Positions 1-64,000 of a stretch of DNA of 64,000 nucleotides are shown one piece after another. This DNA comes from Halobellus litoreus (GTDB lineage Archaea; Halobacteriota; Halobacteria; Halobacteriales; Haloferacaceae). The stretch covers positions 310,001-374,000 of the forward strand of contig NZ_JANHAW010000003.1 of NCBI RefSeq assembly GCF_024464595.1. The letters run 5' to 3'. The notes under the pieces are model-generated. The model searched no databases, was not told the origin of the DNA, and worked only from the letters and a program-made list of their open reading frames with translations. The translations under genes and the position numbers were made by a program. Each line of letters starts with the position of its first letter. Position 1 is the first letter of the stretch.

Positions 1-356
1 AGTACATCTCCGAGCGCGAGACGTTCGGGAAACCGGTCAAGGAGCGCCAGGCCGTCCGTCACCGCATCGCGAACTACGAGGCCCGACTCGAAGCGCTCCG
101 AACGTTCACCTACGCGACGGCACGTGATCTCGAAGAGAACGTCGACCTCGCAGAGGAGCCGGCGATGGCGAAGCTGTTGGCTGCGCAGTTGGCTGAAGAA
201 GTGGCGAGCGACGCGATCCAACTGCATGGCGGGTACGGCCTCCTCGACGAGTACCGCGTCGAGGAGTACCTCCGGTGGGCGAAGATCGCTCAGATCTACG
301 ACGGGACGAACGAAGTGATGCGGAGTATCATCGCCGAATCCGTCCTCGACGAGTAG
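1..356 (+). CDS. Acyl-CoA dehydrogenase, C-terminal part (enters from left edge)
   Basis: Only the last 117 codons are present (reading frame from base 3). They encode the helical C-terminal domain of an acyl-CoA dehydrogenase, a flavoenzyme that makes the alpha-beta double bond of acyl-CoA and passes electrons to ETF. The signature QLHGGYGL followed by IYDGTNEVMR is visible. In short- and medium-chain family members the catalytic base is the Glu of YEGT; here that position is Asp. It is the first of several beta-oxidation-type genes running to 7.4 kb, which suggests one pathway. It ends 125 bp before the convergent aminotransferase gene, and nothing is seen in between. Confidence 0.93.
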   Translation, partial: YISERETFGKPVKERQAVRHRIANYEARLEALRTFTYATARDLEENVDLAEEPAMAKLLAAQLAEEVASDAIQLHGGYGLLDEYRVEEYLRWAKIAQIYDGTNEVMRSIIAESVLDE

Positions 357-481
357 TCAGTTCAGTGCCGGCGGCGACCCAGCGCGGCGCTACACCGGAC
401 CATCGCCGGTCGGATCACCTCTAGAGGTAGTAGCTCGCACAGGCGCCAGTGATCTCACAGCCCGCGATTCCGATTCCCCCC

Positions 482-1861
482 TCAGCGACCCGTCTCGTCG
501 GTCACTGTACCGACCACGTCCTGGAGGATGTCCATTCCCACGTGCGCCTGTTCGTCGGTCAGGACGAGCGGCGGGAGCAGTCTGAGGATGTGTCCCTCGA
601 TCCCGGCCGTCCACACGATGAGGCCACGCCGCAAACAGCGTGTTTGGATAGACTCGACGAGATCCGGAAGCGGGGCTCCATCGGCGTCACGGAACTCGGC
701 ACCGACGAGCAGCCCGCGACCTCGCACGTCGACGAGTCGCGGACACTGTTGCTTCAGTTCCCGGAGCCGGTCCTGCAGATAGGCGCCGAGTTCGGTCGCG
801 CGGTCGAGTAAGTCGTGCGCTGCTATGTACTCGATCGCCCGGGAACCCGCTTTCATCGCCGGAACGTGCCCACGGAAGGTCCCGGCGTGAGCACTCGGTC
901 CCCACGTGTCCAGCTCTTCGCGGTACACCGTCGCCGAGAGCGGCAACCCGGCGCCGCCGACGGCTTTGCCGACTGTCACCGCATCGGGGGTGATATCGGC
1001 GTGATCGCTGGCGAACCACTCGCCAGTTCGGCCCATCCCGGTCTGGATTTCATCGACGATCAACAGCACGTCGTGTCGGGCGGTTATCTCGGCCAGTTCC
1101 TGCAGAAAACCGTCCGGGGGAACGACGACGCCACCGGAGCCCTGGATAGGCTCCACCCAGAGGCCAGCGGGCGGCGTTTCGAAGTCCTCCGAACGCCCGC
1201 TGACGACGGCTCGGACCTCCTCGAGTGAGGCTTCGAGCGCGGCTTCCGACGTCTCGTACTCGTTCGGGCGCGGATACGGAACGTGAGCGACGTCCGGGAG
1301 CAGGGGGGTGTAATCGCTCTTGTACGAAGACCACCCGGAGAGACTGAGCGCTCCCATCGTCCCCCCGTGATAGCCGCGATCGAACCCGACGATCCCGTTT
1401 CGTCCCGTGTTGTACTTCGCCAACTTGATCGACGCCTCGATGGCGTTGGTACCCGTGGGGCCACCGAACGCCACTCGGCTGTTCCCGGGGAGCGTTCCCG
1501 GGGCAATCGAGTCGAGCGCGTCGATGAACTCGAGGCGGGCCTCGGTCGGGAAGTCGATGGTGTGTGCGACCGCACCGAGTTGTTCCTGGGCGGCCTCGAG
1601 CACGTACGGATTGGAGTGTCCGACGTTCGCGACGCCGATACCTGCAGCGAAGTCGAGATAGACGTTCCCGTCGACGTCTTCGATCGTCGCTCCACGTGCG
1701 GAGTCGATCGCGATGGGTAGCGACAGCGGGTACGCCACCGTGCTCGCTTCTTTCGCGGCCTGTTCGTCGAGTAGGTCGCTGGACCGCGGACCGGGGATCG
1801 GTTCCGTCACGGTCGGCCGCTGCGAGAAGTGAAGCTCCTCGGGCGGCGGTCCGGTTGACAT
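482..1861 (-). CDS. Class III (PLP-dependent) aminotransferase, 4-aminobutyrate type
   Basis: A 459-residue class III aminotransferase moving an amino group from an omega-amino or diamino substrate to a 2-oxo acid. The PLP site is complete: DEIQTGMGRTG near residue 270, the Schiff-base Lys in TVGKAVGG near residue 299, and the GGPTGTNAIE cofactor loop near 135. The start is placed at the ATG at 1861, which begins MSTGPPPEEL; a TATA-like AAGTAAATTATT about 28 nt upstream supports it. An in-frame start 24 nt further upstream is less likely. The family includes GABA, ornithine and diaminobutyrate transaminases, so the substrate is open. Its place among CoA-catabolic genes suggests it removes an amino group before chain breakdown. 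Confidence 0.88.
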   Translation of the reverse strand: MSTGPPPEELHFSQRPTVTEPIPGPRSSDLLDEQAAKEASTVAYPLSLPIAIDSARGATIEDVDGNVYLDFAAGIGVANVGHSNPYVLEAAQEQLGAVAHTIDFPTEARLEFIDALDSIAPGTLPGNSRVAFGGPTGTNAIEASIKLAKYNTGRNGIVGFDRGYHGGTMGALSLSGWSSYKSDYTPLLPDVAHVPYPRPNEYETSEAALEASLEEVRAVVSGRSEDFETPPAGLWVEPIQGSGGVVVPPDGFLQELAEITARHDVLLIVDEIQTGMGRTGEWFASDHADITPDAVTVGKAVGGAGLPLSATVYREELDTWGPSAHAGTFRGHVPAMKAGSRAIEYIAAHDLLDRATELGAYLQDRLRELKQQCPRLVDVRGRGLLVGAEFRDADGAPLPDLVESIQTRCLRRGLIVWTAGIEGHILRLLPPLVLTDEQAHVGMDILQDVVGTVTDETGR

Positions 1862-1883
1862 ACCCACACACAGCGACGCGAAC

Positions 1884-1976
1884 AAGTAAATTATTGCGGC
1901 GATCGGGAGTCTCCTCGACCGGAGCCCCCACCGCGTCCGACCCGGTCCCGTGATCCAGCGGGTATGAATCTTTAGG
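1884..1976. promoter_or_regulatory. Divergent promoter between aminotransferase and enoyl-CoA hydratase
   Basis: Two TATA-like elements point outward. AAGTAAATTATTG (1884-1896) is centred about 28 nt before the minus-strand start at 1861, and AATCTTTAGG (1967-1976) about 32 nt before the plus-strand start at 2004. Both distances suit leaderless or short-leader haloarchaeal transcripts. Confidence 0.55.
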
Positions 1977-2003
1977 TAGTTGTGGGCAGCAGCATCAACC
2001 GGT

Positions 2004-2822
2004 ATGCCGACCGACTACAGTGACCAGTTCGAGACCATCCGGTGTCAGTTCGACGACGAGAGCGGAATCGGTCGGATCGTCCTCGACCGACCGGACTCAC
2101 TGAACGCGATGTCGACGAAGACCCTCGAGGAGCTCCCGACAGCCATCGAGACCTTCGATCGACTCGACCGGGACGGCGACCGAGTCTCGGTCCGGTGCGT
2201 CGTGATCTCCGGTGCCGGCGACGACGCCTTCTGTGTCGGCGTCGACGTCGACGACATCGGCGGGGAGCGATACCCGTTCACTGCGTCGTCGTTCCGGGAG
2301 GCGCTGTTCAGCGTCGAGTCGTTCGGCGCACCGGTGATCGCAGCGATCGATGGCTACTGCGTCGGCGGCGGTCTTGAGCTCGCGCTGATGTGCGACTTCC
2401 GGGTGGCGAGCGAGGAAAGCGAACTCGGCTTTCCCGAGGTCGACTTGGGGATCTTCCCCTCCGGGGTCGGAACGACACAGCGGCTCCCGCTTCTCGTCGG
2501 TCCGAGCCGGGCCAAGGAGCTGTGTATGACGGGCGAGTTCCTCTCCGGGTCAGAAGCCGCTGCGGAGGGGCTGATCAACGAGGCCCATCCGGCGGAGGAG
2601 CTCGCGGACGCCGTCGACGAACTCGCCGGAGAACTCGCGGAGAAACCCCCTCTCGCCCTCCGAGCCATCAAGGATACCATCAATCAGTCGCGTAACGTCG
2701 GCCTTCGCGATGGAATCGAGTACGAGTACCGCGCCTATCTCCCGCTTTTGCACACCGAGGACTACGCGGAAGGTGCCGCGGCGTTCGCGGCCGATCGAGA
2801 TCCGGTCTGGCAGGGTAAGTGA
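2004..2822 (+). CDS. Enoyl-CoA hydratase/isomerase family protein
   Basis: A 272-residue crotonase-fold enzyme that hydrates 2-enoyl-CoA. The oxyanion-hole segment IAAIDGYCVGGGLELA is present. Both catalytic Glu positions of classical hydratases are kept: Glu in GFPEVDLG and Glu in SRAKELCMTG, flanking the GTTQRLP loop. ATG 2004 is chosen over an earlier in-frame start because the crotonase fold begins just after it and a TATA-like element lies 32 nt upstream. It is transcribed away from the aminotransferase. With the dehydrogenase, ligase and SDR nearby it forms a nearly full beta-oxidation set. Chain-length preference cannot be read from sequence. Confidence 0.9.
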   Translation: MPTDYSDQFETIRCQFDDESGIGRIVLDRPDSLNAMSTKTLEELPTAIETFDRLDRDGDRVSVRCVVISGAGDDAFCVGVDVDDIGGERYPFTASSFREALFSVESFGAPVIAAIDGYCVGGGLELALMCDFRVASEESELGFPEVDLGIFPSGVGTTQRLPLLVGPSRAKELCMTGEFLSGSEAAAEGLINEAHPAEELADAVDELAGELAEKPPLALRAIKDTINQSRNVGLRDGIEYEYRAYLPLLHTEDYAEGAAAFAADRDPVWQGK

Positions 2823-3030
2823 TGCCTGATACGGCCTGTTCGGGCTCTCTGCGAGCCACTGCGCGATCGAACGACTCCTCTGTGCGATTCGAGTGAACCG
2901 CCTCCCTCACGCGTCGCGGCGATCACCGGATTTACCCGAACACTAATCAACTACCCCTCGGTAACCCTGGGGTGGTGACTGCGTAGGCCACGTGATGCGG
3001 TCGCACAGTCATCGGAGTACACGACCTACT

Positions 3031-4206
3031 ATGAGCACGAGTTCGGACGCCACAGCCTACATCGCGGGTGCCTTCGAACATCCGACGCGAGAGGCACCGG
3101 AAAAGTCGATCGCACAGTTGCACGCAGAGGCTGCCGCCGGGGCCCTCGAGGACGCCGGGCTGGCAGCAGAGGACGTGGACGGGTACCTCACGGCGGGGGA
3201 GAACTACCAGGTCGGCCGGTATCCGCCGCTGGCGATGGCCGACTACCTCGGCCTCGACGTCTCGTACTTCGACTCGACCGACGACGGGGGTTCGGCGTAC
3301 GTCAACCACGTCGGAGAGGCAGCGAGTGCGATCGCCGACGGGAAGTGTGATGTCGCGTTGGTCACGCTCGCGGGTCGGATGCGGACTGACGAGCGAGCCC
3401 ATCCGGAGGTGGAGGCGACGATTCTGCAGGAGAACTTCGAATCGATCTACGGTGCCGAGACGCTCCCGCAGTACGCGCTCGCCGCTCGCCGTCATATGCA
3501 CGAGTACGGGACAACCGCTGCGCAACTCGCCGAGATTCGGGTCGCAGCGTCACAACACGCACAACACAACGAGCACGCGATGTATCGGGACCCGGTGACT
3601 GTCGAGGAGGTCCTCGACTCGCGAATGGTCAGCGATCCGCTCCACCTGTTGGACTGCTGTGTGATCTCCGACGGCGCGGGCGCGTTCGTCGTCGTGTCCG
3701 ATTCGGTGCGACGACAGATCGACCGAGAGTGTGTCGAGATCCTCGGGCACGCGGCGGCGGTCGACCACCACGACGCCGGCCGGATCGATCTCACCGAGAC
3801 GGCCGCGCGGAAATCCGGCCCGCGAGCACTCTCCCGGGCGGGTGTGGACCACGCCGACGTCGATTACGTCTCGATTTACGACTCGTTCACTATCACCGTC
3901 CTACAGACGCTGGAGGACTTGGGGTTCTGTGAGAAGGGGGAGGGCGGAGCATTCGTCGAAGGCGGGACCTTACAGGCACCACACGGTGCGCTTCCGTTCA
4001 ACACGGACGGCGGCGGACTGTGTTCGAACCACCCGGACCGCGGCGGGATGACGAAGGTAATCGAGGCAGTTCGCCAGTTACGTGGGGAGGCGAACGCGCC
4101 GGTACAGGTGCCCGATGCGAGCGTGGCGCTCGCACACGGGACGGGAGGGTACCTCGGCACGAGACACGCCGGATCGACGGCCGTCCTCGGGAGGATCGGC
4201 CGATGA
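3031..4206 (+). CDS. Thiolase-fold protein without nucleophilic Cys (DitF/Ltp2 aldolase-like)
   Basis: A 391-residue thiolase-superfamily protein. The N-terminal half should carry the nucleophilic Cys in a CxTG-type loop, but the matching stretch reads STDDGGSAYVNH. The C-terminal half has YDSFTIT, GFCEKGEGGAF, SNHPDRGG and HGTGGYLG, a pattern I associate with steroid side-chain aldolases of the DitF/Ltp2 type, which use Tyr residues and work with a DUF35 partner. The next gene, overlapping by 4 bp, is exactly such a DUF35 protein. It could therefore catalyse a retro-aldol C-C cleavage of a hydroxyacyl-CoA rather than thiolysis. A structural thiolase partner, as in the archaeal HMG-CoA system, is the alternative. 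Confidence 0.82.
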   Translation: MSTSSDATAYIAGAFEHPTREAPEKSIAQLHAEAAAGALEDAGLAAEDVDGYLTAGENYQVGRYPPLAMADYLGLDVSYFDSTDDGGSAYVNHVGEAASAIADGKCDVALVTLAGRMRTDERAHPEVEATILQENFESIYGAETLPQYALAARRHMHEYGTTAAQLAEIRVAASQHAQHNEHAMYRDPVTVEEVLDSRMVSDPLHLLDCCVISDGAGAFVVVSDSVRRQIDRECVEILGHAAAVDHHDAGRIDLTETAARKSGPRALSRAGVDHADVDYVSIYDSFTITVLQTLEDLGFCEKGEGGAFVEGGTLQAPHGALPFNTDGGGLCSNHPDRGGMTKVIEAVRQLRGEANAPVQVPDASVALAHGTGGYLGTRHAGSTAVLGRIGR

Positions 4207-4616
4207 GTTGGGAACCGCGACCGGTGCCGACCGTTACTCCGGAGACGGCCCCGTACTGGGAAGCAGCGGCGGAGGGCCGTCTCCTCATCCGGCGCTGCCT
4301 TGACTGCGAACTCTCGTTTTACTATCCGCGGGCGCGGTGCCCGGACTGCCTCGGAGACAACGTCGACTGGATCGAAGCCGATGGAACGGGGACGGTGTAC
4401 GCCCATACTTCGACGACGAACGTCGCTGCGTGGCCGGACGACGATCTCCCACTCGTACTGGCCTACGTCGAACTCGACGAGGGGCCGCGAATGCTGACCG
4501 CGCTGTCTGACTGCACCGGGGAATCGGTCGAGATTGGCACTCCCGTCGAAGTGGCCTTCATCCCGACAGCGAGCGAAGACGTGTCCATCCCGGTCTTCGA
4601 ACCGATAGACGACTAG
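4203..4616 (+). CDS. DUF35 Zn-ribbon/OB-fold acyl-CoA-binding partner protein
   Basis: A 137-residue protein with a rubredoxin-like Zn ribbon (CLDC near residue 33 and CPDC near 48) followed by an OB fold (GTGTVYAHT, then LAYVELDEGPRMLTAL). Its ATG overlaps the stop of the thiolase-fold gene (ATGA), so the two are almost certainly translationally coupled and form a complex. DUF35 proteins bind the CoA thioester and are needed for activity in thiolase-fold aldolases and in the archaeal thiolase/HMG-CoA synthase assembly. The start follows from the overlap and the conserved PYW segment near the N terminus. Which acyl group is handled is unknown. Confidence 0.9.
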   Translation: MSWEPRPVPTVTPETAPYWEAAAEGRLLIRRCLDCELSFYYPRARCPDCLGDNVDWIEADGTGTVYAHTSTTNVAAWPDDDLPLVLAYVELDEGPRMLTALSDCTGESVEIGTPVEVAFIPTASEDVSIPVFEPIDD

Positions 4617-4689
4617 TCGGAGCGGAACCGACCCGGTCTGCCGTCTTCGAGAGCGATACCGACACACAGCGCGCTCGGTGAAGGGTCAC

Positions 4690-5622
4690 TCAGTTCTGTA
4701 CGTTCGGAATGCTCGGCTTCGACGTGCGCTTCGTCTCGTAGCCGTCAGTGAGATTGTCCCAGGCATCAGCGATCTGTTCGGGCGTCCAGCCACCGGTTTT
4801 CGTGTCTGCGGGCACCTCTTTGATGATCTTCCGTTCGCGGTCTGGGTCGGAGATGAACGAAAGTTCTCCCGACCCGAGTCCGACCGTGCAACCCGTGATG
4901 TCTGTCGCCGCCTCGCTCGCCAAGAACGCCGGGAGCGGTGCGACGAGCTGCGGACCGTGTGTCTCGTCTGTCATCCCGTCCGGTTGGTACTCCTCGGGAA
5001 TGGACTTGTACATACGGGTGTAGGCCTCGGGCCAGAGGCTGTTCACCCGAACGTTGTAGCGTTCCAATTCCTGGGCGCAGTTCCGTGTGAGACCGAGGAC
5101 GCCGGCTTTCGCGGCGGCGTAGTTCGGTTGTCCCGCCCATCCGATCGCCGCCGAGCTAGACACACCGAGGAAGGACCGTTGCCGCTCGAATTCCTCCGCT
5201 TCGTACCGCGATTTCCAGTGTTGAGAAGCGTTCCGGAGCAACGAGAAGTGTCCCTTCAGATGGACATCGATGACCGCGTCCCACTCCTCCTCGGTCATAT
5301 TGAAAATCATCCGGTCACGGAGGATCCCGGCGAAGTTGGTGATGCTGTGGACCGCGCCGTATTCGTCGACGGTGTCTTCGATGAGCTGGTCGGTATAGTC
5401 CAAGTCGGTGATATCGCCGTAGTGGGCCATCGCTTCCCCGCCCGCCTCGACGATGTCGTCCACCGTCTGCTGGGCTGGCTGGGTATCCTCGCCCTCTCCC
5501 GACAAATCCGCACCCAGGTCGGCAACGACGACTGCGGCTCCCTCATCGGCCATCAGTTTCGCCGTCTCCTCGCCGATACCGCGACCTGCTCCTGCGACGA
5601 TGCAGACTGTGTCTTCCAACAT
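4690..5622 (-). CDS. SDR-family dehydrogenase, 3-hydroxyacyl-CoA (MFE-2) like
   Basis: A 310-residue classical short-chain dehydrogenase. The dinucleotide-binding motif GAGRGIG is at residues 11-17. NFAG, the catalytic SSS and YAAAK follow in order, so the Ser-Tyr-Lys triad is intact. The long insert after the cofactor strand and the C-terminal extension (to 310 residues) resemble the dehydrogenase part of peroxisomal multifunctional enzyme 2 and its bacterial homologues, which oxidise 3-hydroxyacyl-CoA. It converges with the DUF35 gene and precedes the ligase gene. If the thiolase-fold neighbour is an aldolase, this enzyme may instead oxidise the product. An AAACTTATTC element (5649-5659) lies about 32 nt before the ATG. 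Confidence 0.87.
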   Translation of the reverse strand: MLEDTVCIVAGAGRGIGEETAKLMADEGAAVVVADLGADLSGEGEDTQPAQQTVDDIVEAGGEAMAHYGDITDLDYTDQLIEDTVDEYGAVHSITNFAGILRDRMIFNMTEEEWDAVIDVHLKGHFSLLRNASQHWKSRYEAEEFERQRSFLGVSSSAAIGWAGQPNYAAAKAGVLGLTRNCAQELERYNVRVNSLWPEAYTRMYKSIPEEYQPDGMTDETHGPQLVAPLPAFLASEAATDITGCTVGLGSGELSFISDPDRERKIIKEVPADTKTGGWTPEQIADAWDNLTDGYETKRTSKPSIPNVQN

Positions 5623-5648
5623 ACTACCTATCTCATACTGTGCGCGGT

Positions 5649-5659
5649 GAATAAGTTTT
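5649..5659 (-). promoter_or_regulatory. TATA-like element of the SDR gene
   Basis: AAACTTATTC on the minus strand lies about 32 nt before the SDR start codon, in the 71-bp gap after the ligase gene. The SDR can therefore be transcribed on its own even though the ligase gene lies upstream on the same strand. Confidence 0.45.
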
Positions 5660-5693
5660 TCCCACAGTGCCGTGCGCTCGTGACCTCGCCTAA

Positions 5694-7364
5694 TCAGCCG
5701 CCGAATTTGATCCCGAACTGCAGCGGTTTCGGAACCAGTTCTCCGCGTTTTAGTTTCCCGTTTTGATTTCGTGGAAGCTCGTCGACGACTCGGAAAATAT
5801 CCGGGATCTTGTATTCGGCGAGACGTTCCTCACAGGCTTCCCGAAGCATTTCTTCGGTGACGCGGTGTCGTTCTTTGGGGGCGACAACCGCGATGATTCG
5901 TTCTCCGAGGACGTCGTCGGGAAACGAGGTAACTCCGGCCTCTCGGACTCCAGTGACGGCAAGTAGCGCGTCCTCGACCTCGACGGGGTAGACGTTCTCA
6001 CCGCCCCGGATCATCATATTCCCTTTGCGGCCGCGTAGCGTGATGAATCCGGATTCGTCGATAACCCCGATGTCTCCGGTGTAATGCCATCCGTCGTCGA
6101 ACTCTTCGTCGGTATCGTCCGGCGAACTCAGGTACCGCTCAGCGACGAATGGGCCGTACATCGCCAATTCGCCGATCTGGCCGGGCGGCAATCGGTTGCG
6201 GTTCTCGTCGACGACGGCGAACTTCGTCGTCGGAGTCGGCATCCCCACGACTTCCGGGTGATCGTCGATATACTGGTCAGGAATCATCGCGGCAATACCA
6301 GCGAAGTTTTCCGTCTTCCCGTACGAGTGGTACAGTTTTATTTCCGGGAAGGCGTCGCGTATCTTCGGGATCGCATCACGCGGCATCGGTGCCCCGCCGT
6401 ACGCAAACTTCTCGAACGATGACGTGTCGTACGTCCCGCCGCCTGCTTTTTCGGCGGCCAGGACGATATGAGTCGGGACGCCCATACAGTAGTTCACGCG
6501 CTCGGTGCCGATGTAGCGGAGGAAGTGCTGTGGGTCGTACTCCCGCATAATCACTGCCGTGCCGTTGACCGAGATGGCCGTGAGAAGGCCGCAGACGAGC
6601 CCGGTAACGTGGAAGAGCGGCGACGGGACGAGAATCCGGCTTCCGTCTCGTACGCCGTGAACACTGGCGTTGTTCAGGGCCGCGTTGACGGCTTGGAAGT
6701 TGTCGATCGGGACGGCCTTCGGTTGGCCTGTCGTGCCGGACGTGTACATAACACTCAGAAGATCGGCCGCTGTGGCAGACGGCTCAATCTCTTCGTTTCG
6801 GCTGTGGGCTATCAGACCACCGTACGACTGGTCCATCCCGGCCGAATCCAGCACGCACGTTCTGTCGTTCGAAGGTTCGTATGCCGATCCCTCAAGCTTA
6901 TCCGCGTATTCGTCCCCGACGAAGACGAGAACAGGGTCGCCATCGGCGAACATGTCGCGGATCTCCCCCGGAGAGTGTCGAGTGTTCAGCGGACTGACGA
7001 CGGCACCGACCCGCGCCGCAGCGAGGAATAGCTCGACGAATTCGAGTTGGCTATCGACGAGGAGGACGATGCGATCGCCCGTCGAAACCCCTTCCGATCG
7101 CAGTCCTCTCGCCAACCGGCTGACGCGGTCGGCCGCCTCACGATACGATAATCGAATATCGGAGTCGGGGAAGACAACGAACTCCCGTTCCGGGGTGTCG
7201 TTCACTGCGGTGGCGAACAACTCGAACAACGACTCCGATCTGTCAGCGAACGCGCGAACCGTTTTGCCACGGTGCTCGGTCTCCTCAACTCGCGGGAAGG
7301 CGTCCATTCGATGCGTTACGACGTTGTTTTCCCAGATGATGGTCTCGTTTGTGAATTCCTGCAT
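5694..7364 (-). CDS. AMP-forming acyl-CoA synthetase/ligase
   Basis: A 556-residue ANL-superfamily ligase that activates a carboxylic acid through an acyl-adenylate to its CoA thioester. Diagnostic motifs are the P-loop-like YTSGTTGQPKAVP near residue 208, YGKTEN near 348, YTGDIG then GRKGNMMIRGGENVYPVE near 430-460, and the catalytic C-terminal Lys in NQNGKLKRGE. ATG 7364 is used; the GTG just before it would add one residue. A TATA-like element at 7390-7400 lies about 30 nt upstream. It is the expected first enzyme of the surrounding pathway. The relatively AT-rich codon choice here and in the IclR gene differs somewhat from the rest of the cluster. Confidence 0.9.
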   Translation of the reverse strand: MQEFTNETIIWENNVVTHRMDAFPRVEETEHRGKTVRAFADRSESLFELFATAVNDTPEREFVVFPDSDIRLSYREAADRVSRLARGLRSEGVSTGDRIVLLVDSQLEFVELFLAAARVGAVVSPLNTRHSPGEIRDMFADGDPVLVFVGDEYADKLEGSAYEPSNDRTCVLDSAGMDQSYGGLIAHSRNEEIEPSATAADLLSVMYTSGTTGQPKAVPIDNFQAVNAALNNASVHGVRDGSRILVPSPLFHVTGLVCGLLTAISVNGTAVIMREYDPQHFLRYIGTERVNYCMGVPTHIVLAAEKAGGGTYDTSSFEKFAYGGAPMPRDAIPKIRDAFPEIKLYHSYGKTENFAGIAAMIPDQYIDDHPEVVGMPTPTTKFAVVDENRNRLPPGQIGELAMYGPFVAERYLSSPDDTDEEFDDGWHYTGDIGVIDESGFITLRGRKGNMMIRGGENVYPVEVEDALLAVTGVREAGVTSFPDDVLGERIIAVVAPKERHRVTEEMLREACEERLAEYKIPDIFRVVDELPRNQNGKLKRGELVPKPLQFGIKFGG

Positions 7365-7845
7365 CACTTACCCCTACCGCGGTGTGTGACCACTATTACC
7401 AAACTGGATCTAAAAGTGTGTCGCCGATCCAGTTCCTGGGCGATAAGGATCCGCTTCCGTCCAGTAGAGCCGTTTTCGTTGAGGGAACAGTTCGACAACG
7501 ATTTGTGAGCGCGAAACCCGTCGTCGACACTCAACACCCGCAGTCGTGAGCCACTAGCCCTCCTACGCTGGCGTCGACGATGGGAAACGAATCGAAATCA
7601 AGCGCCGTGCTATCCGGCCGCTCGTCGTCGAGACCACGAAAAAATATCGAAGTAGTATATATATCTTACTTGCATCGCTCCGCTGTGAGCCCCGGTCGCC
7701 ACTGGTCTTCGTCAGAACGGTGTTGACATATGCAAACGCAACTGTCGTCGAACGTGGAGGCAGGTCGGATCATCGAGGCGAATCTCCTAACAAGCGTACT
7801 TCTGTTAGCCGTGTCTCTTTTCTTCGTGTGACCGGTGGCGGTCGA
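7365..7845. other. Gene-poor intergenic region with ligase promoter and an AT-rich block
   Basis: About 480 bp between the ligase start and the end of the IclR gene. The minus-strand TATA-like element GGTAATAGTGG (7390-7400) suits the ligase. An AT-rich run with alternating TA (about 7641-7668) lies upstream of a possible 33-codon plus-strand ORF, listed separately. No other coding signal is recognised. Confidence 0.5.
7730..7831 (+). CDS. Possible small hydrophobic peptide (33 aa)
   Basis: An ATG-started 33-codon frame with a polar N-terminal half and a hydrophobic C-terminal half ending LLLAVSLFFV. That could be a single membrane segment or a remnant of a transporter subunit. An AT-rich stretch with alternating TA lies 60-90 nt upstream and could hold a promoter, giving a leader of about 45 nt. 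It overlaps no gene and ends 14 bp before the convergent IclR stop. I do not recognise the family, and a chance ORF is quite possible. Confidence 0.22.
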   Translation: MQTQLSSNVEAGRIIEANLLTSVLLLAVSLFFV

Positions 7846-8625
7846 TCACTGCCACGGAGAGGACACCGACCCGCGAAGTTCGATTTCGTTGATCACGCCG
7901 CCTATGAGGTCGGGGAGCGTGTCTGTATAGTACTCGTCCGACATCCGGTTCTTCGGTCCGCCGATAGTGATCGAACCGATCGTTTCGCCGTCCAAAGTCA
8001 CGGGGGCACCCACAGCACGGTAGCCGTCGATCGCCTCCTCGTCGTTGAACGCCACCCCGTCCTCGCGAACGCGCTCGATTTCCGCCAGCAACTCTTCGCT
8101 ATCCGTAATCGTCTGCTGCGTGTATGCCGGAAGGCCGTGCGTCTCTATAATCTCTAAAATCCTATCATTACTGTACCCCGAAAGGATCGCTTTTCCACCA
8201 GCGTGAGCGTGCATAAACTCTCTGTTACCTATCCGACCGCGAAACTTTGCGTTTAGGTTCCGCTCCCCTTCGATGATGTCCAGCGTTACCAGTTTCCCGT
8301 TGTCCTCGCTCGTGCACCACCCTATTTCTCCGGTCTCGTCCACTAGATCGCGCAACGATGGCCGAGAGATCTCGATCATCGGATGGTTGTCGCGGGCGTA
8401 CATCCCGTGGTCCAGATATTTCAACCCGATATGGTACGTCTGATCTCGCTTGATCACGTATCCTTCTTCTCGAAGCGTCATAAGGTACTGATACGCCGTA
8501 CTCCGACCGATATCCAAGCGATCAGCGATAGCGCTGGCTCCGGCTCCGTCCAGTTCTTGAAGCGTCTCTACGATGCGATGCGCCGTCTGGAGCGACTGTA
8601 TTTTCCGCGGTGATTCTCCGGTCAT
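7846..8625 (-). CDS. IclR-family transcriptional regulator
   Basis: A 259-residue IclR protein. The N-terminal winged helix (about residues 8-70) contains ASAIADRLDIGRSTAYQYLMTL as the helix-turn-helix. The C-terminal effector-binding domain (about 80-250) has the usual HAHAGGKAILSG, GVAFNDEEAIDGYRAVGAPV and SITIGG segments. IclR proteins usually sense an intermediate of the catabolic pathway next to them, so it is the probable regulator of the adjacent ligase and CoA-catabolic genes. A CTTTACTA element at 8647-8654 lies 25 nt before the ATG, which suggests a leaderless transcript. A strong inverted repeat at 8721-8746 is a candidate operator. Confidence 0.92.
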   Translation of the reverse strand: MTGESPRKIQSLQTAHRIVETLQELDGAGASAIADRLDIGRSTAYQYLMTLREEGYVIKRDQTYHIGLKYLDHGMYARDNHPMIEISRPSLRDLVDETGEIGWCTSEDNGKLVTLDIIEGERNLNAKFRGRIGNREFMHAHAGGKAILSGYSNDRILEIIETHGLPAYTQQTITDSEELLAEIERVREDGVAFNDEEAIDGYRAVGAPVTLDGETIGSITIGGPKNRMSDEYYTDTLPDLIGGVINEIELRGSVSSPWQ

Positions 8626-8646
8626 ACACAGTCATTTTTGTTCTGA

Positions 8647-8746
8647 TAGTAAAGTTCGCCCGGTGGTTCCGTCGATCAGATATTCGGCGTCCACAAAAAT
8701 ATAGCACATTGACAACAACGTATTATAGTAAATTGTATTACTAATA
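8647..8746 (-). promoter_or_regulatory. IclR gene promoter and upstream inverted repeat
   Basis: The TATA-like CTTTACTA (8647-8654) is centred 25 nt before the IclR start. Further upstream, in an AT-rich island, TATTA-ta-GTAA (8721-8731) faces TTACTAATA (8738-8746), an imperfect inverted repeat 66-92 nt beyond the TATA box. It may be an IclR-type operator or an activator site. The short stretch from 8747 to 8810 shows nothing else. Confidence 0.45.
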
Positions 8747-8810
8747 TACGGACTTACAGAATCCGATACATTTCGAGCCCACTCGGGCGAACCCCTGATG
8801 TGCGCGCGAT

Positions 8811-9548
8811 TCACGTCCTCCCATCGCCTACCTGAAGCAACTCGGCAGTGTAGCGGGCGTGGAATTGAGCGAGGGCATTCAGGAGGTTGACCGCGACGAA
8901 CAGAAACACCACGCCGACGACCACGGCCGCGAGTGTCTCCGGGAACGTGTCGACGACCCAGGGACCGACGGCGTATTCCCCGTCGACGACCAGTCCCCCG
9001 ACACCGAGGACGACATCCGGGTCCTCGTAGATGAACGGGGCCGCCAGAAATGCTCCCGTCACGGCTCCACTGACCGCGAGTGCGACGAACGAGATGAGTC
9101 CGAACACGAATTTCGCGAGCAGCAGGACGACGCTCGTCCAGGCACTCGGGGCCGTCACGAGCCGCTTGACGGCCTCGACGAAACCGTTTCCCGGGAGGGC
9201 GAGTTCGCTGGAGACGTCGAAGTCCTCGATGAACGCCGGGACGGAGGCGTCGACGCTGCCGAGGCGTCTGGCCAGAGCGGCCTCGAAGCCGGCCACGGCC
9301 GTCGCCGCCAAGAGCGTCACGAGGAGTATCGGCAACCCGATCCACGTGACGAGCGTACCGACGCCGAGGGCGACGCCCACCGTGAGACCGACGAAGTAGA
9401 CGAGTCCGAGCGGGAACGCGAGGGCGAGGTAGAGGAGGTTCTTGTACGTCTGCACCGCTAACGGAGCGGCGAGACCTCGGCGAAGTCGGCTGGAGAGCGA
9501 AGACTCAGCTGCCTCCGAGGACTGACCTGGATCGGAGTTCGAGAGCAT
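8811..9548 (-). CDS. Membrane protein with putative sensor domain (PF13796-like)
   Basis: A 245-residue integral membrane protein with four predicted helices in two pairs. The segment YKNLLYLALAFPLG followed by a long apolar helix matches the putative sensor domain found at the N terminus of some histidine kinases and as a stand-alone protein in haloarchaea. No kinase or DNA-binding domain is attached. The start at 9548 is preferred over the ATG at 9560 because the minus-strand TATA element CTTAAAAATG region (9569-9578) is centred 25 nt from it. It is divergent from a DUF5518 membrane protein, and the two may share one control region. The signal sensed is unknown. Confidence 0.7.
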   Translation of the reverse strand: MLSNSDPGQSSEAAESSLSSRLRRGLAAPLAVQTYKNLLYLALAFPLGLVYFVGLTVGVALGVGTLVTWIGLPILLVTLLAATAVAGFEAALARRLGSVDASVPAFIEDFDVSSELALPGNGFVEAVKRLVTAPSAWTSVVLLLAKFVFGLISFVALAVSGAVTGAFLAAPFIYEDPDVVLGVGGLVVDGEYAVGPWVVDTFPETLAAVVVGVVFLFVAVNLLNALAQFHARYTAELLQVGDGRT

Positions 9549-9568
9549 CACGGGGCACATAATGTAAC

Positions 9569-9592
9569 TTAAAAATGTATTATTTTAGAGGG
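9569..9592. promoter_or_regulatory. AT-rich divergent promoter
   Basis: An AT-rich block (CTTAAAAATG then TATTATTTTAG) lies between the minus-strand start at 9548 and the plus-strand start at 9654. The minus-strand TATA is 25 nt from its start codon. The plus gene would have a longer leader of roughly 40 nt. Confidence 0.4.
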
Positions 9593-9653
9593 TAATTCTC
9601 AGCCCGTGAGAACAGCAGGCAGAAGCTACCTCGTTGGCGACTCGATAATCCGT

Positions 9654-10052
9654 ATGGTCGAACGAACGGAACTCCGCAACGCAGCCATCGGCGCAGTGAT
9701 AACGATCTTCCTCTCGTTTACGGGTTTCTCAGCATTACTCGGCGGCGGGGTCGCGGGCTACCTGCAGCAGGTGCCGCCGAAACGCGGCGCGAGGACCGGG
9801 GCCATCTCGGGAGGTATCGCGGCCATCCCGATACTCCTCGTTCTCGTGCTCGGATTCGGGCTCTTCCTCTTGCAGCCGTCGGCGTTGGGGGTTCCCGGGG
9901 GTGTGGAACTCGCGATCATCCTCTTGATTATGTTTCCGCTGCTGTTCGCCTGGATCATCGGACTGAGCGCGGCCGGCGGCTACGTTGGGGCGTACCTCCG
10001 CGCGGAATCTCAGTCCTCGAACAGTGAACGGGGGGCACCGGAACGAGGATGA
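9654..10052 (+). CDS. DUF5518-type small membrane protein
   Basis: A 132-residue protein with about four membrane helices. It has the glycine-rich pattern of haloarchaeal DUF5518 proteins: GGGVAGYLQQ followed by GARTGAISGG, a long apolar helix, then AAGGYVGAYLRAE and a polar tail. The function of the family is unknown. The start at 9654 (MVERTEL) is chosen because the first helix begins immediately after it, whereas the in-frame upstream extension is polar and lacks conserved features. It is divergent from the sensor-domain protein. Confidence 0.6.
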   Translation: MVERTELRNAAIGAVITIFLSFTGFSALLGGGVAGYLQQVPPKRGARTGAISGGIAAIPILLVLVLGFGLFLLQPSALGVPGGVELAIILLIMFPLLFAWIIGLSAAGGYVGAYLRAESQSSNSERGAPERG

Positions 10053-10478
10053 GAGCGGAGTCTCCGACCGTCTCCCACTCGGCGTGGAAGACCGTCGCCG
10101 CAGCGCTCCGATGTCTCCCTCCGAACCGGCGTTCGACGGCACCGGTCTGCTCTCTTCGTCTTGCTCACGTTCGTTCTGACGTGGGTCCGTGAGGATCCAC
10201 TTTCGTGGCACTCCGCGCCGCACGGTCCGACCTGGTGACGCCGCTCGTCCTCGTCGGTAAGTTTCGGCCGTTCGCGGCCGCGATCATCGCGTTGCCGGTG
10301 GCGGCGACGACCGGTCGTGGCCCGGAAACGAGTTTGCGAACTCGCCCCGCTCTCTCCCACGGGCGACACTCATATCGGATCCGCCCTCGTCTTTCGACGT
10401 AGACGAGCGTTGACGAACCTCGGAGTGAGTCGACGGCAGCTATCAGAACATTGGGATATCCGCACGGAGGTCGACAGT
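10053..10478. other. Intergenic region without a recognised gene
   Basis: About 430 bp between the DUF5518 gene and the first CPBP gene. Short open frames exist on both strands but show Arg/Ser-rich, low-complexity translations typical of shadow reading in GC-rich DNA. A plus-strand 65-codon frame near 10205-10402 could be a decayed membrane gene, but I cannot support it. The only functional signal seen is the ribosome binding site before 10479. Confidence 0.4.
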
Positions 10479-11315
10479 ATGCGAAACGTGGTGCGAAGGG
10501 ACGGGAGTTCCCCGGGGGACTGGCGGGGGATCGCAGCGTTCCTCGCGGTGACGTTCGGCTGGTCGTGGGGGTTCTGGATCCCGAAGGCCGTCGCCGCCTC
10601 CGGATTCGTCCAGCGCGTCCCGGTACTCCCCGATCTCGGTGCATTCGGACCGACGGTCGCCGCCTTCGCCCTCGTGACGTACGCGAACGGGCGGCCGGGC
10701 GCGAAACGACTCGCACTGCGAGCGCTCAGTCGTGACTACCCAAAGCGGTGGCTTCTCCCGGCACTCCTCCTGACGCCTGCCATCGTGTTCGCGTCGCTCG
10801 CCGTAGCCGACCTCACCGAAACCACCCCCGCGTACCCGTGGGCCGACGATCCGGTCGTGCTTCCCGCCGCGTTTCTCGTTATCCTCGTTCTCGGCGGACC
10901 GCTCCAAGAGGAGTTCGGGTGGCGGGGTTACCTCCTCGACCCGCTGCAGGAGCGGCTGACAGCATTCGGCGGTGCCGTCGCCGTCGGTCTCGTCTGGGCG
11001 GTCTGGCACCTCCCGCTGTTCTACATTCCGAGCGAAACGATCTACTTCCGCAACCCCTTCCTCGGGTTTGCGGTCTCCATCACGCTACTTTCGGTCCTCA
11101 TCACCTGGGTGTACAACAACACGGAACGGAGCCTGCTCCCGGCCATCCTCTTCCACGCGAGCTTCAATTGGTCGCAGGCGATGTTCCCGGTCCTCGACTC
11201 GGACCCTGCCAGCCTCACGATGGTGGGGCTCCTCGCGCTCACGACTATCGCAGTCGTGCGCTACTGGGGACCGAGCCGATTGACCAGGGCCAGTGGAGAG
11301 AGCTCTTTCGGCTAG
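10479..11315 (+). CDS. CPBP-family intramembrane metalloprotease (Abi/CaaX-like), copy 1
   Basis: A 278-residue membrane protein with about eight helices. It carries the three motifs of the CPBP (CaaX protease and bacteriocin-processing, Abi) family: EEFGWRG for EExxxR near residue 145, WAVWHLPLFY near 177, and a C-terminal HASFNW. These Glu and His residues bind the catalytic metal inside the membrane. The ATG at 10479 has GGAGGTCGAC just upstream as a ribosome binding site and directly precedes the first helix. Two further CPBP proteins lie within 3 kb. Substrates are unknown; in eukaryotes the homologue Rce1 trims prenylated proteins. Confidence 0.87.
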   Translation: MRNVVRRDGSSPGDWRGIAAFLAVTFGWSWGFWIPKAVAASGFVQRVPVLPDLGAFGPTVAAFALVTYANGRPGAKRLALRALSRDYPKRWLLPALLLTPAIVFASLAVADLTETTPAYPWADDPVVLPAAFLVILVLGGPLQEEFGWRGYLLDPLQERLTAFGGAVAVGLVWAVWHLPLFYIPSETIYFRNPFLGFAVSITLLSVLITWVYNNTERSLLPAILFHASFNWSQAMFPVLDSDPASLTMVGLLALTTIAVVRYWGPSRLTRASGESSFG

Positions 11316-11480
11316 ACCTGATAAGTCACTAACTCGTATGACGCACACAACTCGCCAGGTGTATGAAATCGTGATCCCGTCGTTCACCCCCTCGATACCC
11401 GCTCGGTCCCGTCGCGATCGGTTCTCGTCCGTCCGGAATACCCTAATTTCGGTACTTGTGTCGATACTCTGCCGTCGGAT

Positions 11481-12359
11481 ATGATCGAAGAGCCACGGCT
11501 GCCTGGGTTCGCCGTCGACCTCCTGGACCGGCGGCTCCTGAGTTGGCGCTTCCTCGGTGCGGTGCTCGCGGTCGAGCTACTGCTGACCGTCTTCATCAAC
11601 CTGATCCTGTTCCGAAGTGCGTGGGTTTCGGCGGTTCTCTTCGATCCGGTCCGAGGCGCTACGGGCGGGCTGGTGACCGCGACCTTGTTCGTGAACCTGC
11701 TGAACTTCGCCGTGGTGGTGGTCGGTCTCCTGCTGGTAGCCGGCGGTCTGCACCGGCGAGACCTCGGACTGGTGCGGTCGAATCTCCCGACCGCCGTCGC
11801 GGTCACCGTCGGTCTCTGGATGGCGCTCCAGGCGGCCGCCGCCGCCGTCTCGCTCGCCCGGACGGGGACAGTCGGGATGAATCCCGGCTGGAGTCAGGCT
11901 GGGGTCGGCGCGACGCTGGGGCTGCTCGTCGCGCAACTGTTCGGGAACGCCCTCTACGAAGAGATCCTCTTCCGAGCGGTGTTGCTCGACCAGATGGTGT
12001 TGAAACTCCGGGACCGACGGTGGGGGTTCACCTCGGCGCTCGTCGGATCGCAGCTAATTTTCGCACTCCTGCACGTTCCGAACCGTCTTCTGCGGGGATA
12101 TACGCTCACCGGGATGGTCGACGGACTGGGACTCCTGTTCCTGATGGGGCTGCTCTTCGCGCTGGTGTACCATCGGACGGGAAACCTCCTGATCGCCGTC
12201 GGCGTCCACGCCCTCAACAACGCGCCGACGATGCTGGTGGCCACGCGGCTGTCCGGGCAGTCCCTCGTGACCTTGCTGCTGGTGGGACTGGTGACCGCGT
12301 GGCCGGTCCTTCGACGACACCTGGGACGCGGGACTCCGAATCCGTCTACCAGCCAGTGA
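11481..12359 (+). CDS. CPBP-family intramembrane metalloprotease, copy 2
   Basis: A 292-residue multi-helix membrane protein with the CPBP motifs EEILFRAVLL near residue 160, a His in FALLHVPN near 197, and HALNNAP near 245. All predicted metal ligands are present. It is not a close copy of the preceding protease, because flanking helices and spacing differ, so this is not a simple recent duplication. An AT-containing segment around 11447-11456 (CCCTAATTTCGG) lies 25-35 nt before the ATG and may be its TATA box. The physiological substrate is unknown. Confidence 0.85.
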   Translation: MIEEPRLPGFAVDLLDRRLLSWRFLGAVLAVELLLTVFINLILFRSAWVSAVLFDPVRGATGGLVTATLFVNLLNFAVVVVGLLLVAGGLHRRDLGLVRSNLPTAVAVTVGLWMALQAAAAAVSLARTGTVGMNPGWSQAGVGATLGLLVAQLFGNALYEEILFRAVLLDQMVLKLRDRRWGFTSALVGSQLIFALLHVPNRLLRGYTLTGMVDGLGLLFLMGLLFALVYHRTGNLLIAVGVHALNNAPTMLVATRLSGQSLVTLLLVGLVTAWPVLRRHLGRGTPNPSTSQ

Positions 12360-12570
12360 ACCGAGTACGCACATACCACCGTCGTGAGCGATTCTGAGAT
12401 GAAGCTGGAGTACGTCGGGCATCCGTAGTCGGGATGCTTCTCGTCGCTGGCTGTTCCGTCACGTGACGACTCCGAGGGGGAACCGTCGATCAGTCCGGAT
12501 TCTCGGCGGCTGGCAATCACCCGCCTCAGTCTTGGGTTCCGAGGCCCTCTATTCAGACGGAGGAACCAAT

Positions 12571-13299
12571 ATGGCAGCCGTTTCCAATATTGCAGAAGAA
12601 GCCCCGAGACCGGCTGGAAAGACGTGGCGACGTCGTCTGGGGTGGGTCTCGGGCGGCGCGCTCCTCGGGATCGCCTACTGGACCCTGGTCCGACCGCGGA
12701 TGCTGAACTGGGGCGCGACGCCCGCGGAGGTCCGAGCGTCGCTCCCCGGTGACGATCGGCTCCCCGACGCGGACGCCGAGTCGACGATGGCGATCAGTAT
12801 CGACGCTCCACCAGACGAGATCTGGCCGTGGTTGCGCCAGGTCGGTCAGGAGCGAGGCGGATTCTACAGCCACGAGTGGGCAGAGAACCTCGTCGGCCTC
12901 GATATTCACAACGCGGACCGTCTCGTGCCGGAGTGGCAGGACCTCTCGGTCGGAGACACCGTTCGGCTCGGCCGGGAGGACCGATTCCCGGACGCGACGC
13001 TGGACGTGGTCGGGCTGGATCCGGAGCGGTCGTTGATTCTGCAGACGCCCGACGAGCCGACGTGGTGGGTCTGGTCCTTCGTGCTCGACCCGATCGACGA
13101 CGCGACGACTCGGCTACTGGTTCGCTCGCGCATTCGACTTCCCGAGAACCCAGTCGTCGGCGTTCTCGCCCGGGTGGTGCTGGATCCGATAACGTCCGTG
13201 ATGACCCACGGAATGCTCGGCGGGATCCGATCGCGGGCCGAGCGGATCGAGCGGCTGCAGGCCGAGACGGAGGTGTCAGGTCAGAGCGCATCGCCGTGA
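12571..13299 (+). CDS. SRPBCC-like (START-fold) protein with N-terminal membrane anchor
   Basis: A 242-residue protein. An N-terminal apolar segment (about residues 17-36, WVSGGALLGIAYWTLV) anchors a domain of the polyketide-cyclase/SRPBCC type: ISIDAPPDEIWPWLRQVGQERGGFYS, then a beta-rich half ending in an amphipathic helix. These domains bind hydrophobic ligands. The start at 12571 has GGAGG 9 nt upstream (12558-12562), a good ribosome binding site. It lies between CPBP copies 2 and 3. A role in lipid handling at the membrane is only a guess. Confidence 0.7.
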   Translation: MAAVSNIAEEAPRPAGKTWRRRLGWVSGGALLGIAYWTLVRPRMLNWGATPAEVRASLPGDDRLPDADAESTMAISIDAPPDEIWPWLRQVGQERGGFYSHEWAENLVGLDIHNADRLVPEWQDLSVGDTVRLGREDRFPDATLDVVGLDPERSLILQTPDEPTWWVWSFVLDPIDDATTRLLVRSRIRLPENPVVGVLARVVLDPITSVMTHGMLGGIRSRAERIERLQAETEVSGQSASP

Positions 13300-13453
13300 G
13301 TGGCCCCCGCCCGGCTGTTCGACCTTTCGTGGCGATTCGAGCGCGATACGTCTCTGGGTACACAGGCCGATCTGTCCGAGAAACGGACCGATCGTGAAGT
13401 GCATCGAACCGAGAGTAGCGTGGACAGTCGAGTTCGAGGCCCTCAACGAGCGG

Positions 13454-14146
13454 TCAGAGGAACGAGGGCAGAACGAAGACCATCGCGACGTTGATGACAC
13501 CGTGTGTGAGCATACTGACCACCACGTTACGACTCCAGACGTACACGCCGACGAGGACGGCGGTGAAGACCGCCTGCGGAATCGCTCCGGCGAGGCCCCA
13601 CGCCGGGTAGTGAACCGCGAGGAACACGAGGCCGCTGATACCGGCACCGACCCAGAGTCGGTCCGTCAGCTCGGCCAGCCGTTCGATCGGATACCCGCGC
13701 CACAGGATTTCCTCGACGATGACGGCCGTTCCGACGACGGCGAGTTGTATCGGGAGCGAGAGTCGAGTGATCGCCGACAGCGTCTCCGGCTGCTCGAGAC
13801 GCAGCGTGACGACGGCGACGCCGGTGACGAGCAGACCGAGCACGACCCCGCCGAACCCGGCACCGATTCCGACGGCTACCTCCCTCCGCGTCGGCATTCG
13901 GAGACCGATCGATCGCAGCCGCCGGTCCTCCCAGTGAAGGACGACAACGAGCAGCGCGCCGACCAGCAGCCAGCTACTGAGCGAGTTGGCCAGGATCGAA
14001 CCGGCGGTCGACGTCCCGACTTCCCGCGGGAGATCGAACCGTCCGAGCACTGGCGCTCCGAACAACGAGACGAATAGCCCGACCAACACGGCGACTGAAA
14101 GACCTGAACTGGTCTCTCCCCGAGCTTCGCCGGCGGTGGCGGACAT
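13454..14146 (-). CDS. CPBP-family intramembrane metalloprotease, copy 3
   Basis: A 230-residue membrane protein with about seven helices and the CPBP motifs VEEILWRGYPIE near residue 142, FLAVHYPAWG near 177 and LTHGVINVA near 213. Its strong TATA element TTATATATG (about 14167-14177) is centred 27 nt before the ATG, so the mRNA is probably leaderless. It converges with the SRPBCC-like gene across a 154-bp gap in which I see nothing. This makes three CPBP genes in under 4 kb, two on the plus strand and one on the minus strand. Confidence 0.86.
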   Translation of the reverse strand: MSATAGEARGETSSGLSVAVLVGLFVSLFGAPVLGRFDLPREVGTSTAGSILANSLSSWLLVGALLVVVLHWEDRRLRSIGLRMPTRREVAVGIGAGFGGVVLGLLVTGVAVVTLRLEQPETLSAITRLSLPIQLAVVGTAVIVEEILWRGYPIERLAELTDRLWVGAGISGLVFLAVHYPAWGLAGAIPQAVFTAVLVGVYVWSRNVVVSMLTHGVINVAMVFVLPSFL

Positions 14147-14166
14147 ACGGAGAGCTTGGTTTTGAA

Positions 14167-14177
14167 TTCATATATAA
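14167..14177 (-). promoter_or_regulatory. TATA box of CPBP copy 3
   Basis: CGTTATATATG on the minus strand is centred 27 nt before the ATG at 14146. This is close to the ideal archaeal TATA-to-start distance for a leaderless message. The remaining upstream bases to 14365 show no gene. Confidence 0.6.
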
Positions 14178-14365
14178 CGGCGTAATCGTTCCCCGTCGCC
14201 GAGAGGACGAGTGATCACTGGCCATCGAGGCGCGGCCAATTCGTGTCTCACTACCGGGTGCGTGACTGTTTCGACACCGGTGGCTACCGGTGACGGCACC
14301 GAATCAGACCGTATCGGTCTCGGGAACCTATCCGTGGCGGCGATTGGAAGTCGAGTCCGGTTGTC

Positions 14366-15217
14366 TCAGGCGCTCTGACGGTCGCCTTCGTTCGTCGACG
14401 GTTGCCGCTCTCGCTTCATCGAGAACACGTACGTCACGGCCAACACTGCAGCGACGAGGACAGGCAGATAGCTGAAGAAGGCAGCCACAGGCGACACCGT
14501 GACCGCGTCCCCCCGTCCGAGGACGAGCGTCATCGAGGCGATCGAGGCACCCAGCGTCGCGCCGAGGACCAGGACGACACCGGCGAAGACGAAGCCCCAG
14601 GTGCGTCGCTGATAGAGCCAGGCCGCCGCGAGAAAGATCGACGGCACGACGACGCCGAGGTCGAGGACGTGGCTCGCCATCGCCTGTGGCCCCGCTTCCT
14701 CGACGATGCGCGGCGTCGTCCCGCTGAGCAATGCCGGGACGATATCCGACAGCCACAGCGCCGCGAGGCCGACCCCGATGAGGACCAGGAATCCGCTGTA
14801 ACGCGATGGTCTGATTCGGTCCTCCACAGAGTTCCGGATGGCCTCGGCGTCGGTCGTCACGAACCCGCCGATCAGCGTGAACAGCGAGAGGCCGAACAGC
14901 GCCACGTACACGAGGAACAGTTCGTTGAACGTGATCTGAATAGCGACGCTGCCCCAGAGATACGTCGCGTATGCGAGGCCACCGAGCCAGACGACCCGAC
15001 CACGGGGTGATCCCCGCATCGCGTACCAGAGGCCGACCGCGAGCACGGGAATCCCGACCACGAGGATCGCGAGATCCTGCATCTGGTAGGACTCGACCAG
15101 CCCGGGCGCATCGTTGTAGTGTCCCGGGCGAAAGAGCCCGAGCAACGCGGAAAGCGCAGAGAGAGCGAGAATCGAGAGGGTGGCCAGGACGTGCCATCGA
15201 TGGAGGTCACCGGTCAT
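14366..15217 (-). CDS. Hypothetical eight-helix membrane protein
   Basis: About 283 residues with roughly eight membrane helices, no large soluble domain and no recognised catalytic motif. Notable segments are LYATYLWGSV-like aromatic helices (here YATYLWGSVAIQ) and a C-terminal KRERQPSTNEG tail on the presumed cytoplasmic side. The start is uncertain: ATG 15217 (MTGDLHRWH) is used, and a GTG at 15250 would add eleven residues. Similar unnamed proteins occur in other archaea and bacteria, to my recollection, without a known role. Its neighbours (CPBP proteases, ABC exporter) suggest envelope work but prove nothing. Confidence 0.6.
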   Translation of the reverse strand: MTGDLHRWHVLATLSILALSALSALLGLFRPGHYNDAPGLVESYQMQDLAILVVGIPVLAVGLWYAMRGSPRGRVVWLGGLAYATYLWGSVAIQITFNELFLVYVALFGLSLFTLIGGFVTTDAEAIRNSVEDRIRPSRYSGFLVLIGVGLAALWLSDIVPALLSGTTPRIVEEAGPQAMASHVLDLGVVVPSIFLAAAWLYQRRTWGFVFAGVVLVLGATLGASIASMTLVLGRGDAVTVSPVAAFFSYLPVLVAAVLAVTYVFSMKRERQPSTNEGDRQSA

Positions 15218-15488
15218 TTCGTCCCACCAGGTGAGAGTACGCTGACCCACGAGTTAGCTGATGCCGGCGGTTCTCACCGGGCGGGAACTCGGCGGGCCGA
15301 CGGGCGACACGGAACGCTTCTCGAATCGGTCCGCACGACCGGCGTACCACACCGGCTTTCGTTGACGAGTACGGGAACAGTGACCGCCGAAATAGTCTCA
15401 GCCATCTCTGTGAGGCCTTACGTTGAACTCACCCAACACCGACCGTACGGACGTATAGCTTGAAGTGTTCAGTCGACGTAGTGATACT

Positions 15489-15746
15489 ATGGACAGCGAA
15501 GTACGCTTGAAAGACGTCAGCGAGGTGCTCGATGAACTCGAGTACCCGATCGAACAATCGGAGGCCGGTGCGGAACTAGCCGACGTCACGCTGATCTTGG
15601 CGGACGGAAGCGAGAACTTCGGTGACCTCGTGGAACGGACCGGCAGCGACGTGTTCGAGTCGGCGTCGGACCTGGAGGCCGAACTCCACAACGCGCTCCC
15701 GCGGGAAGCCGTCGGGGAACCGTATCAGTCCGAAGGCGACGCCTGA
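15489..15746 (+). CDS. DUF5789-type small acidic protein
   Basis: An 85-residue soluble acidic protein matching the haloarchaeal DUF5789 pattern: an N-terminal RLKDVSEVLDELEYP, a central DVTLILADGSENFGDLV and a C-terminal AVGEPYQSEGD. Family members are small, conserved in Halobacteria and of unknown function. ATG 15489 fits the family N terminus better than an in-frame start eight codons upstream. The 271 bp between it and the divergent membrane protein contain no recognised gene. Confidence 0.6.
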   Translation: MDSEVRLKDVSEVLDELEYPIEQSEAGAELADVTLILADGSENFGDLVERTGSDVFESASDLEAELHNALPREAVGEPYQSEGDA

Positions 15747-15797
15747 ACGCGTCCGAGACGTCGATATCGACGGTCGATAGCGCTCTGCAACCCGCGC

Positions 15798-17408
15798 CTA
15801 ATCGAGCGCGTATCGGCGGTACCGTCGAACGGAGTAGCGATAGGAGCCGTACGAGACGCCGAACGTCGTCAGGACGTACACGGCGACCCCGCCGACGACG
15901 AGCGGCGTGGGGTCGAGAGCACCCGACGCCCCGAACCAGGTCGCGACCAGGCCGATCACCGTGCCGCCGCCGACCACGAACAGGTACGCCATCATCACGA
16001 GCGTCGAGGGCACGACCGTCTCCGCGCCCCAGAACTCGCGTTCCTCGTAGACGGGATAGGACGCTCCCAGTCCGACCGAAAAGAGCGACGCGGCGGCGCA
16101 CATCGGGACGCCGACCGCGGCGAACGCGACTGCCACCGCTGGCGCAGTCCCCAGCGCGACGGACGCCAGTGGGACGAGCACGGCGAGGGGCATCGCAATT
16201 GCGAGGCCGGCGGTAACCCGACCGCGAATCTGCGTTCGTGGCGGCGTCCCGCTGAGAAGCACGAGTGGAAGTTGCGGCCGGTCGTCACCGAGCGGATTCA
16301 GTCCGAACGTCGCACCGGCGAGATACGTCGCGAGGCCGACGCCGGTCGCGGCCGCGAGCGCCCCGAACGCCTCGCCGGAAGACTGGACGAACGTCGTTCC
16401 GATCGGACCGAGGAAGAAGACGATCATCACCAAGTGACTGAACTTCTGCGGGTGCCGGACGGCGCGAACCAGGTGGCCCCACGCGATCCGTCCGGGTTTC
16501 GTGGCGACGAACGGACGCGGCGCCCCGAAGCCCCCGCTCGACGTCTTCGCCCGCGTCGCGCTCTCTGACTCCGGCGCGTCGGTGAACCAGAGGGTGGTCG
16601 CCGACCGCGTGGCGACCGCGAGTCCGAGTGGGGTGAGCGCGAGCAGCAGGAGCAAAACGGCGACCCCGCTCGGGGAGAGCGGTCGCGAGAGCGGAGTGGC
16701 GACGAACGCGAGGGCGACGTACTCCATCAGCGGACCGAACGTGAACGCGTCGAGAAGGGCCCCAGCCGAGAGCGTCCCGTCGGCGAGGCGGCGGCCGATC
16801 GACTGCGAGGCCAGGACGAGCGCGAGCATCCCGACGAAGCCGCCGATCTTGACCGCGCGGCCCAGCGCGGGCAGCCACCGGAAGAGCCGCAGGAGCCCGA
16901 CTCCGAGGGCGTATCCCCAGACGGCCGCCCAACAGAGGAGCGGTAGGAGCACGAACGCGACCGTCATCGGAAACGTGGGTGACCCGAGTCCGAGGGAGAA
17001 CGCGGCGACGACGGCCGCTATCGGCAGCCCGAACCAGACGGCCAGCCGTGCGATCTCGGCACCGACGAGTCCGACGACGACGGCGCGAGGGTGGACGGTC
17101 GACAGGAGGAGCGCCTCCGCTTCAGGGCTCCCGATTCGCTCTAACGTCCGCAGGGCGGCCAGCGAGACGAGGAGCAGCGGGAGCGCGGTCGCGGCGGGCC
17201 CGAGATACGGGATCGACGCCGCCGATCGTACCGTCCGTCCCAGGACGTACGCGGTCGGCAGGGTGAACAGGAGGTTTCCGCCGAAGAACAGGAGGGCCAC
17301 GGCGAGTCCGAGGAGTCGACGGCGGTCGCGGGCGTACCCGCGGACGCTCCGGACGAACTCCGCGCGGGCGATACGCAGGGCGTGTGCGAGGTCGGTCCGG
17401 AGGGTCAT
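15798..17408 (-). CDS. ABC transporter permease (exporter type)
   Basis: A 536-residue membrane protein with about twelve helices and the N-terminal signature of archaeal two-component ABC exporters (IARAEFVRSVRGYARDRRR before the first helix). Its ATG overlaps the stop of the ATPase gene (4 bp), so the two are co-translated and form one transporter. Exporters of this kind, unlike importers, have no solute-binding protein, and none is seen here. The substrate (lipid, drug, peptide or sodium) cannot be read from sequence. It converges with the DUF5789 gene with 51 bp between. Confidence 0.8.
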   Translation of the reverse strand: MTLRTDLAHALRIARAEFVRSVRGYARDRRRLLGLAVALLFFGGNLLFTLPTAYVLGRTVRSAASIPYLGPAATALPLLLVSLAALRTLERIGSPEAEALLLSTVHPRAVVVGLVGAEIARLAVWFGLPIAAVVAAFSLGLGSPTFPMTVAFVLLPLLCWAAVWGYALGVGLLRLFRWLPALGRAVKIGGFVGMLALVLASQSIGRRLADGTLSAGALLDAFTFGPLMEYVALAFVATPLSRPLSPSGVAVLLLLLALTPLGLAVATRSATTLWFTDAPESESATRAKTSSGGFGAPRPFVATKPGRIAWGHLVRAVRHPQKFSHLVMIVFFLGPIGTTFVQSSGEAFGALAAATGVGLATYLAGATFGLNPLGDDRPQLPLVLLSGTPPRTQIRGRVTAGLAIAMPLAVLVPLASVALGTAPAVAVAFAAVGVPMCAAASLFSVGLGASYPVYEEREFWGAETVVPSTLVMMAYLFVVGGGTVIGLVATWFGASGALDPTPLVVGGVAVYVLTTFGVSYGSYRYSVRRYRRYALD

Positions 17409-18202
17409 ACGCCCTCGGAGCCGCCGCCGGTTTCGCCGGCCCCCGCGACCTCGCTCTCGCCGCTCGTGACCGCGAGGAAGGCGTCCTCCAGGGACCCGCT
17501 CTCACCCGTTTCCGCGCGAGAGGTCACCGCTTCCGGCGCGCCTTCGGCGACGAGGCGGCCTTCGTAGAGGACGCCGACCTCGTCGGCGACGGCCTCAACG
17601 ACCGGGAGGATGTGCGTCGAGAGGAACACCGTCGTCCCCGAGTCGGCGAAGGCCAGGATCGACTCGCGGATCCGACGCGCCGCGCGGGGATCGAGTCCCG
17701 ACGTCGGTTCGTCCAGGAAGAGGACGTCCGGGTCGTGGATCACGCTCTGAACGAAGGCGGTCTTCTGTTTCATCCCCTTCGAGTAGGCCTCGATCCGCTT
17801 GTCGGCGTCCTCGCCCAACTCGAACTCCGTCAGATACCGCTCGATGCGCGCTTCGGCGACGTCGGCCGGAAGGTCTCTGAGGTCGGCGACGTATTCGAGT
17901 TGCTCGCGCGCGCTGAACTCCTCGTACAGCGGCGGCGTCTCGGGGAGGTACCCGACGTGGGGCGCCAGCGCGCGGCGGTCGGACACGTCGACCCCACAGA
18001 CCCGGACGGTGCCGCTCGACGGCCGCGCGAGTCCCGTCAAGAGTCGCATCGTCGTCGTCTTCCCCGCACCGTTCGGTCCGAGGAAGCCGTACACCGTCCC
18101 GGTGGAGATCGAGAGCGAGACGCCGTCGAGGGCGACCTCCGAGCCGTACCGTTTCCGGAGGTCGTCGGCGTCGATTGCGGTGGTCGTGTGTGTGGAGGGC
18201 AT
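17405..18202 (-). CDS. ABC transporter ATP-binding protein
   Basis: A 265-residue nucleotide-binding subunit. The Walker A is GPNGAGKTT near residue 42 and the Q-loop is in VGYLPE. The ABC signature is the variant AYSKGMKQK, typical of the drug/sodium exporter subfamily rather than LSGGQ. Walker B is VLFLDEPTSGLD and the H-loop is LSTHI. The C-terminal 40 residues are Gly/Glu-rich and probably disordered. It is translated first and overlaps the permease gene. Together they form a minimal exporter. Confidence 0.92.
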   Translation of the reverse strand: MPSTHTTTAIDADDLRKRYGSEVALDGVSLSISTGTVYGFLGPNGAGKTTTMRLLTGLARPSSGTVRVCGVDVSDRRALAPHVGYLPETPPLYEEFSAREQLEYVADLRDLPADVAEARIERYLTEFELGEDADKRIEAYSKGMKQKTAFVQSVIHDPDVLFLDEPTSGLDPRAARRIRESILAFADSGTTVFLSTHILPVVEAVADEVGVLYEGRLVAEGAPEAVTSRAETGESGSLEDAFLAVTSGESEVAGAGETGGGSEGV

Positions 18203-18399
18203 CGCGATGATTGCCCTTGGGGAGCCACCCCCTAACGGTTGTGGATCGCGGAATCGCCCCCGCTTCGATCGAAATTGTTATTTCGTTGTGAGGTGACCTG
18301 CCACACGATGTGTCGAATTGGTCCCTCCCAGCGGAGCGGTAGTCGAAGCGACACCGTCCCTCCGAGCCGCGACGGCGATGACGCCCGGAGGGTCGGGTG

Positions 18400-19398
18400 A
18401 TGACTCTGTACGCGGTCGATGCCATCGACGACGCTATCGACGCGGCGCGGGCGTTCCTCTGGCCGTTCGATCTGGGCCGGTGGGCGCGACTCGCCCTCGT
18501 GATGTTATTCGTCGGTAGCGCTGGCGGCACGCCGCCGTTCCAGTTCGGCGGCGGCGCCCCGAGCGGGTCGGGATCGCAAACGCCCGACGTCTCCGGGATT
18601 CCCGAGACGCTCCCCCCGCCCGGTGGCACGGAACTCGCGGTGATCGCAGCGATATTCGGGATCATCCTCCTCCTCGGCCTCGCGTTCCTGTTCGTGGGAT
18701 CGGTGATGGAGTTCGTGTTCGTCGAGTCCCTTCGGCGCGAGGACGTGAGGATCCGCCGCTACTGGAGCGAGCGCTGGCGACAGGGCGCTCGGCTGTTCGG
18801 GTTCCGTGTCGTACTCGGGGCGCTCACCCTCGCGATCATCGGGGGCACGCTCGCCGCGGTTCTCTGGCCGCTTCTCGTCGGCGAAGGCGCGTTCTCGATC
18901 GGACTGTTGTTCCTCGCGATCCCGGTGTTCGTGGTCGTCAGCGTGATCAGTGGCCTCGTCGGCGGCTTCACGACGATGTTCGTGGTGCCGGTGATGATCG
19001 TCGAGGAGAGCGGGCTCCTCTCGGCGTGGCGGGAGTTCTGGCCGACGGTGACCGGCCAGTGGAAGCAGTACGTCGTCTACGCCGTCCTGAGCTTCGTGCT
19101 CCAACTGGTCGCCGGGATCTTGGCGAGCATCGTGACGGTACTCGGCGCCATCGGAGTCGGCATCCCGCTCGGCGTGTTCGGACTCGTTGGCGTGGGTCTG
19201 TTGAGCGTCTCCCACCTCGCCGGATGGGCGATCATCGCCCTAGCGGTGCTGCTCTTCGTCCTCGCCGCGATCGTCATCGGACTGCTCGTCGCCGTCCCGA
19301 TCCAGACGTATCTCCGCTACTACGCCTTGCTCGTGCTCGGCGACACCGAGGCGGAGTTCGACCTGATCTCGGAGCGGCGAGCGGCGATCCGGGAGTGA
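18400..19398 (+). CDS. Haloarchaeal multi-pass membrane protein (DUF7544-like)
   Basis: A 332-residue protein starting MTLYAVDAIDDAIDAARAF and continuing into about six or seven helices with a Gly/Pro-rich loop after the first. The start pattern and the LRYYALLVLG segment near the C terminus recall the haloarchaeal DUF7544 family, of unknown function. ATG 18400 is preferred to the GTG at 18397, which adds one residue. It is divergent from the ABC exporter, with about 200 bp between them that hold a TTGTTATTTCG block (around 18275-18287), a possible TATA element. Confidence 0.6.
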   Translation: MTLYAVDAIDDAIDAARAFLWPFDLGRWARLALVMLFVGSAGGTPPFQFGGGAPSGSGSQTPDVSGIPETLPPPGGTELAVIAAIFGIILLLGLAFLFVGSVMEFVFVESLRREDVRIRRYWSERWRQGARLFGFRVVLGALTLAIIGGTLAAVLWPLLVGEGAFSIGLLFLAIPVFVVVSVISGLVGGFTTMFVVPVMIVEESGLLSAWREFWPTVTGQWKQYVVYAVLSFVLQLVAGILASIVTVLGAIGVGIPLGVFGLVGVGLLSVSHLAGWAIIALAVLLFVLAAIVIGLLVAVPIQTYLRYYALLVLGDTEAEFDLISERRAAIRE

Positions 19399-19409
19399 GC
19401 AGCCGAGGA

Positions 19410-20750
19410 TCAGAGACCTAAGACGTCGGCGTGCCGGTCGAGCACGGCCGACAGTGTCAGGTTCTTCTCTTCGAGTTCGTATCGAACCCGGACGATCGGC
19501 ACGTCGACGTCGATCAGCCGCGCCAAGTCGTGCGGCGTCCCGGAGACGACCACGTCCGGGTCAGCCGCCCGAATGGTCGCTTCGAGCTCTCGAATCTGTT
19601 CCCCGCTGTAGCCCATCGCCGGGAGGACGGCATCGAGATGCGGGTACTCCTCGAACACCTCTCGGAGGGAGCCGACGGCCGACGGTGACGGATCCACGAC
19701 CTCGCCGGCGCCGTACTCCCGGGCGGCGAGTAATCCGGCACCGTGCGGGGCGTCGCCGTGCGTGAGCGTGGGACCGTCCTCGACGACCAGGACGCGTTTT
19801 CCGGCGATCGCCTCCCCGTCGGCCGTGATCGTCGAGTTGGCGTGGATGATCTCCGCGTCGGGGTTCGTCCGGCGGACGTTCTCCTCGATCTCACGAATCC
19901 CGGCCACGTCCGCAGTGTTCTCCTTGTTGATGATGACGTAATCCGCCAGGCGGAGGTTCGTCTCACCGGGATGGTACCGCAGTTCCGCGCCCGCGCGGTG
20001 AGGGTCGGTCAGGACGACGTGCACGTCGGGGACGAAAAACGGGAGTTCGTTGTTACCGCCGTCCCAGACGAGGACGTCGGCCGCGTGCTCGGCCTCGGCC
20101 AGGACCGCCTCGTAGTCGACGCCCGCGAAGACGGTGTGGCCCCGTTCGATGTGGCCCTCGTACTCCTCGCGCTCCTCGATGGTGACGTCGCTCGCGTCGA
20201 GATCCGCCATCGTCTCGAAGCGCTGGACGCGCTGCGCCGCCAGGCCCCCGTACGGCATCGGCTCTCTGACGACGGCGACTTCCTTCCCGCGGTCACGGAG
20301 TAGGTCTGCGAGCTTTCGGGCGGTCTGCGACTTCCCGCATCCGGTCCGCACGGCGTCGACGGCGACAACCGGCACTGAGGACGCCAACATCATCCGATCC
20401 GGGCCGATCAATCGAAAGTCGGCCCCCGCCGCGAGGACGCGTGACGCCTGGTGCATCACGTCCTCGTGAGCGACGTCGGAGTACGAGAAGACCACGGTGT
20501 CCACCGCCTCCTCGTCGATGACCGTTTCGAGTTCCGACTCCGGACGGATCGGGATGCCATCGGGGTAGGCGTCGCCCGCCAGTTCAGGCGGATACCGTCG
20601 GTTCGGCAGGTCGTCGAGTTCGCCGATGTTCTGCGTGGGCGTGTGCGTGAACGCGACGACTCTCGCGTCCTCGTCGTCCCGGAACACCGTGTTGAAATCG
20701 TGGAAGTCGCGTCCGGCCGCTCCCATAACGACGATTCGAGTCGTGCTCAT
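19410..20750 (-). CDS. Cyclic 2,3-diphosphoglycerate synthetase-like P-loop protein
   Basis: A 446-residue protein. The N-terminal half is Rossmann-like (RIVVMGAAGRDFHDFN at residues 4-19), and a P-loop-type GCGKSQTARKLADLL lies near residue 138. WDGGNNELPFF and VIINKEN follow. This arrangement is that of cyclic 2,3-diphosphoglycerate synthetase (cPGS) of methanogens. Homologues are widespread in haloarchaea and bacteria that do not make cyclic DPG, so the true substrate is uncertain. The ATG at 20750 begins exactly at the conserved MSTTRIVV. It is divergent from carbamate kinase, 110 bp away, which points to a shared pathway. Confidence 0.75.
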   Translation of the reverse strand: MSTTRIVVMGAAGRDFHDFNTVFRDDEDARVVAFTHTPTQNIGELDDLPNRRYPPELAGDAYPDGIPIRPESELETVIDEEAVDTVVFSYSDVAHEDVMHQASRVLAAGADFRLIGPDRMMLASSVPVVAVDAVRTGCGKSQTARKLADLLRDRGKEVAVVREPMPYGGLAAQRVQRFETMADLDASDVTIEEREEYEGHIERGHTVFAGVDYEAVLAEAEHAADVLVWDGGNNELPFFVPDVHVVLTDPHRAGAELRYHPGETNLRLADYVIINKENTADVAGIREIEENVRRTNPDAEIIHANSTITADGEAIAGKRVLVVEDGPTLTHGDAPHGAGLLAAREYGAGEVVDPSPSAVGSLREVFEEYPHLDAVLPAMGYSGEQIRELEATIRAADPDVVVSGTPHDLARLIDVDVPIVRVRYELEEKNLTLSAVLDRHADVLGL

Positions 20751-20830
20751 ACTGCGACTAGGTCGGTCGGACGCGGGTAAATGGTTTCGACGCCGACACG
20801 AGCGACTGTACTTGCGTCGGCTGCCCGTCA

Positions 20831-20838
20831 CTATAACC
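20831..20838 (+). promoter_or_regulatory. TATA box of the carbamate kinase gene
   Basis: ACTATAAC is centred about 27 nt before the ATG at 20861, which indicates a leaderless transcript. The same 110-bp gap must also hold the promoter of the divergent cPGS-like gene. Confidence 0.5.
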
Positions 20839-20860
20839 CCGCGGCGGCCGAAGGGTTCGT

Positions 20861-21802
20861 ATGGACGGTTCCGCACCCGACCGGCGAACCGGTCCGGTCG
20901 TCGTCGCACTCGGAGGCAACACGCTACTGGGAAAGCAGGGACCGTGGACGGTCGACGAGCAGACCGCGGCCATCGAACGAACCGCCCGGGAGATCAGCGA
21001 GGCCATCGAGGACGGATACGAAATCGTCCTCACGCACGGGAACGGCCCGCAGGTCGGAACCCTGCTGTTGCAACAGGAGACCGCGAGCGAGACACCGCAG
21101 TTACCACTGGACGTCCTGGTCGCCGAAACGCAGGCACAGATCGGCTACCTCTTGCAACAGGCTCTGGACAACGAACTGACCGACTCGACGGACTTCATCA
21201 CCATCGTCACCCAGGTCGTCGTCGACGGGGACGACCCGGCGTTCGCGGACCCGACGAAACCGATCGGGCCGTTCTACACCGAGGAGGCGGCCGCGGAGAA
21301 ACCGTTCGAGACGAAGCGCGTGTCGACCGGCGACCGACCGTACCGTCGCGTCGTCCCGTCTCCGGAGCCCGTGGAGATCGTCGAGGGAGACGAGATCGCG
21401 AATCTCGTCCACCGGGGGAATCTCGTGATCGCTGCCGGGGGCGGGGGCGTCCCCGTCGTTCGCGACGACGGTCTCAGCGGCGTCGAAGCCGTCGTCGACA
21501 AGGACACGACCACGCGACTGCTCGCCTCCGAACTCGGCGTCGGAACGCTCGTGCTACTGACTGACGTCGAGTTCGCGTACGTGAACTACGACACGCCCGA
21601 CCAGCGACCGATCCGCGAAGTCACCGCGCGGGCGCTCCGGACCCACCTCGAAGCCGGCGAGTTCGGTGCGGGGAGTATGCGTCCGAAAGTCGAGGCGTGC
21701 CTCCAGTTCGTCGAGGAGGGTGGTGATCGGGCCGTGATCACCTCGCCGGATCGGTTGCTGGACGCCCTCGCGGGAGAGACCGGTACCCAGGTTCGAGGCT
21801 GA
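20861..21802 (+). CDS. arcC: Carbamate kinase
   Basis: A 313-residue amino-acid-kinase-fold enzyme that interconverts carbamoyl phosphate plus ADP with ATP plus carbamate and ammonia. The family N terminus VVVALGGNTLL and the HGNGPQVG substrate loop are near residues 14 and 60. The GGGGVPVV loop near 193 and the PKVEAC region near the C terminus are also present. Length equals that of the family. No arginine deiminase or ornithine carbamoyltransferase gene is adjacent, so the classical arc operon context is missing. Instead it is divergent from a cPGS-like protein. It probably makes ATP from carbamoyl phosphate released in arginine or purine breakdown. Confidence 0.93.
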   Translation: MDGSAPDRRTGPVVVALGGNTLLGKQGPWTVDEQTAAIERTAREISEAIEDGYEIVLTHGNGPQVGTLLLQQETASETPQLPLDVLVAETQAQIGYLLQQALDNELTDSTDFITIVTQVVVDGDDPAFADPTKPIGPFYTEEAAAEKPFETKRVSTGDRPYRRVVPSPEPVEIVEGDEIANLVHRGNLVIAAGGGGVPVVRDDGLSGVEAVVDKDTTTRLLASELGVGTLVLLTDVEFAYVNYDTPDQRPIREVTARALRTHLEAGEFGAGSMRPKVEACLQFVEEGGDRAVITSPDRLLDALAGETGTQVRG

Positions 21803-21853
21803 ACGGGACCAGGGTGCTGCCGCAAGTGGGGACGACCGTCCGATTCGCGACTG

Positions 21854-22294
21854 TCAGCCGTCCGTCGACGCTCCGTCGGTCTCTTTCCACCCGCCGGCGT
21901 CGACCACCTCGAAGAGTTGGCCCCAGTCCTCCTCGTCTTCGGCCTCGGGCAGCGAATCGCGGAGCTGTTGAAAGTCGGACTCCGGAACGAGCGAGTGCAC
22001 GAGGTCGACGACGACGCGGGCGTGATAGGCCGCTTCCGCCCGGTCGGTGTGTTCGATGCGGCTCACGCGGTCCAGGAACTCGGTCCAATCGAAGCGCTGG
22101 CCGTGTTCGTGGACTGCCCCGGTCATATACCACTTGATTTCTATCGGCAGCGACGCGGCGAGGTCCTCGGCGTTGCCCTCGGGGAGTCGTTGCCCGAGTG
22201 TCAGAAGCGTCGCCCGAGCGGCCCGTACCGCCTCGCCGGTGCCTGGCAGTCCGAGTCGGTGTTGGATCTGCCCGGTGAACTCGTCGAATTGCAT
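21854..22294 (-). CDS. DUF2267 domain protein
   Basis: A 146-residue, mostly helical soluble protein. The pattern MQFDEFTGQIQHRLGLPGTGEAVRA, followed by TLLTLGQRLPEGNAEDLAASLP, is the DUF2267 signature. A second similar helical block follows at RFDWTEFLDRVSRI and AYHARVVVDLVHSLVPE. Family members often sit near stress genes, but their function is unknown. ATG 22294 begins the conserved MQFDEF; an ATG six codons upstream is also in frame. A perfect 8-bp inverted repeat lies 61-83 nt upstream. It converges with arcC with 51 bp between. Confidence 0.72.
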   Translation of the reverse strand: MQFDEFTGQIQHRLGLPGTGEAVRAARATLLTLGQRLPEGNAEDLAASLPIEIKWYMTGAVHEHGQRFDWTEFLDRVSRIEHTDRAEAAYHARVVVDLVHSLVPESDFQQLRDSLPEAEDEEDWGQLFEVVDAGGWKETDGASTDG

Positions 22295-22355
22295 ACGCGC
22301 GAAACTGTGCACGAGATGACATCAAACGCTAGGGTACTTCCCACGGCGTGAAAAC

Positions 22356-22377
22356 CACGGTCTTTGTCGAGACCGTG
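22356..22377. repeat. Perfect 8-bp inverted repeat (hairpin or operator)
   Basis: CACGGTCT (22356-22363) and AGACCGTG (22370-22377) are separated by TTGTCG and followed by TTAAATATAG. It lies between the divergent DUF2267 and histidine kinase genes, so a regulator site is more likely than a terminator. The rest of this 211-bp gap holds an AT-rich CATATATGATAA (about 22420-22431) that may be the kinase promoter. Confidence 0.45.
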
Positions 22378-22505
22378 TTAAATATAGAGGAGTAGTCAGC
22401 GAGGTCTTGGTACCCACACGCATATATGATAAACAAGTGCCACTTCCACTGAAGATAGAGCACGAGTTCAAAATGCATACACGTGTACTGGACTCATTAC
22501 GACCA

Positions 22506-23942
22506 ATGGAAGACAATGTGAATCACCGAGAAAACGATAAACACGAGTCTGAGTGGTATCGGACGCTCGTTGAAGAGGTAAATGATCTCGCAACAGTCGT
22601 CGATACCGACGGGACGATAACCTACGTCAGTCCGGCTGTCACACGGATTCTCGGCTACGACCCCGACGAATTGGTTGGCAACGAGGGATTCGAGTTCGTC
22701 CACCCCGAGGACCGGGAACGAAACGCCGACGCGCTTGAGACCGTTCTCTCGGACTCTTCTGAATCCGAGACTGTCGAGGTCCGATTCCGCCATGCCGACG
22801 GCTCGTGGCGTTGGATCGAGGCCACAATGCGGAATCGACTTGAGGATGATATCATCGATGGGATTCTCTTTAGCAGTCGAGATATCACTGAGCGAAAAGA
22901 TTACGAACGCGAAGCCAGGAAATTCGCCGAAGAGTACGAAGCCCTGTTGAACAATGTGGAAGATGCCATTTTTCTCATCAATGTCGAAGAAAACGGGGAT
23001 AGTGTCCGATTCGAATTTGAACGTCTCAGTCCCTCCTACGAGCGCCAAACTGGCATTACAACCGAGGAAGTGCAGGGACAGACACCACGAGACGTGTTCG
23101 GTGAAGAGCAAGGAACTGAGTTAGAAGCGAACTATCACCGCTGTGTCAACGCTGGCGAACCTATCTCGTATCAAGAAGAACTCCGAGTCGGTGAAGGAGC
23201 ACGCTTCTGGCAAACGAAGCTCGCGCCGGTAGTCTCCGATGATGAAACAACTCGCCTCGTTGGGATCACTCGGAACGTGACGGAACGCGTCGAACGGGAG
23301 CGACAACTCCGTCAGCAGAACGAGCGCCTTGAAGAGTTTGCGAGTGTTATATCCCACGATTTGCGCAACCCACTCAACGTCGCACAGGGTCGTGCAACGC
23401 TCCTTGCTGAGCAGGCAGAAAGCGATCATCTCGATCCACTACTGCAGGCGCTCGACCGGATGGAGGCGATCGTTGAGGACACGTTGACTCTTGCTCGTCA
23501 AGGCGACATCATAAGCGAAACCGAGGCGATCCGTTTGACTGACCTCGTCGGGAAGTGTTGGGGGACAGTAGACACGGGCGACGCAACCATTGAGATCGTC
23601 GATGAGATGACCTTCCAAGGCGATCCAGACCGGTTACGGCACGTTTTCGAGAATCTGTTCCGAAACGCGGTTGAACACGGTGGGTCAGACGCAACCGTGC
23701 GTGTCGGACGTCACGATGAAAAGGGGATCTATGTCGAAGACGATGGGCCAGGAATTCCACTCGAAAAGCGTGACGAGGTGTTCGAACCCGGGCATACGTC
23801 GGCACATGGTGGTACTGGTTTCGGGTTGACCATCGTAAAACGAATCGTGGAAGCCCATAGCTGGGAGCTGTCTGTAACCGATGGAACTGACGGTGGGGCG
23901 CGGTTTGAGTTCGAGATGACTGAACAGGGAGAGTTCGTGTGA
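22506..23942 (+). CDS. PAS-PAS sensor histidine kinase
   Basis: A 478-residue soluble kinase. PAS domain 1 (about residues 15-135) contains ITYVSPAVTRILGYDPDELVG, and PAS domain 2 (about 145-265) contains LSPSYERQTGI. The phosphoacceptor H-box SVISHDLRNPLN is near residue 280. The N-box FENLFRNAVEHGG and the G-boxes EDDGPGIP and GGTGFGLTIV follow. No membrane helix is seen, so it senses a cytoplasmic signal. No response regulator is adjacent, as is usual for haloarchaea. ATG 22506 is used; an in-frame ATG at 22473 is possible. Codon use is clearly more AT-rich than in its neighbours, which hints at acquisition. Confidence 0.9.
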   Translation: MEDNVNHRENDKHESEWYRTLVEEVNDLATVVDTDGTITYVSPAVTRILGYDPDELVGNEGFEFVHPEDRERNADALETVLSDSSESETVEVRFRHADGSWRWIEATMRNRLEDDIIDGILFSSRDITERKDYEREARKFAEEYEALLNNVEDAIFLINVEENGDSVRFEFERLSPSYERQTGITTEEVQGQTPRDVFGEEQGTELEANYHRCVNAGEPISYQEELRVGEGARFWQTKLAPVVSDDETTRLVGITRNVTERVERERQLRQQNERLEEFASVISHDLRNPLNVAQGRATLLAEQAESDHLDPLLQALDRMEAIVEDTLTLARQGDIISETEAIRLTDLVGKCWGTVDTGDATIEIVDEMTFQGDPDRLRHVFENLFRNAVEHGGSDATVRVGRHDEKGIYVEDDGPGIPLEKRDEVFEPGHTSAHGGTGFGLTIVKRIVEAHSWELSVTDGTDGGARFEFEMTEQGEFV

Positions 23943-24159
23943 GTTTTCAGACTAGGTCCGTCACCAATACATCGAGAAGCGCGGTCTCAACTACTAAGTG
24001 TAGCGTCTGAGGCATAAGCTCGCTGAATGCTGCACGCGGTTTCTATCAGGTTCTAGGATTTCGAGAGAGTCGGTGAACCTTATTGCAGCGGTCGTTCCTG
24101 TGGCGTGGGAATGTCCGGATAATACAGCGTGCTTGAACGGCTATTTCTACGCTGCACAT

Positions 24160-24804
24160 ATGACGAGTCCACGACGATTCGACGACCGTACGGACGCGGG
24201 TGAACGATTGGGTGAGGCGCTACGAGACCGTGACGTCGACGCGGACATCGTCCTCGCGATCCCGCGGGGCGGGTTACCGGTCGGCCGGGCCGTCGCCGAC
24301 GCGCTCGGGGTTCCGCTCGACATCGTCGTCGCCTCGAAGATCGGCGCACCGGGAAACCCGGAGTACGCGATCGGGGCCGTCGCCGCCGACGGGGCCGTCT
24401 GGCGGAACGAACGGGCCTTCGAACGGGGTGGCGTCGACGAGGAGTACTTCCAGCGGGAGCGCGAGCGCGAGGCCGAGAAGGCACGCCAGAAGGCCGAACG
24501 CTACCGTAGCGGCCGATCCGAACCGGATCTGAGCGGAAAGACCGTCGCCGTCGTCGACGACGGCATCGCGACTGGTTCCACGGTCAGAGCGTGTCTCGCG
24601 ATGCTCGCCGCGACCGACGCGGAACGCATCGTGCTGGCCGTTCCGGTCGGCCCACCCGAGACCATCGCGGAGTTACGGGAGGCGGTGGACGACGTCGTCT
24701 GTCTCCGGACGCCGAGCAGTTTCGGTGGCGTCGGACGGTTCTACGACCGATTCGACCAGGTGTCCGATGCGGACGCAATGTCGTATTTGAAGACGGACCC
24801 GTAA
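24160..24804 (+). CDS. Phosphoribosyltransferase-family protein
   Basis: A 214-residue type I phosphoribosyltransferase fold. The N-terminal RRFDDRTDAGERLGEAL and ADIVLAIPRGGLPVG are typical of the uncharacterised PRTase family that occurs alone or fused to erythromycin-esterase or dienelactone-hydrolase domains. The PRPP-binding loop VAVVDDGIATGSTVRA lies near residue 130. ATG 24160 starts the conserved MTSPRRF block. The nucleobase or other acceptor is unknown. It is followed by a CBS/HPF-like protein and Hsp20, a setting that suggests stress physiology. Confidence 0.82.
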   Translation: MTSPRRFDDRTDAGERLGEALRDRDVDADIVLAIPRGGLPVGRAVADALGVPLDIVVASKIGAPGNPEYAIGAVAADGAVWRNERAFERGGVDEEYFQREREREAEKARQKAERYRSGRSEPDLSGKTVAVVDDGIATGSTVRACLAMLAATDAERIVLAVPVGPPETIAELREAVDDVVCLRTPSSFGGVGRFYDRFDQVSDADAMSYLKTDP

Positions 24805-24940
24805 GCGACGTCGAGCGAGGAAGCCCGCCAGTTTCACGGGACGGGAACGACCGGCGGTTACTTCAAAACTGAGCGACAAATACAACGCGTCGGCAGCGCA
24901 GACGGCACCGCAACGCAACCAACACGCCATACCCCCACCG

Positions 24941-26164
24941 ATGGACATCACCGATATCGTTTCGACAGAGTACGTAGAATTACCGCCAGACGCCACGGTC
25001 TCGAAGCTCGTCGGGGTCTTCGAGGACCCCTCCGTCACCGGCGTCGTCGTGGCCGGTTCGGAGTTCGAGGGCGTCGTCACAAGACGACAACTCGCCACCT
25101 CGCACCGCCAGCCGAACGAAAAGCTCGCGTCGCTGGTCTGGCACGTCCCCCGACTCGCACCCGACGAAGACGTGCGAAAGGTCGCTCAGCTGATGATCGA
25201 CAGCGACTCGCGGCTCCTGCCGGTGTTCGAGGGGCAGGAGCCCGTCGGCGTCGTTCGCGCCGACGACATCCTCGAAGCGGTGACGCCGTTCCTCGACGCG
25301 GCGACCGTCGCGGAGGCGGCCAGCACCGACCTGGTCACGGTCGACCCGACGTCGAGTTTCGGGGAGGCCCTCCACGTCTTCCGCGAGAACCGAATCACTC
25401 ACGTACCGGTCGTCGAGGACGACGCGGTCGTCGGAATGTTGAGCCTCTACGACGTGATCGATTTCACGGGCCGCTCGGCCGATCGCAGCAAAGGCGGCGA
25501 CGCCAGCGGAACGGACTCCTTCGGTGGGTCGATTTCCGGCAGTTCGGGACGCGCTCGCGGCGGCGGATACGGCGCTCGGGAGGGTGAGTTGGCCCGGTTG
25601 CTCGACCTTCCAGTCCGAGACGTGATGAACTCCCCGGTGCGAACGATCCAGCCGGAGGAGACACTCGACAGGGCCGTCGAAGAGATGTTCGAGATCGGCG
25701 GGTCCTCGCTGGCAGTAACCACGGACGGAGAACTGCACGGAATCATCACGAAGACGGACGTCCTCGACGCGCTCACGTGGGAAGCCGGCGGGAACCGGGC
25801 AGTCCAGGTCTACGGAATCGACCTGATAGACGACATCGCGTACGAGGACATCGTCGATATGATCGATACGCTCGACGAACGAGACCAGCGGATGACCGTC
25901 CTGGACGCGAGAGTCCACCTGCACAGACACGACGAGAAGCTTCGCGGCACGCCGCTGATACTCGCCCGGATCCGACTGCACACCGATCGGGGACTGTACA
26001 TCGCCTCCGGCGAGGGGTACGGAGCGAAGCACGCCATCAACGAGGCCCGAGAGGTGTTAGAGCGGCAGATCCGGGACAAGAAGACCTATGGCCGCAACAA
26101 GAAACCACGGAGTGAGGAGTTTTGGGAGAAGCGATTCGGCTGGCTGCTCGAAGGGGAGGACTGA
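24941..26164 (+). CDS. Four-CBS-domain protein with C-terminal HPF/RaiA-like domain
   Basis: A 407-residue protein. Three CBS repeats cover about residues 1-180 and a fourth covers about 225-285, after a Gly/Ser-rich linker (about 187-215). The last ~110 residues (RMTVLDARVHLHRHDEKLRGTP through GAKHAINEAREVLERQIRD, then a Lys/Arg-rich stretch) resemble the beta-alpha-beta fold of ribosome hibernation factors (HPF/RaiA). CBS pairs bind adenine nucleotides, so an energy-sensing ribosome-silencing factor is plausible. I recall an archaeal CBS-built hibernation factor being reported (Dri), but equivalence to this protein is inference. Neighbours are a PRTase and Hsp20. Confidence 0.8.
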   Translation: MDITDIVSTEYVELPPDATVSKLVGVFEDPSVTGVVVAGSEFEGVVTRRQLATSHRQPNEKLASLVWHVPRLAPDEDVRKVAQLMIDSDSRLLPVFEGQEPVGVVRADDILEAVTPFLDAATVAEAASTDLVTVDPTSSFGEALHVFRENRITHVPVVEDDAVVGMLSLYDVIDFTGRSADRSKGGDASGTDSFGGSISGSSGRARGGGYGAREGELARLLDLPVRDVMNSPVRTIQPEETLDRAVEEMFEIGGSSLAVTTDGELHGIITKTDVLDALTWEAGGNRAVQVYGIDLIDDIAYEDIVDMIDTLDERDQRMTVLDARVHLHRHDEKLRGTPLILARIRLHTDRGLYIASGEGYGAKHAINEAREVLERQIRDKKTYGRNKKPRSEEFWEKRFGWLLEGED

Positions 26165-26228
26165 ACGACTCCCCGCTCAGGCTCTCTCGGAGCCGCGGGC
26201 ACCCCGCACTTCCGCAAATTGAGAACCA

Positions 26229-26253
26229 CTGACAGGAATTATTACCCTGTCAG
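26229..26253. promoter_or_regulatory. Perfect inverted repeat enclosing the Hsp20 TATA box
   Basis: CTGACAGG (26229-26236) and CCTGTCAG (26246-26253) are exact reverse complements. The 9-nt spacer AATTATTAC contains the only TATA-like element, centred 33 nt before the Hsp20 ATG. A repressor bound here would block TBP, which fits a heat-shock gene. Confidence 0.65.
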
Positions 26254-26273
26254 CCGTAGGTCCACGCGTCGTT

Positions 26274-26720
26274 ATGGCCAACCCGAGAAATCCGTTTCGC
26301 GAACTGGACCGGCTGTTCGAACAGATGCAGGAGAACGTCGGGGAAGCGAGTCGCTGGTGGGAGTCGGAGCCGTTCGCCCGGACGGAGCGCGACTCGGCGT
26401 CGATGCGCGTCGACCTCAGAGACGCCGGCGACGAACTCGTCCTGACCGCGGAGTTGCCCGGGTTCGAGAAAGACGACATCGACGTGCACCTCACCGACCA
26501 ATCGCTCGAAATCGACGCCGAACACCGCGAGGAAGTCGAAGCGAGCGACGACGAATACATCCGTCGCGAGCGTTACCGGGCGTCGATGAGCCGATCGATT
26601 CCGCTCCCGGAGGCGGTGATGGCCGAAGACGTCACGGCCTCCTACGGCAACGGCGTCCTGACAGTGACGATGCCGAAGAGCGAACCGGAGTCCGAAGGGA
26701 TCGAGATCGACGTAGACTGA
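26274..26720 (+). CDS. Small heat shock protein, Hsp20/alpha-crystallin family
   Basis: A 148-residue holdase chaperone that binds unfolding proteins without ATP. The N-terminal amphipathic region FRELDRLFEQMQENV precedes the alpha-crystallin domain (about residues 43-135). That domain has the markers ELPGFEKDDIDVHL, a central loop and the NGVLTVTMPK strand just before the C terminus. The usual C-terminal IxI motif appears as IEI (GIEIDVD). The promoter carries a perfect 8-bp inverted repeat around its TATA element, suggesting heat-relieved repression. Confidence 0.95.
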   Translation: MANPRNPFRELDRLFEQMQENVGEASRWWESEPFARTERDSASMRVDLRDAGDELVLTAELPGFEKDDIDVHLTDQSLEIDAEHREEVEASDDEYIRRERYRASMSRSIPLPEAVMAEDVTASYGNGVLTVTMPKSEPESEGIEIDVD

Positions 26721-26854
26721 GTGCACCGACCGTCTCGGGCCGTTGGTCGGATCTCCTCGGGGCCGAGGGGGCGAACCGACTGACAGCCGGTGGCGGCGGG
26801 TCCGCGACTGTCGTCCGCAAGAACAGTTATGTATTTCTACCCCAATTCTCCGCT

Positions 26855-27073
26855 ATGGAGCAGAATGTCGGCCGAACCGACGGAATCGCACGGGTCGCGA
26901 TCGGAGCGATCGCCGGAGTGATCTCGCTCGCCATACTGGGCAACGCCGTGTCCGGACCGGCCATCCTCTCGCCGATACTCGGGATCGTTTCGATTATGAT
27001 GCTCGCGACCGGCGCGACGGGACGCTGCGGCGTCTACTCCCTCATCGGCGTGAACACCTGCAAGGCGCGGTAA
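26855..27073 (+). CDS. DUF2892 (YgaP-like) inner membrane protein
   Basis: A 72-residue protein with two membrane helices. It matches DUF2892: MEQNVGRTDGIARVAIGAI, a helix pair and a C-terminal GRCGVYSLIGVNTC. The two Cys residues (in GRCGVY and NTCKAR) are conserved in this family. DUF2892 segments also form the membrane part of rhodaneses such as YgaP. A GTTATGTATTT element (about 26826-26836) lies 26 nt before the ATG. No rhodanese is adjacent; the nearest in the window is at 34.0 kb. Confidence 0.82.
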   Translation: MEQNVGRTDGIARVAIGAIAGVISLAILGNAVSGPAILSPILGIVSIMMLATGATGRCGVYSLIGVNTCKAR

Positions 27074-27136
27074 CCGCCGCGAGCGACCACCCAGAAGGGA
27101 CTCGCGTCGCTAGCGGCGGGTTCCGTTCGAGGGTGT

Positions 27137-27179
27137 AGTGAATGCAATGAACATAATTAGTGAATGTAACTGGTGAATA
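27137..27179. repeat. Short AT-rich direct repeats (TGAAT units)
   Basis: AGTGAATG at 27137 and 27159 and GGTGAATA at 27172 sit in an AT-rich patch within the 261-bp gap before the HEAT-repeat gene. Spacing is uneven (22 and 13 nt). They may be a regulator site, but the nearest start codon is about 155 nt away. Confidence 0.3.
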
Positions 27180-27334
27180 TGATTGCTGGCGAGAAACGAG
27201 TCCGTCATCGGAAGGTGGACTGATCGCACCTGGACACTCGGGTCCGTGGCGGTCACGACCGCGGTCTGAGCCGCGACCGTGGACCGGTGGCCTTCGGAGG
27301 TACAACTAAACGCCCGTCGCGTCTCACAGCACGT

Positions 27335-28231
27335 ATGACCGACGCGGAACGAGCCGCGCGACTCCGCGACGCCGCCCGCCGAGCACCGGCGACCGTCGAC
27401 CTGGAGGAACTGGGACCGCATCTGGCGGCCGATTCGATCGAAGCACGGGCGCGCGCCTTGGAGACCCTCGGCCGGTTGGCGCTCGCGGGGCGAGACGTCG
27501 AGTCGTACGCGGATCGACTCGATCGATGCTACGGCGACCGCGACCTCTTGGACGCCCCCGTGCGGCTGTCGACCGAACGGGACTCCGAGGCGTGGGTCCA
27601 ACCGCGCGCGCTGGCGTTCGCCGTGGCGGCGCTCGCTCTGACCGGGGCGGTCGACCGCGGCGACGCCATCCGTTCGGCCGTGAACGCCTACGAGAACCAG
27701 CATCCGGAGTTCGACGCGGAGATGCGAACGAACACGGCGATACGGGAGGTCGGCTGGGGATTCGCATCGGTTGTGATCTTCACCGACGGCTACGTGGACG
27801 TCATCCTGAGCCTCGTCGACCGCGACGACGACACGGTCCGCCGGGTCGGCGCGTCAGCGCTGTCGGACGTCGCAGAGGAGTACGCGCCGATCAGAGACGA
27901 GTACCCCGACGAGACGCCCCGACTCGTCGCCGACGCCGCCGAGCGACTCGCGACAGATTCGCATCCGAGGGTCAGATACCACGCGGCGTTTGCGCTCACT
28001 GAGTACGCGATGGACCGGCCGGAACTCGTCCGTCCGCGCGCGGACGTGCTTTCGGCGGCACTCCGAGACGAGGCCGCACTCGTGCGGAAAGAGGCAGCGG
28101 CGACGCTGGGATTCGTCGGCGCCGCCGACGCGGTGCCCGCGCTGCGGGATTTGGCCGAAACAGACCCCGACGAACGGGTCCGAGAGGCGGCAGCCGACGC
28201 CAGAGAGTCCCTGGAGAGCGAGCGCGAGTGA
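27335..28231 (+). CDS. HEAT-repeat protein
   Basis: A 298-residue, fully helical, acidic protein. The C-terminal third has two clear HEAT/PBS-lyase-type repeats (RVRYHAAFALTEYA near residue 210 and LVRKEAAATLGFVGAADAVPALRDLA near 250, then ERVREAAADARESL). The N-terminal part holds weaker helical repeats. Such repeats form scaffolds for protein binding. An ACTAAAC element about 29 nt before ATG 27335 may be its TATA box. It lies just before the proline biosynthesis operon, but no functional link is visible. Confidence 0.72.
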   Translation: MTDAERAARLRDAARRAPATVDLEELGPHLAADSIEARARALETLGRLALAGRDVESYADRLDRCYGDRDLLDAPVRLSTERDSEAWVQPRALAFAVAALALTGAVDRGDAIRSAVNAYENQHPEFDAEMRTNTAIREVGWGFASVVIFTDGYVDVILSLVDRDDDTVRRVGASALSDVAEEYAPIRDEYPDETPRLVADAAERLATDSHPRVRYHAAFALTEYAMDRPELVRPRADVLSAALRDEAALVRKEAAATLGFVGAADAVPALRDLAETDPDERVREAAADARESLESERE

Positions 28232-28339
28232 CTGCCGGGACGGCAACAGTTCGACCCCGCCAGCGACGCCGAGGTGCCCGGCGATTCCGATCGAAAACCA
28301 AAGTTCGTATATCGGCGGCATCTCGTAGAGGGAGACAAG

Positions 28340-29113
28340 ATGATGGACGTGAGCGTAATCGGCTGTGGAAACATGGGCGGAGCCCTGATCACGGGGCTCT
28401 CCGATGCGGGCGGCTACCGCATCACGGCCTACGACGTGGACCCCGACGCCTTCGAGTCGATCGAGGCGTACGCCGACCGGACGACGACCGACCTCGACGA
28501 CGTCCGAGACTCCGAGGTCGTCGTCCTCGCGGTCAAACCGGACATCGTGCCCCTGGTGCTCGAGGACCTCGACCTCCGGGCGGAGCAAACGCTCGTCACG
28601 ATCGCCGCGGGGGTCTCGACCGACGTCGTCGCGAGCGAGACGGACGCGACGGTCGTTCGGGTGATGCCGAACCTGGCGGCCAGAACCCGTAACATGGCCG
28701 CCGCCGTCGCCTGGGAGGCACCCGACGAGAACGTCGAACGGATGCTCGGTGACCTCGGGGAGTTCGTCGTCATCGACGAGAACCTGATGGACGTCGCCAC
28801 GGCGCTGAACGGTAGCGGCCCCGCCTTCGTGTTCTACCTCGTCGGCGCGATGCAGAAGCGGGCCGTCGAGGAGGGCCTCGACGCCGAGAAAGCGCGCGTC
28901 CTCGCGGCCCAGACGTTCAAGGGGGCCGCCGAGACGATCCTCCGGTCCGAGGAGTCCATCGAGGACCTGATCGACGCCGTCTGCTCCCCGGGCGGGACGA
29001 CGATCGAGGGGATGGACGTGCTGTGGGACAGCGACGTTGAGCAGGAGGTCGGCGACGCCCTGAGCGCCGCGCGGCGACGCTCCGCCGAACTGGCCGAGGA
29101 AGCCGAGAAATGA
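28340..29113 (+). CDS. proC: Pyrroline-5-carboxylate reductase
   Basis: A 257-residue NAD(P)H-dependent enzyme for the last step of proline synthesis. The Rossmann motif [12 protein letters not shown] is near residue 5, VKPDIV is near 68, MPNLAA near 109 and ALNGSGPAF near 153. The C-terminal signature [14 protein letters not shown] is near 215. Two adjacent ATGs (28340, 28343) are possible starts. A CGTATAT element at about 28306-28312 lies 31 nt upstream. Its stop overlaps the proB start (ATGA), and the order proC-proB-proA gives the full glutamate-to-proline route. Confidence 0.96.
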
Positions 29114-29940
29114 GCGGCGTCGTCGCCGCGGCGGAGGTCGACGAGGCCCGGAAACTGGCCGCGGAGGCCGGACGCGTCGTCGTCAAGGCCGGTACCAACT
29201 CGCTCACCGACGAGGAGTCGAACCTCGACGACGACAAGCTCGACAAACTCGTCGACGACGTGGCCGACCTCGTCGAGCGCGACAAGGAGGTCATCCTGGT
29301 CTCCTCGGGCGCGATCGGCGCGGGGAAGGGCCGGATCGGGTTCAAGCCCGACGACACCGTCGAGGAGTCCCAGGCGGTCTCGACGATCGGGCAGAGCCAC
29401 CTGATGCGCCGCTACACCGAGAGCTTCGAGCGCTACGGCCTCACGGTCGCGCAGATCCTCGTGACCGACCACGACCTCGGGGATACCGACCGTTTCACGA
29501 ACTTCAAGAACACGATCGAGACGCTGCTCGAGTGGGGCGTCGTCCCCATCGTCAACGAGAACGACGCCGTCGCGACCGAGGAGATCCGCATCGGCGACAA
29601 CGACATGATCTCCTCGTCGATCGCGATCGGCGTCGACGCCGATCTGCTGGTCACGCTCACGGACGTCGGCGGCGTCTACACCGGAAACCCGAAGGAGGAC
29701 GCCGACGCCGAACTGATCGAGGCGGTCGGCCGGAACTACGACGAGGTCGAGCGGATCATCGACGCGACGGCGAGCGGCTCCTTCGGCGGCATCCGAACGA
29801 AAGTGCAGGGCGCCCGACGGGTGAGCGAGCACGGGCGGCCGGCGATCATCGCCCGCTCGACGGAGCCCGACGTCCTCGAGAAGATCGCCACCGAACAGCC
29901 CGTCGGAACCATCTTCGTCCCGATCAACGACCACCAATGA
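29110..29940 (+). CDS. proB: Glutamate 5-kinase, without PUA domain
   Basis: A 276-residue amino-acid-kinase-fold enzyme that phosphorylates the gamma-carboxyl group of glutamate. The N-terminal [11 protein letters not shown] and [12 protein letters not shown] motifs, then [18 protein letters not shown] and [12 protein letters not shown], form the glutamate and ATP sites. Bacterial ProB usually has a C-terminal PUA domain (about 100 residues more); it is absent here. The gene overlaps proC upstream and proA downstream by 4 bp each, so all three are translationally coupled. Confidence 0.95.
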
Positions 29941-31286
29941 CCGAAGACACCACGACGGCCGAGAAGTCGGCCGACACGAAAGTGACGGAAGCACAGTCCG
30001 CAGCGCTGGCGCTGGCGAACCTCTCGGAATCGGCTAGAAACGAGGCCCTGCACGCCATCGCCGACGGCATCGAGGCGAGGAGTGAAGAGATCCTCGAGGC
30101 CAACGCGAAAGACGTCGAGGCGGGCGAAGAGATGCTCGAAGCCGGCGAGTACACGCAGGCGTTCGTCGACCGGCTGAAGCTCTCGGAGTCGAAACTGGAG
30201 AGCATCGCAGCGATGGTTCGGAGCGTCGCCGGACAGGAGGACCCCCTCGGCCGGACGCTCGAAGCGCGACGGCTCGACGAGGACCTCGAACTGTACAAAG
30301 TCGCGGTGCCGATCGGCGTGCTGGGAACCGTCTTCGAATCCCGGCCGGACGCGCTGGTGCAGATCGCCGCGCTCAGCCTCAAGTCCGGCAACGCCGTCGT
30401 CCTCAAGGGCGGCAGCGAGGCGGCGCACTCGAACCGGATCCTCTACGAGGTGATCCGAGAGGCGACAGCGGACGTCCCCGACGGATGGGCACAACTCATC
30501 GAGGCCCGCGAGGACGTCGCGACGCTCTTAGAACGGGACGACGCCGTCGACCTCCTCATGCCGCGCGGCAGTTCGGAGTTCGTCAGCTACGTCGAGGACA
30601 ACACGAAGATCCCGGTGCTCGGCCACACCGAGGGCATCTGCCACGTCTACGCCGACGAGGACGCGGACCTCTCGATGGCCGCCGACGTCGCCTTCGACGC
30701 GAAGGTGCAGTACCCCGCCGTCTGCAACGCCGTCGAGACGCTGCTGGTCCACGAGTCGGTCGCCGCGGACCTGCTGCCCGACCTGGCCGCCCGCTACCGC
30801 GAGGCGGACGTCGAACTCCGCGGCGACGAGCGCGCTCGCGACATCGTCGAGATGAACGCCGCGAGCGAGGCGGACTGGTCGACCGAGTACGGCGATCTGA
30901 TCCTCGCGGTGAAGATCGTCGACTCCCTCGAAGACGCCATCGACCACGTCAACACCTACGGCTCGAAGCACACCGAATCGATCGTCACCGAGACCGCCGA
31001 CCACGCGGAGCGATTTATGCGGCAGATCGACGCCGCGAGCGTGTTCCACAACGCGTCGACGCGCTTCGCCGACGGCTACCGCTTCGGCCTGGGCGCGGAG
31101 GTCGGAATCAGCACGGGCAAGACCCACGCCCGCGGTCCGGTCGGGCTAGAGGGCCTGACGACGTACAAGTACCACCTGGAAGGCGACGGCCAACTCGTCG
31201 CGACCTACGCCGGCGAGGGCGCGAAACCGTTCCTGCACGAGGACTTCGCGGGCGAGTGGTCGCCCGGACGGCTCTCGACGGAGTGA
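29937..31286 (+). CDS. proA: Glutamate-5-semialdehyde dehydrogenase
   Basis: A 449-residue NADPH-dependent enzyme that reduces glutamyl-5-phosphate to the semialdehyde. [20 protein letters not shown] and [13 protein letters not shown] are near residues 121 and 152. The catalytic Cys is in [15 protein letters not shown], and [20 protein letters not shown] lies near the C terminus; all are typical of ProA. The N-terminal ~20 residues are Thr/Lys-rich and vary in haloarchaea. Its ATG overlaps the proB stop. It completes the three-gene proline operon. Confidence 0.96.
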
Positions 31287-31427
31287 CGGAGTCGCGCCGA
31301 CCGCATCGGCGGTGATTCGTTCCACTCTCCGACGAACGGCCGCATTTAATCCGTTTTACTCAACGATTGAACGTAATTTTCCGTAGCTTACGAAGAGTAT
31401 AAACAGATCAACCGTGATCTGCGTCCC

Positions 31428-32477
31428 GTGGAAGACGCATCGGACGCGGGGACGGACGGAGACCACCCCTACGAACATCTCGTCGAGCACGTCCAGGACG
31501 CGGTCGTCGAATTCGAGCTGATCGAGGGGACGCCCGTGGTCCGCGGCGTCAATCGAGCGTTCGTCGACGTCTTCGGGTACGAGGCCGGCACGGTCCGTGG
31601 CGAACCGCTCAACGACCTGATCGTCCCCGAGTGGCTCGTCGAGGAGGCGAAACAGCTCGACCAACAGACGGGGACCGGTGCGATCAACTACCAACGCGTG
31701 AAGCGGGAGACGGCGACGGGGCTTCGGGAGTTTCTCTACCGGGGCATCCCCTACGAGCGCGAGGATCGGGACGTCGACGGATTCGCCGTCTACACCGACA
31801 TCACGGACCTCATACGGCAGCAACACCGCCTCCAGGTACTGAACAGAGTGCTGCGACACAACCTCCGGAACGAAGCGAACCTCATCAGCGGTCACACGGC
31901 CCGACTCCTCGATCAGTTTCCCGGGGACTCGGGGGACGCTATCGGGGCGGCGGCGACCATCGAACGCGCCGCGGCAGACCTCGAGTCGCTGGCGCGGGAA
32001 GCCGGGGAGATCGGCGCGGTCCTCTCGTCGTCGTCGCAGGTCGACGTCGTCGATAGCGTCCCGCTCGTCCACGGCGTCGTCGAAGCGCACAGACGAGAGT
32101 CTCCGCGGGCCGAGATACGGGGCGAGTTCCCCGACGAGATGGTGGTTCGGGGCAACGGCCACCTCCGCTCGGCGATCAACAGCCTGGTGGAGAACGCGAT
32201 CGAACACAATCCCACCGAAGAGCCGTTCGTCCGCGTGTCGATCCGCCCTCTCGACCCCGGATGGGCGGCCATCCGGGTCGACGACGACGGGCCACGGATC
32301 CCCGCCGACGAGCGCGACATCCTCACCGGCGACCTGGAGGCAACCCAGACGCAACACGGGAGCGGGCTGGGGCTGTGGTTGGCCAAGTGGACCGCCGAGA
32401 GTTACGGCGGTGAGTTGCGGTTCGCGGAGAGCGCCTACGGCGGCAACAGCGTCAGCCTCCGACTGCCGCGGCCCTGA
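31428..32477 (+). CDS. PAS-domain histidine kinase
   Basis: A 349-residue cytoplasmic kinase with one PAS domain (about residues 14-125, VNRAFVDVFGYEAGTVRGEPL). It is followed by the haloarchaeal-type H-box LNRVLRHNLRNE near residue 140. The HATPase domain has SLVENAIEHN, VDDDGPRIP and GSGLGLWLAKW. The start is a GTG, supported by GAGTATAAAC about 27 nt upstream, which suggests a leaderless message. No partner response regulator or output domain is adjacent. The signal is unknown. Confidence 0.9.
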   Translation: MEDASDAGTDGDHPYEHLVEHVQDAVVEFELIEGTPVVRGVNRAFVDVFGYEAGTVRGEPLNDLIVPEWLVEEAKQLDQQTGTGAINYQRVKRETATGLREFLYRGIPYEREDRDVDGFAVYTDITDLIRQQHRLQVLNRVLRHNLRNEANLISGHTARLLDQFPGDSGDAIGAAATIERAAADLESLAREAGEIGAVLSSSSQVDVVDSVPLVHGVVEAHRRESPRAEIRGEFPDEMVVRGNGHLRSAINSLVENAIEHNPTEEPFVRVSIRPLDPGWAAIRVDDDGPRIPADERDILTGDLEATQTQHGSGLGLWLAKWTAESYGGELRFAESAYGGNSVSLRLPRP

Positions 32478-32528
32478 CTCCTTCGCAGCCGCGACGGAAT
32501 CTGATCGGTCGATCCGCTCGCCCGTTCC

Positions 32529-33077
32529 TCAGTCGGACGTCGTAGACTGCCGATCGGTCAGTTCAGCGAACTTCTCGCGGACTTTCTCGACTTTCGGCCG
32601 GGCGTGCATCCGGCAGTACGCGTCCGAGGGATTCTTCTCGAAGTAGTCCTGGTGGTACTCCTCGGCGGGCCAGAACCGCTGCAGTTCCACGATCTCGGTG
32701 ACGATTTCGTCGTCGTACTCGCCGTCCAGCGCCTCGACGTACGCCTCCGCCTGTCGTTTCTGCTCGTCGTCGTCATACAGTACGATCGAGCGGTACTGCG
32801 AGCCGACGTCGGGACCCTGTCTGTTCAACTGCGTCGGGTCGTGCGTCGCGAAGAACACCTCCAGGAGGTCGGGGTAGTCGATCACGGCCGGATCGTACTC
32901 GACTTGTACGACCTCCGCGTGACCGGTGGATCCGGAGCAGACCTCTCGGTAGGTCGGGTTTTCCGTGTCGCCGCCGGCGTACCCCGACGTGACCGACTCG
33001 ACGCCGGCGAGTTCCTTCATCGCCGCCTCGGTACACCAGAAGCACCCGCCGCCGAACGTGGCCGTTTCGGTCGTCAT
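32529..33077 (-). CDS. msrA: Peptide methionine sulfoxide reductase A
   Basis: A 182-residue enzyme that reduces the S-epimer of methionine sulfoxide in proteins. The active-site motif GGGCFWCTEA (residues 9-18) with catalytic Cys and the partner GYAGG are present. HAEVVQVEYDP, DPTQLNRQGPDVGSQYRS and the EYHQDY near the C terminus all match the family. MsrB is not adjacent. It converges with the histidine kinase gene. The upstream gap to folA contains a candidate structured RNA. Confidence 0.96.
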   Translation of the reverse strand: MTTETATFGGGCFWCTEAAMKELAGVESVTSGYAGGDTENPTYREVCSGSTGHAEVVQVEYDPAVIDYPDLLEVFFATHDPTQLNRQGPDVGSQYRSIVLYDDDEQKRQAEAYVEALDGEYDDEIVTEIVELQRFWPAEEYHQDYFEKNPSDAYCRMHARPKVEKVREKFAELTDRQSTTSD

Positions 33078-33167
33078 CGGTGACTATTGGGCGTCGAATC
33101 GTATGTAGCTGACGCGCCTCCGGAAGGCCAGCGACGCCGACTGCCGCGGTCCACCAGCGGGCGTCGG

Positions 33168-33285
33168 TTTATATCCCAGGACGGAACCAGGAGGCGTATG
33201 GTCTGAGAGCGACCCCACGTCGGGACGCGGTCGTTCGGCACGTCGACGTGGGGGCAAAGACGGGACCCTCCGACCCGTCGTCTGC
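33168..33285 (+). ncRNA. Candidate structured RNA with strong TATA box
   Basis: TTTATAT (33168-33174) is one of the best TATA boxes in the window, yet the first ATG after it (33198) is followed two codons later by a stop. Where an RNA would continue, two hairpins form. CCCCACGTCG (33213-33222) pairs perfectly with CGACGTGGGG (33244-33253), and GACGGG (33259-33264) pairs with CCCGTC (33274-33279). The 279-bp gap has no gene on either strand. The right limit is a guess. The stems also form on the minus strand, where they would lie 78-144 nt beyond the folA stop, so a 3-prime structure of folA mRNA is the alternative. Confidence 0.35.
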
Positions 33286-33356
33286 AGGTGCCGACTGCTC
33301 GCCATTTCGACGCTTGGGTCGCGGACGCCACGAACGGCGCGCCAGCGTCTGATCCG

Positions 33357-33842
33357 TCAGGCCGCCGGCAGGCGGACCCACTCCTCCAGCGTGAACCCCT
33401 CCTGCGCTGTGGACGATTCCAGTCGCCACTCTGACTCCTCCCAGGCCGGATAGCGAACGTCGCCCTCGTACTCGCCGGGGACGCGACTCAGCACCATTCG
33501 GTCGACGTGGGGCTGGAACAGTTCGTAGATCGCCGAGCCACCGAGAACGTAGGCGACCTCGGCCCCGAGTGACTCCGCGACGGCGACCCCCGCCGCGACG
33601 TCGCTCGCGTGGAACGCCGTGTCGACGCCGTACTCCCGCTCGGTCCGGCTCAACACGATCTGGTGGCTGCCGGGAAGGTCGCCCCGCATCGAGTCGAACG
33701 TCCGCCGACCGAGGATGACCGGCGCGTCGGCGACCCGGTTCCGGTACTGTCGTTTGTCCGCCGGAATGCTCTCCCAGGGCAGTTCGCCGTCGCGGCCGAT
33801 GACGCCGTTCTCGGCGACGGCGGCGACTGAAACGAGTTCCAT
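33357..33842 (-). CDS. folA: Dihydrofolate reductase
   Basis: A 161-residue NADPH-dependent enzyme that regenerates tetrahydrofolate. [18 protein letters not shown] carries the substrate loop. GRRTFDSM and VYVLGG-type cofactor motifs (here [13 protein letters not shown]) follow, and the acidic surface is typical of halophilic DHFR. Length equals that of the family. ATG 33842 begins the conserved [10 protein letters not shown]; longer in-frame starts lack homologous sequence. Thymidylate synthase, often a neighbour, is not here. Confidence 0.94.
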
Positions 33843-33984
33843 CACGACCTGATACGCGCGGGAGATACAAAACGGGACCGCCAGTAAGTCCGATCGGATT
33901 CGGGATAGACGGTCGATCCGAACGGGCGCAGGATCGACGGTCGGTCCGAAATGAGTTAGTGCCGTGAGCCGGTATCCCCCAGGG

Positions 33985-34314
33985 ATGACCGTCGACGAGA
34001 TCAGTACCGAGGAACTCAAGCGCAAACTGGACGCGAACGAGCCCGTACAGGTGATCGACATCCGCTCGCCTCCGGCGTTCGCGTCCGGCCACGTCCCCGG
34101 AGCCGAGAACGTCCCGATGCACGAACTGCCGAGCCGCGTCGACGACGTCGAGTGGGCCGAGGAGGTCGTCGTCGCGTGTCCGATCGGTCAGTCGTCGATC
34201 CAGGCCGCCCGGCTCATCGAGAGCTACGAGGGCGTCGGCGAGGGGACGACAGTGAAGAGCATGGCCGGCGGTTATCAGGCGTGGACGTACGACCTCGAAG
34301 TCGACGACGAGTGA
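33985..34314 (+). CDS. Rhodanese-like sulfurtransferase
   Basis: A 109-residue single-domain rhodanese. The N-terminal [21 protein letters not shown] and the active-site loop CPIGQSS near residue 65 supply the catalytic Cys that carries persulfide sulfur. The C-terminal SMAGGYQAW closes the fold. Single-domain rhodaneses pass sulfur to partners or detoxify cyanide; the partner is unknown. It is divergent from folA over 142 bp. ATG 33985 is preferred to a GTG seven codons upstream. Confidence 0.9.
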
Positions 34315-34443
34315 GGCCGGCGATGCGGTCGCCGAGAGCGAGCGCCAGTGACGATTTCCACGCGACCGATCGCTGAGGACACACGGGTGACGGCGACGGC
34401 GGATCGCTGCCTTCTATACCCGGAGCCGACACGTCCCGTACTG

Positions 34444-35682
34444 ATGACAGGTGGACGCGGCGGCGACCAGTCGGGCGGTACCCCGACGGAGGAGTCGAGT
34501 GGACGCGACTGGGAAGTCGTCAGCCTCGTCGCGGGAGCGAGTCTGATCTCGACCGGTCTGGCCGCCTACGAGATCGTCCCCGCGAGCGTGACGCCGCTCA
34601 TCCGCGACTCGCTGGGCGTCGGATCCACGGCCGCGGGGCTCCTCGTCGGCATTATGTTCGGGACGGCCGTCGTCGCGAGCCTCCCCGCGGGAGCGATTCT
34701 CGATCGGACGGACACCAGGCGAGTGATGGCGCTCGCCGTGCTCGCGCTGTTCGTCGCCGGGATCTGGGGGTGGATCGCGGGACGGAACGGGGACTACTGG
34801 TCGGTGATCGCCTCGCGAGCGGTCGGCGGGGTCGCCTACGTCGTGGTCTGGAACGCCGGCATCGACATCGTCAGCCGGGCCGTGACCGCGGCGAACCGAG
34901 CGACGGCAGTCGGAATCTTCACCGCCAGCGGTCCGGTCGGGTTCGCCGTCGGACAGGGAACCGGACCGCTGGTCGCCGCGCGGTTCGGGTGGCCGGCGAT
35001 ATTCCTCGCGTTCACCGGCGTCCCGCTCTTGGGACTCCTGCTCTTTCTGCCGGCGAGCCGGGGGCTGGGCGGAGCCCGCGGCGACGCGCCCTCGCTGGCC
35101 GAGTTCGGGACCGTCCTCGGGAACAGCACCGTCTGGCTCGCGGGAACGCTCGGGTTCCTCAGCTACGCGCTGTATCTGTTCATCAACAGTTGGGGGTCGA
35201 CGTACCTCACCCAGGAGATGGGGCTCTCGCTGGCACTGAGCGGCGTTCTCGTCGCGGTGTTCCCGGCCGTCGGCGTCGTCTCGCGGATCAGCAGCGGCCT
35301 CCTCTCGGACCGCGTCTTCGACGGTCGTCGGCAACCCGTCCTGCTCGGGTCCTTTCTCGTCGCTGCACCGCTGATGCTGGTGTTCACGCGATTCGGATCG
35401 ATCCCGCTGCTCGTCGGAGTGTTGCTTCTCTCGGGGTTCGCGATCCAACTCACGCTCGGGCTCTCGTTCACGTACGTGCGAGAGGTGGTCGAGTCCCACG
35501 TCGCGGCCACGGCCGTGGCGTTTCAGACCAGCGTCGGCCTCGCGGGGGCGTTCCTGTCGCCGATCGCCGGCGGGGCGGTCGTCGACGCCGCCGGCTTCGA
35601 CGTCGCGTTCCTCCTCGTCGGAGCGCTCGCCGTCGGCGGAGTGATACTGGCGTGGCGCGCTCCCGAGCCGACGGCCCGTTGA
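34444..35682 (+). CDS. MFS transporter
   Basis: A 412-residue major facilitator with twelve helices. The conserved loop 2-3 motif reads GAILDRTDTRRVM, and the second half has GLLSDRVFDGRRQPVLLG. The fold and the NxGxxVG-like AVGQGTGP segment are as in sugar-phosphate/organic-acid and drug exporters, but the substrate is open. ATG 34444 is chosen because the in-frame extension upstream (to 34348) looks non-coding. It converges with the D-lactate dehydrogenase gene, so it could carry a related organic acid, though no evidence beyond position supports that. Confidence 0.85.
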   Translation: MTGGRGGDQSGGTPTEESSGRDWEVVSLVAGASLISTGLAAYEIVPASVTPLIRDSLGVGSTAAGLLVGIMFGTAVVASLPAGAILDRTDTRRVMALAVLALFVAGIWGWIAGRNGDYWSVIASRAVGGVAYVVVWNAGIDIVSRAVTAANRATAVGIFTASGPVGFAVGQGTGPLVAARFGWPAIFLAFTGVPLLGLLLFLPASRGLGGARGDAPSLAEFGTVLGNSTVWLAGTLGFLSYALYLFINSWGSTYLTQEMGLSLALSGVLVAVFPAVGVVSRISSGLLSDRVFDGRRQPVLLGSFLVAAPLMLVFTRFGSIPLLVGVLLLSGFAIQLTLGLSFTYVREVVESHVAATAVAFQTSVGLAGAFLSPIAGGAVVDAAGFDVAFLLVGALAVGGVILAWRAPEPTAR

Positions 35683-35732
35683 CGGGGGCCGATGGAACGG
35701 GTGAGAGTGGATACCCAGAATCCGGGCCGGTT

Positions 35733-38700
35733 TCAGACGATCGCGTCCGCCAGCATCTCGACCGGATGCGGCGGTTCTTCTTCCCCGTCCCGGTCGCCGA
35801 GTTGCGCCCGGCAGGACGCACCGGGTGCGGTGAGGGTTTCCCCGTTCGAGGCATCGATCTGATCGTACAGGGTGCTCGCGACGGCTTTCGACATCGAATA
35901 GTGTTCGGCCTCGTAGCCGAAGGACCCGGCCATCCCACAGCAGCTCGAATCGAGCGCGTCGACGTCGTATCCCGCCCGCCGCAGGACGCCGACCGCGTGG
36001 TGGTCCTTCTTCGTCGACTTCTGGTGACAGTGGCCGTGGTAGGTCAGCGCTGTCGACGGCGCTCCAGCGGTCACCCCGTCGCGCTCCAGCAGGCGGAAGG
36101 TGTCGAAGTACTCCATCACGCCGTAGGTGTTGCCGGCCACCCGCTCGGCATCCTCGCCCGACAGCAGGTCCAGGTAGTCGTGCTGGAACATCACCGCATC
36201 GGAGGGTTCGACGACGACGACGTCCCACTCGCCGCCGACGAGCGGCGCGAGGGCGTCGACGTTCTGACGCGCCTTTTCACGCGCCATATCGACGAACCCC
36301 TTCGAGTGCGGTGGTCGCCCGGAACCGGTGACGTCGTCGGGAATCTCCACGTGCACGTTCGCCGCCTCCAGCGCTCGGACGGCAGCCTTTCCGGCCTCAG
36401 GATGGTTGTAGTTCGTGTACGTGTCGGGGAAGAGGTAGACCTTCGAGTCCGCTGCCGATTCGCTCACGGTCGCCCCGCCGCGCGAATCGAACCAGTCGAC
36501 GAAGGAGACGCGGTGGAACCGCGGCAACTCCCGCTCGCTGGAGATACCGAGAGCCTTCTCCATCGCGAGACGGGCACCGGGCAGCTCCGGAAGGAGGTTC
36601 GAGAGCGGCGCGAAGGCGCTCCCGACCTTCGAGAGGGCACCCACGTTGGCGAAGACCTTGTCGCGGAGGCTCGACCCGTTCCGCTGGTGGTACTCGTGGG
36701 TCACTTCGGCCTTCATCTTCGCCATATCGACGCCGCTGGGACAGTCCTTCAGGCAACCCTTACAGCCGATACAGAGATCCAGAACTTCCTCAACGAACTC
36801 GTCTTCGAACTGTTCGCCGTCGGAAATCTCGCCGCTCATCGCCTGTCGGAGCATGTTCGCCCGGCCGCGCGTCGACTGGATCTCCTCTTCGGCGGCCCGA
36901 TAGGTCGGACACATCACGCCGCCGGTCGTCTCCTGCGGGCCGCGACAGCCGGCACAGCCGTGACAGAGCTCCGCCATCCCCTGAAAGCCGTTCTCGTTGT
37001 CCCACTCCATCGCCGGGTCGAAGTCGGCGTCGAACTCGTAGTCGGGGGAGAACCGGAGATCCTCGGTCATCTCGTGCGTCGCGGTCGCGGCCGCGTCGTC
37101 GGGTCGCACTTCGTCGGGCGCGTAGCCGCAGACGTTGCCGGGGTTGAGCAGCCAATCGGGATCGAACGCGGTTTTCAGCCGTCGGAACTCGGCCCAGAGT
37201 TCGTCGCCGCAGAGCTTCCGGTTCCACTGCGTCCGCGCGCGACCGTCGCCGTGTTCACCCGAGACCGATCCGCCGTACTTCACCACGAGATCGGTCACTG
37301 CGTCGGCGATGGCCTCGAAGGTCTCGACGCCCTCGGCCGTCTTCGTGTTCACGAGCGGGCGGATGTGGAGGACGCCGGGGCCGGCGTGGGCGTAGTAGGA
37401 GGCGAACGTGTCGTGGTCGTCCAGAATCTCCTGGAAGTCCGAGACGTACGCCGGAAGGTTCTCCGCCGGGATCGCCGTGTCCTCGATGTAGGCGATGTGC
37501 TTCTCGTCGGTGGTCCGCGACAGGAGGATCGGGAGCCCCGACTTGCGCATCTTCCAGAACTTCGCGCGCGTCTCCGCGTCGTGAGCCTCCATCGCGTCGA
37601 CCGCGGTCCGCGCCGTGTCCGTCGTCACCGCGCCCTCGCCGGGCGAGCGGTCAGTCGACGCGTCGGGCACTCGGTCGTCGACGAGCTCAGCCACCTGCTG
37701 GCGGCCGTGCTCGTCGTCCTCGGCGTAGAACTCCACCAGCAGCACAGAGTCCGTTCCAGAGGGCAGCGTCTCGACGACGTCGGCGAACTCCGGCGTCTCG
37801 CGGGCGAGATCCAACAGCACGTCGTCCATCACCTCCACGGCCGCGGGGTCGTGTTCGAGAATCGGAGCGACGTCCTCCATCGCGTCGAGGACGTCGTCGT
37901 AGGTGAGAAGCGCCACCGAGGCGGTGTTCGGGATCGGCTCCAGCGACACCGTCGCTTCGGTGACGATGCCGAGCGTCCCCTCCGATCCGGCGAGGAGTCG
38001 CGCGAGGTTGACCGTCTCCGGTTCGCTCTCGGGGTCGACCCCGGAGTCGTCCGGGAGTCGGCGCTCGCCGCGCATCTCGTCGACGAGCATATCGAGGTTG
38101 TACCCCGAGACGTTCCGTTTCAGATCGGGGTACATTTCGGCGATTTCATCGGCCTCCTCGTCGAGAGTGCGAGAGACAGCCGCGTAGATCCGCTCTTCGA
38201 GCGTCCCCTCCGGATCTCCCTCCTCGCGGAGGGTGTCGACGGCGACCTCCCCGAAGGTCGTCACGGTCCCGTCGGAGAGGACCACCTCCACGGATTCCAG
38301 GTAGTAATCCGTCTTGCCGTAGCGCAGCGAGTGCGCGCCCGTGGAGTTGTTGCCGATCGCCCCGCCGAGTGCCGATTTGTCCCCCCACGCCGGATCGGGC
38401 GCGAACTTCAGGTCGTGGCGTTCCAGGGCCGCGTTCAGGTCGCCGAGTCGGATGCCGGCCTGCGCCGTCGCGGTCCCGGCGTCGGGATCGACTTCGAGCA
38501 GTGACCCCAGCCCCGGCATCAGGTCGAGGACGACGGCTTCGTTCACCGTCTGTCCGGCCAGGCTGGTGCCGCCGCCGCGGGGGAGCACCGGAATCCCCTC
38601 GGCGGCGCAGTACTCCATCGTGTTCGCGACGTCCGCGGTCGACGTCGGCATCACGACCCCGATCGGCGTCCGCTCGTACGCCGAGGCGTCGGTGGCGTAC

Positions 38701-38852
38701 AGCTGTCGGGAGTACGTGTCGAACCGGACGTCGCCGTCGACGACGGATTCGAGGTCCGCGACCAGGTCCGGGCGCTCGACGTCGTCACTGACGTAGTCGT
38801 AGTTCCCCGTCGTGGCGGGATCAGTACCATCTGCGCGCGAATTCGAAGCCAT
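35733..38852 (-). CDS. Fused FAD-binding/iron-sulfur D-lactate dehydrogenase (Dld type)
   Basis: A 1039-residue three-part enzyme. A PCMH/VAO-type FAD domain comes first (VLPRGGGTSLAGQTVN near residue 90, GGAIGNNSTGAHSLRYG near 164), then the FAD-oxidase C-terminal domain (GEHGDGRAR). Next is a two-cluster ferredoxin-like part (CHGCAGC and CIGCKGCLKDCPSGVD) and two CCG-type Cys-rich domains (one with SSCCGMAGSFGYE). It oxidises D-lactate or a related 2-hydroxyacid and delivers electrons to the quinone pool. It lies 101 bp downstream of the lactate permease gene on the same strand, so permease and dehydrogenase form one operon. Glycolate is an alternative substrate. Confidence 0.9.
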   Translation of the reverse strand: MASNSRADGTDPATTGNYDYVSDDVERPDLVADLESVVDGDVRFDTYSRQLYATDASAYERTPIGVVMPTSTADVANTMEYCAAEGIPVLPRGGGTSLAGQTVNEAVVLDLMPGLGSLLEVDPDAGTATAQAGIRLGDLNAALERHDLKFAPDPAWGDKSALGGAIGNNSTGAHSLRYGKTDYYLESVEVVLSDGTVTTFGEVAVDTLREEGDPEGTLEERIYAAVSRTLDEEADEIAEMYPDLKRNVSGYNLDMLVDEMRGERRLPDDSGVDPESEPETVNLARLLAGSEGTLGIVTEATVSLEPIPNTASVALLTYDDVLDAMEDVAPILEHDPAAVEVMDDVLLDLARETPEFADVVETLPSGTDSVLLVEFYAEDDEHGRQQVAELVDDRVPDASTDRSPGEGAVTTDTARTAVDAMEAHDAETRAKFWKMRKSGLPILLSRTTDEKHIAYIEDTAIPAENLPAYVSDFQEILDDHDTFASYYAHAGPGVLHIRPLVNTKTAEGVETFEAIADAVTDLVVKYGGSVSGEHGDGRARTQWNRKLCGDELWAEFRRLKTAFDPDWLLNPGNVCGYAPDEVRPDDAAATATHEMTEDLRFSPDYEFDADFDPAMEWDNENGFQGMAELCHGCAGCRGPQETTGGVMCPTYRAAEEEIQSTRGRANMLRQAMSGEISDGEQFEDEFVEEVLDLCIGCKGCLKDCPSGVDMAKMKAEVTHEYHQRNGSSLRDKVFANVGALSKVGSAFAPLSNLLPELPGARLAMEKALGISSERELPRFHRVSFVDWFDSRGGATVSESAADSKVYLFPDTYTNYNHPEAGKAAVRALEAANVHVEIPDDVTGSGRPPHSKGFVDMAREKARQNVDALAPLVGGEWDVVVVEPSDAVMFQHDYLDLLSGEDAERVAGNTYGVMEYFDTFRLLERDGVTAGAPSTALTYHGHCHQKSTKKDHHAVGVLRRAGYDVDALDSSCCGMAGSFGYEAEHYSMSKAVASTLYDQIDASNGETLTAPGASCRAQLGDRDGEEEPPHPVEMLADAIV

Positions 38853-38953
38853 ATTGTGTGTCTCTCGTTTGGGCGGGGAACCGCGTCGACCGCGGTCACA
38901 CCTGAAGCCGGAAGCAGTTGGTCGTGAGGCGGTACGGCTGGGGATCGCCCCGA

Positions 38954-40723
38954 TCAGAAGACCCCCGGGAACAGCACGTAGCTGAACAGCAGCGTCAGGA
39001 GCCCGGTCGCCGTCCCGTAGTACAGCAGCGGGATCAGTTCGAGGCGGATGACGCGACCCTCCTCGCCGACGAGGCCGACGACCGCGAGCGCGGCGACGAC
39101 GTTGTGAACGGCGATGAGGTTGCCGATCGCGCCGCCGACCGCCTGGGCGCCGAGCATCAGCGTGTGTGAGGTGCCGATCTGGTCGGCGACGCCGTACTGG
39201 AAGGTTCCGAACAGGATGTCAGAGACCGTGTTCGATCCGGCGAGGAACGCACCGAACGCGCCGACGAAGGCGGCGAAGAAGGGGTAGACGCCGCCCGCGA
39301 CGCCGGCCATCCCTTCGGAGAGGACGATGAGCATACTGTCGGTTCCGGTCGCTGATCCCGACTGAAGCATTATCTGGACCGTCGCGACGGCGAATAGCAG
39401 TGCGACGACCGCCGGGGCGACCTTTTCGATCGTCTCCGCCCAGGCGGCCTTGATCTCCGTCCCGTCCATCCCGTGGAGGGGGATGGTGACGAGGTGAACG
39501 GCGACGAACACCGCGCCCGGCAGGTACAGCAGAGCGAAGTCGTTCGTGAGTCCCGTGCCGAGGATCGTCTCCTGGACGAACGGCAGGGCCGCGAGGTCGC
39601 TCCAGGCCAGCGTGAATACGTCCATCGTGACGAACGACTGAACGGGGTCGATGACGCGGGTGACGACGAGCAGGAGCGCGACTAGCGCGTACGGCGTCCA
39701 GGCCTTCCAGAGCGCCATTCCACCCGTGGGGACGCTCGACTGAACCGTACCGCCGTCGGCGGCGACGGCGACGTCGTCGCTGGTCGACTCGCCGGGCTGG
39801 ATCTCGCCGATCCAGTGGTCGGGCCACGCTTCCTGGGGCTCGAAGTCCCACTCCTCGTCGGGGTGGAAAAAGCCGGCCTTGAGCGCACTGACCGTAACGA
39901 GCAGGCCGATCATCGACCCGAGAAGACCGGGGAACTCCGGCCCGAGGAAGTACGCGGTCAGGAAGTACGGCACCGAGAACGAGGCCCACGCGAACAACGT
40001 AAGCGGCAGCACTTCGAGCGCGGGGCGAATCGACCGCTCCTCGCCGAAGAAGCGGGTCATCATCGCGACGCCGATGAAGGGGAGCGCGATGCCCACGATC
40101 ACGTGGTAACTCGCGGCCCACAGCGCGATGTCGGCCACCCAGGTCGCGATGTCGGGGTAGGTCCCGCTGCCCACGACGTCGGCGGTGATCGTCTCGACGC
40201 TCTCGAAGATGTCGATCATCCCGATGATGAGCGGGGTCCCGACCGCGCCGAACGTGATCGCCATCAAGTTGCCCGTGAGCGCGACGACGACGGCCGCGAG
40301 CGGCGGGAAGCCGAGTCCCACCAGAAGCGGTCCGACGATGGCCGCGGGGGTCCCGAAGCCGGCGGCGGCTTCGATGAACGATCCCATCAGGAACACGAGA
40401 AGCACGACCTGCACGCGGCGGTCCTCGCTGACGGAGGCGAAGCCGGCGTTGATCGCGTCGAACGCGCCCGTCTGCTTGAGCGTGTACAGCAGCAGGATCG
40501 CGCCGAAGACGATGTAGAGGATGTTGGCCGCGGTGATGAAGCCGTTTATCGTCGCGGCGGCGATCCACGTTCCGTTCATTCCCCACCCGACGACGCCGGC
40601 CGCGACCGCGACGACCCACGCCACCGGCATCGTTCGCGTCGCGGGCCAGTAGAAGCCGACCATCAGCACCGCGATAGTCAGGAGCGGCAGCAGCGCGACG
40701 AGCGTGTCCACCGCGCTAACCAT
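38954..40723 (-). CDS. lctP: L-lactate permease family transporter
   Basis: A 589-residue membrane protein with about 13 helices and the LctP/LldP markers: FMGSFIEAAAGFGTPAAI-type motif (here FLMGSFIEAAAGFGTPAAIV) near residue 110, AGSNTVSDILFGTFQ near 485 and GNLIAVHNVVAALAVVG near 530. It imports lactate or glycolate with protons or sodium. ATG 40723 has GGAG nine bases upstream; a TTG nine bases earlier is less likely. The TATA box lies 85-95 nt upstream, so the mRNA has a leader of about 65 nt that contains a short ORF. It is co-directional with the fused lactate dehydrogenase. Confidence 0.93.
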   Translation of the reverse strand: MVSAVDTLVALLPLLTIAVLMVGFYWPATRTMPVAWVVAVAAGVVGWGMNGTWIAAATINGFITAANILYIVFGAILLLYTLKQTGAFDAINAGFASVSEDRRVQVVLLVFLMGSFIEAAAGFGTPAAIVGPLLVGLGFPPLAAVVVALTGNLMAITFGAVGTPLIIGMIDIFESVETITADVVGSGTYPDIATWVADIALWAASYHVIVGIALPFIGVAMMTRFFGEERSIRPALEVLPLTLFAWASFSVPYFLTAYFLGPEFPGLLGSMIGLLVTVSALKAGFFHPDEEWDFEPQEAWPDHWIGEIQPGESTSDDVAVAADGGTVQSSVPTGGMALWKAWTPYALVALLLVVTRVIDPVQSFVTMDVFTLAWSDLAALPFVQETILGTGLTNDFALLYLPGAVFVAVHLVTIPLHGMDGTEIKAAWAETIEKVAPAVVALLFAVATVQIMLQSGSATGTDSMLIVLSEGMAGVAGGVYPFFAAFVGAFGAFLAGSNTVSDILFGTFQYGVADQIGTSHTLMLGAQAVGGAIGNLIAVHNVVAALAVVGLVGEEGRVIRLELIPLLYYGTATGLLTLLFSYVLFPGVF

Positions 40724-40787
40724 GCCGTTCAACTCCGTGATCTATGCCAGTCGATTCCGTTCCAGGTCCGTTCCTGTTTCCGTGCAT
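40716..40787 (-). CDS. Possible 23-codon upstream ORF in the lctP leader
   Basis: The minus-strand TATA box TATATAAC (about 40812-40820) is centred about 30 nt before an ATG at 40787. That ATG opens a 23-codon, Gly/His-rich, out-of-frame ORF whose stop (TAG, 40716-40718) overlaps the lctP start (ATG at 40723). The transcript should begin close to this ATG. It could be a leader peptide whose translation affects lctP, or an accident of sequence. Confidence 0.3.
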   Translation of the reverse strand: MHGNRNGPGTESTGIDHGVERHG

Positions 40788-41087
40788 CGTGAGCTATTCG
40801 ACCCAACTATTGTTATATATAGTTATCGTTCATCGCGGATCCGGCCGGTGCCACCGGCTTTCCGAACGCCCGGTCCACGACGCCACTACAGTCGTGTAAT
40901 GAGGGCATAAATCGGAGTATTACGCCCCAAATCCCGTATTTTGGGTGTATTATGGTCGTCTCCAGTATCGGCGTCGACGACCTGTCGAGAGTACCAGTAA
41001 ACACGTGTGAAAAGGATGTGTGCACGTGTGTCGTGGCGTTTCTCACGAGTGTAAAGGCTTATACTCTCGTGTGAAGAGGGAATACCT
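40724..41087. promoter_or_regulatory. Control region between lctP and its divergent regulator
   Basis: About 360 bp with several signals. These are the lctP TATA box (40812-40820), an imperfect inverted repeat CCCAAAT-CCCGT-ATTTTGGG (40926-40945) in an AT-rich patch, and the regulator TATA box CTTATAC (41058-41064). Four tandem repeats flank or overlap the last of these. Apart from the short leader ORF no gene is seen. Confidence 0.6.
41002..41079 (+). repeat. Four-copy operator-like repeat with 21-22 bp periodicity
   Basis: CACGTGTGAAAAGG (41002), CACGTGTGTCGTGG (41023), CACGAGTGTAAAGG (41044) and CTCGTGTGAAGAGG (41066) start 21, 21 and 22 bp apart, that is two helical turns. Copy 3 abuts the TATA box of the regulator and copy 4 covers the bases between TATA and its start. 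A regulator bound to one DNA face would fit. Confidence 0.7.
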
Positions 41088-41708
41088 GTGACCGACGACG
41101 CTCGCGCGCGCTCCAGGAACGAGCACGGCCAGTACGTCGACCGGATCCCGCTCGATCGGGTGATAGCGGTGTTCGAGGAGCGTGAGGACCAAGCGCGGCC
41201 GCTGACTGCCTCTGACGTGATGGAGGCGCTCGACTGCTCTCGGCGGACCGCTCACAACAAACTCAACGAACTCGAAGAGCGGGGCGACCTGAAGACCCGG
41301 AAGGTCGGGGCGCGCTCGCGGGTGTTTTGGACGCCGATTCCGAGCGAGTCGGCGACGGCGAAAGCCGACGCCAAGAACCGAGAACCCACCGCGTCCGCGG
41401 CTGAGACCGACGATGACGCCGTCGACGAGCGTCCGGCCGTCTCCGAGGCGATCGCCGACGCCGACCTCCCCGGGAGCGGGCCGATGCTCGACGCGCGACG
41501 GGAGGCGCTGTCGGCGGCCTACGAGTACCTCGCGGAGCATCCGGAGGCGAAAAAGGCCGACTTCCTGCGGGACGTCTACCACGAGTATCCGGCGGGCTTC
41601 GAGTCGGCCGAGGGATGGTGGAACGCCATCCAACCGGCGCTGAAGCAACTGCCGGGGGTCAACCCGCCCAAGGAGCGGGGACACATTTGGCACTTCCTGG
41701 GCGGGTAG
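41088..41708 (+). CDS. Winged-helix regulator next to lactate genes
   Basis: A 206-residue protein with an N-terminal winged helix (about residues 10-80, LTASDVMEALDCSRRTAHNKLNELEE as the helix-turn-helix). An acidic linker follows, and then a second conserved region ending in EGWWNAIQPALKQLPGVNPP and HIWHFLGG. The GTG start is 27 nt from a TATA box (CTTATAC) embedded in four tandem repeats, so it is probably leaderless and autoregulated. Divergence from lctP suggests it controls lactate uptake and oxidation. The family has no name I can assign with certainty. Confidence 0.8.
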   Translation: MTDDARARSRNEHGQYVDRIPLDRVIAVFEEREDQARPLTASDVMEALDCSRRTAHNKLNELEERGDLKTRKVGARSRVFWTPIPSESATAKADAKNREPTASAAETDDDAVDERPAVSEAIADADLPGSGPMLDARREALSAAYEYLAEHPEAKKADFLRDVYHEYPAGFESAEGWWNAIQPALKQLPGVNPPKERGHIWHFLGG

Positions 41709-41793
41709 TTTCCGAATTCCGACGGCGTTCGTCGCCCGGCCGTGAGCCACGGCATTTATCATATCCTGCATCGGAGTATGGTCCGACACAGCG

Positions 41794-43680
41794 ATGGATT
41801 CCGACTCGACCGACGACGGCCGGTCCTCCGCTCCGTCAGGAGGCGATCCGTCTCGGTGGGGCGGCCCCGACGCCGACGCACCCGCTGCCGCTGACGACGA
41901 GAGAGCGGCAGAGGAGAGTTCGGAACCGGGCGATCCCGATTCGGGGGACCGTCACGCCGGCCCCTCCGGCGGCGACGACGTGTACGCCCCGGAAGTGGAG
42001 GGACGACAGTACCGCGGGACGTGGTATCTCCCCCTGCGCTACGACGAACTCAAACGGGCCGGCGACACCGACGAGCACCCCGACCGGGGAACGGGCGGCG
42101 CGTTTCGGCTCACCGACCTGCCCCGGGTCCCGCGCGTCGGCCACATCGTCGGTCCGTCGGCGATCATGCTCGGGGCGTCGCTCGGGAGCGGCGAGACGCT
42201 CTTCTGGCCGGTTCTGACCTCGCAGTACGGGTGGACGCTCCTCTGGGCGTTCGCCGTCGGAGTGCTGACCCAGTTCGTCATCAACACCGAACTCCAGCGG
42301 TGGACGCTGGCGACGGGTGAGAGCGTCTTTCGCGCGTTCGCTCGCGTGGCAGACTACTGGCCGTGGCTGTTCCTCGCCGGCGGGCTGATCAGCCTCGGCT
42401 GGCCCGGGTGGGCGGCCGGCGCGGCGCGGGTCGGGACGACGGCCCTCGGGATCGGCGGAGCCGTCGACCTCCTCGGGGTCACGCTGGCGACGTGGAAACT
42501 CGTCGCGGTCGGCCTGATGGTCCTGATCTGGCTCTCCTATCAGGTGTCGTCAGTGATGTACACCGCCGTCGAGGTGTTCCAGATCGGCCTGCTGTTCGTC
42601 TCGATCGTCGCCGCCGTGCTGTTGGTCGGCGTGTCGGGCTCGTGGATCGAGTTCGCCGACCTCCCCGCAGCGGGGGCCGCCGTCGGGACGCTCCCGTCTG
42701 ACCTCGGCATCGCCGTGTTCCTGGGCGGACTCGCGTTCGCCGGCGCGGGCGGGTACCTGAACCTCTCACAGAGCCTCTGGGCCCGCGAGAAGGGCTACGG
42801 GATGGGGAACTACCAGGGGCGCGTGAAGAACCCGTTCCACGACGAGGACCCGGAACCGATCGAGCGCGACGGCTTCAGCTTTCCGCCGACGCCGACGAAC
42901 CTGAAGCGGTGGCGGGAATGGTGGCGGGTCGTCCAGCTCGAACACCTGCTGACGTTCGTCGTCGGGCTGTTCGTGGTCGCGCCGGCGCTGATGAGCGTCG
43001 CCATCCGCTACGCCCCGGGGACCACCTCTGACGCCCTCGAGATGTGGCTCACGGACGTCGCACCCGCACTGGGCCCGATCGGGACCGTGCTCGTCTTCCT
43101 GGTGCTCTTCGTCGCGCTGTTCACCACCGAGTACGCGATCGTCGAGTCCTTCGTCCGCAACAGCGTCGACGCGATCTACGAGGCGTACGGTCGCGAGGCC
43201 GGCTGGGACCTGGAGACGCTCTTCTGGCGCGTTCTGACGGGGTTTTGCCTGTGGGGTATCGTCATCATCCTCGTCTTCACCTCGCCGTTCGAGGGTCGGG
43301 AACCGTTCTTCTTCCTCGTCGTCGGCGCGGCGATGTCGGGTGTGATGATGTGGCCATACACCGCGCTCGTTCTCGTGATGAACACGACTCGACTGCCAGA
43401 GCACCTCCAGCCGGGGTGGGCGCGAATCGCCGCGCTGTGGTGGGCGTCGGGCTTCTACGGTTACTTCAGCGTCCTCCTCGTCGCCGACACGCTCGTCGAG
43501 TTCGGGCTGCCGGCCTTCGGTGCCGCACCGCTGGTCGCGGGCAGTGAGGTCGGCGGCTACGCCCTCTGGGCCGTCTTCTTCGTCGTCCAGTCCTACGCCG
43601 TCGCGGTCTCCGCAGGCGCAAAGCGAAACGCCGCGGGAACAGTCGAAAACGCCGAGTTGGCGGCCGGGCGCTTCTCGTAA
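41794..43680 (+). CDS. Nramp-like transporter lacking canonical metal-site motifs
   Basis: A 628-residue membrane protein. The first ~80 residues are acidic and probably disordered, then about twelve helices follow. GPSAIMLGASLGSGETLFWP lies where Nramp proteins have the DPGN loop, and GGYLNLSQSLWAREKG where they have the helix-6 MPH motif. The overall LeuT-like layout resembles Nramp, but the Asp, Asn and Met ligands for manganese or iron are missing. It may therefore carry magnesium, another ion or an organic solute. It is downstream of the lactate regulator (85 bp) and could be in the same transcript. Confidence 0.65.
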   Translation: MDSDSTDDGRSSAPSGGDPSRWGGPDADAPAAADDERAAEESSEPGDPDSGDRHAGPSGGDDVYAPEVEGRQYRGTWYLPLRYDELKRAGDTDEHPDRGTGGAFRLTDLPRVPRVGHIVGPSAIMLGASLGSGETLFWPVLTSQYGWTLLWAFAVGVLTQFVINTELQRWTLATGESVFRAFARVADYWPWLFLAGGLISLGWPGWAAGAARVGTTALGIGGAVDLLGVTLATWKLVAVGLMVLIWLSYQVSSVMYTAVEVFQIGLLFVSIVAAVLLVGVSGSWIEFADLPAAGAAVGTLPSDLGIAVFLGGLAFAGAGGYLNLSQSLWAREKGYGMGNYQGRVKNPFHDEDPEPIERDGFSFPPTPTNLKRWREWWRVVQLEHLLTFVVGLFVVAPALMSVAIRYAPGTTSDALEMWLTDVAPALGPIGTVLVFLVLFVALFTTEYAIVESFVRNSVDAIYEAYGREAGWDLETLFWRVLTGFCLWGIVIILVFTSPFEGREPFFFLVVGAAMSGVMMWPYTALVLVMNTTRLPEHLQPGWARIAALWWASGFYGYFSVLLVADTLVEFGLPAFGAAPLVAGSEVGGYALWAVFFVVQSYAVAVSAGAKRNAAGTVENAELAAGRFS

Positions 43681-43801
43681 CCGGAAACGGACGGGAGCGG
43701 CTCGATTCGGCGAGGAGAGTGCGTTAGTCGATGCTGGTGAGGGTGGGATCCAACTGTCGGAGAGCTCTGCCGCAAGAGGCACTCGATCGGTTCGGGAACG
43801 G

Positions 43802-44968
43802 TCACCCGGTGCGGAACAAGAGCGCGGCCGCGACCAGCAGACAGACGACGAATCCGCCGAAGGCGGCGTCGTAACTCACGTACGTCGCGACGATGCCGAC
43901 GTAGGCGGGACCGACCGCGTTCGCGCTGAGAAAGAGCGCTCTCGCGGCCCCGAGGTCTGCGCCCATCCCGCCCGACGGCGCCCCGTCGAGAATGATCGCG
44001 TCAGAGAGGGGAAACCCGGTCTTGTAGCCGAGCGCGAGGAGTCCGACTGCCAGCCAGATGGCGACGTTCGAGCCGGCGAAGACCAGTGCGACCAGCGCGG
44101 TCGCTGCGACGAGGAGTCCGGTGACGGCGATGGCACGCCTGGAGAACCGATCGCCGAGCGTGCCCGCGACGGGTTTGACGGCGAACCCCACGGCGAACAC
44201 GATGGCGAACGTCAGCCCGGCGAGGCTCTCGGAGAACCCCTTCGTCTGGGCCAGATACGCCGGCGCGAAGTTGATGAACCCGCCGACCATGAAGTAAAAC
44301 AGGGAGAACGCGAGGAGCGTCTCGCGCTGCCGGGAACTCTGAACCAGCCGCCCGACGGTGCTCCGGAGTTCGAGCGAGGTACTGCCGACCCGGTACCCCT
44401 CGCGAGTCTGGGAGGCGTAGACGAGGGTGATGACGGCGAGCGCGAGGGCGACGGGGAAGAAGGGCGTCCGCCAGGTCGCGTACGTCAGCGCCAGCACAGC
44501 GATGCCCGAGGAGAGGAGGCCGCCGAGGTCCGTCCCGGCGGCGTAGATCCCGAGTGCTCGGCCGCGTTTCGCCGTGAACAGGTCCGAGAGCAACGCTCGC
44601 GAGGGAATCGCGAACAGCCCCTTCCCGACGCCGACGACGGTCGCCGCGACGAGGAACGTCGCCAGTCCGGTCGACAGCCCGAACAGCGTGAAGCCGACCG
44701 CGAGAACGACCAGACCGGGGACGATCAGCGTCGTCCGGTTCCAGCGGTCCGAGTACTCGCCGCCCGGATACTGGACGAGCGCGTAGGCGCCGCCGAAGAT
44801 CGAGAGGGCGATGCCCGCGGTCGCCTCGGTGATTCCGAGATCGGTGATGATCGTCGGCAAGAGCGGCGAGAGCAGGAACCGACCGGTCTGCAGGAGCGCC
44901 CAGCCCAGCGAGACGGTCACGAGCATCCGTCGCGCGTAGCCCGTCGCCTCCGTCGTCGAGTCGGTCAC
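43802..44968 (-). CDS. MFS transporter
   Basis: A 388-residue major facilitator with twelve helices. The loop 2-3 motif is GGEYSDRWNRTTLI and its second-half counterpart is GTLGDRFSRRAIAV. The short loops and helix 4 sequence GVGKGLFAIPSRALLSDLF are like those of exporters of small organic anions or drugs. The start codon is GTG at 44968. It lies 96 bp downstream of trkH... on the opposite side of that gene's stop, and converges with the Nramp-like gene. Substrate unknown. Confidence 0.82.
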   Translation of the reverse strand: MTDSTTEATGYARRMLVTVSLGWALLQTGRFLLSPLLPTIITDLGITEATAGIALSIFGGAYALVQYPGGEYSDRWNRTTLIVPGLVVLAVGFTLFGLSTGLATFLVAATVVGVGKGLFAIPSRALLSDLFTAKRGRALGIYAAGTDLGGLLSSGIAVLALTYATWRTPFFPVALALAVITLVYASQTREGYRVGSTSLELRSTVGRLVQSSRQRETLLAFSLFYFMVGGFINFAPAYLAQTKGFSESLAGLTFAIVFAVGFAVKPVAGTLGDRFSRRAIAVTGLLVAATALVALVFAGSNVAIWLAVGLLALGYKTGFPLSDAIILDGAPSGGMGADLGAARALFLSANAVGPAYVGIVATYVSYDAAFGGFVVCLLVAAALLFRTG

Positions 44969-45064
44969 GACTCCCGGTCGGAGACGAACGGTAACGTGAT
45001 TTCCGATTCCCGTCTCCCGATTTCTCGCTCCCGACCGGCCGCCGAAGCCGCCGACCCGACGGCT

Positions 45065-46561
45065 CTACGATCGCCAGAACGACGGGGTCAACAGCACGAG
45101 GACGGGAATGATCTCGATCCGGCCGATCCACATCAAAAGCGTCATCGTGACCTTCGTCGTCGCCGGGAACGACTCGTAACTCGCGAGCGGGCCGGCGATC
45201 CCGAAGGCGGGGCCGACGTTGAAGAACGTCGCCGCGACGGCGCTCATCGCCTCGAATTCGGTGACGGCGACCTGGACGCGGGAGGCGTCGATCACGACGA
45301 AGACGGTCCCGAGGATGAAGAACACGAGGCTGACGAGGGTGTACGCGTAGATATCTCGGACCGTCTGCTCGTCGACGACGTTGCCGCTGAGCCGGACCGG
45401 ACGGATCGCGCTGGGCGTCGTCGCCACGAACAGGTCCCGGCGGAACGCCTTGATCACGACCAGCCAGCGGAGCGCCTTGATCGAACAGGTCGTACTGCCG
45501 GCCATCCCGCCGATGAACATCCCGACGAAGAGCAGGTGTTTCGCCGCCGGCGACCAGAGGTCGAAGTCGATGCTCGCATAGCCCGTCGTCGTGACGATCG
45601 AGACCACCTGAAACAGCGCGTGACGGACCGTCTCCTCGGCTGTCAGGTCCGGTACTGGGTCCGTGAAGAGGACCGCGGCGACGGCCGCCGTGAACACGCC
45701 GAGGATCCCGAAATAAAACCGGAACTCGTCGCTCTTTCGGAGGCGGGCGAAATCCCCCTGGAGGACGAAATACAGGAGCACGAAACTCGTCGCGCCGAGG
45801 GCCATAAACGGCACGACGGCCCACTGGACCGCGGGAGAGAACGCCGCGATGCTGTCTCCGCGCGGCGAGAATCCGCTCGTCGAAACCGCGGTGAACGCGT
45901 GGGCGACGGCGTCGAAGAGGGTCATCTCGGGAGCGAGCCCCACGACCTGGAGCAGCGTGAGGACGGCGATCATCAGGGCCGTCAACCCCACGTAGAGCTT
46001 CCACAGGAGCGCGGCCGTCTCCGAGATCCGGGGCGTGAGTTTGTTGACATCCTGCGTCTGCGTTTCGGTCTCCATCAGTTGCGCGCCACCGACGGACAGC
46101 TGTGAGAGCAGCGCCGTCGCCAGCACCAGGATCCCGAGGCCACCGAGCCACTGGAGCGTCGAGCGCCACAGGTGGATCGCTCGGGAGTGCCGCTCGAAGT
46201 CGACGACGACGGTCGCTCCGGTGGTCGTGATCCCGCTCATACTCTCGAAGAGCGCGTTGACCGGGGTCGCGAGCGTGCCCTTCCCGGCCAAGAGGAAGGG
46301 AACGGTCCCCACGAGCGCGATGCTCAACCACGTGAGCGCGACCATCAGGAACGCCTCTCTGGCCTGCAGGTCGCGAGTCTCCGGGAGGCGTTCGAGGCCG
46401 GCGCCCACGAGCAGCGTTCCCACCATCGGAACCAGAAACGGGACGATCGGCGTGCCGTCGTAGAGCGCCAGCGAAAACGGGAGCGTCAGCGGCACCCACA
46501 GCCACTTGAGGATCGTCCCGACGAGACCGACGCTGACCCGCCAGTCGACGCGGAGCGTCAC
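45065..46561 (-). CDS. trkH: TrkH-family potassium uptake channel subunit
   Basis: A 498-residue membrane protein with four pore repeats. The selectivity-filter segments SGITTTGAT, AVSTSGFS, VTTTGYA and FNVGPAFG are all visible, so a functional potassium-conducting (or sodium/potassium) path is expected. The start is GTG. TrkH needs the cytoplasmic ring protein TrkA, which is not adjacent but usually occurs elsewhere in haloarchaeal genomes. Potassium uptake is central for salt-in osmoadaptation. It is transcribed in the same direction as the MFS gene that follows 96 bp later. Confidence 0.93.
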   Translation of the reverse strand: MTLRVDWRVSVGLVGTILKWLWVPLTLPFSLALYDGTPIVPFLVPMVGTLLVGAGLERLPETRDLQAREAFLMVALTWLSIALVGTVPFLLAGKGTLATPVNALFESMSGITTTGATVVVDFERHSRAIHLWRSTLQWLGGLGILVLATALLSQLSVGGAQLMETETQTQDVNKLTPRISETAALLWKLYVGLTALMIAVLTLLQVVGLAPEMTLFDAVAHAFTAVSTSGFSPRGDSIAAFSPAVQWAVVPFMALGATSFVLLYFVLQGDFARLRKSDEFRFYFGILGVFTAAVAAVLFTDPVPDLTAEETVRHALFQVVSIVTTTGYASIDFDLWSPAAKHLLFVGMFIGGMAGSTTCSIKALRWLVVIKAFRRDLFVATTPSAIRPVRLSGNVVDEQTVRDIYAYTLVSLVFFILGTVFVVIDASRVQVAVTEFEAMSAVAATFFNVGPAFGIAGPLASYESFPATTKVTMTLLMWIGRIEIIPVLVLLTPSFWRS

Positions 46562-46609
46562 CGCGACGACCCCCGTCGACGGCTCATCGCAGGGGTACCC
46601 GTCGGCCGG

Positions 46610-47407
46610 TCATAGGTTCGACGCGCTGGCTCCCCCGTCGATCGGGAGTGCGACCCCGGAGATGAAGGACGAGACCGGAGACGAGAGGAACGCCACCGTC
46701 CGTCCCAACTCCATCGGATCGCCGAGGCGACCGACGGGAATCTCTCCGGCCCAGTCGTCGAGGCCCGCCTCGTAGGAGTCGTAGTCACCGGTTCGGACAC
46801 CTTCCTCGACCAATTCCTCGACGCGCGGAGTCTCGTGTGTGCCCGGGAGCACGGCGTTCGCTCTGACATCGGGAGCGAGCTCCGTCGAGAGCGTCTTCTC
46901 TAGGCCCACGACGCCCGCCCGCACCGAGTTCGAGAGCACGAGGTCCTCGACCGCCTCTTTGACGCTTATCGAGGCGATCGTCACGATCGTTCCGCCGACC
47001 CCCATCCGGAGGTGCGGTTCGGCGGCCCTGACGGTCCGCACGACGCTCATCACGAGGAGGTCGAACGCGGCGTCCCACTCCTCGTCGGTCGTCTCGACGA
47101 ACGGCTTCGCGGGCGGGCCGCCCGCGGACGTGACGAGATGGTCGAGACCGCCGAAAGCCTCGACACAGCGCTCGACGAGCGCGTCCGGCGCGTCGGGATC
47201 GGTCAGGTCCGCAGCGTGTCCGATCACGGTCGCGTCGGCCGCGGCGTCCGAGCGGACGTCGTCGACCGCCGCCGCAAGGCGCCCCTCGTCGCGGCCGTTC
47301 AGCACCACGTTCGCACCCTCGGCGGCGAGCGCCCGCGCGGAGGCCTTTCCGAGACCGCTGCTCGAGGCGGTCACGAGCGCGGCGTCGCCGGCGAGTTGCA
47401 GGTCCAT
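46610..47407 (-). CDS. SDR-family oxidoreductase lacking the YxxxK pair
   Basis: A 265-residue short-chain dehydrogenase fold. The cofactor loop is ASSSGLGKA (residues 14-22), followed by NGRDEGRL, TSAGGPPAKPF and TIVTIASIS. At the usual catalytic YxxxK the sequence reads NSVRAGVVGLEKTL, so Tyr and Lys are replaced by Ser and Arg-like residues. A subgroup of SDRs with this LSNxxR pattern exists and its reaction is unclear. The C terminus DGGASASNL is normal for FabG-like proteins. It starts at ATG 47407, beyond the GTG-started trkH. Confidence 0.85.
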   Translation of the reverse strand: MDLQLAGDAALVTASSSGLGKASARALAAEGANVVLNGRDEGRLAAAVDDVRSDAAADATVIGHAADLTDPDAPDALVERCVEAFGGLDHLVTSAGGPPAKPFVETTDEEWDAAFDLLVMSVVRTVRAAEPHLRMGVGGTIVTIASISVKEAVEDLVLSNSVRAGVVGLEKTLSTELAPDVRANAVLPGTHETPRVEELVEEGVRTGDYDSYEAGLDDWAGEIPVGRLGDPMELGRTVAFLSSPVSSFISGVALPIDGGASASNL

Positions 47408-47542
47408 ACGGACACCTGTGAGGGCGGGGACTAAAACGTTGACAGAGTCGGACCCTCTAGTCCGGCCTACAGCGGGAGCGGGCCCATCAGTGGCACGCGA
47501 ATGGTATCACCGGATTCCCGGTACTCGGGGGTATCGAGCGGG

Positions 47543-47574
47543 CGCTGGTCGTCGGTTCGAAGCCGACGACAGCG
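47543..47574. repeat. Long hairpin in the gap after the SpoIIM-like gene
   Basis: CGCTG-g-TCGTCGG (47543-47555) pairs with CCGACGA-CAGCG (47563-47574), giving 12 base pairs with one bulged G and the 7-nt loop TTCGAAG. On the minus strand it lies about 70 nt beyond the stop of the SpoIIM-like gene, in a 235-bp gap without a supported gene. It may be a 3-prime mRNA structure. Confidence 0.5.
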
Positions 47575-47642
47575 AGGTCGCCCTGGCCCTTTCGAAGTCG
47601 GCCGCGAGCGTGATCGCCCGCCGTCCGAAAAAGACCTGAGCG

Positions 47643-48263
47643 TTACCCGGCAACCCCCGCTATCGCGACGGCCTCGCGATAGCACGCCGCAGCCAAGAGC
47701 AGATATCCGCCGCCCAGAAGCGCCCACTCGCGTCGCGTCAACGACCAGTCCCGCGGCGATCGGACGCGCTCGAACGGTTCCTTCCACCGCGGCCCGGACG
47801 CCTGGTGCCAAAGCATAATCCCGCGGGTCGCGACCACGATCGCGACCATCGCCGTGATCTCCATCGGGCCGCTGCGTTCGACGAGGACGGAGAGCGACGG
47901 CACGATACGGTCCCCGCTCCCGATGGCGAGCGACCCGGTTCCCCAGACAGCGCCGTACCGAGGCGCCTGGACGACCTCGACCACGTATCCCAGCGGGGAG
48001 TTCACCGACCGGAAGGTGTTCGCGTCGACGGCGATCGCGGAGACGGCGACGTTCCACCCGAAGAGGGTCAGAAACTCCAGCGGAACGCTCCCCGCGTACT
48101 CCGCGGTGGCCGCTGGGTTTCCGCCCCGCAACAGCCCTCGGGGCAAGAAGTTGTAGCTCAGCACCCACGCGACCGTGAACACCGTCGCAACGACCACTCA
48201 CAGCGAGACGAACCGAACGAAGACGTTCTCGTGGTTGACGTCGGTCCCGACCGACGACAGCAT
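47643..48263 (-). pseudogene. SpoIIM/DUF95-like membrane protein interrupted by an in-frame TGA
   Basis: From ATG 48263 an open frame runs 21 codons (MLSSVGTDVNHENVFVRFVSL) to a TGA at 48198-48200. It continues in the same frame, from an immediately following GTG, for 184 codons to 47643. Joined through the TGA (one base from the Trp codon TGG) the first membrane helix becomes complete. The downstream part matches SpoIIM-like proteins: LEFLTLFGWNVAVSAIAV, then RSGPMEITAMVAIVVATRG and AAACYREAVAIAGV. A weak CATACT about 30 nt before ATG 48263 favours that start. It is either a nonsense allele, a sequencing error or a gene truly starting at GTG 48197. Confidence 0.55.
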
Positions 48264-48416
48264 ACGTGGAGACTCCGTCGGCAGCCGCATCAGTATGCTG
48301 GTGCGGAACACACCGGGTCGAGCAGACGACAACGGTCGCTCGGGGGGTCGACCAGGGTCAGCCGACACACTCCGAGCGGTCGTGGCGCTCGGATCGCTGA
48401 AGAAAGCCGGTTCGGG

Positions 48417-49841
48417 TCAGTCGAATTCCTCCGGCGGAGACCCGGCCGGCGAATCACCGGTCCGCGAATCGCCTGCCACGGGATCGCGGGCGCTTCCGTC
48501 TCCAGCGGTGCCGATCGAAAACAGCGATCGATCGCCGTGTCGTCGAACCGTCATCGCGAGGTTAACCGCGAGGACCGCGACGCCAGCGACGGAGGCGGCC
48601 CCGCCGAGGACCAGCAACGTCGAGTCCGAGCCGACAGTCGGGGCCCCGATTCGAAGCACCTGCGCCGACTCGCTACCGACGAGGAGCGCGGCCCCGATAC
48701 CCATCGCCGCGAAGTCGATCCGCGCCAGGCGGTCGTCGTAGAGGTCGTCGATCATCGGGACCGCTTCGAGGCCGAGACGGTCGCTGTAGCGGTGGACCCA
48801 CACGATGAACGGAACGACGTGATAGAGGGTCCCGGCCACGACGAACCCGACGGCTCCCAACAGCAGGAGATGCGTCCCCGCCGGCGACCCGAACGTCGCG
48901 GTCGGGTCGAGGGGCGACGAGAGCCAGACGGGAAGCGTCACGAGCGCCCAGCCCACCATCGCGCCGGCGGCGACGGCGTATCGGCGGAGCATCGGGTTCC
49001 AGGCCACCGCGGTCTCGACGAGTCGGCGTCCCAGGATGAGTCCCATCGCACCGACTCCGGCGAGTACGAGGAGCCCACCGATTCGGGCGACGGTCGGGTC
49101 GGCGAAGAGCCGTCCGCCGGCCAGCGCCACGACGCCGAACGGGTACCCGAGTTCCTCGATCCGTCGGAGGTGTATGTCGACGCCGTGGAGTTCCGTCTGC
49201 GTGAACATCGTTCCGAGTTGGTACAGCGCGCCGAATACCGTGGTCAACACGGCGCCGAAGACCGCCAGCGTCGCGTGCGAACTCCGGAGCGCGCTCCGAG
49301 TGAGGGGACTCTCGACGAACAGGGGACGGGCGTAGCCGACCGCCAGCAGGAGACCGAAGAACGTCACGAGGAGGAAGAAGCCGAGCGCGACCGCGAAGTG
49401 GCGCTCGGTCACGTCCCAGGGGCGAACGCCGAGGAGGGTCCGGCCCACGTTGTAGACGAAGACCCAGAACCCGGCCAGAATCAGGACGCCGAACGCCGGC
49501 AGCACCCCGTAGAAGCCGCCGAGGAGGCAGAGTACGAACCCCGCGAGGCCGCCAGTCACGGTCCACAGCTGGATGGTAGACAGCCGACGCGAGTGCAGCG
49601 CCGTCCCGGACCACACCGGAACGAACTGCGTCATCGCGCCCATAATCGTGATACAGACCCACCCAACCAGGAGCAGGTGGACGTGTGCGAGCCCCGTCGC
49701 TCCCGGGAGTACGCCCAGCGGGGAGAGCGTGCCGAGGAGCGTTCCGGCGAGGAGGAACGCCAGCCCCACCAGGAAATGACGCAACGGGATCGCCATCGGC
49801 GGTTGCGCGTCCGTCTCGATGTCGGCCGGGATGGCGCTCAT
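48417..49841 (-). CDS. Heme-copper-oxidase-like (CcoN/NnrS-like) membrane protein
   Basis: A 474-residue protein with about twelve membrane helices and a 40-residue acidic tail. Conserved His-bearing helices are AHVHLLLVGWV near residue 45, RSSHATLAVFGAVLTTVFG near 205 and GTHLLLLGAVGFVVAGTLYHVVPFIVW near 330. This pattern resembles subunit I of cbb3-type oxidases and NnrS-like proteins. It may bind heme and sense or handle nitric oxide, or pass electrons. Its promoter has the shared 12-bp denitrification box ending 38 nt before ATG 49841, so it belongs to the regulon. Exact function is not established. Confidence 0.7.
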   Translation of the reverse strand: MSAIPADIETDAQPPMAIPLRHFLVGLAFLLAGTLLGTLSPLGVLPGATGLAHVHLLLVGWVCITIMGAMTQFVPVWSGTALHSRRLSTIQLWTVTGGLAGFVLCLLGGFYGVLPAFGVLILAGFWVFVYNVGRTLLGVRPWDVTERHFAVALGFFLLVTFFGLLLAVGYARPLFVESPLTRSALRSSHATLAVFGAVLTTVFGALYQLGTMFTQTELHGVDIHLRRIEELGYPFGVVALAGGRLFADPTVARIGGLLVLAGVGAMGLILGRRLVETAVAWNPMLRRYAVAAGAMVGWALVTLPVWLSSPLDPTATFGSPAGTHLLLLGAVGFVVAGTLYHVVPFIVWVHRYSDRLGLEAVPMIDDLYDDRLARIDFAAMGIGAALLVGSESAQVLRIGAPTVGSDSTLLVLGGAASVAGVAVLAVNLAMTVRRHGDRSLFSIGTAGDGSARDPVAGDSRTGDSPAGSPPEEFD

Positions 49842-49879
49842 ACGTGCGTGTTGCGGTCGGATCACCCTGTTCGTACACG

Positions 49880-49891
49880 CGAATATGTTCG
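49880..49891 (-). promoter_or_regulatory. Denitrification box 1 (divergent promoter)
   Basis: CGAACATATTCG on the minus strand lies exactly 38 nt from both divergent start codons (49841 minus, 49930 plus). CCTAAAG just to its right is a weak TATA candidate for the plus-strand gene. Confidence 0.75.
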
Positions 49892-49929
49892 CCTAAAGGG
49901 GGAGGCGGGCGGACGGCCACGATCAGACG

Positions 49930-50256
49930 ATGGCCGACGCCGACTCGCCGCACGGACGGGAGGCGACGCCACGGGAACTCGCCGAGCGAGCGTGCGACCA
50001 CGACGCCGTGACCGACGCGTTCGTCGCGAAGAGTTTCACTGACCTGCTCGTGGTCGTCGACCTGGCACCCGACGAGCGCACCGTCCCGGCGGAGTTGGTC
50101 GATCTGTTCGAGTCCCACGGGTGCCTCGGGGCGAACGAGGTGTACGACCGCGAGAGCGAAGACCGGTCCTCGGCCGGCGGCTACGATGGGGGCGATCGGC
50201 ACCAGTTCGTAGACACCGAGACGCGGGGAGAACACCAGTCGTACGTCGTGGAGTGA
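49930..50256 (+). CDS. Unknown small acidic protein in the denitrification regulon
   Basis: A 108-residue acidic, soluble protein. The first ~70 residues look folded (ATPRELAERACDHDAVTDAFVAKSF then LLVVVDLAPDERTVPAELVDLFESHGC). The tail is Gly/Asp/Ser-rich and probably disordered. It has no signal peptide or membrane segment and one or two Cys (ERACDH, SHGCLG). I do not recognise the family. The shared 12-bp box lies 38 nt before its ATG, and GGGGGAGG about 25-33 nt upstream could bind ribosomes weakly. Position and promoter tie it to nitrite and nitric oxide respiration. Confidence 0.7.
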   Translation: MADADSPHGREATPRELAERACDHDAVTDAFVAKSFTDLLVVVDLAPDERTVPAELVDLFESHGCLGANEVYDRESEDRSSAGGYDGGDRHQFVDTETRGEHQSYVVE

Positions 50257-50305
50257 GTGGTCCCCCACGCGACGGAAACCGAGTCGACGACGCCCGCGAA
50301 CTCCG

Positions 50306-50317
50306 CGAACATATTCG
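50306..50317 (+). promoter_or_regulatory. Denitrification box 2 (cupin operon)
   Basis: CGAACATATTCG ends 39 nt before the ATG of the first cupin gene at 50357. No separate TATA box is evident, so the box may help recruit TBP or overlap a weak TATA. Confidence 0.75.
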
Positions 50318-50356
50318 TGCCAACGGGCAACAGTGCGGAGGGCGACCGTCCGTACG

Positions 50357-50785
50357 ATGCCACGACTCGACATCGACGAGGCGCGGGCCTACGACGGAGA
50401 CGCGTTTTCGGCGAACGGCGTGTTCCGAACCGCGCGCACGAAAGTCGTCTACGCCTGCTTCGAACCCGGACAGTTCATTCCGGTGCACGCGCCCGACAGC
50501 GACGTCGTCGTCGACGTCCGATCGGGGCGCGGCCTGGTTCGAGCGGACGAGAGCGACCACCGAGTCGGACCGGGAGACGCCGTCGCCGTCGAGGCCGGGA
50601 CGGAACGCGGGATTCTGGCCGACTGCGGAGAGCGTCTGGAAGCCCTCCTGGTGACCGCTCCGCCGCCGACCGACGCCGAACACGATCCGGTGCGGCGCGG
50701 CCTCCGAAACGACGAGTTCGAACCGCCCGTGTCGGGCGGGAAGCCCGACGAAGCTTCGGCCGACGGCGCGGAGGGATCTCGATGA
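50357..50785 (+). CDS. Cupin-domain protein 1
   Basis: A 142-residue cupin. The first motif is FEPGQFIPVHAPDSDVVVDVRSGRGLV (one metal-type His plus acidic residues), and the second region is HRVGPGDAVAVEAGTERGIL. The His content is lower than in classical metal-binding cupins, so a metal site is uncertain. The C-terminal 40 residues are acidic and probably flexible. GGAGG about 20 nt upstream is a possible ribosome binding site. It overlaps the second cupin gene by 4 bp (ATGA), so the pair is translationally coupled. It carries the denitrification box. Confidence 0.8.
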   Translation: MPRLDIDEARAYDGDAFSANGVFRTARTKVVYACFEPGQFIPVHAPDSDVVVDVRSGRGLVRADESDHRVGPGDAVAVEAGTERGILADCGERLEALLVTAPPPTDAEHDPVRRGLRNDEFEPPVSGGKPDEASADGAEGSR

Positions 50786-51105
50786 CAGAGATCACGGCCC
50801 TCGCGGACCTAGACGGGGAACCGCACGCGAACGTCTTCCCTGGAACCGAGCCGAAGACCGTTCGGTTGTCGCTCGCGGCGGGCGAGCGCGTTGCCGCCCA
50901 CTCCCACCCGGGCCGCGACGTCGTCCTCCACCTCCTCGACGGCGCGATCGAACTCGATCTCGACGACGAGACGCACGCCCTCGAGGCAAACGACGTCGCG
51001 CGATTCGACGGCGAGCGGGAGATCTCTCCGGTCGCGACGGAGCCGAGTACCGCGCTGATCGTTCTGGCGCCCCGATCCACGGGAACGGGGGCCGATACGG
51101 GATAG
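50782..51105 (+). CDS. Cupin-domain protein 2
   Basis: A 107-residue single cupin barrel. Motif 1 reads GERVAAHSHPGRDVVLHLLDGAIEL with two His in HSHP and a Glu nearby, a better metal site than in its partner. Motif 2 is HALEANDVARFDGEREI. Its ATG overlaps the stop of cupin 1, so both are made from one message under the shared denitrification box. The two are not close copies. They might form a heteromeric sensor or dioxygenase-like protein. A role in handling nitrogen oxides is inferred from context only. Confidence 0.82.
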   Translation: MTEITALADLDGEPHANVFPGTEPKTVRLSLAAGERVAAHSHPGRDVVLHLLDGAIELDLDDETHALEANDVARFDGEREISPVATEPSTALIVLAPRSTGTGADTG

Positions 51106-51141
51106 CGTCCACCGCTCCGGCGGGGCGTACCGGCGTTGTCT

Positions 51142-51159
51142 CGCTGGTCGAAACCAGCG
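51142..51159. terminator. Hairpin between convergent genes
   Basis: CGCTGGT and ACCAGCG pair perfectly around the tetraloop CGAA, 37 bp after the stop of cupin 2 and 38 bp from the convergent small membrane gene. It may end or protect transcripts from both sides. Archaea do not strictly need hairpins to terminate, so this is tentative. Confidence 0.35.
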
Positions 51160-51196
51160 TCGATCGGTCGATACGCTACCGGCGTTGGTCGGTCCG

Positions 51197-51409
51197 TTAC
51201 CGGCGTCGGTCGGTCGCCGTGTCCGGGATTCTGATCCGTGTCAACCCGATCAGTAGTTCGCCGGTCATCTGCGCAAAGGCCGCGACGACCGCGAGGGCGA
51301 ACACGGCGACGGCAGCGGTGACGAGCGGTTCGCTGGCGAGCACTTCGCCGAAGAGCGCGGCCACGATCGAGACGATCTGTATTCCGAACAGGCGGTTCAG
51401 TCGGTTCAT
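51197..51409 (-). CDS. Small two-helix membrane protein
   Basis: A 70-residue protein: a short basic N terminus (MNRLNRLFGIQ), a membrane helix (about 10-27), a second helix (about 30-52) and a basic C-terminal tail ending DTATDRRR. ATG 51409 is chosen; the in-frame stretch upstream translates to an Arg-rich non-coding-like sequence. It is co-directional with nirK, whose stop codon is 184 bp upstream, and the gap shows nothing else. A 21-bp unit (TACCGGCGTTGGTCGGTC-type) is repeated across its stop codon. Family unknown. Confidence 0.55.
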   Translation of the reverse strand: MNRLNRLFGIQIVSIVAALFGEVLASEPLVTAAVAVFALAVVAAFAQMTGELLIGLTRIRIPDTATDRRR

Positions 51410-51593
51410 ATTCGTATCGAGAGTTGCGTCTCGACGGTAATAGGGCGTGCGCGAGACGTGTCGGCAGGGGCCCCGGTACCGTGAGATACGGTGGCCTGGA
51501 GTACGGTACCGTATCGAAAACGCAGTCGAGGAACGACTCGGTTCCGGGCAGAACTGCAAGGACTCACTCACCACCGAACGGGAAGCGCGTCCG

Positions 51594-52670
51594 TCACTGG
51601 GGATCGGGATCGAAGATCTCGGGGCGCTCCTCGCCCTCGGCGCGGACGACGGCCATACACCCCTTGCGGGCGACCCGCGACAGGGAGTGGTCGACGAGCT
51701 TGAAGTCGCCGGGAACCGGGGAGTTCATCGTCGCAATGGTCGTACTCCCCGGCGGGACCTCCCGGGTCTGGATGTGCGTCTGGGGGGCCGTGCTGAGCGA
51801 TCCGTCGGGGTACAGCTCCTCCCAGACGCTCCCGATCGGGTGGAAGCTACTCGCGAGGTTCGGGCCGCCGTCGACGAAGAACACTCTGACGGTCTCGTCG
51901 GTGCCGGCGGTCACCGCCGGGCCGCGGCCGGCGGGCGTCCACGCGTACTTCTCGCCGTTCATCAGCACGTACGTCGGCTCCTCGTTCCGCATCGACCCCA
52001 TATCGAACTCGTGGTGGCCCTCGTCGCCGGCCGATTTGTTGGTGTAGAGTTCGTGCTGGCCGAGATATATCTCGTGGTCCACCTCGGGCATCCCCTCGGG
52101 CGGCTCGACGAGGATGATGCCGAACATCCCCGCGCTGATGTGCATATCCAGATTGGCCACGGCGCAGTGGTAGATGTACGCGCCGGGGTAGGTGGCCTGG
52201 AACCGAAGTTCCGCCGACTCCCCGGGGGCCGTCGTCGTCGCCTCCGCGCCGCCGCCCGGACCGGCGACCGCGTGGAAGTCGACGTTGTGCGGGAGGGAGT
52301 TCGACTCGGCGTTCTCGAACGTCAGGTTCACCGTGTCGCCCTGCCGCACGCGGATGAACGGCCCGGGAACCTGGCCGTCGTAGGTCATATACGTGAAGGT
52401 GACGCCCTCTTCGACCTCCGCGACGACCTCCTCCGAACGGAGCGTCACGTCCACCTCCGCGGGCGAGTCCCGATCGATGGGGTCGGGAACGTTCGTCGGG
52501 TCCCTGGCGATCCGGTCGGTATCGACAGGCTGCGGGGTTGTCGTTTGGGCGGGCGCGTCCGTCGCCTTCGATCCGTCAGCCGTCGGTGCGCTGCTCGCAC
52601 AACCGGCGAGCGATGCCGCGCCGCCGAGGCCGAGCGCCTGAAGCGTCCGTCGTCGAGTAGTGGCTAACAT
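51594..52670 (-). CDS. nirK: Copper-containing nitrite reductase
   Basis: A 358-residue two-domain cupredoxin that reduces nitrite to nitric oxide outside the membrane. All ligands are present by alignment of motifs. The type 1 copper ligands are His128, Cys169, His177 and Met182, the type 2 ligands are His133, His168 and His328, and the catalytic pair is Asp131 and His277. The N terminus has a twin-arginine signal (RRRTLQ) and a lipobox LAGC with Cys24, so it is a Tat-exported lipoprotein. GTATAAG (52711-52717) and the 12-bp box (52751-52762) lie upstream. GGAGGATG is the ribosome binding site. Confidence 0.97.
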   Translation of the reverse strand: MLATTRRRTLQALGLGGAASLAGCASSAPTADGSKATDAPAQTTTPQPVDTDRIARDPTNVPDPIDRDSPAEVDVTLRSEEVVAEVEEGVTFTYMTYDGQVPGPFIRVRQGDTVNLTFENAESNSLPHNVDFHAVAGPGGGAEATTTAPGESAELRFQATYPGAYIYHCAVANLDMHISAGMFGIILVEPPEGMPEVDHEIYLGQHELYTNKSAGDEGHHEFDMGSMRNEEPTYVLMNGEKYAWTPAGRGPAVTAGTDETVRVFFVDGGPNLASSFHPIGSVWEELYPDGSLSTAPQTHIQTREVPPGSTTIATMNSPVPGDFKLVDHSLSRVARKGCMAVVRAEGEERPEIFDPDPQ

Positions 52671-52710
52671 CTGCCTTCATCCTCCAGTTGGACGAAGGCA
52701 CCCGTGTCGG

Positions 52711-52762
52711 GTATAAGCGGCAGACGGTTACTTCATCGGTGTACACCGGACGAACATATTCC
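52711..52762 (-). promoter_or_regulatory. nirK promoter: TATA box plus denitrification box 3
   Basis: On the minus strand CTTATAC (52711-52717) is the TATA box. CGAACATATTCC on the plus strand (52751-52762) is the box, reversed relative to nirK and 33 nt beyond the TATA box. The box is 80 nt from the start codon. The same layout recurs before the multicopper oxidase. Bases 52763-52901 show no gene. Confidence 0.75.
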
Positions 52763-52901
52763 CAGGCGTGCGTTAAATGAATCCGACGCGCGGTGGACGG
52801 ATGGTACCGACACCGAAAATCCGAGAGGAGTCCGCTTCCGGGAGCCGCCGCTCGCGGAACTCGTCGTGAGCTGCACCGAATTCGAGTCCTCGGAGCGACG
52901 A

Positions 52902-53168
52902 CTACGATGACGGTCGCCACATTGCGGTGACGACGCCGTCGTCGGTTTCGACGGTTTCGTAGACGATCCCCTGATCGTCGAGCTTCGGGAAGAGGAACTG
53001 CGGGACGCGATCGTTGAGTTGGACGAAGACGGTCGACTCGTCGAGGTCGGCGAGGCGGTTCATCGTCTCCTGCAGTGGCTCCGGCGGCGGGAGTTCGCGC
53101 GCGTCCAGGAAGTCGACGGCCCGATCGGACGACACGTCGACGTCCGCCAGGTAGGCTTCGGGATCCAT
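52902..53168 (-). CDS. DUF2249 domain protein 1
   Basis: An 88-residue protein matching DUF2249: VDFLDARELPPPEPLQETMNRLADLD, then VFVQLNDRVPQFLFPKLDDQGIVYETVE. These small proteins are frequent in denitrification and nitric-oxide-response loci of bacteria and archaea. Their task is not settled; metal-cluster repair or delivery is often suggested. ATG 53168 is supported by the 12-bp box ending exactly 38 nt upstream. A second DUF2249 gene lies at 63205, also boxed. It is divergent from the radical SAM gene. Confidence 0.88.
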   Translation of the reverse strand: MDPEAYLADVDVSSDRAVDFLDARELPPPEPLQETMNRLADLDESTVFVQLNDRVPQFLFPKLDDQGIVYETVETDDGVVTAMWRPSS

Positions 53169-53206
53169 ACTCGGGGAGACGGGAGCGAACAGCACGTAAT
53201 CGACGC

Positions 53207-53251
53207 CGAATATGTTCTGTCGCGAGGGGCGTCGTCGGGCGAACCTGTTCG
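53207..53251. promoter_or_regulatory. Denitrification boxes 4 and 4b, one per divergent gene
   Basis: AGAACATATTCG on the minus strand (53207-53218) lies 38 nt before the DUF2249 start at 53168. A second, perfectly palindromic variant CGAACCTGTTCG (53240-53251) lies 38 nt before the radical SAM start at 53290. Each divergent gene thus has its own box at the same distance. Confidence 0.75.
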
Positions 53252-53289
53252 GCGTAGCATCCTGGGAGAAGGCAGCGTAATCCGGACGT

Positions 53290-54420
53290 ATGAGCACTCC
53301 ACCACACCGCACCGGATCGACGAACGCTGCGCCGGACCCGCGCTCGATAGACACCGACGACCGGCCGTTCGTCCTCGTCTGGGAGGTCACGCAGGCGTGC
53401 GACCTCGCCTGCGACCACTGCCGCGCGGACGCCCAGCCCGCTCGGCATCCGAGGGAACTGACCACGACGGAGGGAAAGCGGCTGCTCGACCAGGCGCGGG
53501 AGTTCGGCGGGGGGCAACTCGTGGTCCTCTCCGGCGGCGACCCGCTGGCGCGGCCGGATCTGCTCGAACTCGTCGAGTACGGCACGGAGATCGGGCTCCG
53601 AATGACGCTGACGCCGAGCGGGACGTCGTCGCTCACGCCCGCCGTCGTCGAGGACCTCGCGGACGCGGGGATCAGACGGATGGCGCTGAGCCTCGACGGC
53701 GCGTCGGCGGAGACCCACGACGACTTCCGGGGCGAATCGGGGAGCTTCCAGCAGACGGTCGAGGCCGCGAAGGCAGCGCGAGCGGTCGGGCTTCCGCTAC
53801 AGATCAACACGACCGTCTGCGCGTCGACCGCCGGAGAACTACCGGCCCTGCGGGATCGCGTCTCCGACCTGGATGCGGTCCTCTGGTCCGTGTTCTTCCT
53901 CGTTCCCGTCGGTCGGGGTCGGCTGCTGGATCCGGTGTCGTCGGAGCGCGCCGAGGAGATACTCGCGTGGCTCTCGGAGGTGACCGAGGAGTCAGACTTC
54001 GGCGTGAAGACGACCGAAGCACCGCACTACCGGCGCGTCGCGATCCAGCGGCGGCGTGACGCGAGCGAGGCCCCGGCGGCGGACGACATCGGTCGTCGCC
54101 TCGGCATCACCGCCGGCGACGGCTTCGCGTTCGTGAGCCACACCGGAGAGCTGTATCCCTCGGGGTTCCTCCCGGCGTCGGCGGGATCGGTCCGCGATGG
54201 GACCCTGACCGAACGCTACCGCGACAGCGACCTCTTCCGATCGCTCCGGGACCCGGACGCACTGGGCGGGAAGTGCGGAGCGTGTGAGTTCCGGCACGTC
54301 TGCGGCGGCAGTCGGTCCCGGGCCTACGCGCACACTGGGGATCCGACGGCGAGCGATCCGCTGTGTGCGTACGTTCCGGAGGGATACGAGGGTCCGATGC
54401 CGCCCGGCCGGGCGGACTGA
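53290..54420 (+). CDS. Radical SAM/SPASM protein of the denitrification locus
   Basis: A 376-residue radical SAM enzyme. The [4Fe-4S] cluster motif CDLACDHC (Cys37, Cys41, Cys44) and the SAM-binding LSGGDPLARPDL are near the N terminus. A C-terminal SPASM-type Cys set (CGACEFRHVCGG and a last Cys near residue 361) binds auxiliary clusters. It resembles the TIGR04053-like group related to heme-modifying enzymes (AhbC/NirJ). Because nitrite reductase here is the copper type, a heme d1 role is unlikely. Its palindromic box at -38 makes it a regulon member with an unknown substrate, perhaps a heme or peptide. Confidence 0.9.
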   Translation: MSTPPHRTGSTNAAPDPRSIDTDDRPFVLVWEVTQACDLACDHCRADAQPARHPRELTTTEGKRLLDQAREFGGGQLVVLSGGDPLARPDLLELVEYGTEIGLRMTLTPSGTSSLTPAVVEDLADAGIRRMALSLDGASAETHDDFRGESGSFQQTVEAAKAARAVGLPLQINTTVCASTAGELPALRDRVSDLDAVLWSVFFLVPVGRGRLLDPVSSERAEEILAWLSEVTEESDFGVKTTEAPHYRRVAIQRRRDASEAPAADDIGRRLGITAGDGFAFVSHTGELYPSGFLPASAGSVRDGTLTERYRDSDLFRSLRDPDALGGKCGACEFRHVCGGSRSRAYAHTGDPTASDPLCAYVPEGYEGPMPPGRAD

Positions 54421-54476
54421 GGATATCTCCGCCTCTGGGGGCTCGGTTGCGTCGTGCCCGAAGTGAGTCGCAACCG

Positions 54477-55400
54477 TCACTCGAGAGTGACCGTCCCATA
54501 CCGGCGGTCGAGCAGGTCGATCGCGTCCCCCAGATCGAACTGGTTCCGTTCCACCCGCTCCAGTGCCCGCGTCACGGTCGGATCGAGTGTCGGTCCGAGG
54601 ATGAACACTGCACCGCCAGTGGCGGTCGTCCGAAGAACCCACCGCGCGTAGGACTCGATCGGTCGAACATGGAAGTCGACTAATACGACGCCGACGCGCC
54701 AGGCCTGCTCTCGGGCCTCGGCCAGCGTGAACAGCGAGACAGTTTCGTCGAAGCGGCCCAGCGCGGTATCGATCTCGTCAATCCCCGGCGCATAGAGGTC
54801 AGCCAGCGCCTCCTGCTGTGCGTCGACGAGTTCCGCCAGGATCTCGTTGATCGCCCGATGGTCGTCGCGCTTTCTCTCGCGGTGCGGGTCGATACCGACG
54901 TCGCGGATGGTGAGCGCGAGATCGTAGTTGATGTGGGCGTTGATTCCGAGAAACGCGTCCTGAGCGACGAGTGCGTCGCCGGCTACCGCAGTCCCGAACG
55001 CGATACGCCACGGTTCGGGTACCGCCTGAGTCCGGCGCTCTTCGAACGCCAGAAAGGCGTCCCTGTAGTAGTTCGCGAACGTCAGTGTGTAGGTCCGCAT
55101 CCACTCGGAGTCGGCGAATCTTCCCCTCCCGATGCTCTGTTGCACCGCACGGGTCATCGCAGTGTAGATCGTCAGGAAGACCGCCCGTCGGTCGTTCCGG
55201 CGGCGCAACAGCTCCTTGAGCCGTTCGAGCCGATCCCGCGCTCCGGAGAGGGATTCGTAGGGGTCGGCGACGAGATCGACGAGATCCTGATCAGTCTCGC
55301 GGGAGCGATCGAGCGTCACCGCGTCGCGGCGGGCAGCGAGGTAGATCGCTCGAAGCCGTCGGGGATCGAGCAGCGTTGCGACCGTAGTATAAGGCGGCAT
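54477..55400 (-). CDS. DUF5995 family protein
   Basis: A 307-residue, largely helical soluble protein. The core DAFLGINAHINYDLALT, with charged residues after it (GIDPHRERKRDDH) and the later AWRVGVVLVD helix, matches DUF5995. The conserved His and Asp residues suggest a metal or hydrolase-like site, but no activity is known to me. ATG 55400 is chosen because a GTG-started extension adds only eight residues. It converges with the radical SAM gene and has no denitrification box, so it is probably not in that regulon. Confidence 0.72.
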   Translation of the reverse strand: MPPYTTVATLLDPRRLRAIYLAARRDAVTLDRSRETDQDLVDLVADPYESLSGARDRLERLKELLRRRNDRRAVFLTIYTAMTRAVQQSIGRGRFADSEWMRTYTLTFANYYRDAFLAFEERRTQAVPEPWRIAFGTAVAGDALVAQDAFLGINAHINYDLALTIRDVGIDPHRERKRDDHRAINEILAELVDAQQEALADLYAPGIDEIDTALGRFDETVSLFTLAEAREQAWRVGVVLVDFHVRPIESYARWVLRTTATGGAVFILGPTLDPTVTRALERVERNQFDLGDAIDLLDRRYGTVTLE

Positions 55401-55592
55401 ACACTGTCGTATGCCACCACGCATAGCGTCGGCAAGTAGCTACTGGGAAGAACGGCACAGAAGTGTTCGCACCGCCCTGGGGGGACGACGCTCTCCACTG
55501 GCACTCCCCAGTTGTCACACTCGTTCGAGCGCTGTTCCACGGTGCTGCGGCCCGCCGGAAGTGATTAAGTGCCTGATTAGTAATTAATAAAT

Positions 55593-56150
55593 ATGAAGGA
55601 TACAAAGAGCGGTTCCGCCGTCGGAGACGGTGGGACTGATGCCGACACGAGCCGGCGGAGCGACGACGTGAACCTCTGGGACGTCGTCCGCGTTCCGTTC
55701 GACGCGATCCGGAAGGGCTACCGGGAACTGCGGAAGGTGCTGTTCACCGCGTCCCGACCGACGGGAGAGTATCTCGTCGTCGATGAGTCGATCGAGACGA
55801 TCGAGCGCCACCTCGGAAAACAGAGCTACGCGCCGAACTGGGAGTTTTCCTACTACGAACGCGGCGAGGTGCTCAACCTCGCACGGGTGGTCTACGAGCG
55901 TGCCGAGGCCGGCGGCGAAACCAGAGTCTGGTGGCAGACCCACGTCCGTGGCTGGAAGAACGACGCGGGACAGATCGAACTCCACGGCCACTGGGAGCTC
56001 GAACCGACCGAGAACGGGAACTTACACATCGACGGCGTCGGGTTCTCCTTCGAGCGGGGGATGGAAAACTTGCGGTCGGCCCTCGACGAGTCCGATCTCG
56101 AATACGAATCGACGACGATCGAACTGAACTCCGGCCGGGATCACGCCTGA
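55593..56150 (+). CDS. Unknown haloarchaeal protein (185 aa)
   Basis: An acidic soluble protein. A charged N-terminal ~25 residues are followed by an amphipathic helix (LWDVVRVPFDAIRKGYRELRKVLF). A beta-rich domain comes next (YLVVDESIETIERHLGKQSYAPNWEFSYY... in parts, then RVWWQTHVRGW and IELHGHWELEPTENGNLHIDGVGF), and a short helix ends the protein. The alternating strands rich in aromatic and charged residues suggest a lipocalin- or START-like barrel, but I do not recognise the family. An AT-rich leader (TTAAGTGCC then TAATTAATAAAT) directly precedes the ATG and probably holds the TATA box. Confidence 0.6.
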   Translation: MKDTKSGSAVGDGGTDADTSRRSDDVNLWDVVRVPFDAIRKGYRELRKVLFTASRPTGEYLVVDESIETIERHLGKQSYAPNWEFSYYERGEVLNLARVVYERAEAGGETRVWWQTHVRGWKNDAGQIELHGHWELEPTENGNLHIDGVGFSFERGMENLRSALDESDLEYESTTIELNSGRDHA

Positions 56151-56340
56151 GGGGGTCGGTTCGGCGACTCCAGCCGCGTGAACCGCGGGCTACCGGCGAA
56201 TGCCACCGTTTGCGGGCTCGAAATCCAACGACAACTGGCCAGAGCACCGCCGGGGAGAAAAATATCGAACCGCACCTGCTGTGGTTTGTATCAACGTCGG
56301 ATAATAAATGGTAACACTGCACATCCCGTTGGGGTAGATA

Positions 56341-56438
56341 TGGTCGCAACGAATCGACACGTTCGGACGGCGACGCCGGAAGAAGAGAACCGGGAGTGTC
56401 CGCATAACTGGCAGCAGAAACGCGCCGCAAGGAGCTAA
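56341..56438 (+). CDS. Possible 32-aa leader protein before the membrane gene
   Basis: ATG 56341 opens a 32-codon charged ORF with one Cys-Pro-His (ECPHNW) and a basic C terminus, ending 4 bp before the next gene's ATG at 56443. ATAATAAATGG (about 56301-56311) lies 30-40 nt upstream as a possible TATA box. The ribosome binding site of the next gene (AAGGAG) is inside its last codons, so translation may be coupled. The remaining part of this 292-bp gap shows nothing else. Confidence 0.35.
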
Positions 56439-56442
56439 GGTT

Positions 56443-56814
56443 ATGGCGTTCCCGGACCTCGCGGTCAACGCCATCTATACGATTCTCTGTTTAGTGCCGG
56501 GATTCATCAGCGTGAAGACGCTGACCTACATCGGAGACCTCGATACGGATATGAGCGAGTTCGAGAAGTCGACGTGGAGTTTCATCGCGAGCGGCGTCTC
56601 GCTGTCGGTGACGTACTTTGCGTACGTCGCGTGGACGACCGTCACGACCGGACGCTTCGTGCTGATTCGCTCGCTCGACATCACCTGGATAGAGGTCGTG
56701 ACGATCTATCCGGTCCTGCTTTTGGTGGCGGCCGTAGTGGGATACCTCAGCGCGAAGGTGTTCGTCCGCACCCTCGGTAACCCGACGGGCCCCCGGCCCG
56801 AGAATGTCCAGTAG
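56443..56814 (+). CDS. Small membrane protein, DUF6338-like
   Basis: A 123-residue protein with three membrane helices. The start AIYTILCLVPGFISVKTLTYIGDLD, then MSEFEKSTWSFIASGVSLSVTYF, resembles the beginning of DUF6338 proteins (a helix with PGF followed by a conserved EF..S/T-rich second helix), of unknown function. AAGGAG lies about 9 nt before ATG 56443. It converges with the nitric oxide reductase gene (80 bp apart) and has no denitrification box. Confidence 0.6.
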   Translation: MAFPDLAVNAIYTILCLVPGFISVKTLTYIGDLDTDMSEFEKSTWSFIASGVSLSVTYFAYVAWTTVTTGRFVLIRSLDITWIEVVTIYPVLLLVAAVVGYLSAKVFVRTLGNPTGPRPENVQ

Positions 56815-56893
56815 GAGTAGTCGGAAACGACTTCACGGCGATATCGTCGGGGCGGAGAAAGAACAAACGGAGAGCGGCCGCTCGTGGTGGCCG

Positions 56894-59176
56894 TCAGTCG
56901 TCGCTCAACACGCCCTCCGCCACGGCCATATCCTCGACGGCCGGGTCGTCCTCGGAGCGCCGGAGGACGAACCGCTTTCTCAGGAGGTCCGCCGCGTAGA
57001 TGGCGGTCCCGACGATGATGAGCGTGTCACCGGGGAGCCGCGCCCAGAACAGCGTCTGGACGATCGGCTGTTCGTAGAAGGCGAGGCTCCGTCCGGCGGC
57101 GTAGCCCTGGGTGAACACCGTCTCGAGCTGGAGGAACCCGACCGGGAGGACGGAGACGAACACCATCAGCGCGAGGCCGACGTTCCAGCACCAGAACGCC
57201 GCGCGGAGCCAGGAGCCGTCCCAGCGCTCGGGGTCGATCGAGAGCTGGAGCATGTACGTCACCATCCCCAGCGCCAGGAAGCCGAACGCGCCGAACATCG
57301 CCGCGTGGGCGTGGCCGACGGTGAGGTAGGTCCCGTGCTCGTAGTAGTTGATGAGCGGGAGGTTGATGAAGAACCCGAGGACGCCCGCGCCGACGAAGTT
57401 CCAGACCCCGCTGGCGACGATGAACAGGAACGGGAGCCGGTAGGGGAACTCGTCGACGGTCATCGCGCTGTACTGCCCGAGCGCCTCGTAGAGGATGAAC
57501 ACGAGCGGGATGAGCTCCAGCGTCGAGAAGACGCTCCCGATCGGCACCCACATATCGGGCATCCCGACCCACCAGTAGTGATGCGAGACGCCGATGACGC
57601 CGGTGCCCATCACGAGCAGCGCCTGCAGCATCACCGCCTTCTCCGCGCTGCGGCGCGAGAGGAGGTTCATCGAGACGAGCGTCAGCCCGATGATGGCGAC
57701 GATGAAGAACTCGAAGGCGCCCTCGACCCACATGTGGACGACCCACCAGCGCCAGAACTCCGTGACGGCGATGTTCGTCGAGGGCGTGAAGAGGAATCCG
57801 GCCGTGAACAGCAGCGCGATCGATCCGCCGGCGTAGAGGATCATATGGGCGAGCCCGTAGATCGGCTCGCGGTCGAGCAGCGGCTTCAGCCCCCTGACCG
57901 CCAGCACCGCCCAGATGCCGAAGCCGAGGAGGATGCCGCCCTGCCAGAGCTTGCCGACCTCCAGGTATTCGAGTCCCTCGTTGCCGAGCAGCCACCAGAG
58001 CTGGTCGCCGATGTAGCCGTTCGACCCGAGCCAGATGCCGGCGAGTCCGCCGACGACGACCACGACGATGGCGGCCAGGAGGCCGTTGACGTACGTCGAC
58101 TGTCGCTTCGGCTCGTGGCCGGTTAGGAGCGGCGGGAGGAACAGCCCCGCGCCCAGCCACGTCGCCGCGATCCAAAGGATCCCGAGGTCGATGTGCCAGG
58201 TCTTCGCGATGGCGAACGGGAGCAACTGGAGAATGTGAACGCCGAAGATCTCCTCGATGCCGAAGAACCCGGCGCGCTCGATGTAGAAGTGCGCGAGCAG
58301 GCCACCCAGGAGCACCTGCGCGAGGAACAGCCCCGCCGCGACCGGGACGAACCGGAGCGCGGCGCGCTGGCTCGGGAAGACGCTCACGTCGCCGGGCTCG
58401 GGGACCGAAATGCCCGCCGCCTCGGGTTCGGGAAGTTCGACGGATCGATAGAGCCAGATGCCGGCTCCCGCGCCCGCGACGAGAAGCACCATCGCGATGA
58501 CGCTCCAGGTCATCGCGGCGGGCGTGGCGTCGTTACCCGCGCCGGGCTGGTAGGGCCAGTCGTTGGTGTAGGAGTGGGAACTCCCCGGGCGGTCGGTGTG
58601 GGAGAACCACGCGGTCCACATCGCGAAGTCCGCGAACTGGCGCGCGTCGGACGCGGAATCGATCATCCCCTCGCCGACGCCGCGCTCGTGTGAGCCCTCG
58701 TGGTACCGCTGAACGTACTCCTCGCGGACCTGCTCGTGGGCGTACAACTCCGCGGCCGAATAGCGGATCGCACCGCTCTCGTAGGACTCATCGAGGTCCT
58801 GCTGGACGACGTCGGCAACGGCCGCCTGACGCTCGGAGCTGAGGTCGGCGTAGCCGTCGCCGTACCGCTCCTGCGCGTAATAGTCGCGCATATGTTGCAC
58901 TTTCAACTCCAACGCGTCGGCGGTGTAGTCGGCGCCGTAGTACGCGCCGTTGCCCAGGATCGAGCCGTGATTCATCAGACCGTTCCGCTGGAACGTCCGC
59001 TTGCCGTCGCGAATCTGTTCGTCAGTGACGACGACGTCGCCGTCGGGGCCGACAACCTGCTCGGGGATCGGCGGTGCCTCTTCGTACGCGAACCACGCCC
59101 CCGTGCCCATCACGGCGAGGTTGAAGACGAACACGACGGCGATGGCTTTCGCGATGGTCTTACGTCGTATCTGCAT
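56894..59176 (-). CDS. norZ: Quinol-dependent nitric oxide reductase (qNOR)
   Basis: A 760-residue single-subunit enzyme that joins two NO to N2O with electrons from quinol. The first ~230 residues form a membrane helix and an external domain like NorC but without a CxxCH heme site, as expected for quinol-type NOR. The rest is a heme-copper-oxidase fold of twelve helices. VHMWVEGAFEFF and SHHYWWVG (metal-site and heme ligands) and VGHAHAAMFGAFGF near residue 625 are visible. It should remove the NO made by NirK. The 12-bp box lies 67 nt upstream in reverse orientation. Confidence 0.96.
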   Translation of the reverse strand: MQIRRKTIAKAIAVVFVFNLAVMGTGAWFAYEEAPPIPEQVVGPDGDVVVTDEQIRDGKRTFQRNGLMNHGSILGNGAYYGADYTADALELKVQHMRDYYAQERYGDGYADLSSERQAAVADVVQQDLDESYESGAIRYSAAELYAHEQVREEYVQRYHEGSHERGVGEGMIDSASDARQFADFAMWTAWFSHTDRPGSSHSYTNDWPYQPGAGNDATPAAMTWSVIAMVLLVAGAGAGIWLYRSVELPEPEAAGISVPEPGDVSVFPSQRAALRFVPVAAGLFLAQVLLGGLLAHFYIERAGFFGIEEIFGVHILQLLPFAIAKTWHIDLGILWIAATWLGAGLFLPPLLTGHEPKRQSTYVNGLLAAIVVVVVGGLAGIWLGSNGYIGDQLWWLLGNEGLEYLEVGKLWQGGILLGFGIWAVLAVRGLKPLLDREPIYGLAHMILYAGGSIALLFTAGFLFTPSTNIAVTEFWRWWVVHMWVEGAFEFFIVAIIGLTLVSMNLLSRRSAEKAVMLQALLVMGTGVIGVSHHYWWVGMPDMWVPIGSVFSTLELIPLVFILYEALGQYSAMTVDEFPYRLPFLFIVASGVWNFVGAGVLGFFINLPLINYYEHGTYLTVGHAHAAMFGAFGFLALGMVTYMLQLSIDPERWDGSWLRAAFWCWNVGLALMVFVSVLPVGFLQLETVFTQGYAAGRSLAFYEQPIVQTLFWARLPGDTLIIVGTAIYAADLLRKRFVLRRSEDDPAVEDMAVAEGVLSDD

Positions 59177-59201
59177 ACACGAGGACCTTCGAGAGGCAGT
59201 T

Positions 59202-59255
59202 CAAACAAAAAGCGCGTCAGTTCCCGAAGCCGTCGACGCGGGGCGAACATATTCG
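59202..59255 (-). promoter_or_regulatory. norZ promoter: TATA-like element plus denitrification box 5
   Basis: On the minus strand TTTTTGTTTG (about 59202-59212) is a weak TATA. CGAACATATTCG on the plus strand (59244-59255) is reversed relative to norZ and starts about 37 nt from the TATA centre, the same geometry as for nirK. Bases 59256-59400 show no gene. Confidence 0.7.
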
Positions 59256-59400
59256 GCTCGGAAGCGGCCGTGGTCACGGTGGTGGTGGGATCGGCGCCTA
59301 CCGTCGGCGGTGAGCTCGACGGACTCACGTCGACCGTAGACTCGGCGGACGGACCTTCGAGACCGTCGACAGAGTCTCGTCGACGCCCGCGACTCCCGCG

Positions 59401-60555
59401 CTACACCTCGTAGCCCGCGTACTCCATCAACTGCGCGAAGATGTCAGTGTCCATCGCGTCCTCGTAGACGACGCCGCCGAGCATCCCGCCGGGGTAGAAC
59501 CCGCCGTTCATCACGTGGTTCACCTTGTGGCAGTGCAGCAGGTAGATACCGGGCTCGGCGTCGGCGGTGAACTCGATGGTGTGCCGCTCCGCGGGCGCGA
59601 CGTTCGTGACGTCCATCCCGTGACGCGCGTTCTCCGGAATCTGCCCTCCGTCTTTCTCAACGCGCTCGAACCGGTGGTTGTGGATGTGGATCGGGTGGCT
59701 CATATAGCCGTTGTTAGCGAGGTGAAGCCGGACCTGATCGCCCTCGCTGACGATGATCGGCGATCCGTCCTCCGGATGGAGCGTCCGCGGCGCGCTCTTG
59801 CCGTTGATCGTGAAGACGTCGGGATTGCGGTTCCGCGGGTCGTAGCGCACGTCTTCGCCGGCCATCTGCCGCGGGAGCCGGGAGTCCCAGTCCTTCATCG
59901 TCATAAAGTACTCCCGGTCGGCGGGCTCGTAGCCCTCCGGATCGACCCGGAACACCCCGTACATTCCCATTTCGATGTGCCTGTGGGTCTGGTAGTGGCA
60001 GTGGTACAGGTGCGTGCCCGGGACGTTCGCGGGAATGGTGTAGGTGTGTTTCTCGCCGGGGTCGACCCGGATGCCCGTCGTCGTCGGGACGCCGTCGTCC
60101 TTCCAGGCTTTCCGGACGCCGTGGAAGTGGAGCGTGTGCGGACGCATCCCCTCAGTGTTGTCGAGCGTCACCTCCATATCGCTGCCCTCGGTCGTCCGAA
60201 GTATCGGACCCGGGACGCTCGGCTCGCCGTCGTCGGCCTGGAACGCCCAGACCTGCGGGAGTTCGACGGGGCCGCCCATCGAATCCAGCGGGTGTGCGGA
60301 GTGCCGCGCCGGAAGTGACTTCAGTGTCACCGACCCGCCTTGCTCGTCGACGTTCACGACTTCCGGCGGACTGGTCGACGGTAACGATCCCCCTTGCGAC
60401 GCCGCCGCGTCGGTCCCCTCCTGCATCGCGGCCTGCGTCCGCTCGTTCGTCGGCGCGGTACAGCCAGCGAGTCCGAGAACGCCAGCACCGCCCGTCGCAG
60501 CCAGGAACTCGCGTCTGGACATCGTCGAACCGGGTGCGCCTACGTATCTGCTCAT
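59401..60555 (-). CDS. Two-domain multicopper oxidase, Tat lipoprotein
   Basis: A 384-residue protein of two cupredoxin domains. The copper motifs are HTLHFHG, HLYHCHYQTHRHIEMGM, HPIHIHNHRF and HCHKVNHVMNGGF, so type 1 and trinuclear sites are probably complete. The N terminus has a twin-arginine motif (SRREFLAAT) and lipobox LAGC (Cys32). ATG 60555 is preferred to ATG 60522 because the 12-bp box then lies 67 nt upstream, the same as for norZ. It is not NirK. It might oxidise copper(I) or small reductants, or pass electrons in denitrification. Confidence 0.9.
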   Translation of the reverse strand: MSRYVGAPGSTMSRREFLAATGGAGVLGLAGCTAPTNERTQAAMQEGTDAAASQGGSLPSTSPPEVVNVDEQGGSVTLKSLPARHSAHPLDSMGGPVELPQVWAFQADDGEPSVPGPILRTTEGSDMEVTLDNTEGMRPHTLHFHGVRKAWKDDGVPTTTGIRVDPGEKHTYTIPANVPGTHLYHCHYQTHRHIEMGMYGVFRVDPEGYEPADREYFMTMKDWDSRLPRQMAGEDVRYDPRNRNPDVFTINGKSAPRTLHPEDGSPIIVSEGDQVRLHLANNGYMSHPIHIHNHRFERVEKDGGQIPENARHGMDVTNVAPAERHTIEFTADAEPGIYLLHCHKVNHVMNGGFYPGGMLGGVVYEDAMDTDIFAQLMEYAGYEV

Positions 60556-60583
60556 TACGTTCGTCGCTGGGGGGCTGACGGTC

Positions 60584-60634
60584 GTATAAGGTCGACGCGG
60601 TTCCAGCACAGCCGGAGGGTATCGAACATATTCG
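60584..60634 (-). promoter_or_regulatory. Multicopper oxidase promoter: TATA box plus denitrification box 6
   Basis: CTTATAC (minus strand, 60584-60590) is the same TATA heptamer as at nirK. CGAACATATTCG (plus strand, 60623-60634) is 32 nt beyond it. The divergent HTH gene at 60768 is 133 nt away and may or may not use the box. Confidence 0.75.
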
Positions 60635-60767
60635 GGGGAGGGCGGAACCCGCACCGAAGCCAACGGTCGGCAATGAGACTGACTCGACGAAACACAGCGT
60701 TTAGGACGCTTCGCCAGCGAACGTCGGATCGGACCGTCGGTCTCTCGGGAGGCGACTAACGAAACGA

Positions 60768-61136
60768 ATGTCTTCGAACCCACTGTCTGAGGCGCTCGAA
60801 CCGGACTTCGACACCGTCTTCGGCGCGCTCACGAGCGAGCAGTGTTGGGACGTCCTCCGGTCGCTCGACTCTCCCCGAACGGCGGCGGAGATCGCGAGCG
60901 AGTGTGACCTCCCGCGGTCGACCGCCTACGCGAAACTCGAATCGATGGTCGAGGCGGGACTGTTGCGGAAACAGGCCGGTGAGGACGCCGCCCGCTACGT
61001 GATCGACTTCGAGGAGGTGGTCGTGACCTACCCGAACGGCGACCTGGAACTCACTGTCGAACAGCCCGCTCGGTCCGCCTCCGACCAGCTGTCCGAGCTG
61101 TGGGACGAGGTCAGAGCCGAGACGAGCACGGACTAG
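60768..61136 (+). CDS. Winged-helix transcriptional regulator (TrmB/ArsR-like)
   Basis: A 122-residue DNA-binding protein. The winged helix covers about residues 15-75 (LDSPRTAAEIASECDLPRSTAYAKLESMVEAGLL). It is followed by a beta wing (YVIDFEEVVVTYPNGDLELTVE) and an acidic C-terminal helix likely to dimerise. There are only two Cys (EQCWDV and SECDLP), not an obvious metal or Fe-S site. GGGAGGCGAC lies 18-24 nt before the ATG. It is divergent from the multicopper oxidase and converges with the halocyanin gene, so it may control one of them. Confidence 0.88.
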   Translation: MSSNPLSEALEPDFDTVFGALTSEQCWDVLRSLDSPRTAAEIASECDLPRSTAYAKLESMVEAGLLRKQAGEDAARYVIDFEEVVVTYPNGDLELTVEQPARSASDQLSELWDEVRAETSTD

Positions 61137-61230
61137 CGTTCGTTACCGGGGGGTTCGCTCGAAGCCACTCGCTCGGTTGAGGCCCCAAAAGTGTCAGTTA
61201 TGTCATACTCGCGCCGGATCATAGAGGCGA

Positions 61231-61920
61231 TCAGCTCTCGCCGCGCTCTCTGAACCAGAGGAACGCACCGAACAGACCCGGCGAGGCGAGCGCAGCCGCG
61301 AAGACGCCGCCGAGGGCGAGCCCCCCGAGATTTCGCGCGCCGGAGTCTCCGAACGGGGCGGCCACGTCCGCGTTGCCTCCGCCATCGCCACTCCCGCCGC
61401 TTCCACCGCCCGCGGCGACCACGACGGCTCCCTTCATTCCCATCGTCTCGTGGGGGACGCACGAGTACGTGTAGGTGCCCGCGCTCTCGAACGTGTGTTC
61501 GAACGTGTGTCCGGAGGAGTCGACGAGGTCGGACTCGAAGTCGCCCTCGGTGTCGACGACGTTGTGAGAGCCGCCCTTGCCGGTCCACTCCCAGGTGACC
61601 GTCGTCCCCGGCGAGACCCTAATCGCCGCGGGGCCGAAGCCGAACGCGCCCTGGTTAGCCTCGACCCCGACTTCGACGGTCACCGCGTCGCTGCCGGTCC
61701 GGTCGACGACGCCGTCGTAGTTCGAGGTGTTCTCCAGCCACGAGTCGACGCCGCTCCCCGACGACTGTGCCCGGACGCCCGAGGCGGCGGTTCCGAGAGT
61801 CGTACCGCCGGCGGCGACGCCCCCGAGCGTTCGGAGTGCGGTTCGGCGCGAGACCTGCCGGTCGTCACGCGGACTATATCGTTCGCCATCGCACCCGGCA
61901 TCTGTGTCCGTAGCGGTCAT
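61231..61920 (-). CDS. Halocyanin (blue copper electron carrier), membrane-anchored
   Basis: A 229-residue protein with a twin-arginine signal (SRRTALRTLGG at residues 24-34). One plastocyanin-like domain follows (about 75-168), with type 1 copper ligands His119 (GGSHNV), Cys154 and His157 (YSCVPHETMGM) and Met162. A Gly/Ser-rich linker and a C-terminal membrane helix (about 200-222) tether it to the outer face. It is a likely electron donor to NirK. The 12-bp box lies 70 nt upstream, reversed, with a weak A-rich TATA between. No lipobox Cys is seen, unlike in many halocyanins. Confidence 0.93.
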   Translation of the reverse strand: MTATDTDAGCDGERYSPRDDRQVSRRTALRTLGGVAAGGTTLGTAASGVRAQSSGSGVDSWLENTSNYDGVVDRTGSDAVTVEVGVEANQGAFGFGPAAIRVSPGTTVTWEWTGKGGSHNVVDTEGDFESDLVDSSGHTFEHTFESAGTYTYSCVPHETMGMKGAVVVAAGGGSGGSGDGGGNADVAAPFGDSGARNLGGLALGGVFAAALASPGLFGAFLWFRERGES

Positions 61921-61947
61921 AGTACATTCGGACGGACGACTCCACCG

Positions 61948-62002
61948 AGGAAAACACGCCCCGGCAGTTCCCGAGGCGCTGCGGAACGACCGAACATATT
62001 CG
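61948..62002. promoter_or_regulatory. Denitrification box 7 between halocyanin and HTH-10 genes
   Basis: CGAACATATTCG (61991-62002) lies 42 nt before the plus-strand regulator start (62045), with CTTTAG (62009-62014) as its TATA. It is 70 nt before the minus-strand halocyanin start, whose weak TATA is GTTTTCC (about 61948-61957). One box thus serves both layouts. Confidence 0.75.
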
Positions 62003-62044
62003 TGCGTACTTTAGTTCCCGCGCTCGAAGAAGGATCTATCAACG

Positions 62045-62686
62045 ATGCCCCGAGCGACGCTCTGTCTGGAGATCCCCGAACAGGTGTGGGTCTCGGCGCT
62101 GTCGAAGCGGTACCCCGACGCGGAGTTCACGGTGCTCGCGGCGATGCCCGCGGACGAGACCGGGGTCGGCCTCGTCGAAATCACCGCCGGCGACATCGAA
62201 CCGATCGTGACCACCATCGATAGCTACGACACCGTCGTCTCCGTGACGATCCTGGAGGCACAGGCCGACCGCGCGCTGGTCCAGTTCGAGACGACGGAAC
62301 CGCTCCTGATCCGCTCGCTGAGCGAAGCGGGGATTCCGCTGGAACTCCCGATAACCATCGTCGACGGTGAGGTGACGCTCGAACTGACCGCGCCCCGGGA
62401 GAAGCTCTCGGAACTGGGCGAACTCTTAGAGCAGTTCGGAATCCCGTTCGACCTGCTGTCGATCACCCAGTCGATCGACACCCAGTCGCTCCTCACCGAC
62501 GAGCAGTACGAACTCCTCGAGACGGCGATCGACCGCGGCTACTACGACACGCCGCGGACCTGCACCCTCACCGAGCTGGCCGACGCCGTCGGCCTCGCGA
62601 AGTCGACCACGAGCGAGAAGCTCCACCGCGCCGAGGGGAAGGTGATAAAGGAGTTCGCCGCGGGCGGGGACGGAGGCCTCGAGTGA
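62045..62686 (+). CDS. HTH-10 (Bat-type) transcriptional regulator
   Basis: A 213-residue protein. The first ~150 residues form a sensory part of alternating strands (ATLCLEIPEQVWVSALSKRYPDAEFTVLAA and later VDGEVTLELTAPREKLSELGELLEQFGI). The C terminus is the HTH-10 domain of haloarchaeal bacterio-opsin activator-like proteins (LTDEQYELLETAIDRGYYDTPRTCTLTELADAVGLAKSTTSEKLHRAE, in two parts). Only two Cys are present, so it is not the Cys-cluster oxygen sensor NarO. The 12-bp box is 42 nt before its ATG, which suggests it is in the regulon and may feed back on it. Confidence 0.9.
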   Translation: MPRATLCLEIPEQVWVSALSKRYPDAEFTVLAAMPADETGVGLVEITAGDIEPIVTTIDSYDTVVSVTILEAQADRALVQFETTEPLLIRSLSEAGIPLELPITIVDGEVTLELTAPREKLSELGELLEQFGIPFDLLSITQSIDTQSLLTDEQYELLETAIDRGYYDTPRTCTLTELADAVGLAKSTTSEKLHRAEGKVIKEFAAGGDGGLE

Positions 62687-62851
62687 GAACGGTGCAACGA
62701 CGAATCGATCGGCGCGCCGACGCCGGTGGCGTTTTTGACACTGCGCAACCGCCCCGAACACCTTCGGCGGGATAGCCAGGATGGCCCGCCGTGTACCGAC
62801 TGTTACGATGACGAGCCGCTTCGAACACGCGCCAGGAGGGAGGAGACGCAG

Positions 62852-63124
62852 ATGAGCGTCACGATGAGTGCCGTCGCGCTGAAGACGATCACCCTCCTCC
62901 TGGGCGGGTCGATCACGTTCTACTCCCTCCGCGCGTATCGGCGTACCGGGTCCTCGGCGCTCCGCGCGCTGACGGTCGGATTCGGGACGGTCACGGTGGG
63001 CGCGCTGGTCGCTGGCGTCGTCGATCAGTTTTCGCCGCTCGATCCGAGCGTCGCGCTCGTCGTCGAGAGCCTGTTCACGACCGTCGGGTTCGCGGTGATT
63101 CTCTACTCGCTGTACGCTGACTGA
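62852..63124 (+). CDS. DUF7521-type three-helix membrane protein
   Basis: A 90-residue protein of three membrane helices (SAVALKTITLLLGGSITFYSL; the central ALTVGFGTVTVGALVAGVV; and SLFTTVGFAVILYSLY). This is the plan of haloarchaeal DUF7521 proteins, which often sit beside a winged-helix regulator gene, as here. GGAGGGAGGAG directly upstream is a strong ribosome binding site. The 165-bp gap after the HTH-10 gene shows no separate promoter, so the two may be co-transcribed. Function unknown. Confidence 0.68.
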   Translation: MSVTMSAVALKTITLLLGGSITFYSLRAYRRTGSSALRALTVGFGTVTVGALVAGVVDQFSPLDPSVALVVESLFTTVGFAVILYSLYAD

Positions 63125-63154
63125 GCCGTCGGATCGTATCTCAGCACGACGATG

Positions 63155-63166
63155 CAAACATATTCG
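63155..63166 (+). promoter_or_regulatory. Denitrification box 8
   Basis: CAAACATATTCG, one mismatch from the consensus, ends 38 nt before the ATG at 63205 of the second DUF2249 gene. The match in distance with boxes 1, 4 and 4b supports this start codon. Confidence 0.7.
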
Positions 63167-63204
63167 GCGAAACGGTTCCCTGACTGGTGATGATAGGTTG
63201 CGGT

Positions 63205-63438
63205 ATGGCAGCCACGACACTCGACCTCAGGGACGTGCCACCGGCGGACCGCCACCCGAAGATCCACGACGCCTTCGAGTCGTTGGAGAGCGGCGAGACC
63301 CTCGAACTCGTCAACGACCACGAACCGAAGCCGCTCTTCTACGAGCTACGGGCGGAGGTTCCGTCGTTCGACGCGGAGGGCTACGAGGTCGAACGGCGGG
63401 GCCCGACCGAGTTCGTCGCCCGCCTGCCGAAGGAGTAG
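63205..63438 (+). CDS. DUF2249 domain protein 2
   Basis: A 77-residue DUF2249 protein (TLDLRDVPPADRHPKIHDAFESLESGETLELVNDHEPKPLFYEL in parts). The HxP-type patch HEPKPL is the usual core of the family. It is shorter than DUF2249 protein 1 and not a close copy. Start codons at 63187 and 63190 are in frame, but ATG 63205 puts the box exactly 38 nt upstream. It ends 9 bp before the SRPBCC-like gene, so the two form an operon. Role in nitrogen-oxide metabolism is inferred from promoter and locus. Confidence 0.87.
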   Translation: MAATTLDLRDVPPADRHPKIHDAFESLESGETLELVNDHEPKPLFYELRAEVPSFDAEGYEVERRGPTEFVARLPKE

Positions 63439-63447
63439 GACGACTCG

Positions 63448-63861
63448 ATGACGAGCGTTTCCGTATCGAGGGTCCTCGACGAGGACGTGGAGGTGGTGCG
63501 AGAGCGGATGCACGACGTCGAGACGTTCCTGCGAGCGGCCGGCTTCGACGAGGTGCGCCGGGACGACTCCCGGGTCGTGATCACGAACGAAGTCGGACCG
63601 GCGACCATCGAACTGACCCTCGAACCGTTCGACGACCCCGACGCCGAACTCGCGTACCGACAGCGGGAAGGGATATTCGAGGAGATGGTCACGACCTACA
63701 CGGTGACGAGTGATCAGGCGTCGACGACCGTCGTGGCAGAAACCGAGTTCTCACTCGACGTCGCCCTGGTCGGTTCGGTCCTGGATTCGACGGTCATCAA
63801 ACGCCAGCGACGACGTGAACTTAACGCGCAACTGGCGTATCTCGGTTCCGGAACCGTCTGA
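63448..63861 (+). CDS. SRPBCC-like (START-fold) protein
   Basis: A 137-residue protein with the order of a polyketide-cyclase/SRPBCC fold: VSVSRVLDEDVEVVRERMHDVETFLRAAGF, antiparallel strands (RVVITNEVGPATIELTLEPF, TTYTVTSDQASTTVVAETEFSLD) and a long C-terminal helix with a basic patch KRQRRREL. Such folds bind hydrophobic ligands or cofactors. It starts 9 bp after the boxed DUF2249 gene and should be co-transcribed with it. Its link to denitrification is by operon only. Confidence 0.75.
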   Translation: MTSVSVSRVLDEDVEVVRERMHDVETFLRAAGFDEVRRDDSRVVITNEVGPATIELTLEPFDDPDAELAYRQREGIFEEMVTTYTVTSDQASTTVVAETEFSLDVALVGSVLDSTVIKRQRRRELNAQLAYLGSGTV

Positions 63862-63897
63862 GTCGACCGACCATCGCGTGAGTGCCGACTCAGACGC

Positions 63898-63978
63898 CCG
63901 AACAGTAGCGTTCGGCTAGATCCTTTACTGTCGATTCGACGAGAAGCTTCACAGGCTGCTATCCGAACGGGTGTTCGG
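63898..63978. promoter_or_regulatory. Two CCGAAC...GTTCGG inverted repeats at the right edge
   Basis: CCGAAC-AGTAGC-GTTCGG (63898-63915) and CCGAAC-GGGT-GTTCGG (63963-63978) are perfect 6-bp inverted repeats with 6- and 4-nt spacers. They lie after the last gene, before the window ends, perhaps in the promoter of the next operon. TCCTTTACTG (63920-63929) between them could be a TATA element. Confidence 0.5.
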
Positions 63979-64000
63979 CCGGACGAAGCACGGTCGGTTC

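Follow-up and report, generated by a model that had tools for sequence, protein, structure and literature searches.

A conserved array of predicted operators beside a winged-helix regulator gene at a haloarchaeal lactate locus

The lactate genes and the regulator

The window, that is the whole 64-kb stretch of DNA analysed here, contained a gene for a putative regulator (41088..41708, plus strand) and, divergent from it, the lactate permease gene lctP (38954..40732, minus strand; PF02652, E 5.6e-102). Nearby on the minus strand, positions 35733..38852 encoded an FAD/Fe-S dehydrogenase, a fused protein resembling D-lactate and 2-hydroxyacid dehydrogenases, with matches to PF02913, PF01565, Fer4 and CCG; its best NCBIfam match was YdiJ, under the cut-off of that family. 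The repeat array described below lay beside these genes, in agreement with the original prediction, which had placed it next to lactate permease and dehydrogenase genes. The most constant downstream neighbor of the regulator was a gene for a membrane protein of 628 aa (41794..43680, plus strand), which had no Pfam match and no match among PDB sequences, and which may be a transporter-like protein with lactate or a related acid as its cargo. Haloferax, Halobellus and others retained the genes for lctP, regulator, and membrane protein in this order. The membrane protein gene accompanied the regulator even where lctP was not adjacent (L008, L050, L055, L063, and L064), and two lctP genes flanked the regulator in G017, G085, G131, G318, G378, and G404.

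The regulator consisted of an N-terminal winged helix-turn-helix (wHTH), a disordered linker, and a conserved C-terminal domain without assigned function. In the AlphaFold model, residues ~20–85 had the wHTH fold and matched many wHTH chains (Z 8.5–10, rmsd mostly ~2 over 60–70 residues), these matches covering the N-terminal domain only. The recognition helix, CSRRTAHNKL, was invariant in 37 regulator orthologues. No Pfam or NCBIfam family was found above cut-off, all Pfam HTH matches being sub-threshold, while nothing significant emerged from a profile search of PDB sequences, and a Foldseek search returned nothing at E <0.001. None of the regulator families compared could accommodate the protein: there was no AsnC/Lrp match in Pfam (to E 0.1) or NCBIfam, and no GntR, FCD, or UTRA domain, as would be expected of an LldR/LutR-type GntR protein, among its Pfam matches. 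The NCBIfam HutC match reached 13 bits (cut-off 220), HTH_IclR 19.0 bits (cut-off 22), with no match to the effector domain, and TrmB 16.1 bits (cut-off 25.6). The wing domain also resembled the Zalpha domains that bind Z-DNA, which was taken as the common wHTH arrangement.

Tiled palindromic sites and promoter geometry

Four repeats had been predicted ahead of the regulator, and their starts at 41002, 41023, 41044, and 41066, with steps of 21, 21, and 22 bp, were confirmed (copy words CACGTGTG, CACGTGTG, CACGAGTG, and CTCGTGTG, respectively). When the whole window was searched for chains of words with at most two mismatches to CACGTGTG and steps of 20–23 bp, this was the only four-copy chain detected, and none occurred in 100 dinucleotide-shuffled windows. 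The copies had been described as operator-like repeats; they are real, but comparison of orthologue upstream regions revealed that each belongs to an imperfect palindrome in a 22-bp unit, the symmetric form CCNNTACACWCGWGTGTANNGG, tiled end to end. A direct-repeat reading was rejected, since the symmetric 22-bp model captured the sites. With palindromes of 22 bp, two-turn units cover the array without a break, and the spacing of 21–22 bp supports the earlier proposal that the copies lie on one face of the DNA.

An expectation-maximisation site model, built over 39 orthologue upstream regions, found 133 sites in them, or 3.4 each, compared to 0.05 each in dinucleotide shuffles. A ranking model trained without the three Halobellus loci was scanned over the 64 kb, and placed sites at 40994, 41058, 41036, and 40883 at ranks 1–4; copies 1, 3, and 4, which together held ranks 1–3, scored 25.4, 19.9, and 20.5 bits as listed. 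At 17 bits, ~0.5 sites per Mb are expected in random sequence of the window's composition. Four sites of at least 15 bits were observed in the intergenic region, and more than one such site was found in none of 5,000 shuffles. Chance or compositional repeats might be suspected, as high-GC haloarchaeal DNA is rich in CACGTG-like words and the window contained 236 loose matches; however, this explanation is refuted by the shuffles, the held-out ranking, the conservation across genera and the genome scans described below, leaving it a negligible probability.

Five operators were predicted, none of them assigned to a strand. Operator 1 (40994..41015; CCAGTAAACACGTGTGAAAAGG) was the strongest site, at rank 1, and its slot was filled in the Halobellus and Haloferax orthologues. 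Operator 2 (41015..41036; GATGTGTGCACGTGTGTCGTGG) was degenerate, at 6.4 bits and rank 8 in the window; its equivalent was likewise weak in L002 and L031, and well formed in the Haloferax slot. Operators 3 (41036..41057; GCGTTTCTCACGAGTGTAAAGG; rank 3) and 4 (41058..41079; CTTATACTCTCGTGTGAAGAGG; rank 2) completed the array. Operator 5 (40883..40904; CCACTACAGTCGTGTAATGAGG; 17.6 bits, rank 4) was a single site on the lctP side, with equivalents in both Halobellus and Haloferax. The original prediction had counted the four array copies correctly, but had missed this fifth site.

A TATA-like box for the regulator, TTATAC, was recognized from sequence and conservation at 41059..41064 (plus strand), ~26 bp before the GTG start. 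It sat where copies 3 and 4 meet, as the original prediction had placed it. In the aligned set, the GG tail of operator 3, which covers the expected BRE position, abutted the TATA box, and operator 4, located between this box and the start codon, began inside it. The AAAGGCTTAT register was invariant in the Haloferax/Halobellus alignment except for one A/T position in the TATA box. The start codon had been thought to lie one further period beyond copy 4, which holds only roughly, the actual distance from the centre of copy 4 being ~19.5 bp. Judging from its sequence, the regulator gene is probably leaderless, and these ~19.5 bp would probably reflect simply the TATA-to-start distance of such a gene.

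The divergent lctP promoter had a TATA-like box at 40813..40821 (minus strand; TTATATATA on the plus strand), conserved in the alignment, with operator 5 ~78 bp upstream of it. Haloferax and Halobellus also shared a strongly conserved stretch of ~45 bp between this box and the lctP start (40755–40800), in which the window repeats GGAACGGA on its minus strand. This element is possibly a separate operator or a leader RNA element.

Conservation of the sites and dependence on the regulator gene

The regulator gene was present in 70 of the 392 genomes sampled from the order, and sites preceded regulator orthologues in ~20 genera. A search upstream of orthologues had been suggested together with the original prediction, and the array was indeed present across genera. 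The number of sites per locus varied from one to six, with the two-turn spacing kept. In the orthologue set, 55 of the 70 spacings between neighbours were 21 or 22 bp, and most of those remaining were 41–44 or 64–65 bp, as if a site had dropped from a fixed grid. Haloferax loci represent one common architecture and were not regarded as independent; the 21–22 bp spacing recurred in Halobellus, Halegenticoccus, Halogranum, Halocatena, Halomicrococcus, Halomarina, Natrinema, Halomicroarcula, and others. Operators 1 and 2 might be independent remnants, with only operators 3 and 4 being of importance and the spacing resulting from descent instead of cooperativity, a reading consistent with the weakness of copy 2 in the window and sister species and with the shared architecture of the Haloferax loci. 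However, it appears improbable in view of the spacing that recurs in many genera and in Natrialbaceae arrays away from the regulator promoter, and of mid-array losses that leave gaps of two or three units.

The presence of sites depended on that of the regulator gene. Among lctP upstream regions from genomes lacking the regulator, sites of at least 9 bits were found in 0 of 20, whereas sites occurred in 9 of 9 upstream regions (eight of lctP, and one shared by regulator and lctP) from held-out genomes bearing it (Fisher exact ~1e-7, calculated by hand without correction for relatedness). When 12 genomes bearing the regulator were scanned in full, nearly all matches fell at the regulator/lctP locus, and scans of two genomes of the same genus without the regulator revealed no sites. 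In the window's own genome, no further site was detected beyond the locus, the sole LUD-domain gene (L098) included. A wider regulon was considered and rejected, the off-locus matches in other genomes (L107, L119, and L112) each standing alone and away from the lactate genes tested. Given that binding of the sites by the 41088 protein is a prediction, a different, unlinked regulator could in principle bind them and control the lactate genes, 41088 included. Nevertheless, site presence tracks the 41088 gene across genomes, and sites were found upstream of its orthologues even where lctP was not adjacent in the stretch examined (L008 and L050), making an unlinked regulator highly improbable.

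Two observations count against control of the regulator gene by these sites. No recognizable site was found upstream of the regulator in L051, L064, and the held-out L155, L157, and L163, and in Halogranum, Haloferacaceae XH8, and Salinigranum, operator 4 was missing or degenerate, and the position of operator 3 alone could also suit activation. In L051 (Natronomonas sp. LN261), where the usual operators were missing, a 21-bp unit, GAGCACCCCGATGGACAAAGG, was instead repeated about five times in tandem ~35–140 bp upstream of the regulator start, reaching the TATA-like ATTATACC. This repeat had the same two-turn period as the operator array, and was unrelated to it in sequence.

Proposed control and relation to known regulators

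LldR is a bacterial GntR-family protein, unlike the 41088 protein, for which no GntR match was obtained. LldR is lactate-responsive and, similar to the regulator studied here, is encoded with lactate permease and dehydrogenase genes (E. coli lldPRD; PMC10272880), a likeness that makes it a functional analogue only. In archaea, Lrp proteins recognize groups of palindromic sites set two or three helical turns apart on one face, and the gene for Ss-LrpB of Sulfolobus solfataricus is auto-regulated, its control region containing several palindromes that are bound by dimers (PMC2995911). The 41088 locus likewise had several palindromic sites at two-turn spacing in the gene's own control region, and the regulation of permease and central-metabolism genes by Ss-LrpB and archaeal Lrp was counted as a further likeness. 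Unlike Ss-LrpB, the 41088 protein had no Lrp/AsnC domain match and possessed a different, linker-joined C-terminal domain. At the level of architecture, which was compared here in place of operator alignments, it also differed in that the TATA box sat at the junction of two operators and the sites extended to the divergent lctP. The haloviruses PhiH1 and phiCh1 have haloarchaeal repressor-operator systems too (cited in PMC6471424), but these control viral lysogeny.

A limited literature search found no haloarchaeal lactate regulator and no comparable haloarchaeal operator. This fits the earlier statement that no haloarchaeal operator of such form had been described, although the archaeal Lrp proteins provide a precedent for its architecture. 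The sequence evidence presented here indicates that the operator array is real and conserved and belongs to a regulator that is so far uncharacterised; its architecture is known in kind, while the regulator protein and the motif are apparently undescribed. A regulator, its predicted operator, and its likely targets were obtained together, and the literature searched names no haloarchaeal lactate-responsive transcription factor.

In the reading that we consider likely, the array serves the winged-helix regulator 41088 as its operator region; this reading includes the whole of the following mechanism, in which direct binding, dimers, cooperativity, repression, the effector and the sign of lctP control are what we infer. 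The regulator would bind the 22-bp palindromes as a dimer. A regulator bound at operators 3 and 4 would occupy the promoter from the BRE/TATA region to the expected start, blocking TBP/TFB and polymerase and thereby repressing its own gene. For the divergent lctP and dehydrogenase genes, a common control element would be made up of the upstream operators plus operator 5, and lactate or a related metabolite would most likely release or switch this control. Autorepression, as originally proposed, is the best reading given the position of the TATA box where operators 3 and 4 meet, but it is incomplete, as the corresponding array in Natrialbaceae would serve lctP and LUD genes too. The array offers a ready-made, testable candidate switch for lactate use; its natural variation from one to six sites provides a ready set of constructs for studying cooperativity on an archaeal promoter, and a lactate-tuned promoter is a potential genetic tool for Haloferax.

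In several Natrialbaceae, lctP was located downstream of the regulator, and an array of mostly three to five sites lay upstream of lctP, between it and two LUD-domain genes where the flank was readable. Distances from this array were ~150–230 bp to the start of the first LUD gene and ~350–460 bp to the end of the lctP match. Lactate-utilisation (lut) operons contain LUD-domain genes of this kind (PMC3924224). The regulator gene in several of these genomes kept one operator, at the operator 4 position and overlapping a TATA-like sequence. Autorepression does not explain the Natrialbaceae array, which is distant from every start codon, and this counts against our main reading. Because it sits with the lctP/LUD genes and away from the regulator, the array appears to be a shared lactate control region and not only a means of autorepression.

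A dual regulator, repressing itself via operators 3 and 4 and activating lctP and the lactate dehydrogenase genes from the upstream array and the lctP-side site by looping or wrapping, would be consistent with the Natrialbaceae loci, in which the array and a single lctP-side site stay together ~97–120 bp apart with the regulator promoter elsewhere. Such a reading is also favoured by the archaeal Ss-LrpB, a dual auto-regulator with tiled palindromes (PMC2995911), and by the distance of operator 5 from the lctP TATA box, which is too great for simple occlusion. However, no site abutted the lctP BRE, where activators such as Ptr2 bind (PMC2995911), and the distance from array to lctP-side site varied from ~84 to 130 bp, with no clear support for helical phasing between them. 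Overall, we judge this dual role rather unlikely, and retain control through the operator array of 41088, with autorepression, as the preferred reading. More tentatively, the 41088 protein could represent an undescribed haloarchaeal regulator family for lactate use, in which dimers tile in a polymer-like manner along the end-to-end 22-bp palindromes and the array loops to a single site ~100–120 bp away, controlling lctP and, in Natrialbaceae, the LUD genes; if looping were true, it would be a case of long-range control, which is uncommon in archaea.

A conserved GTGAACGAACAGAACA-like element was also observed a short way upstream of the first LUD gene, immediately before the likely TATA box of the LUD genes, in L052, L053, L056, L057, L059, and L066. 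It is unlike the lactate operator, and may be the site of another regulator.
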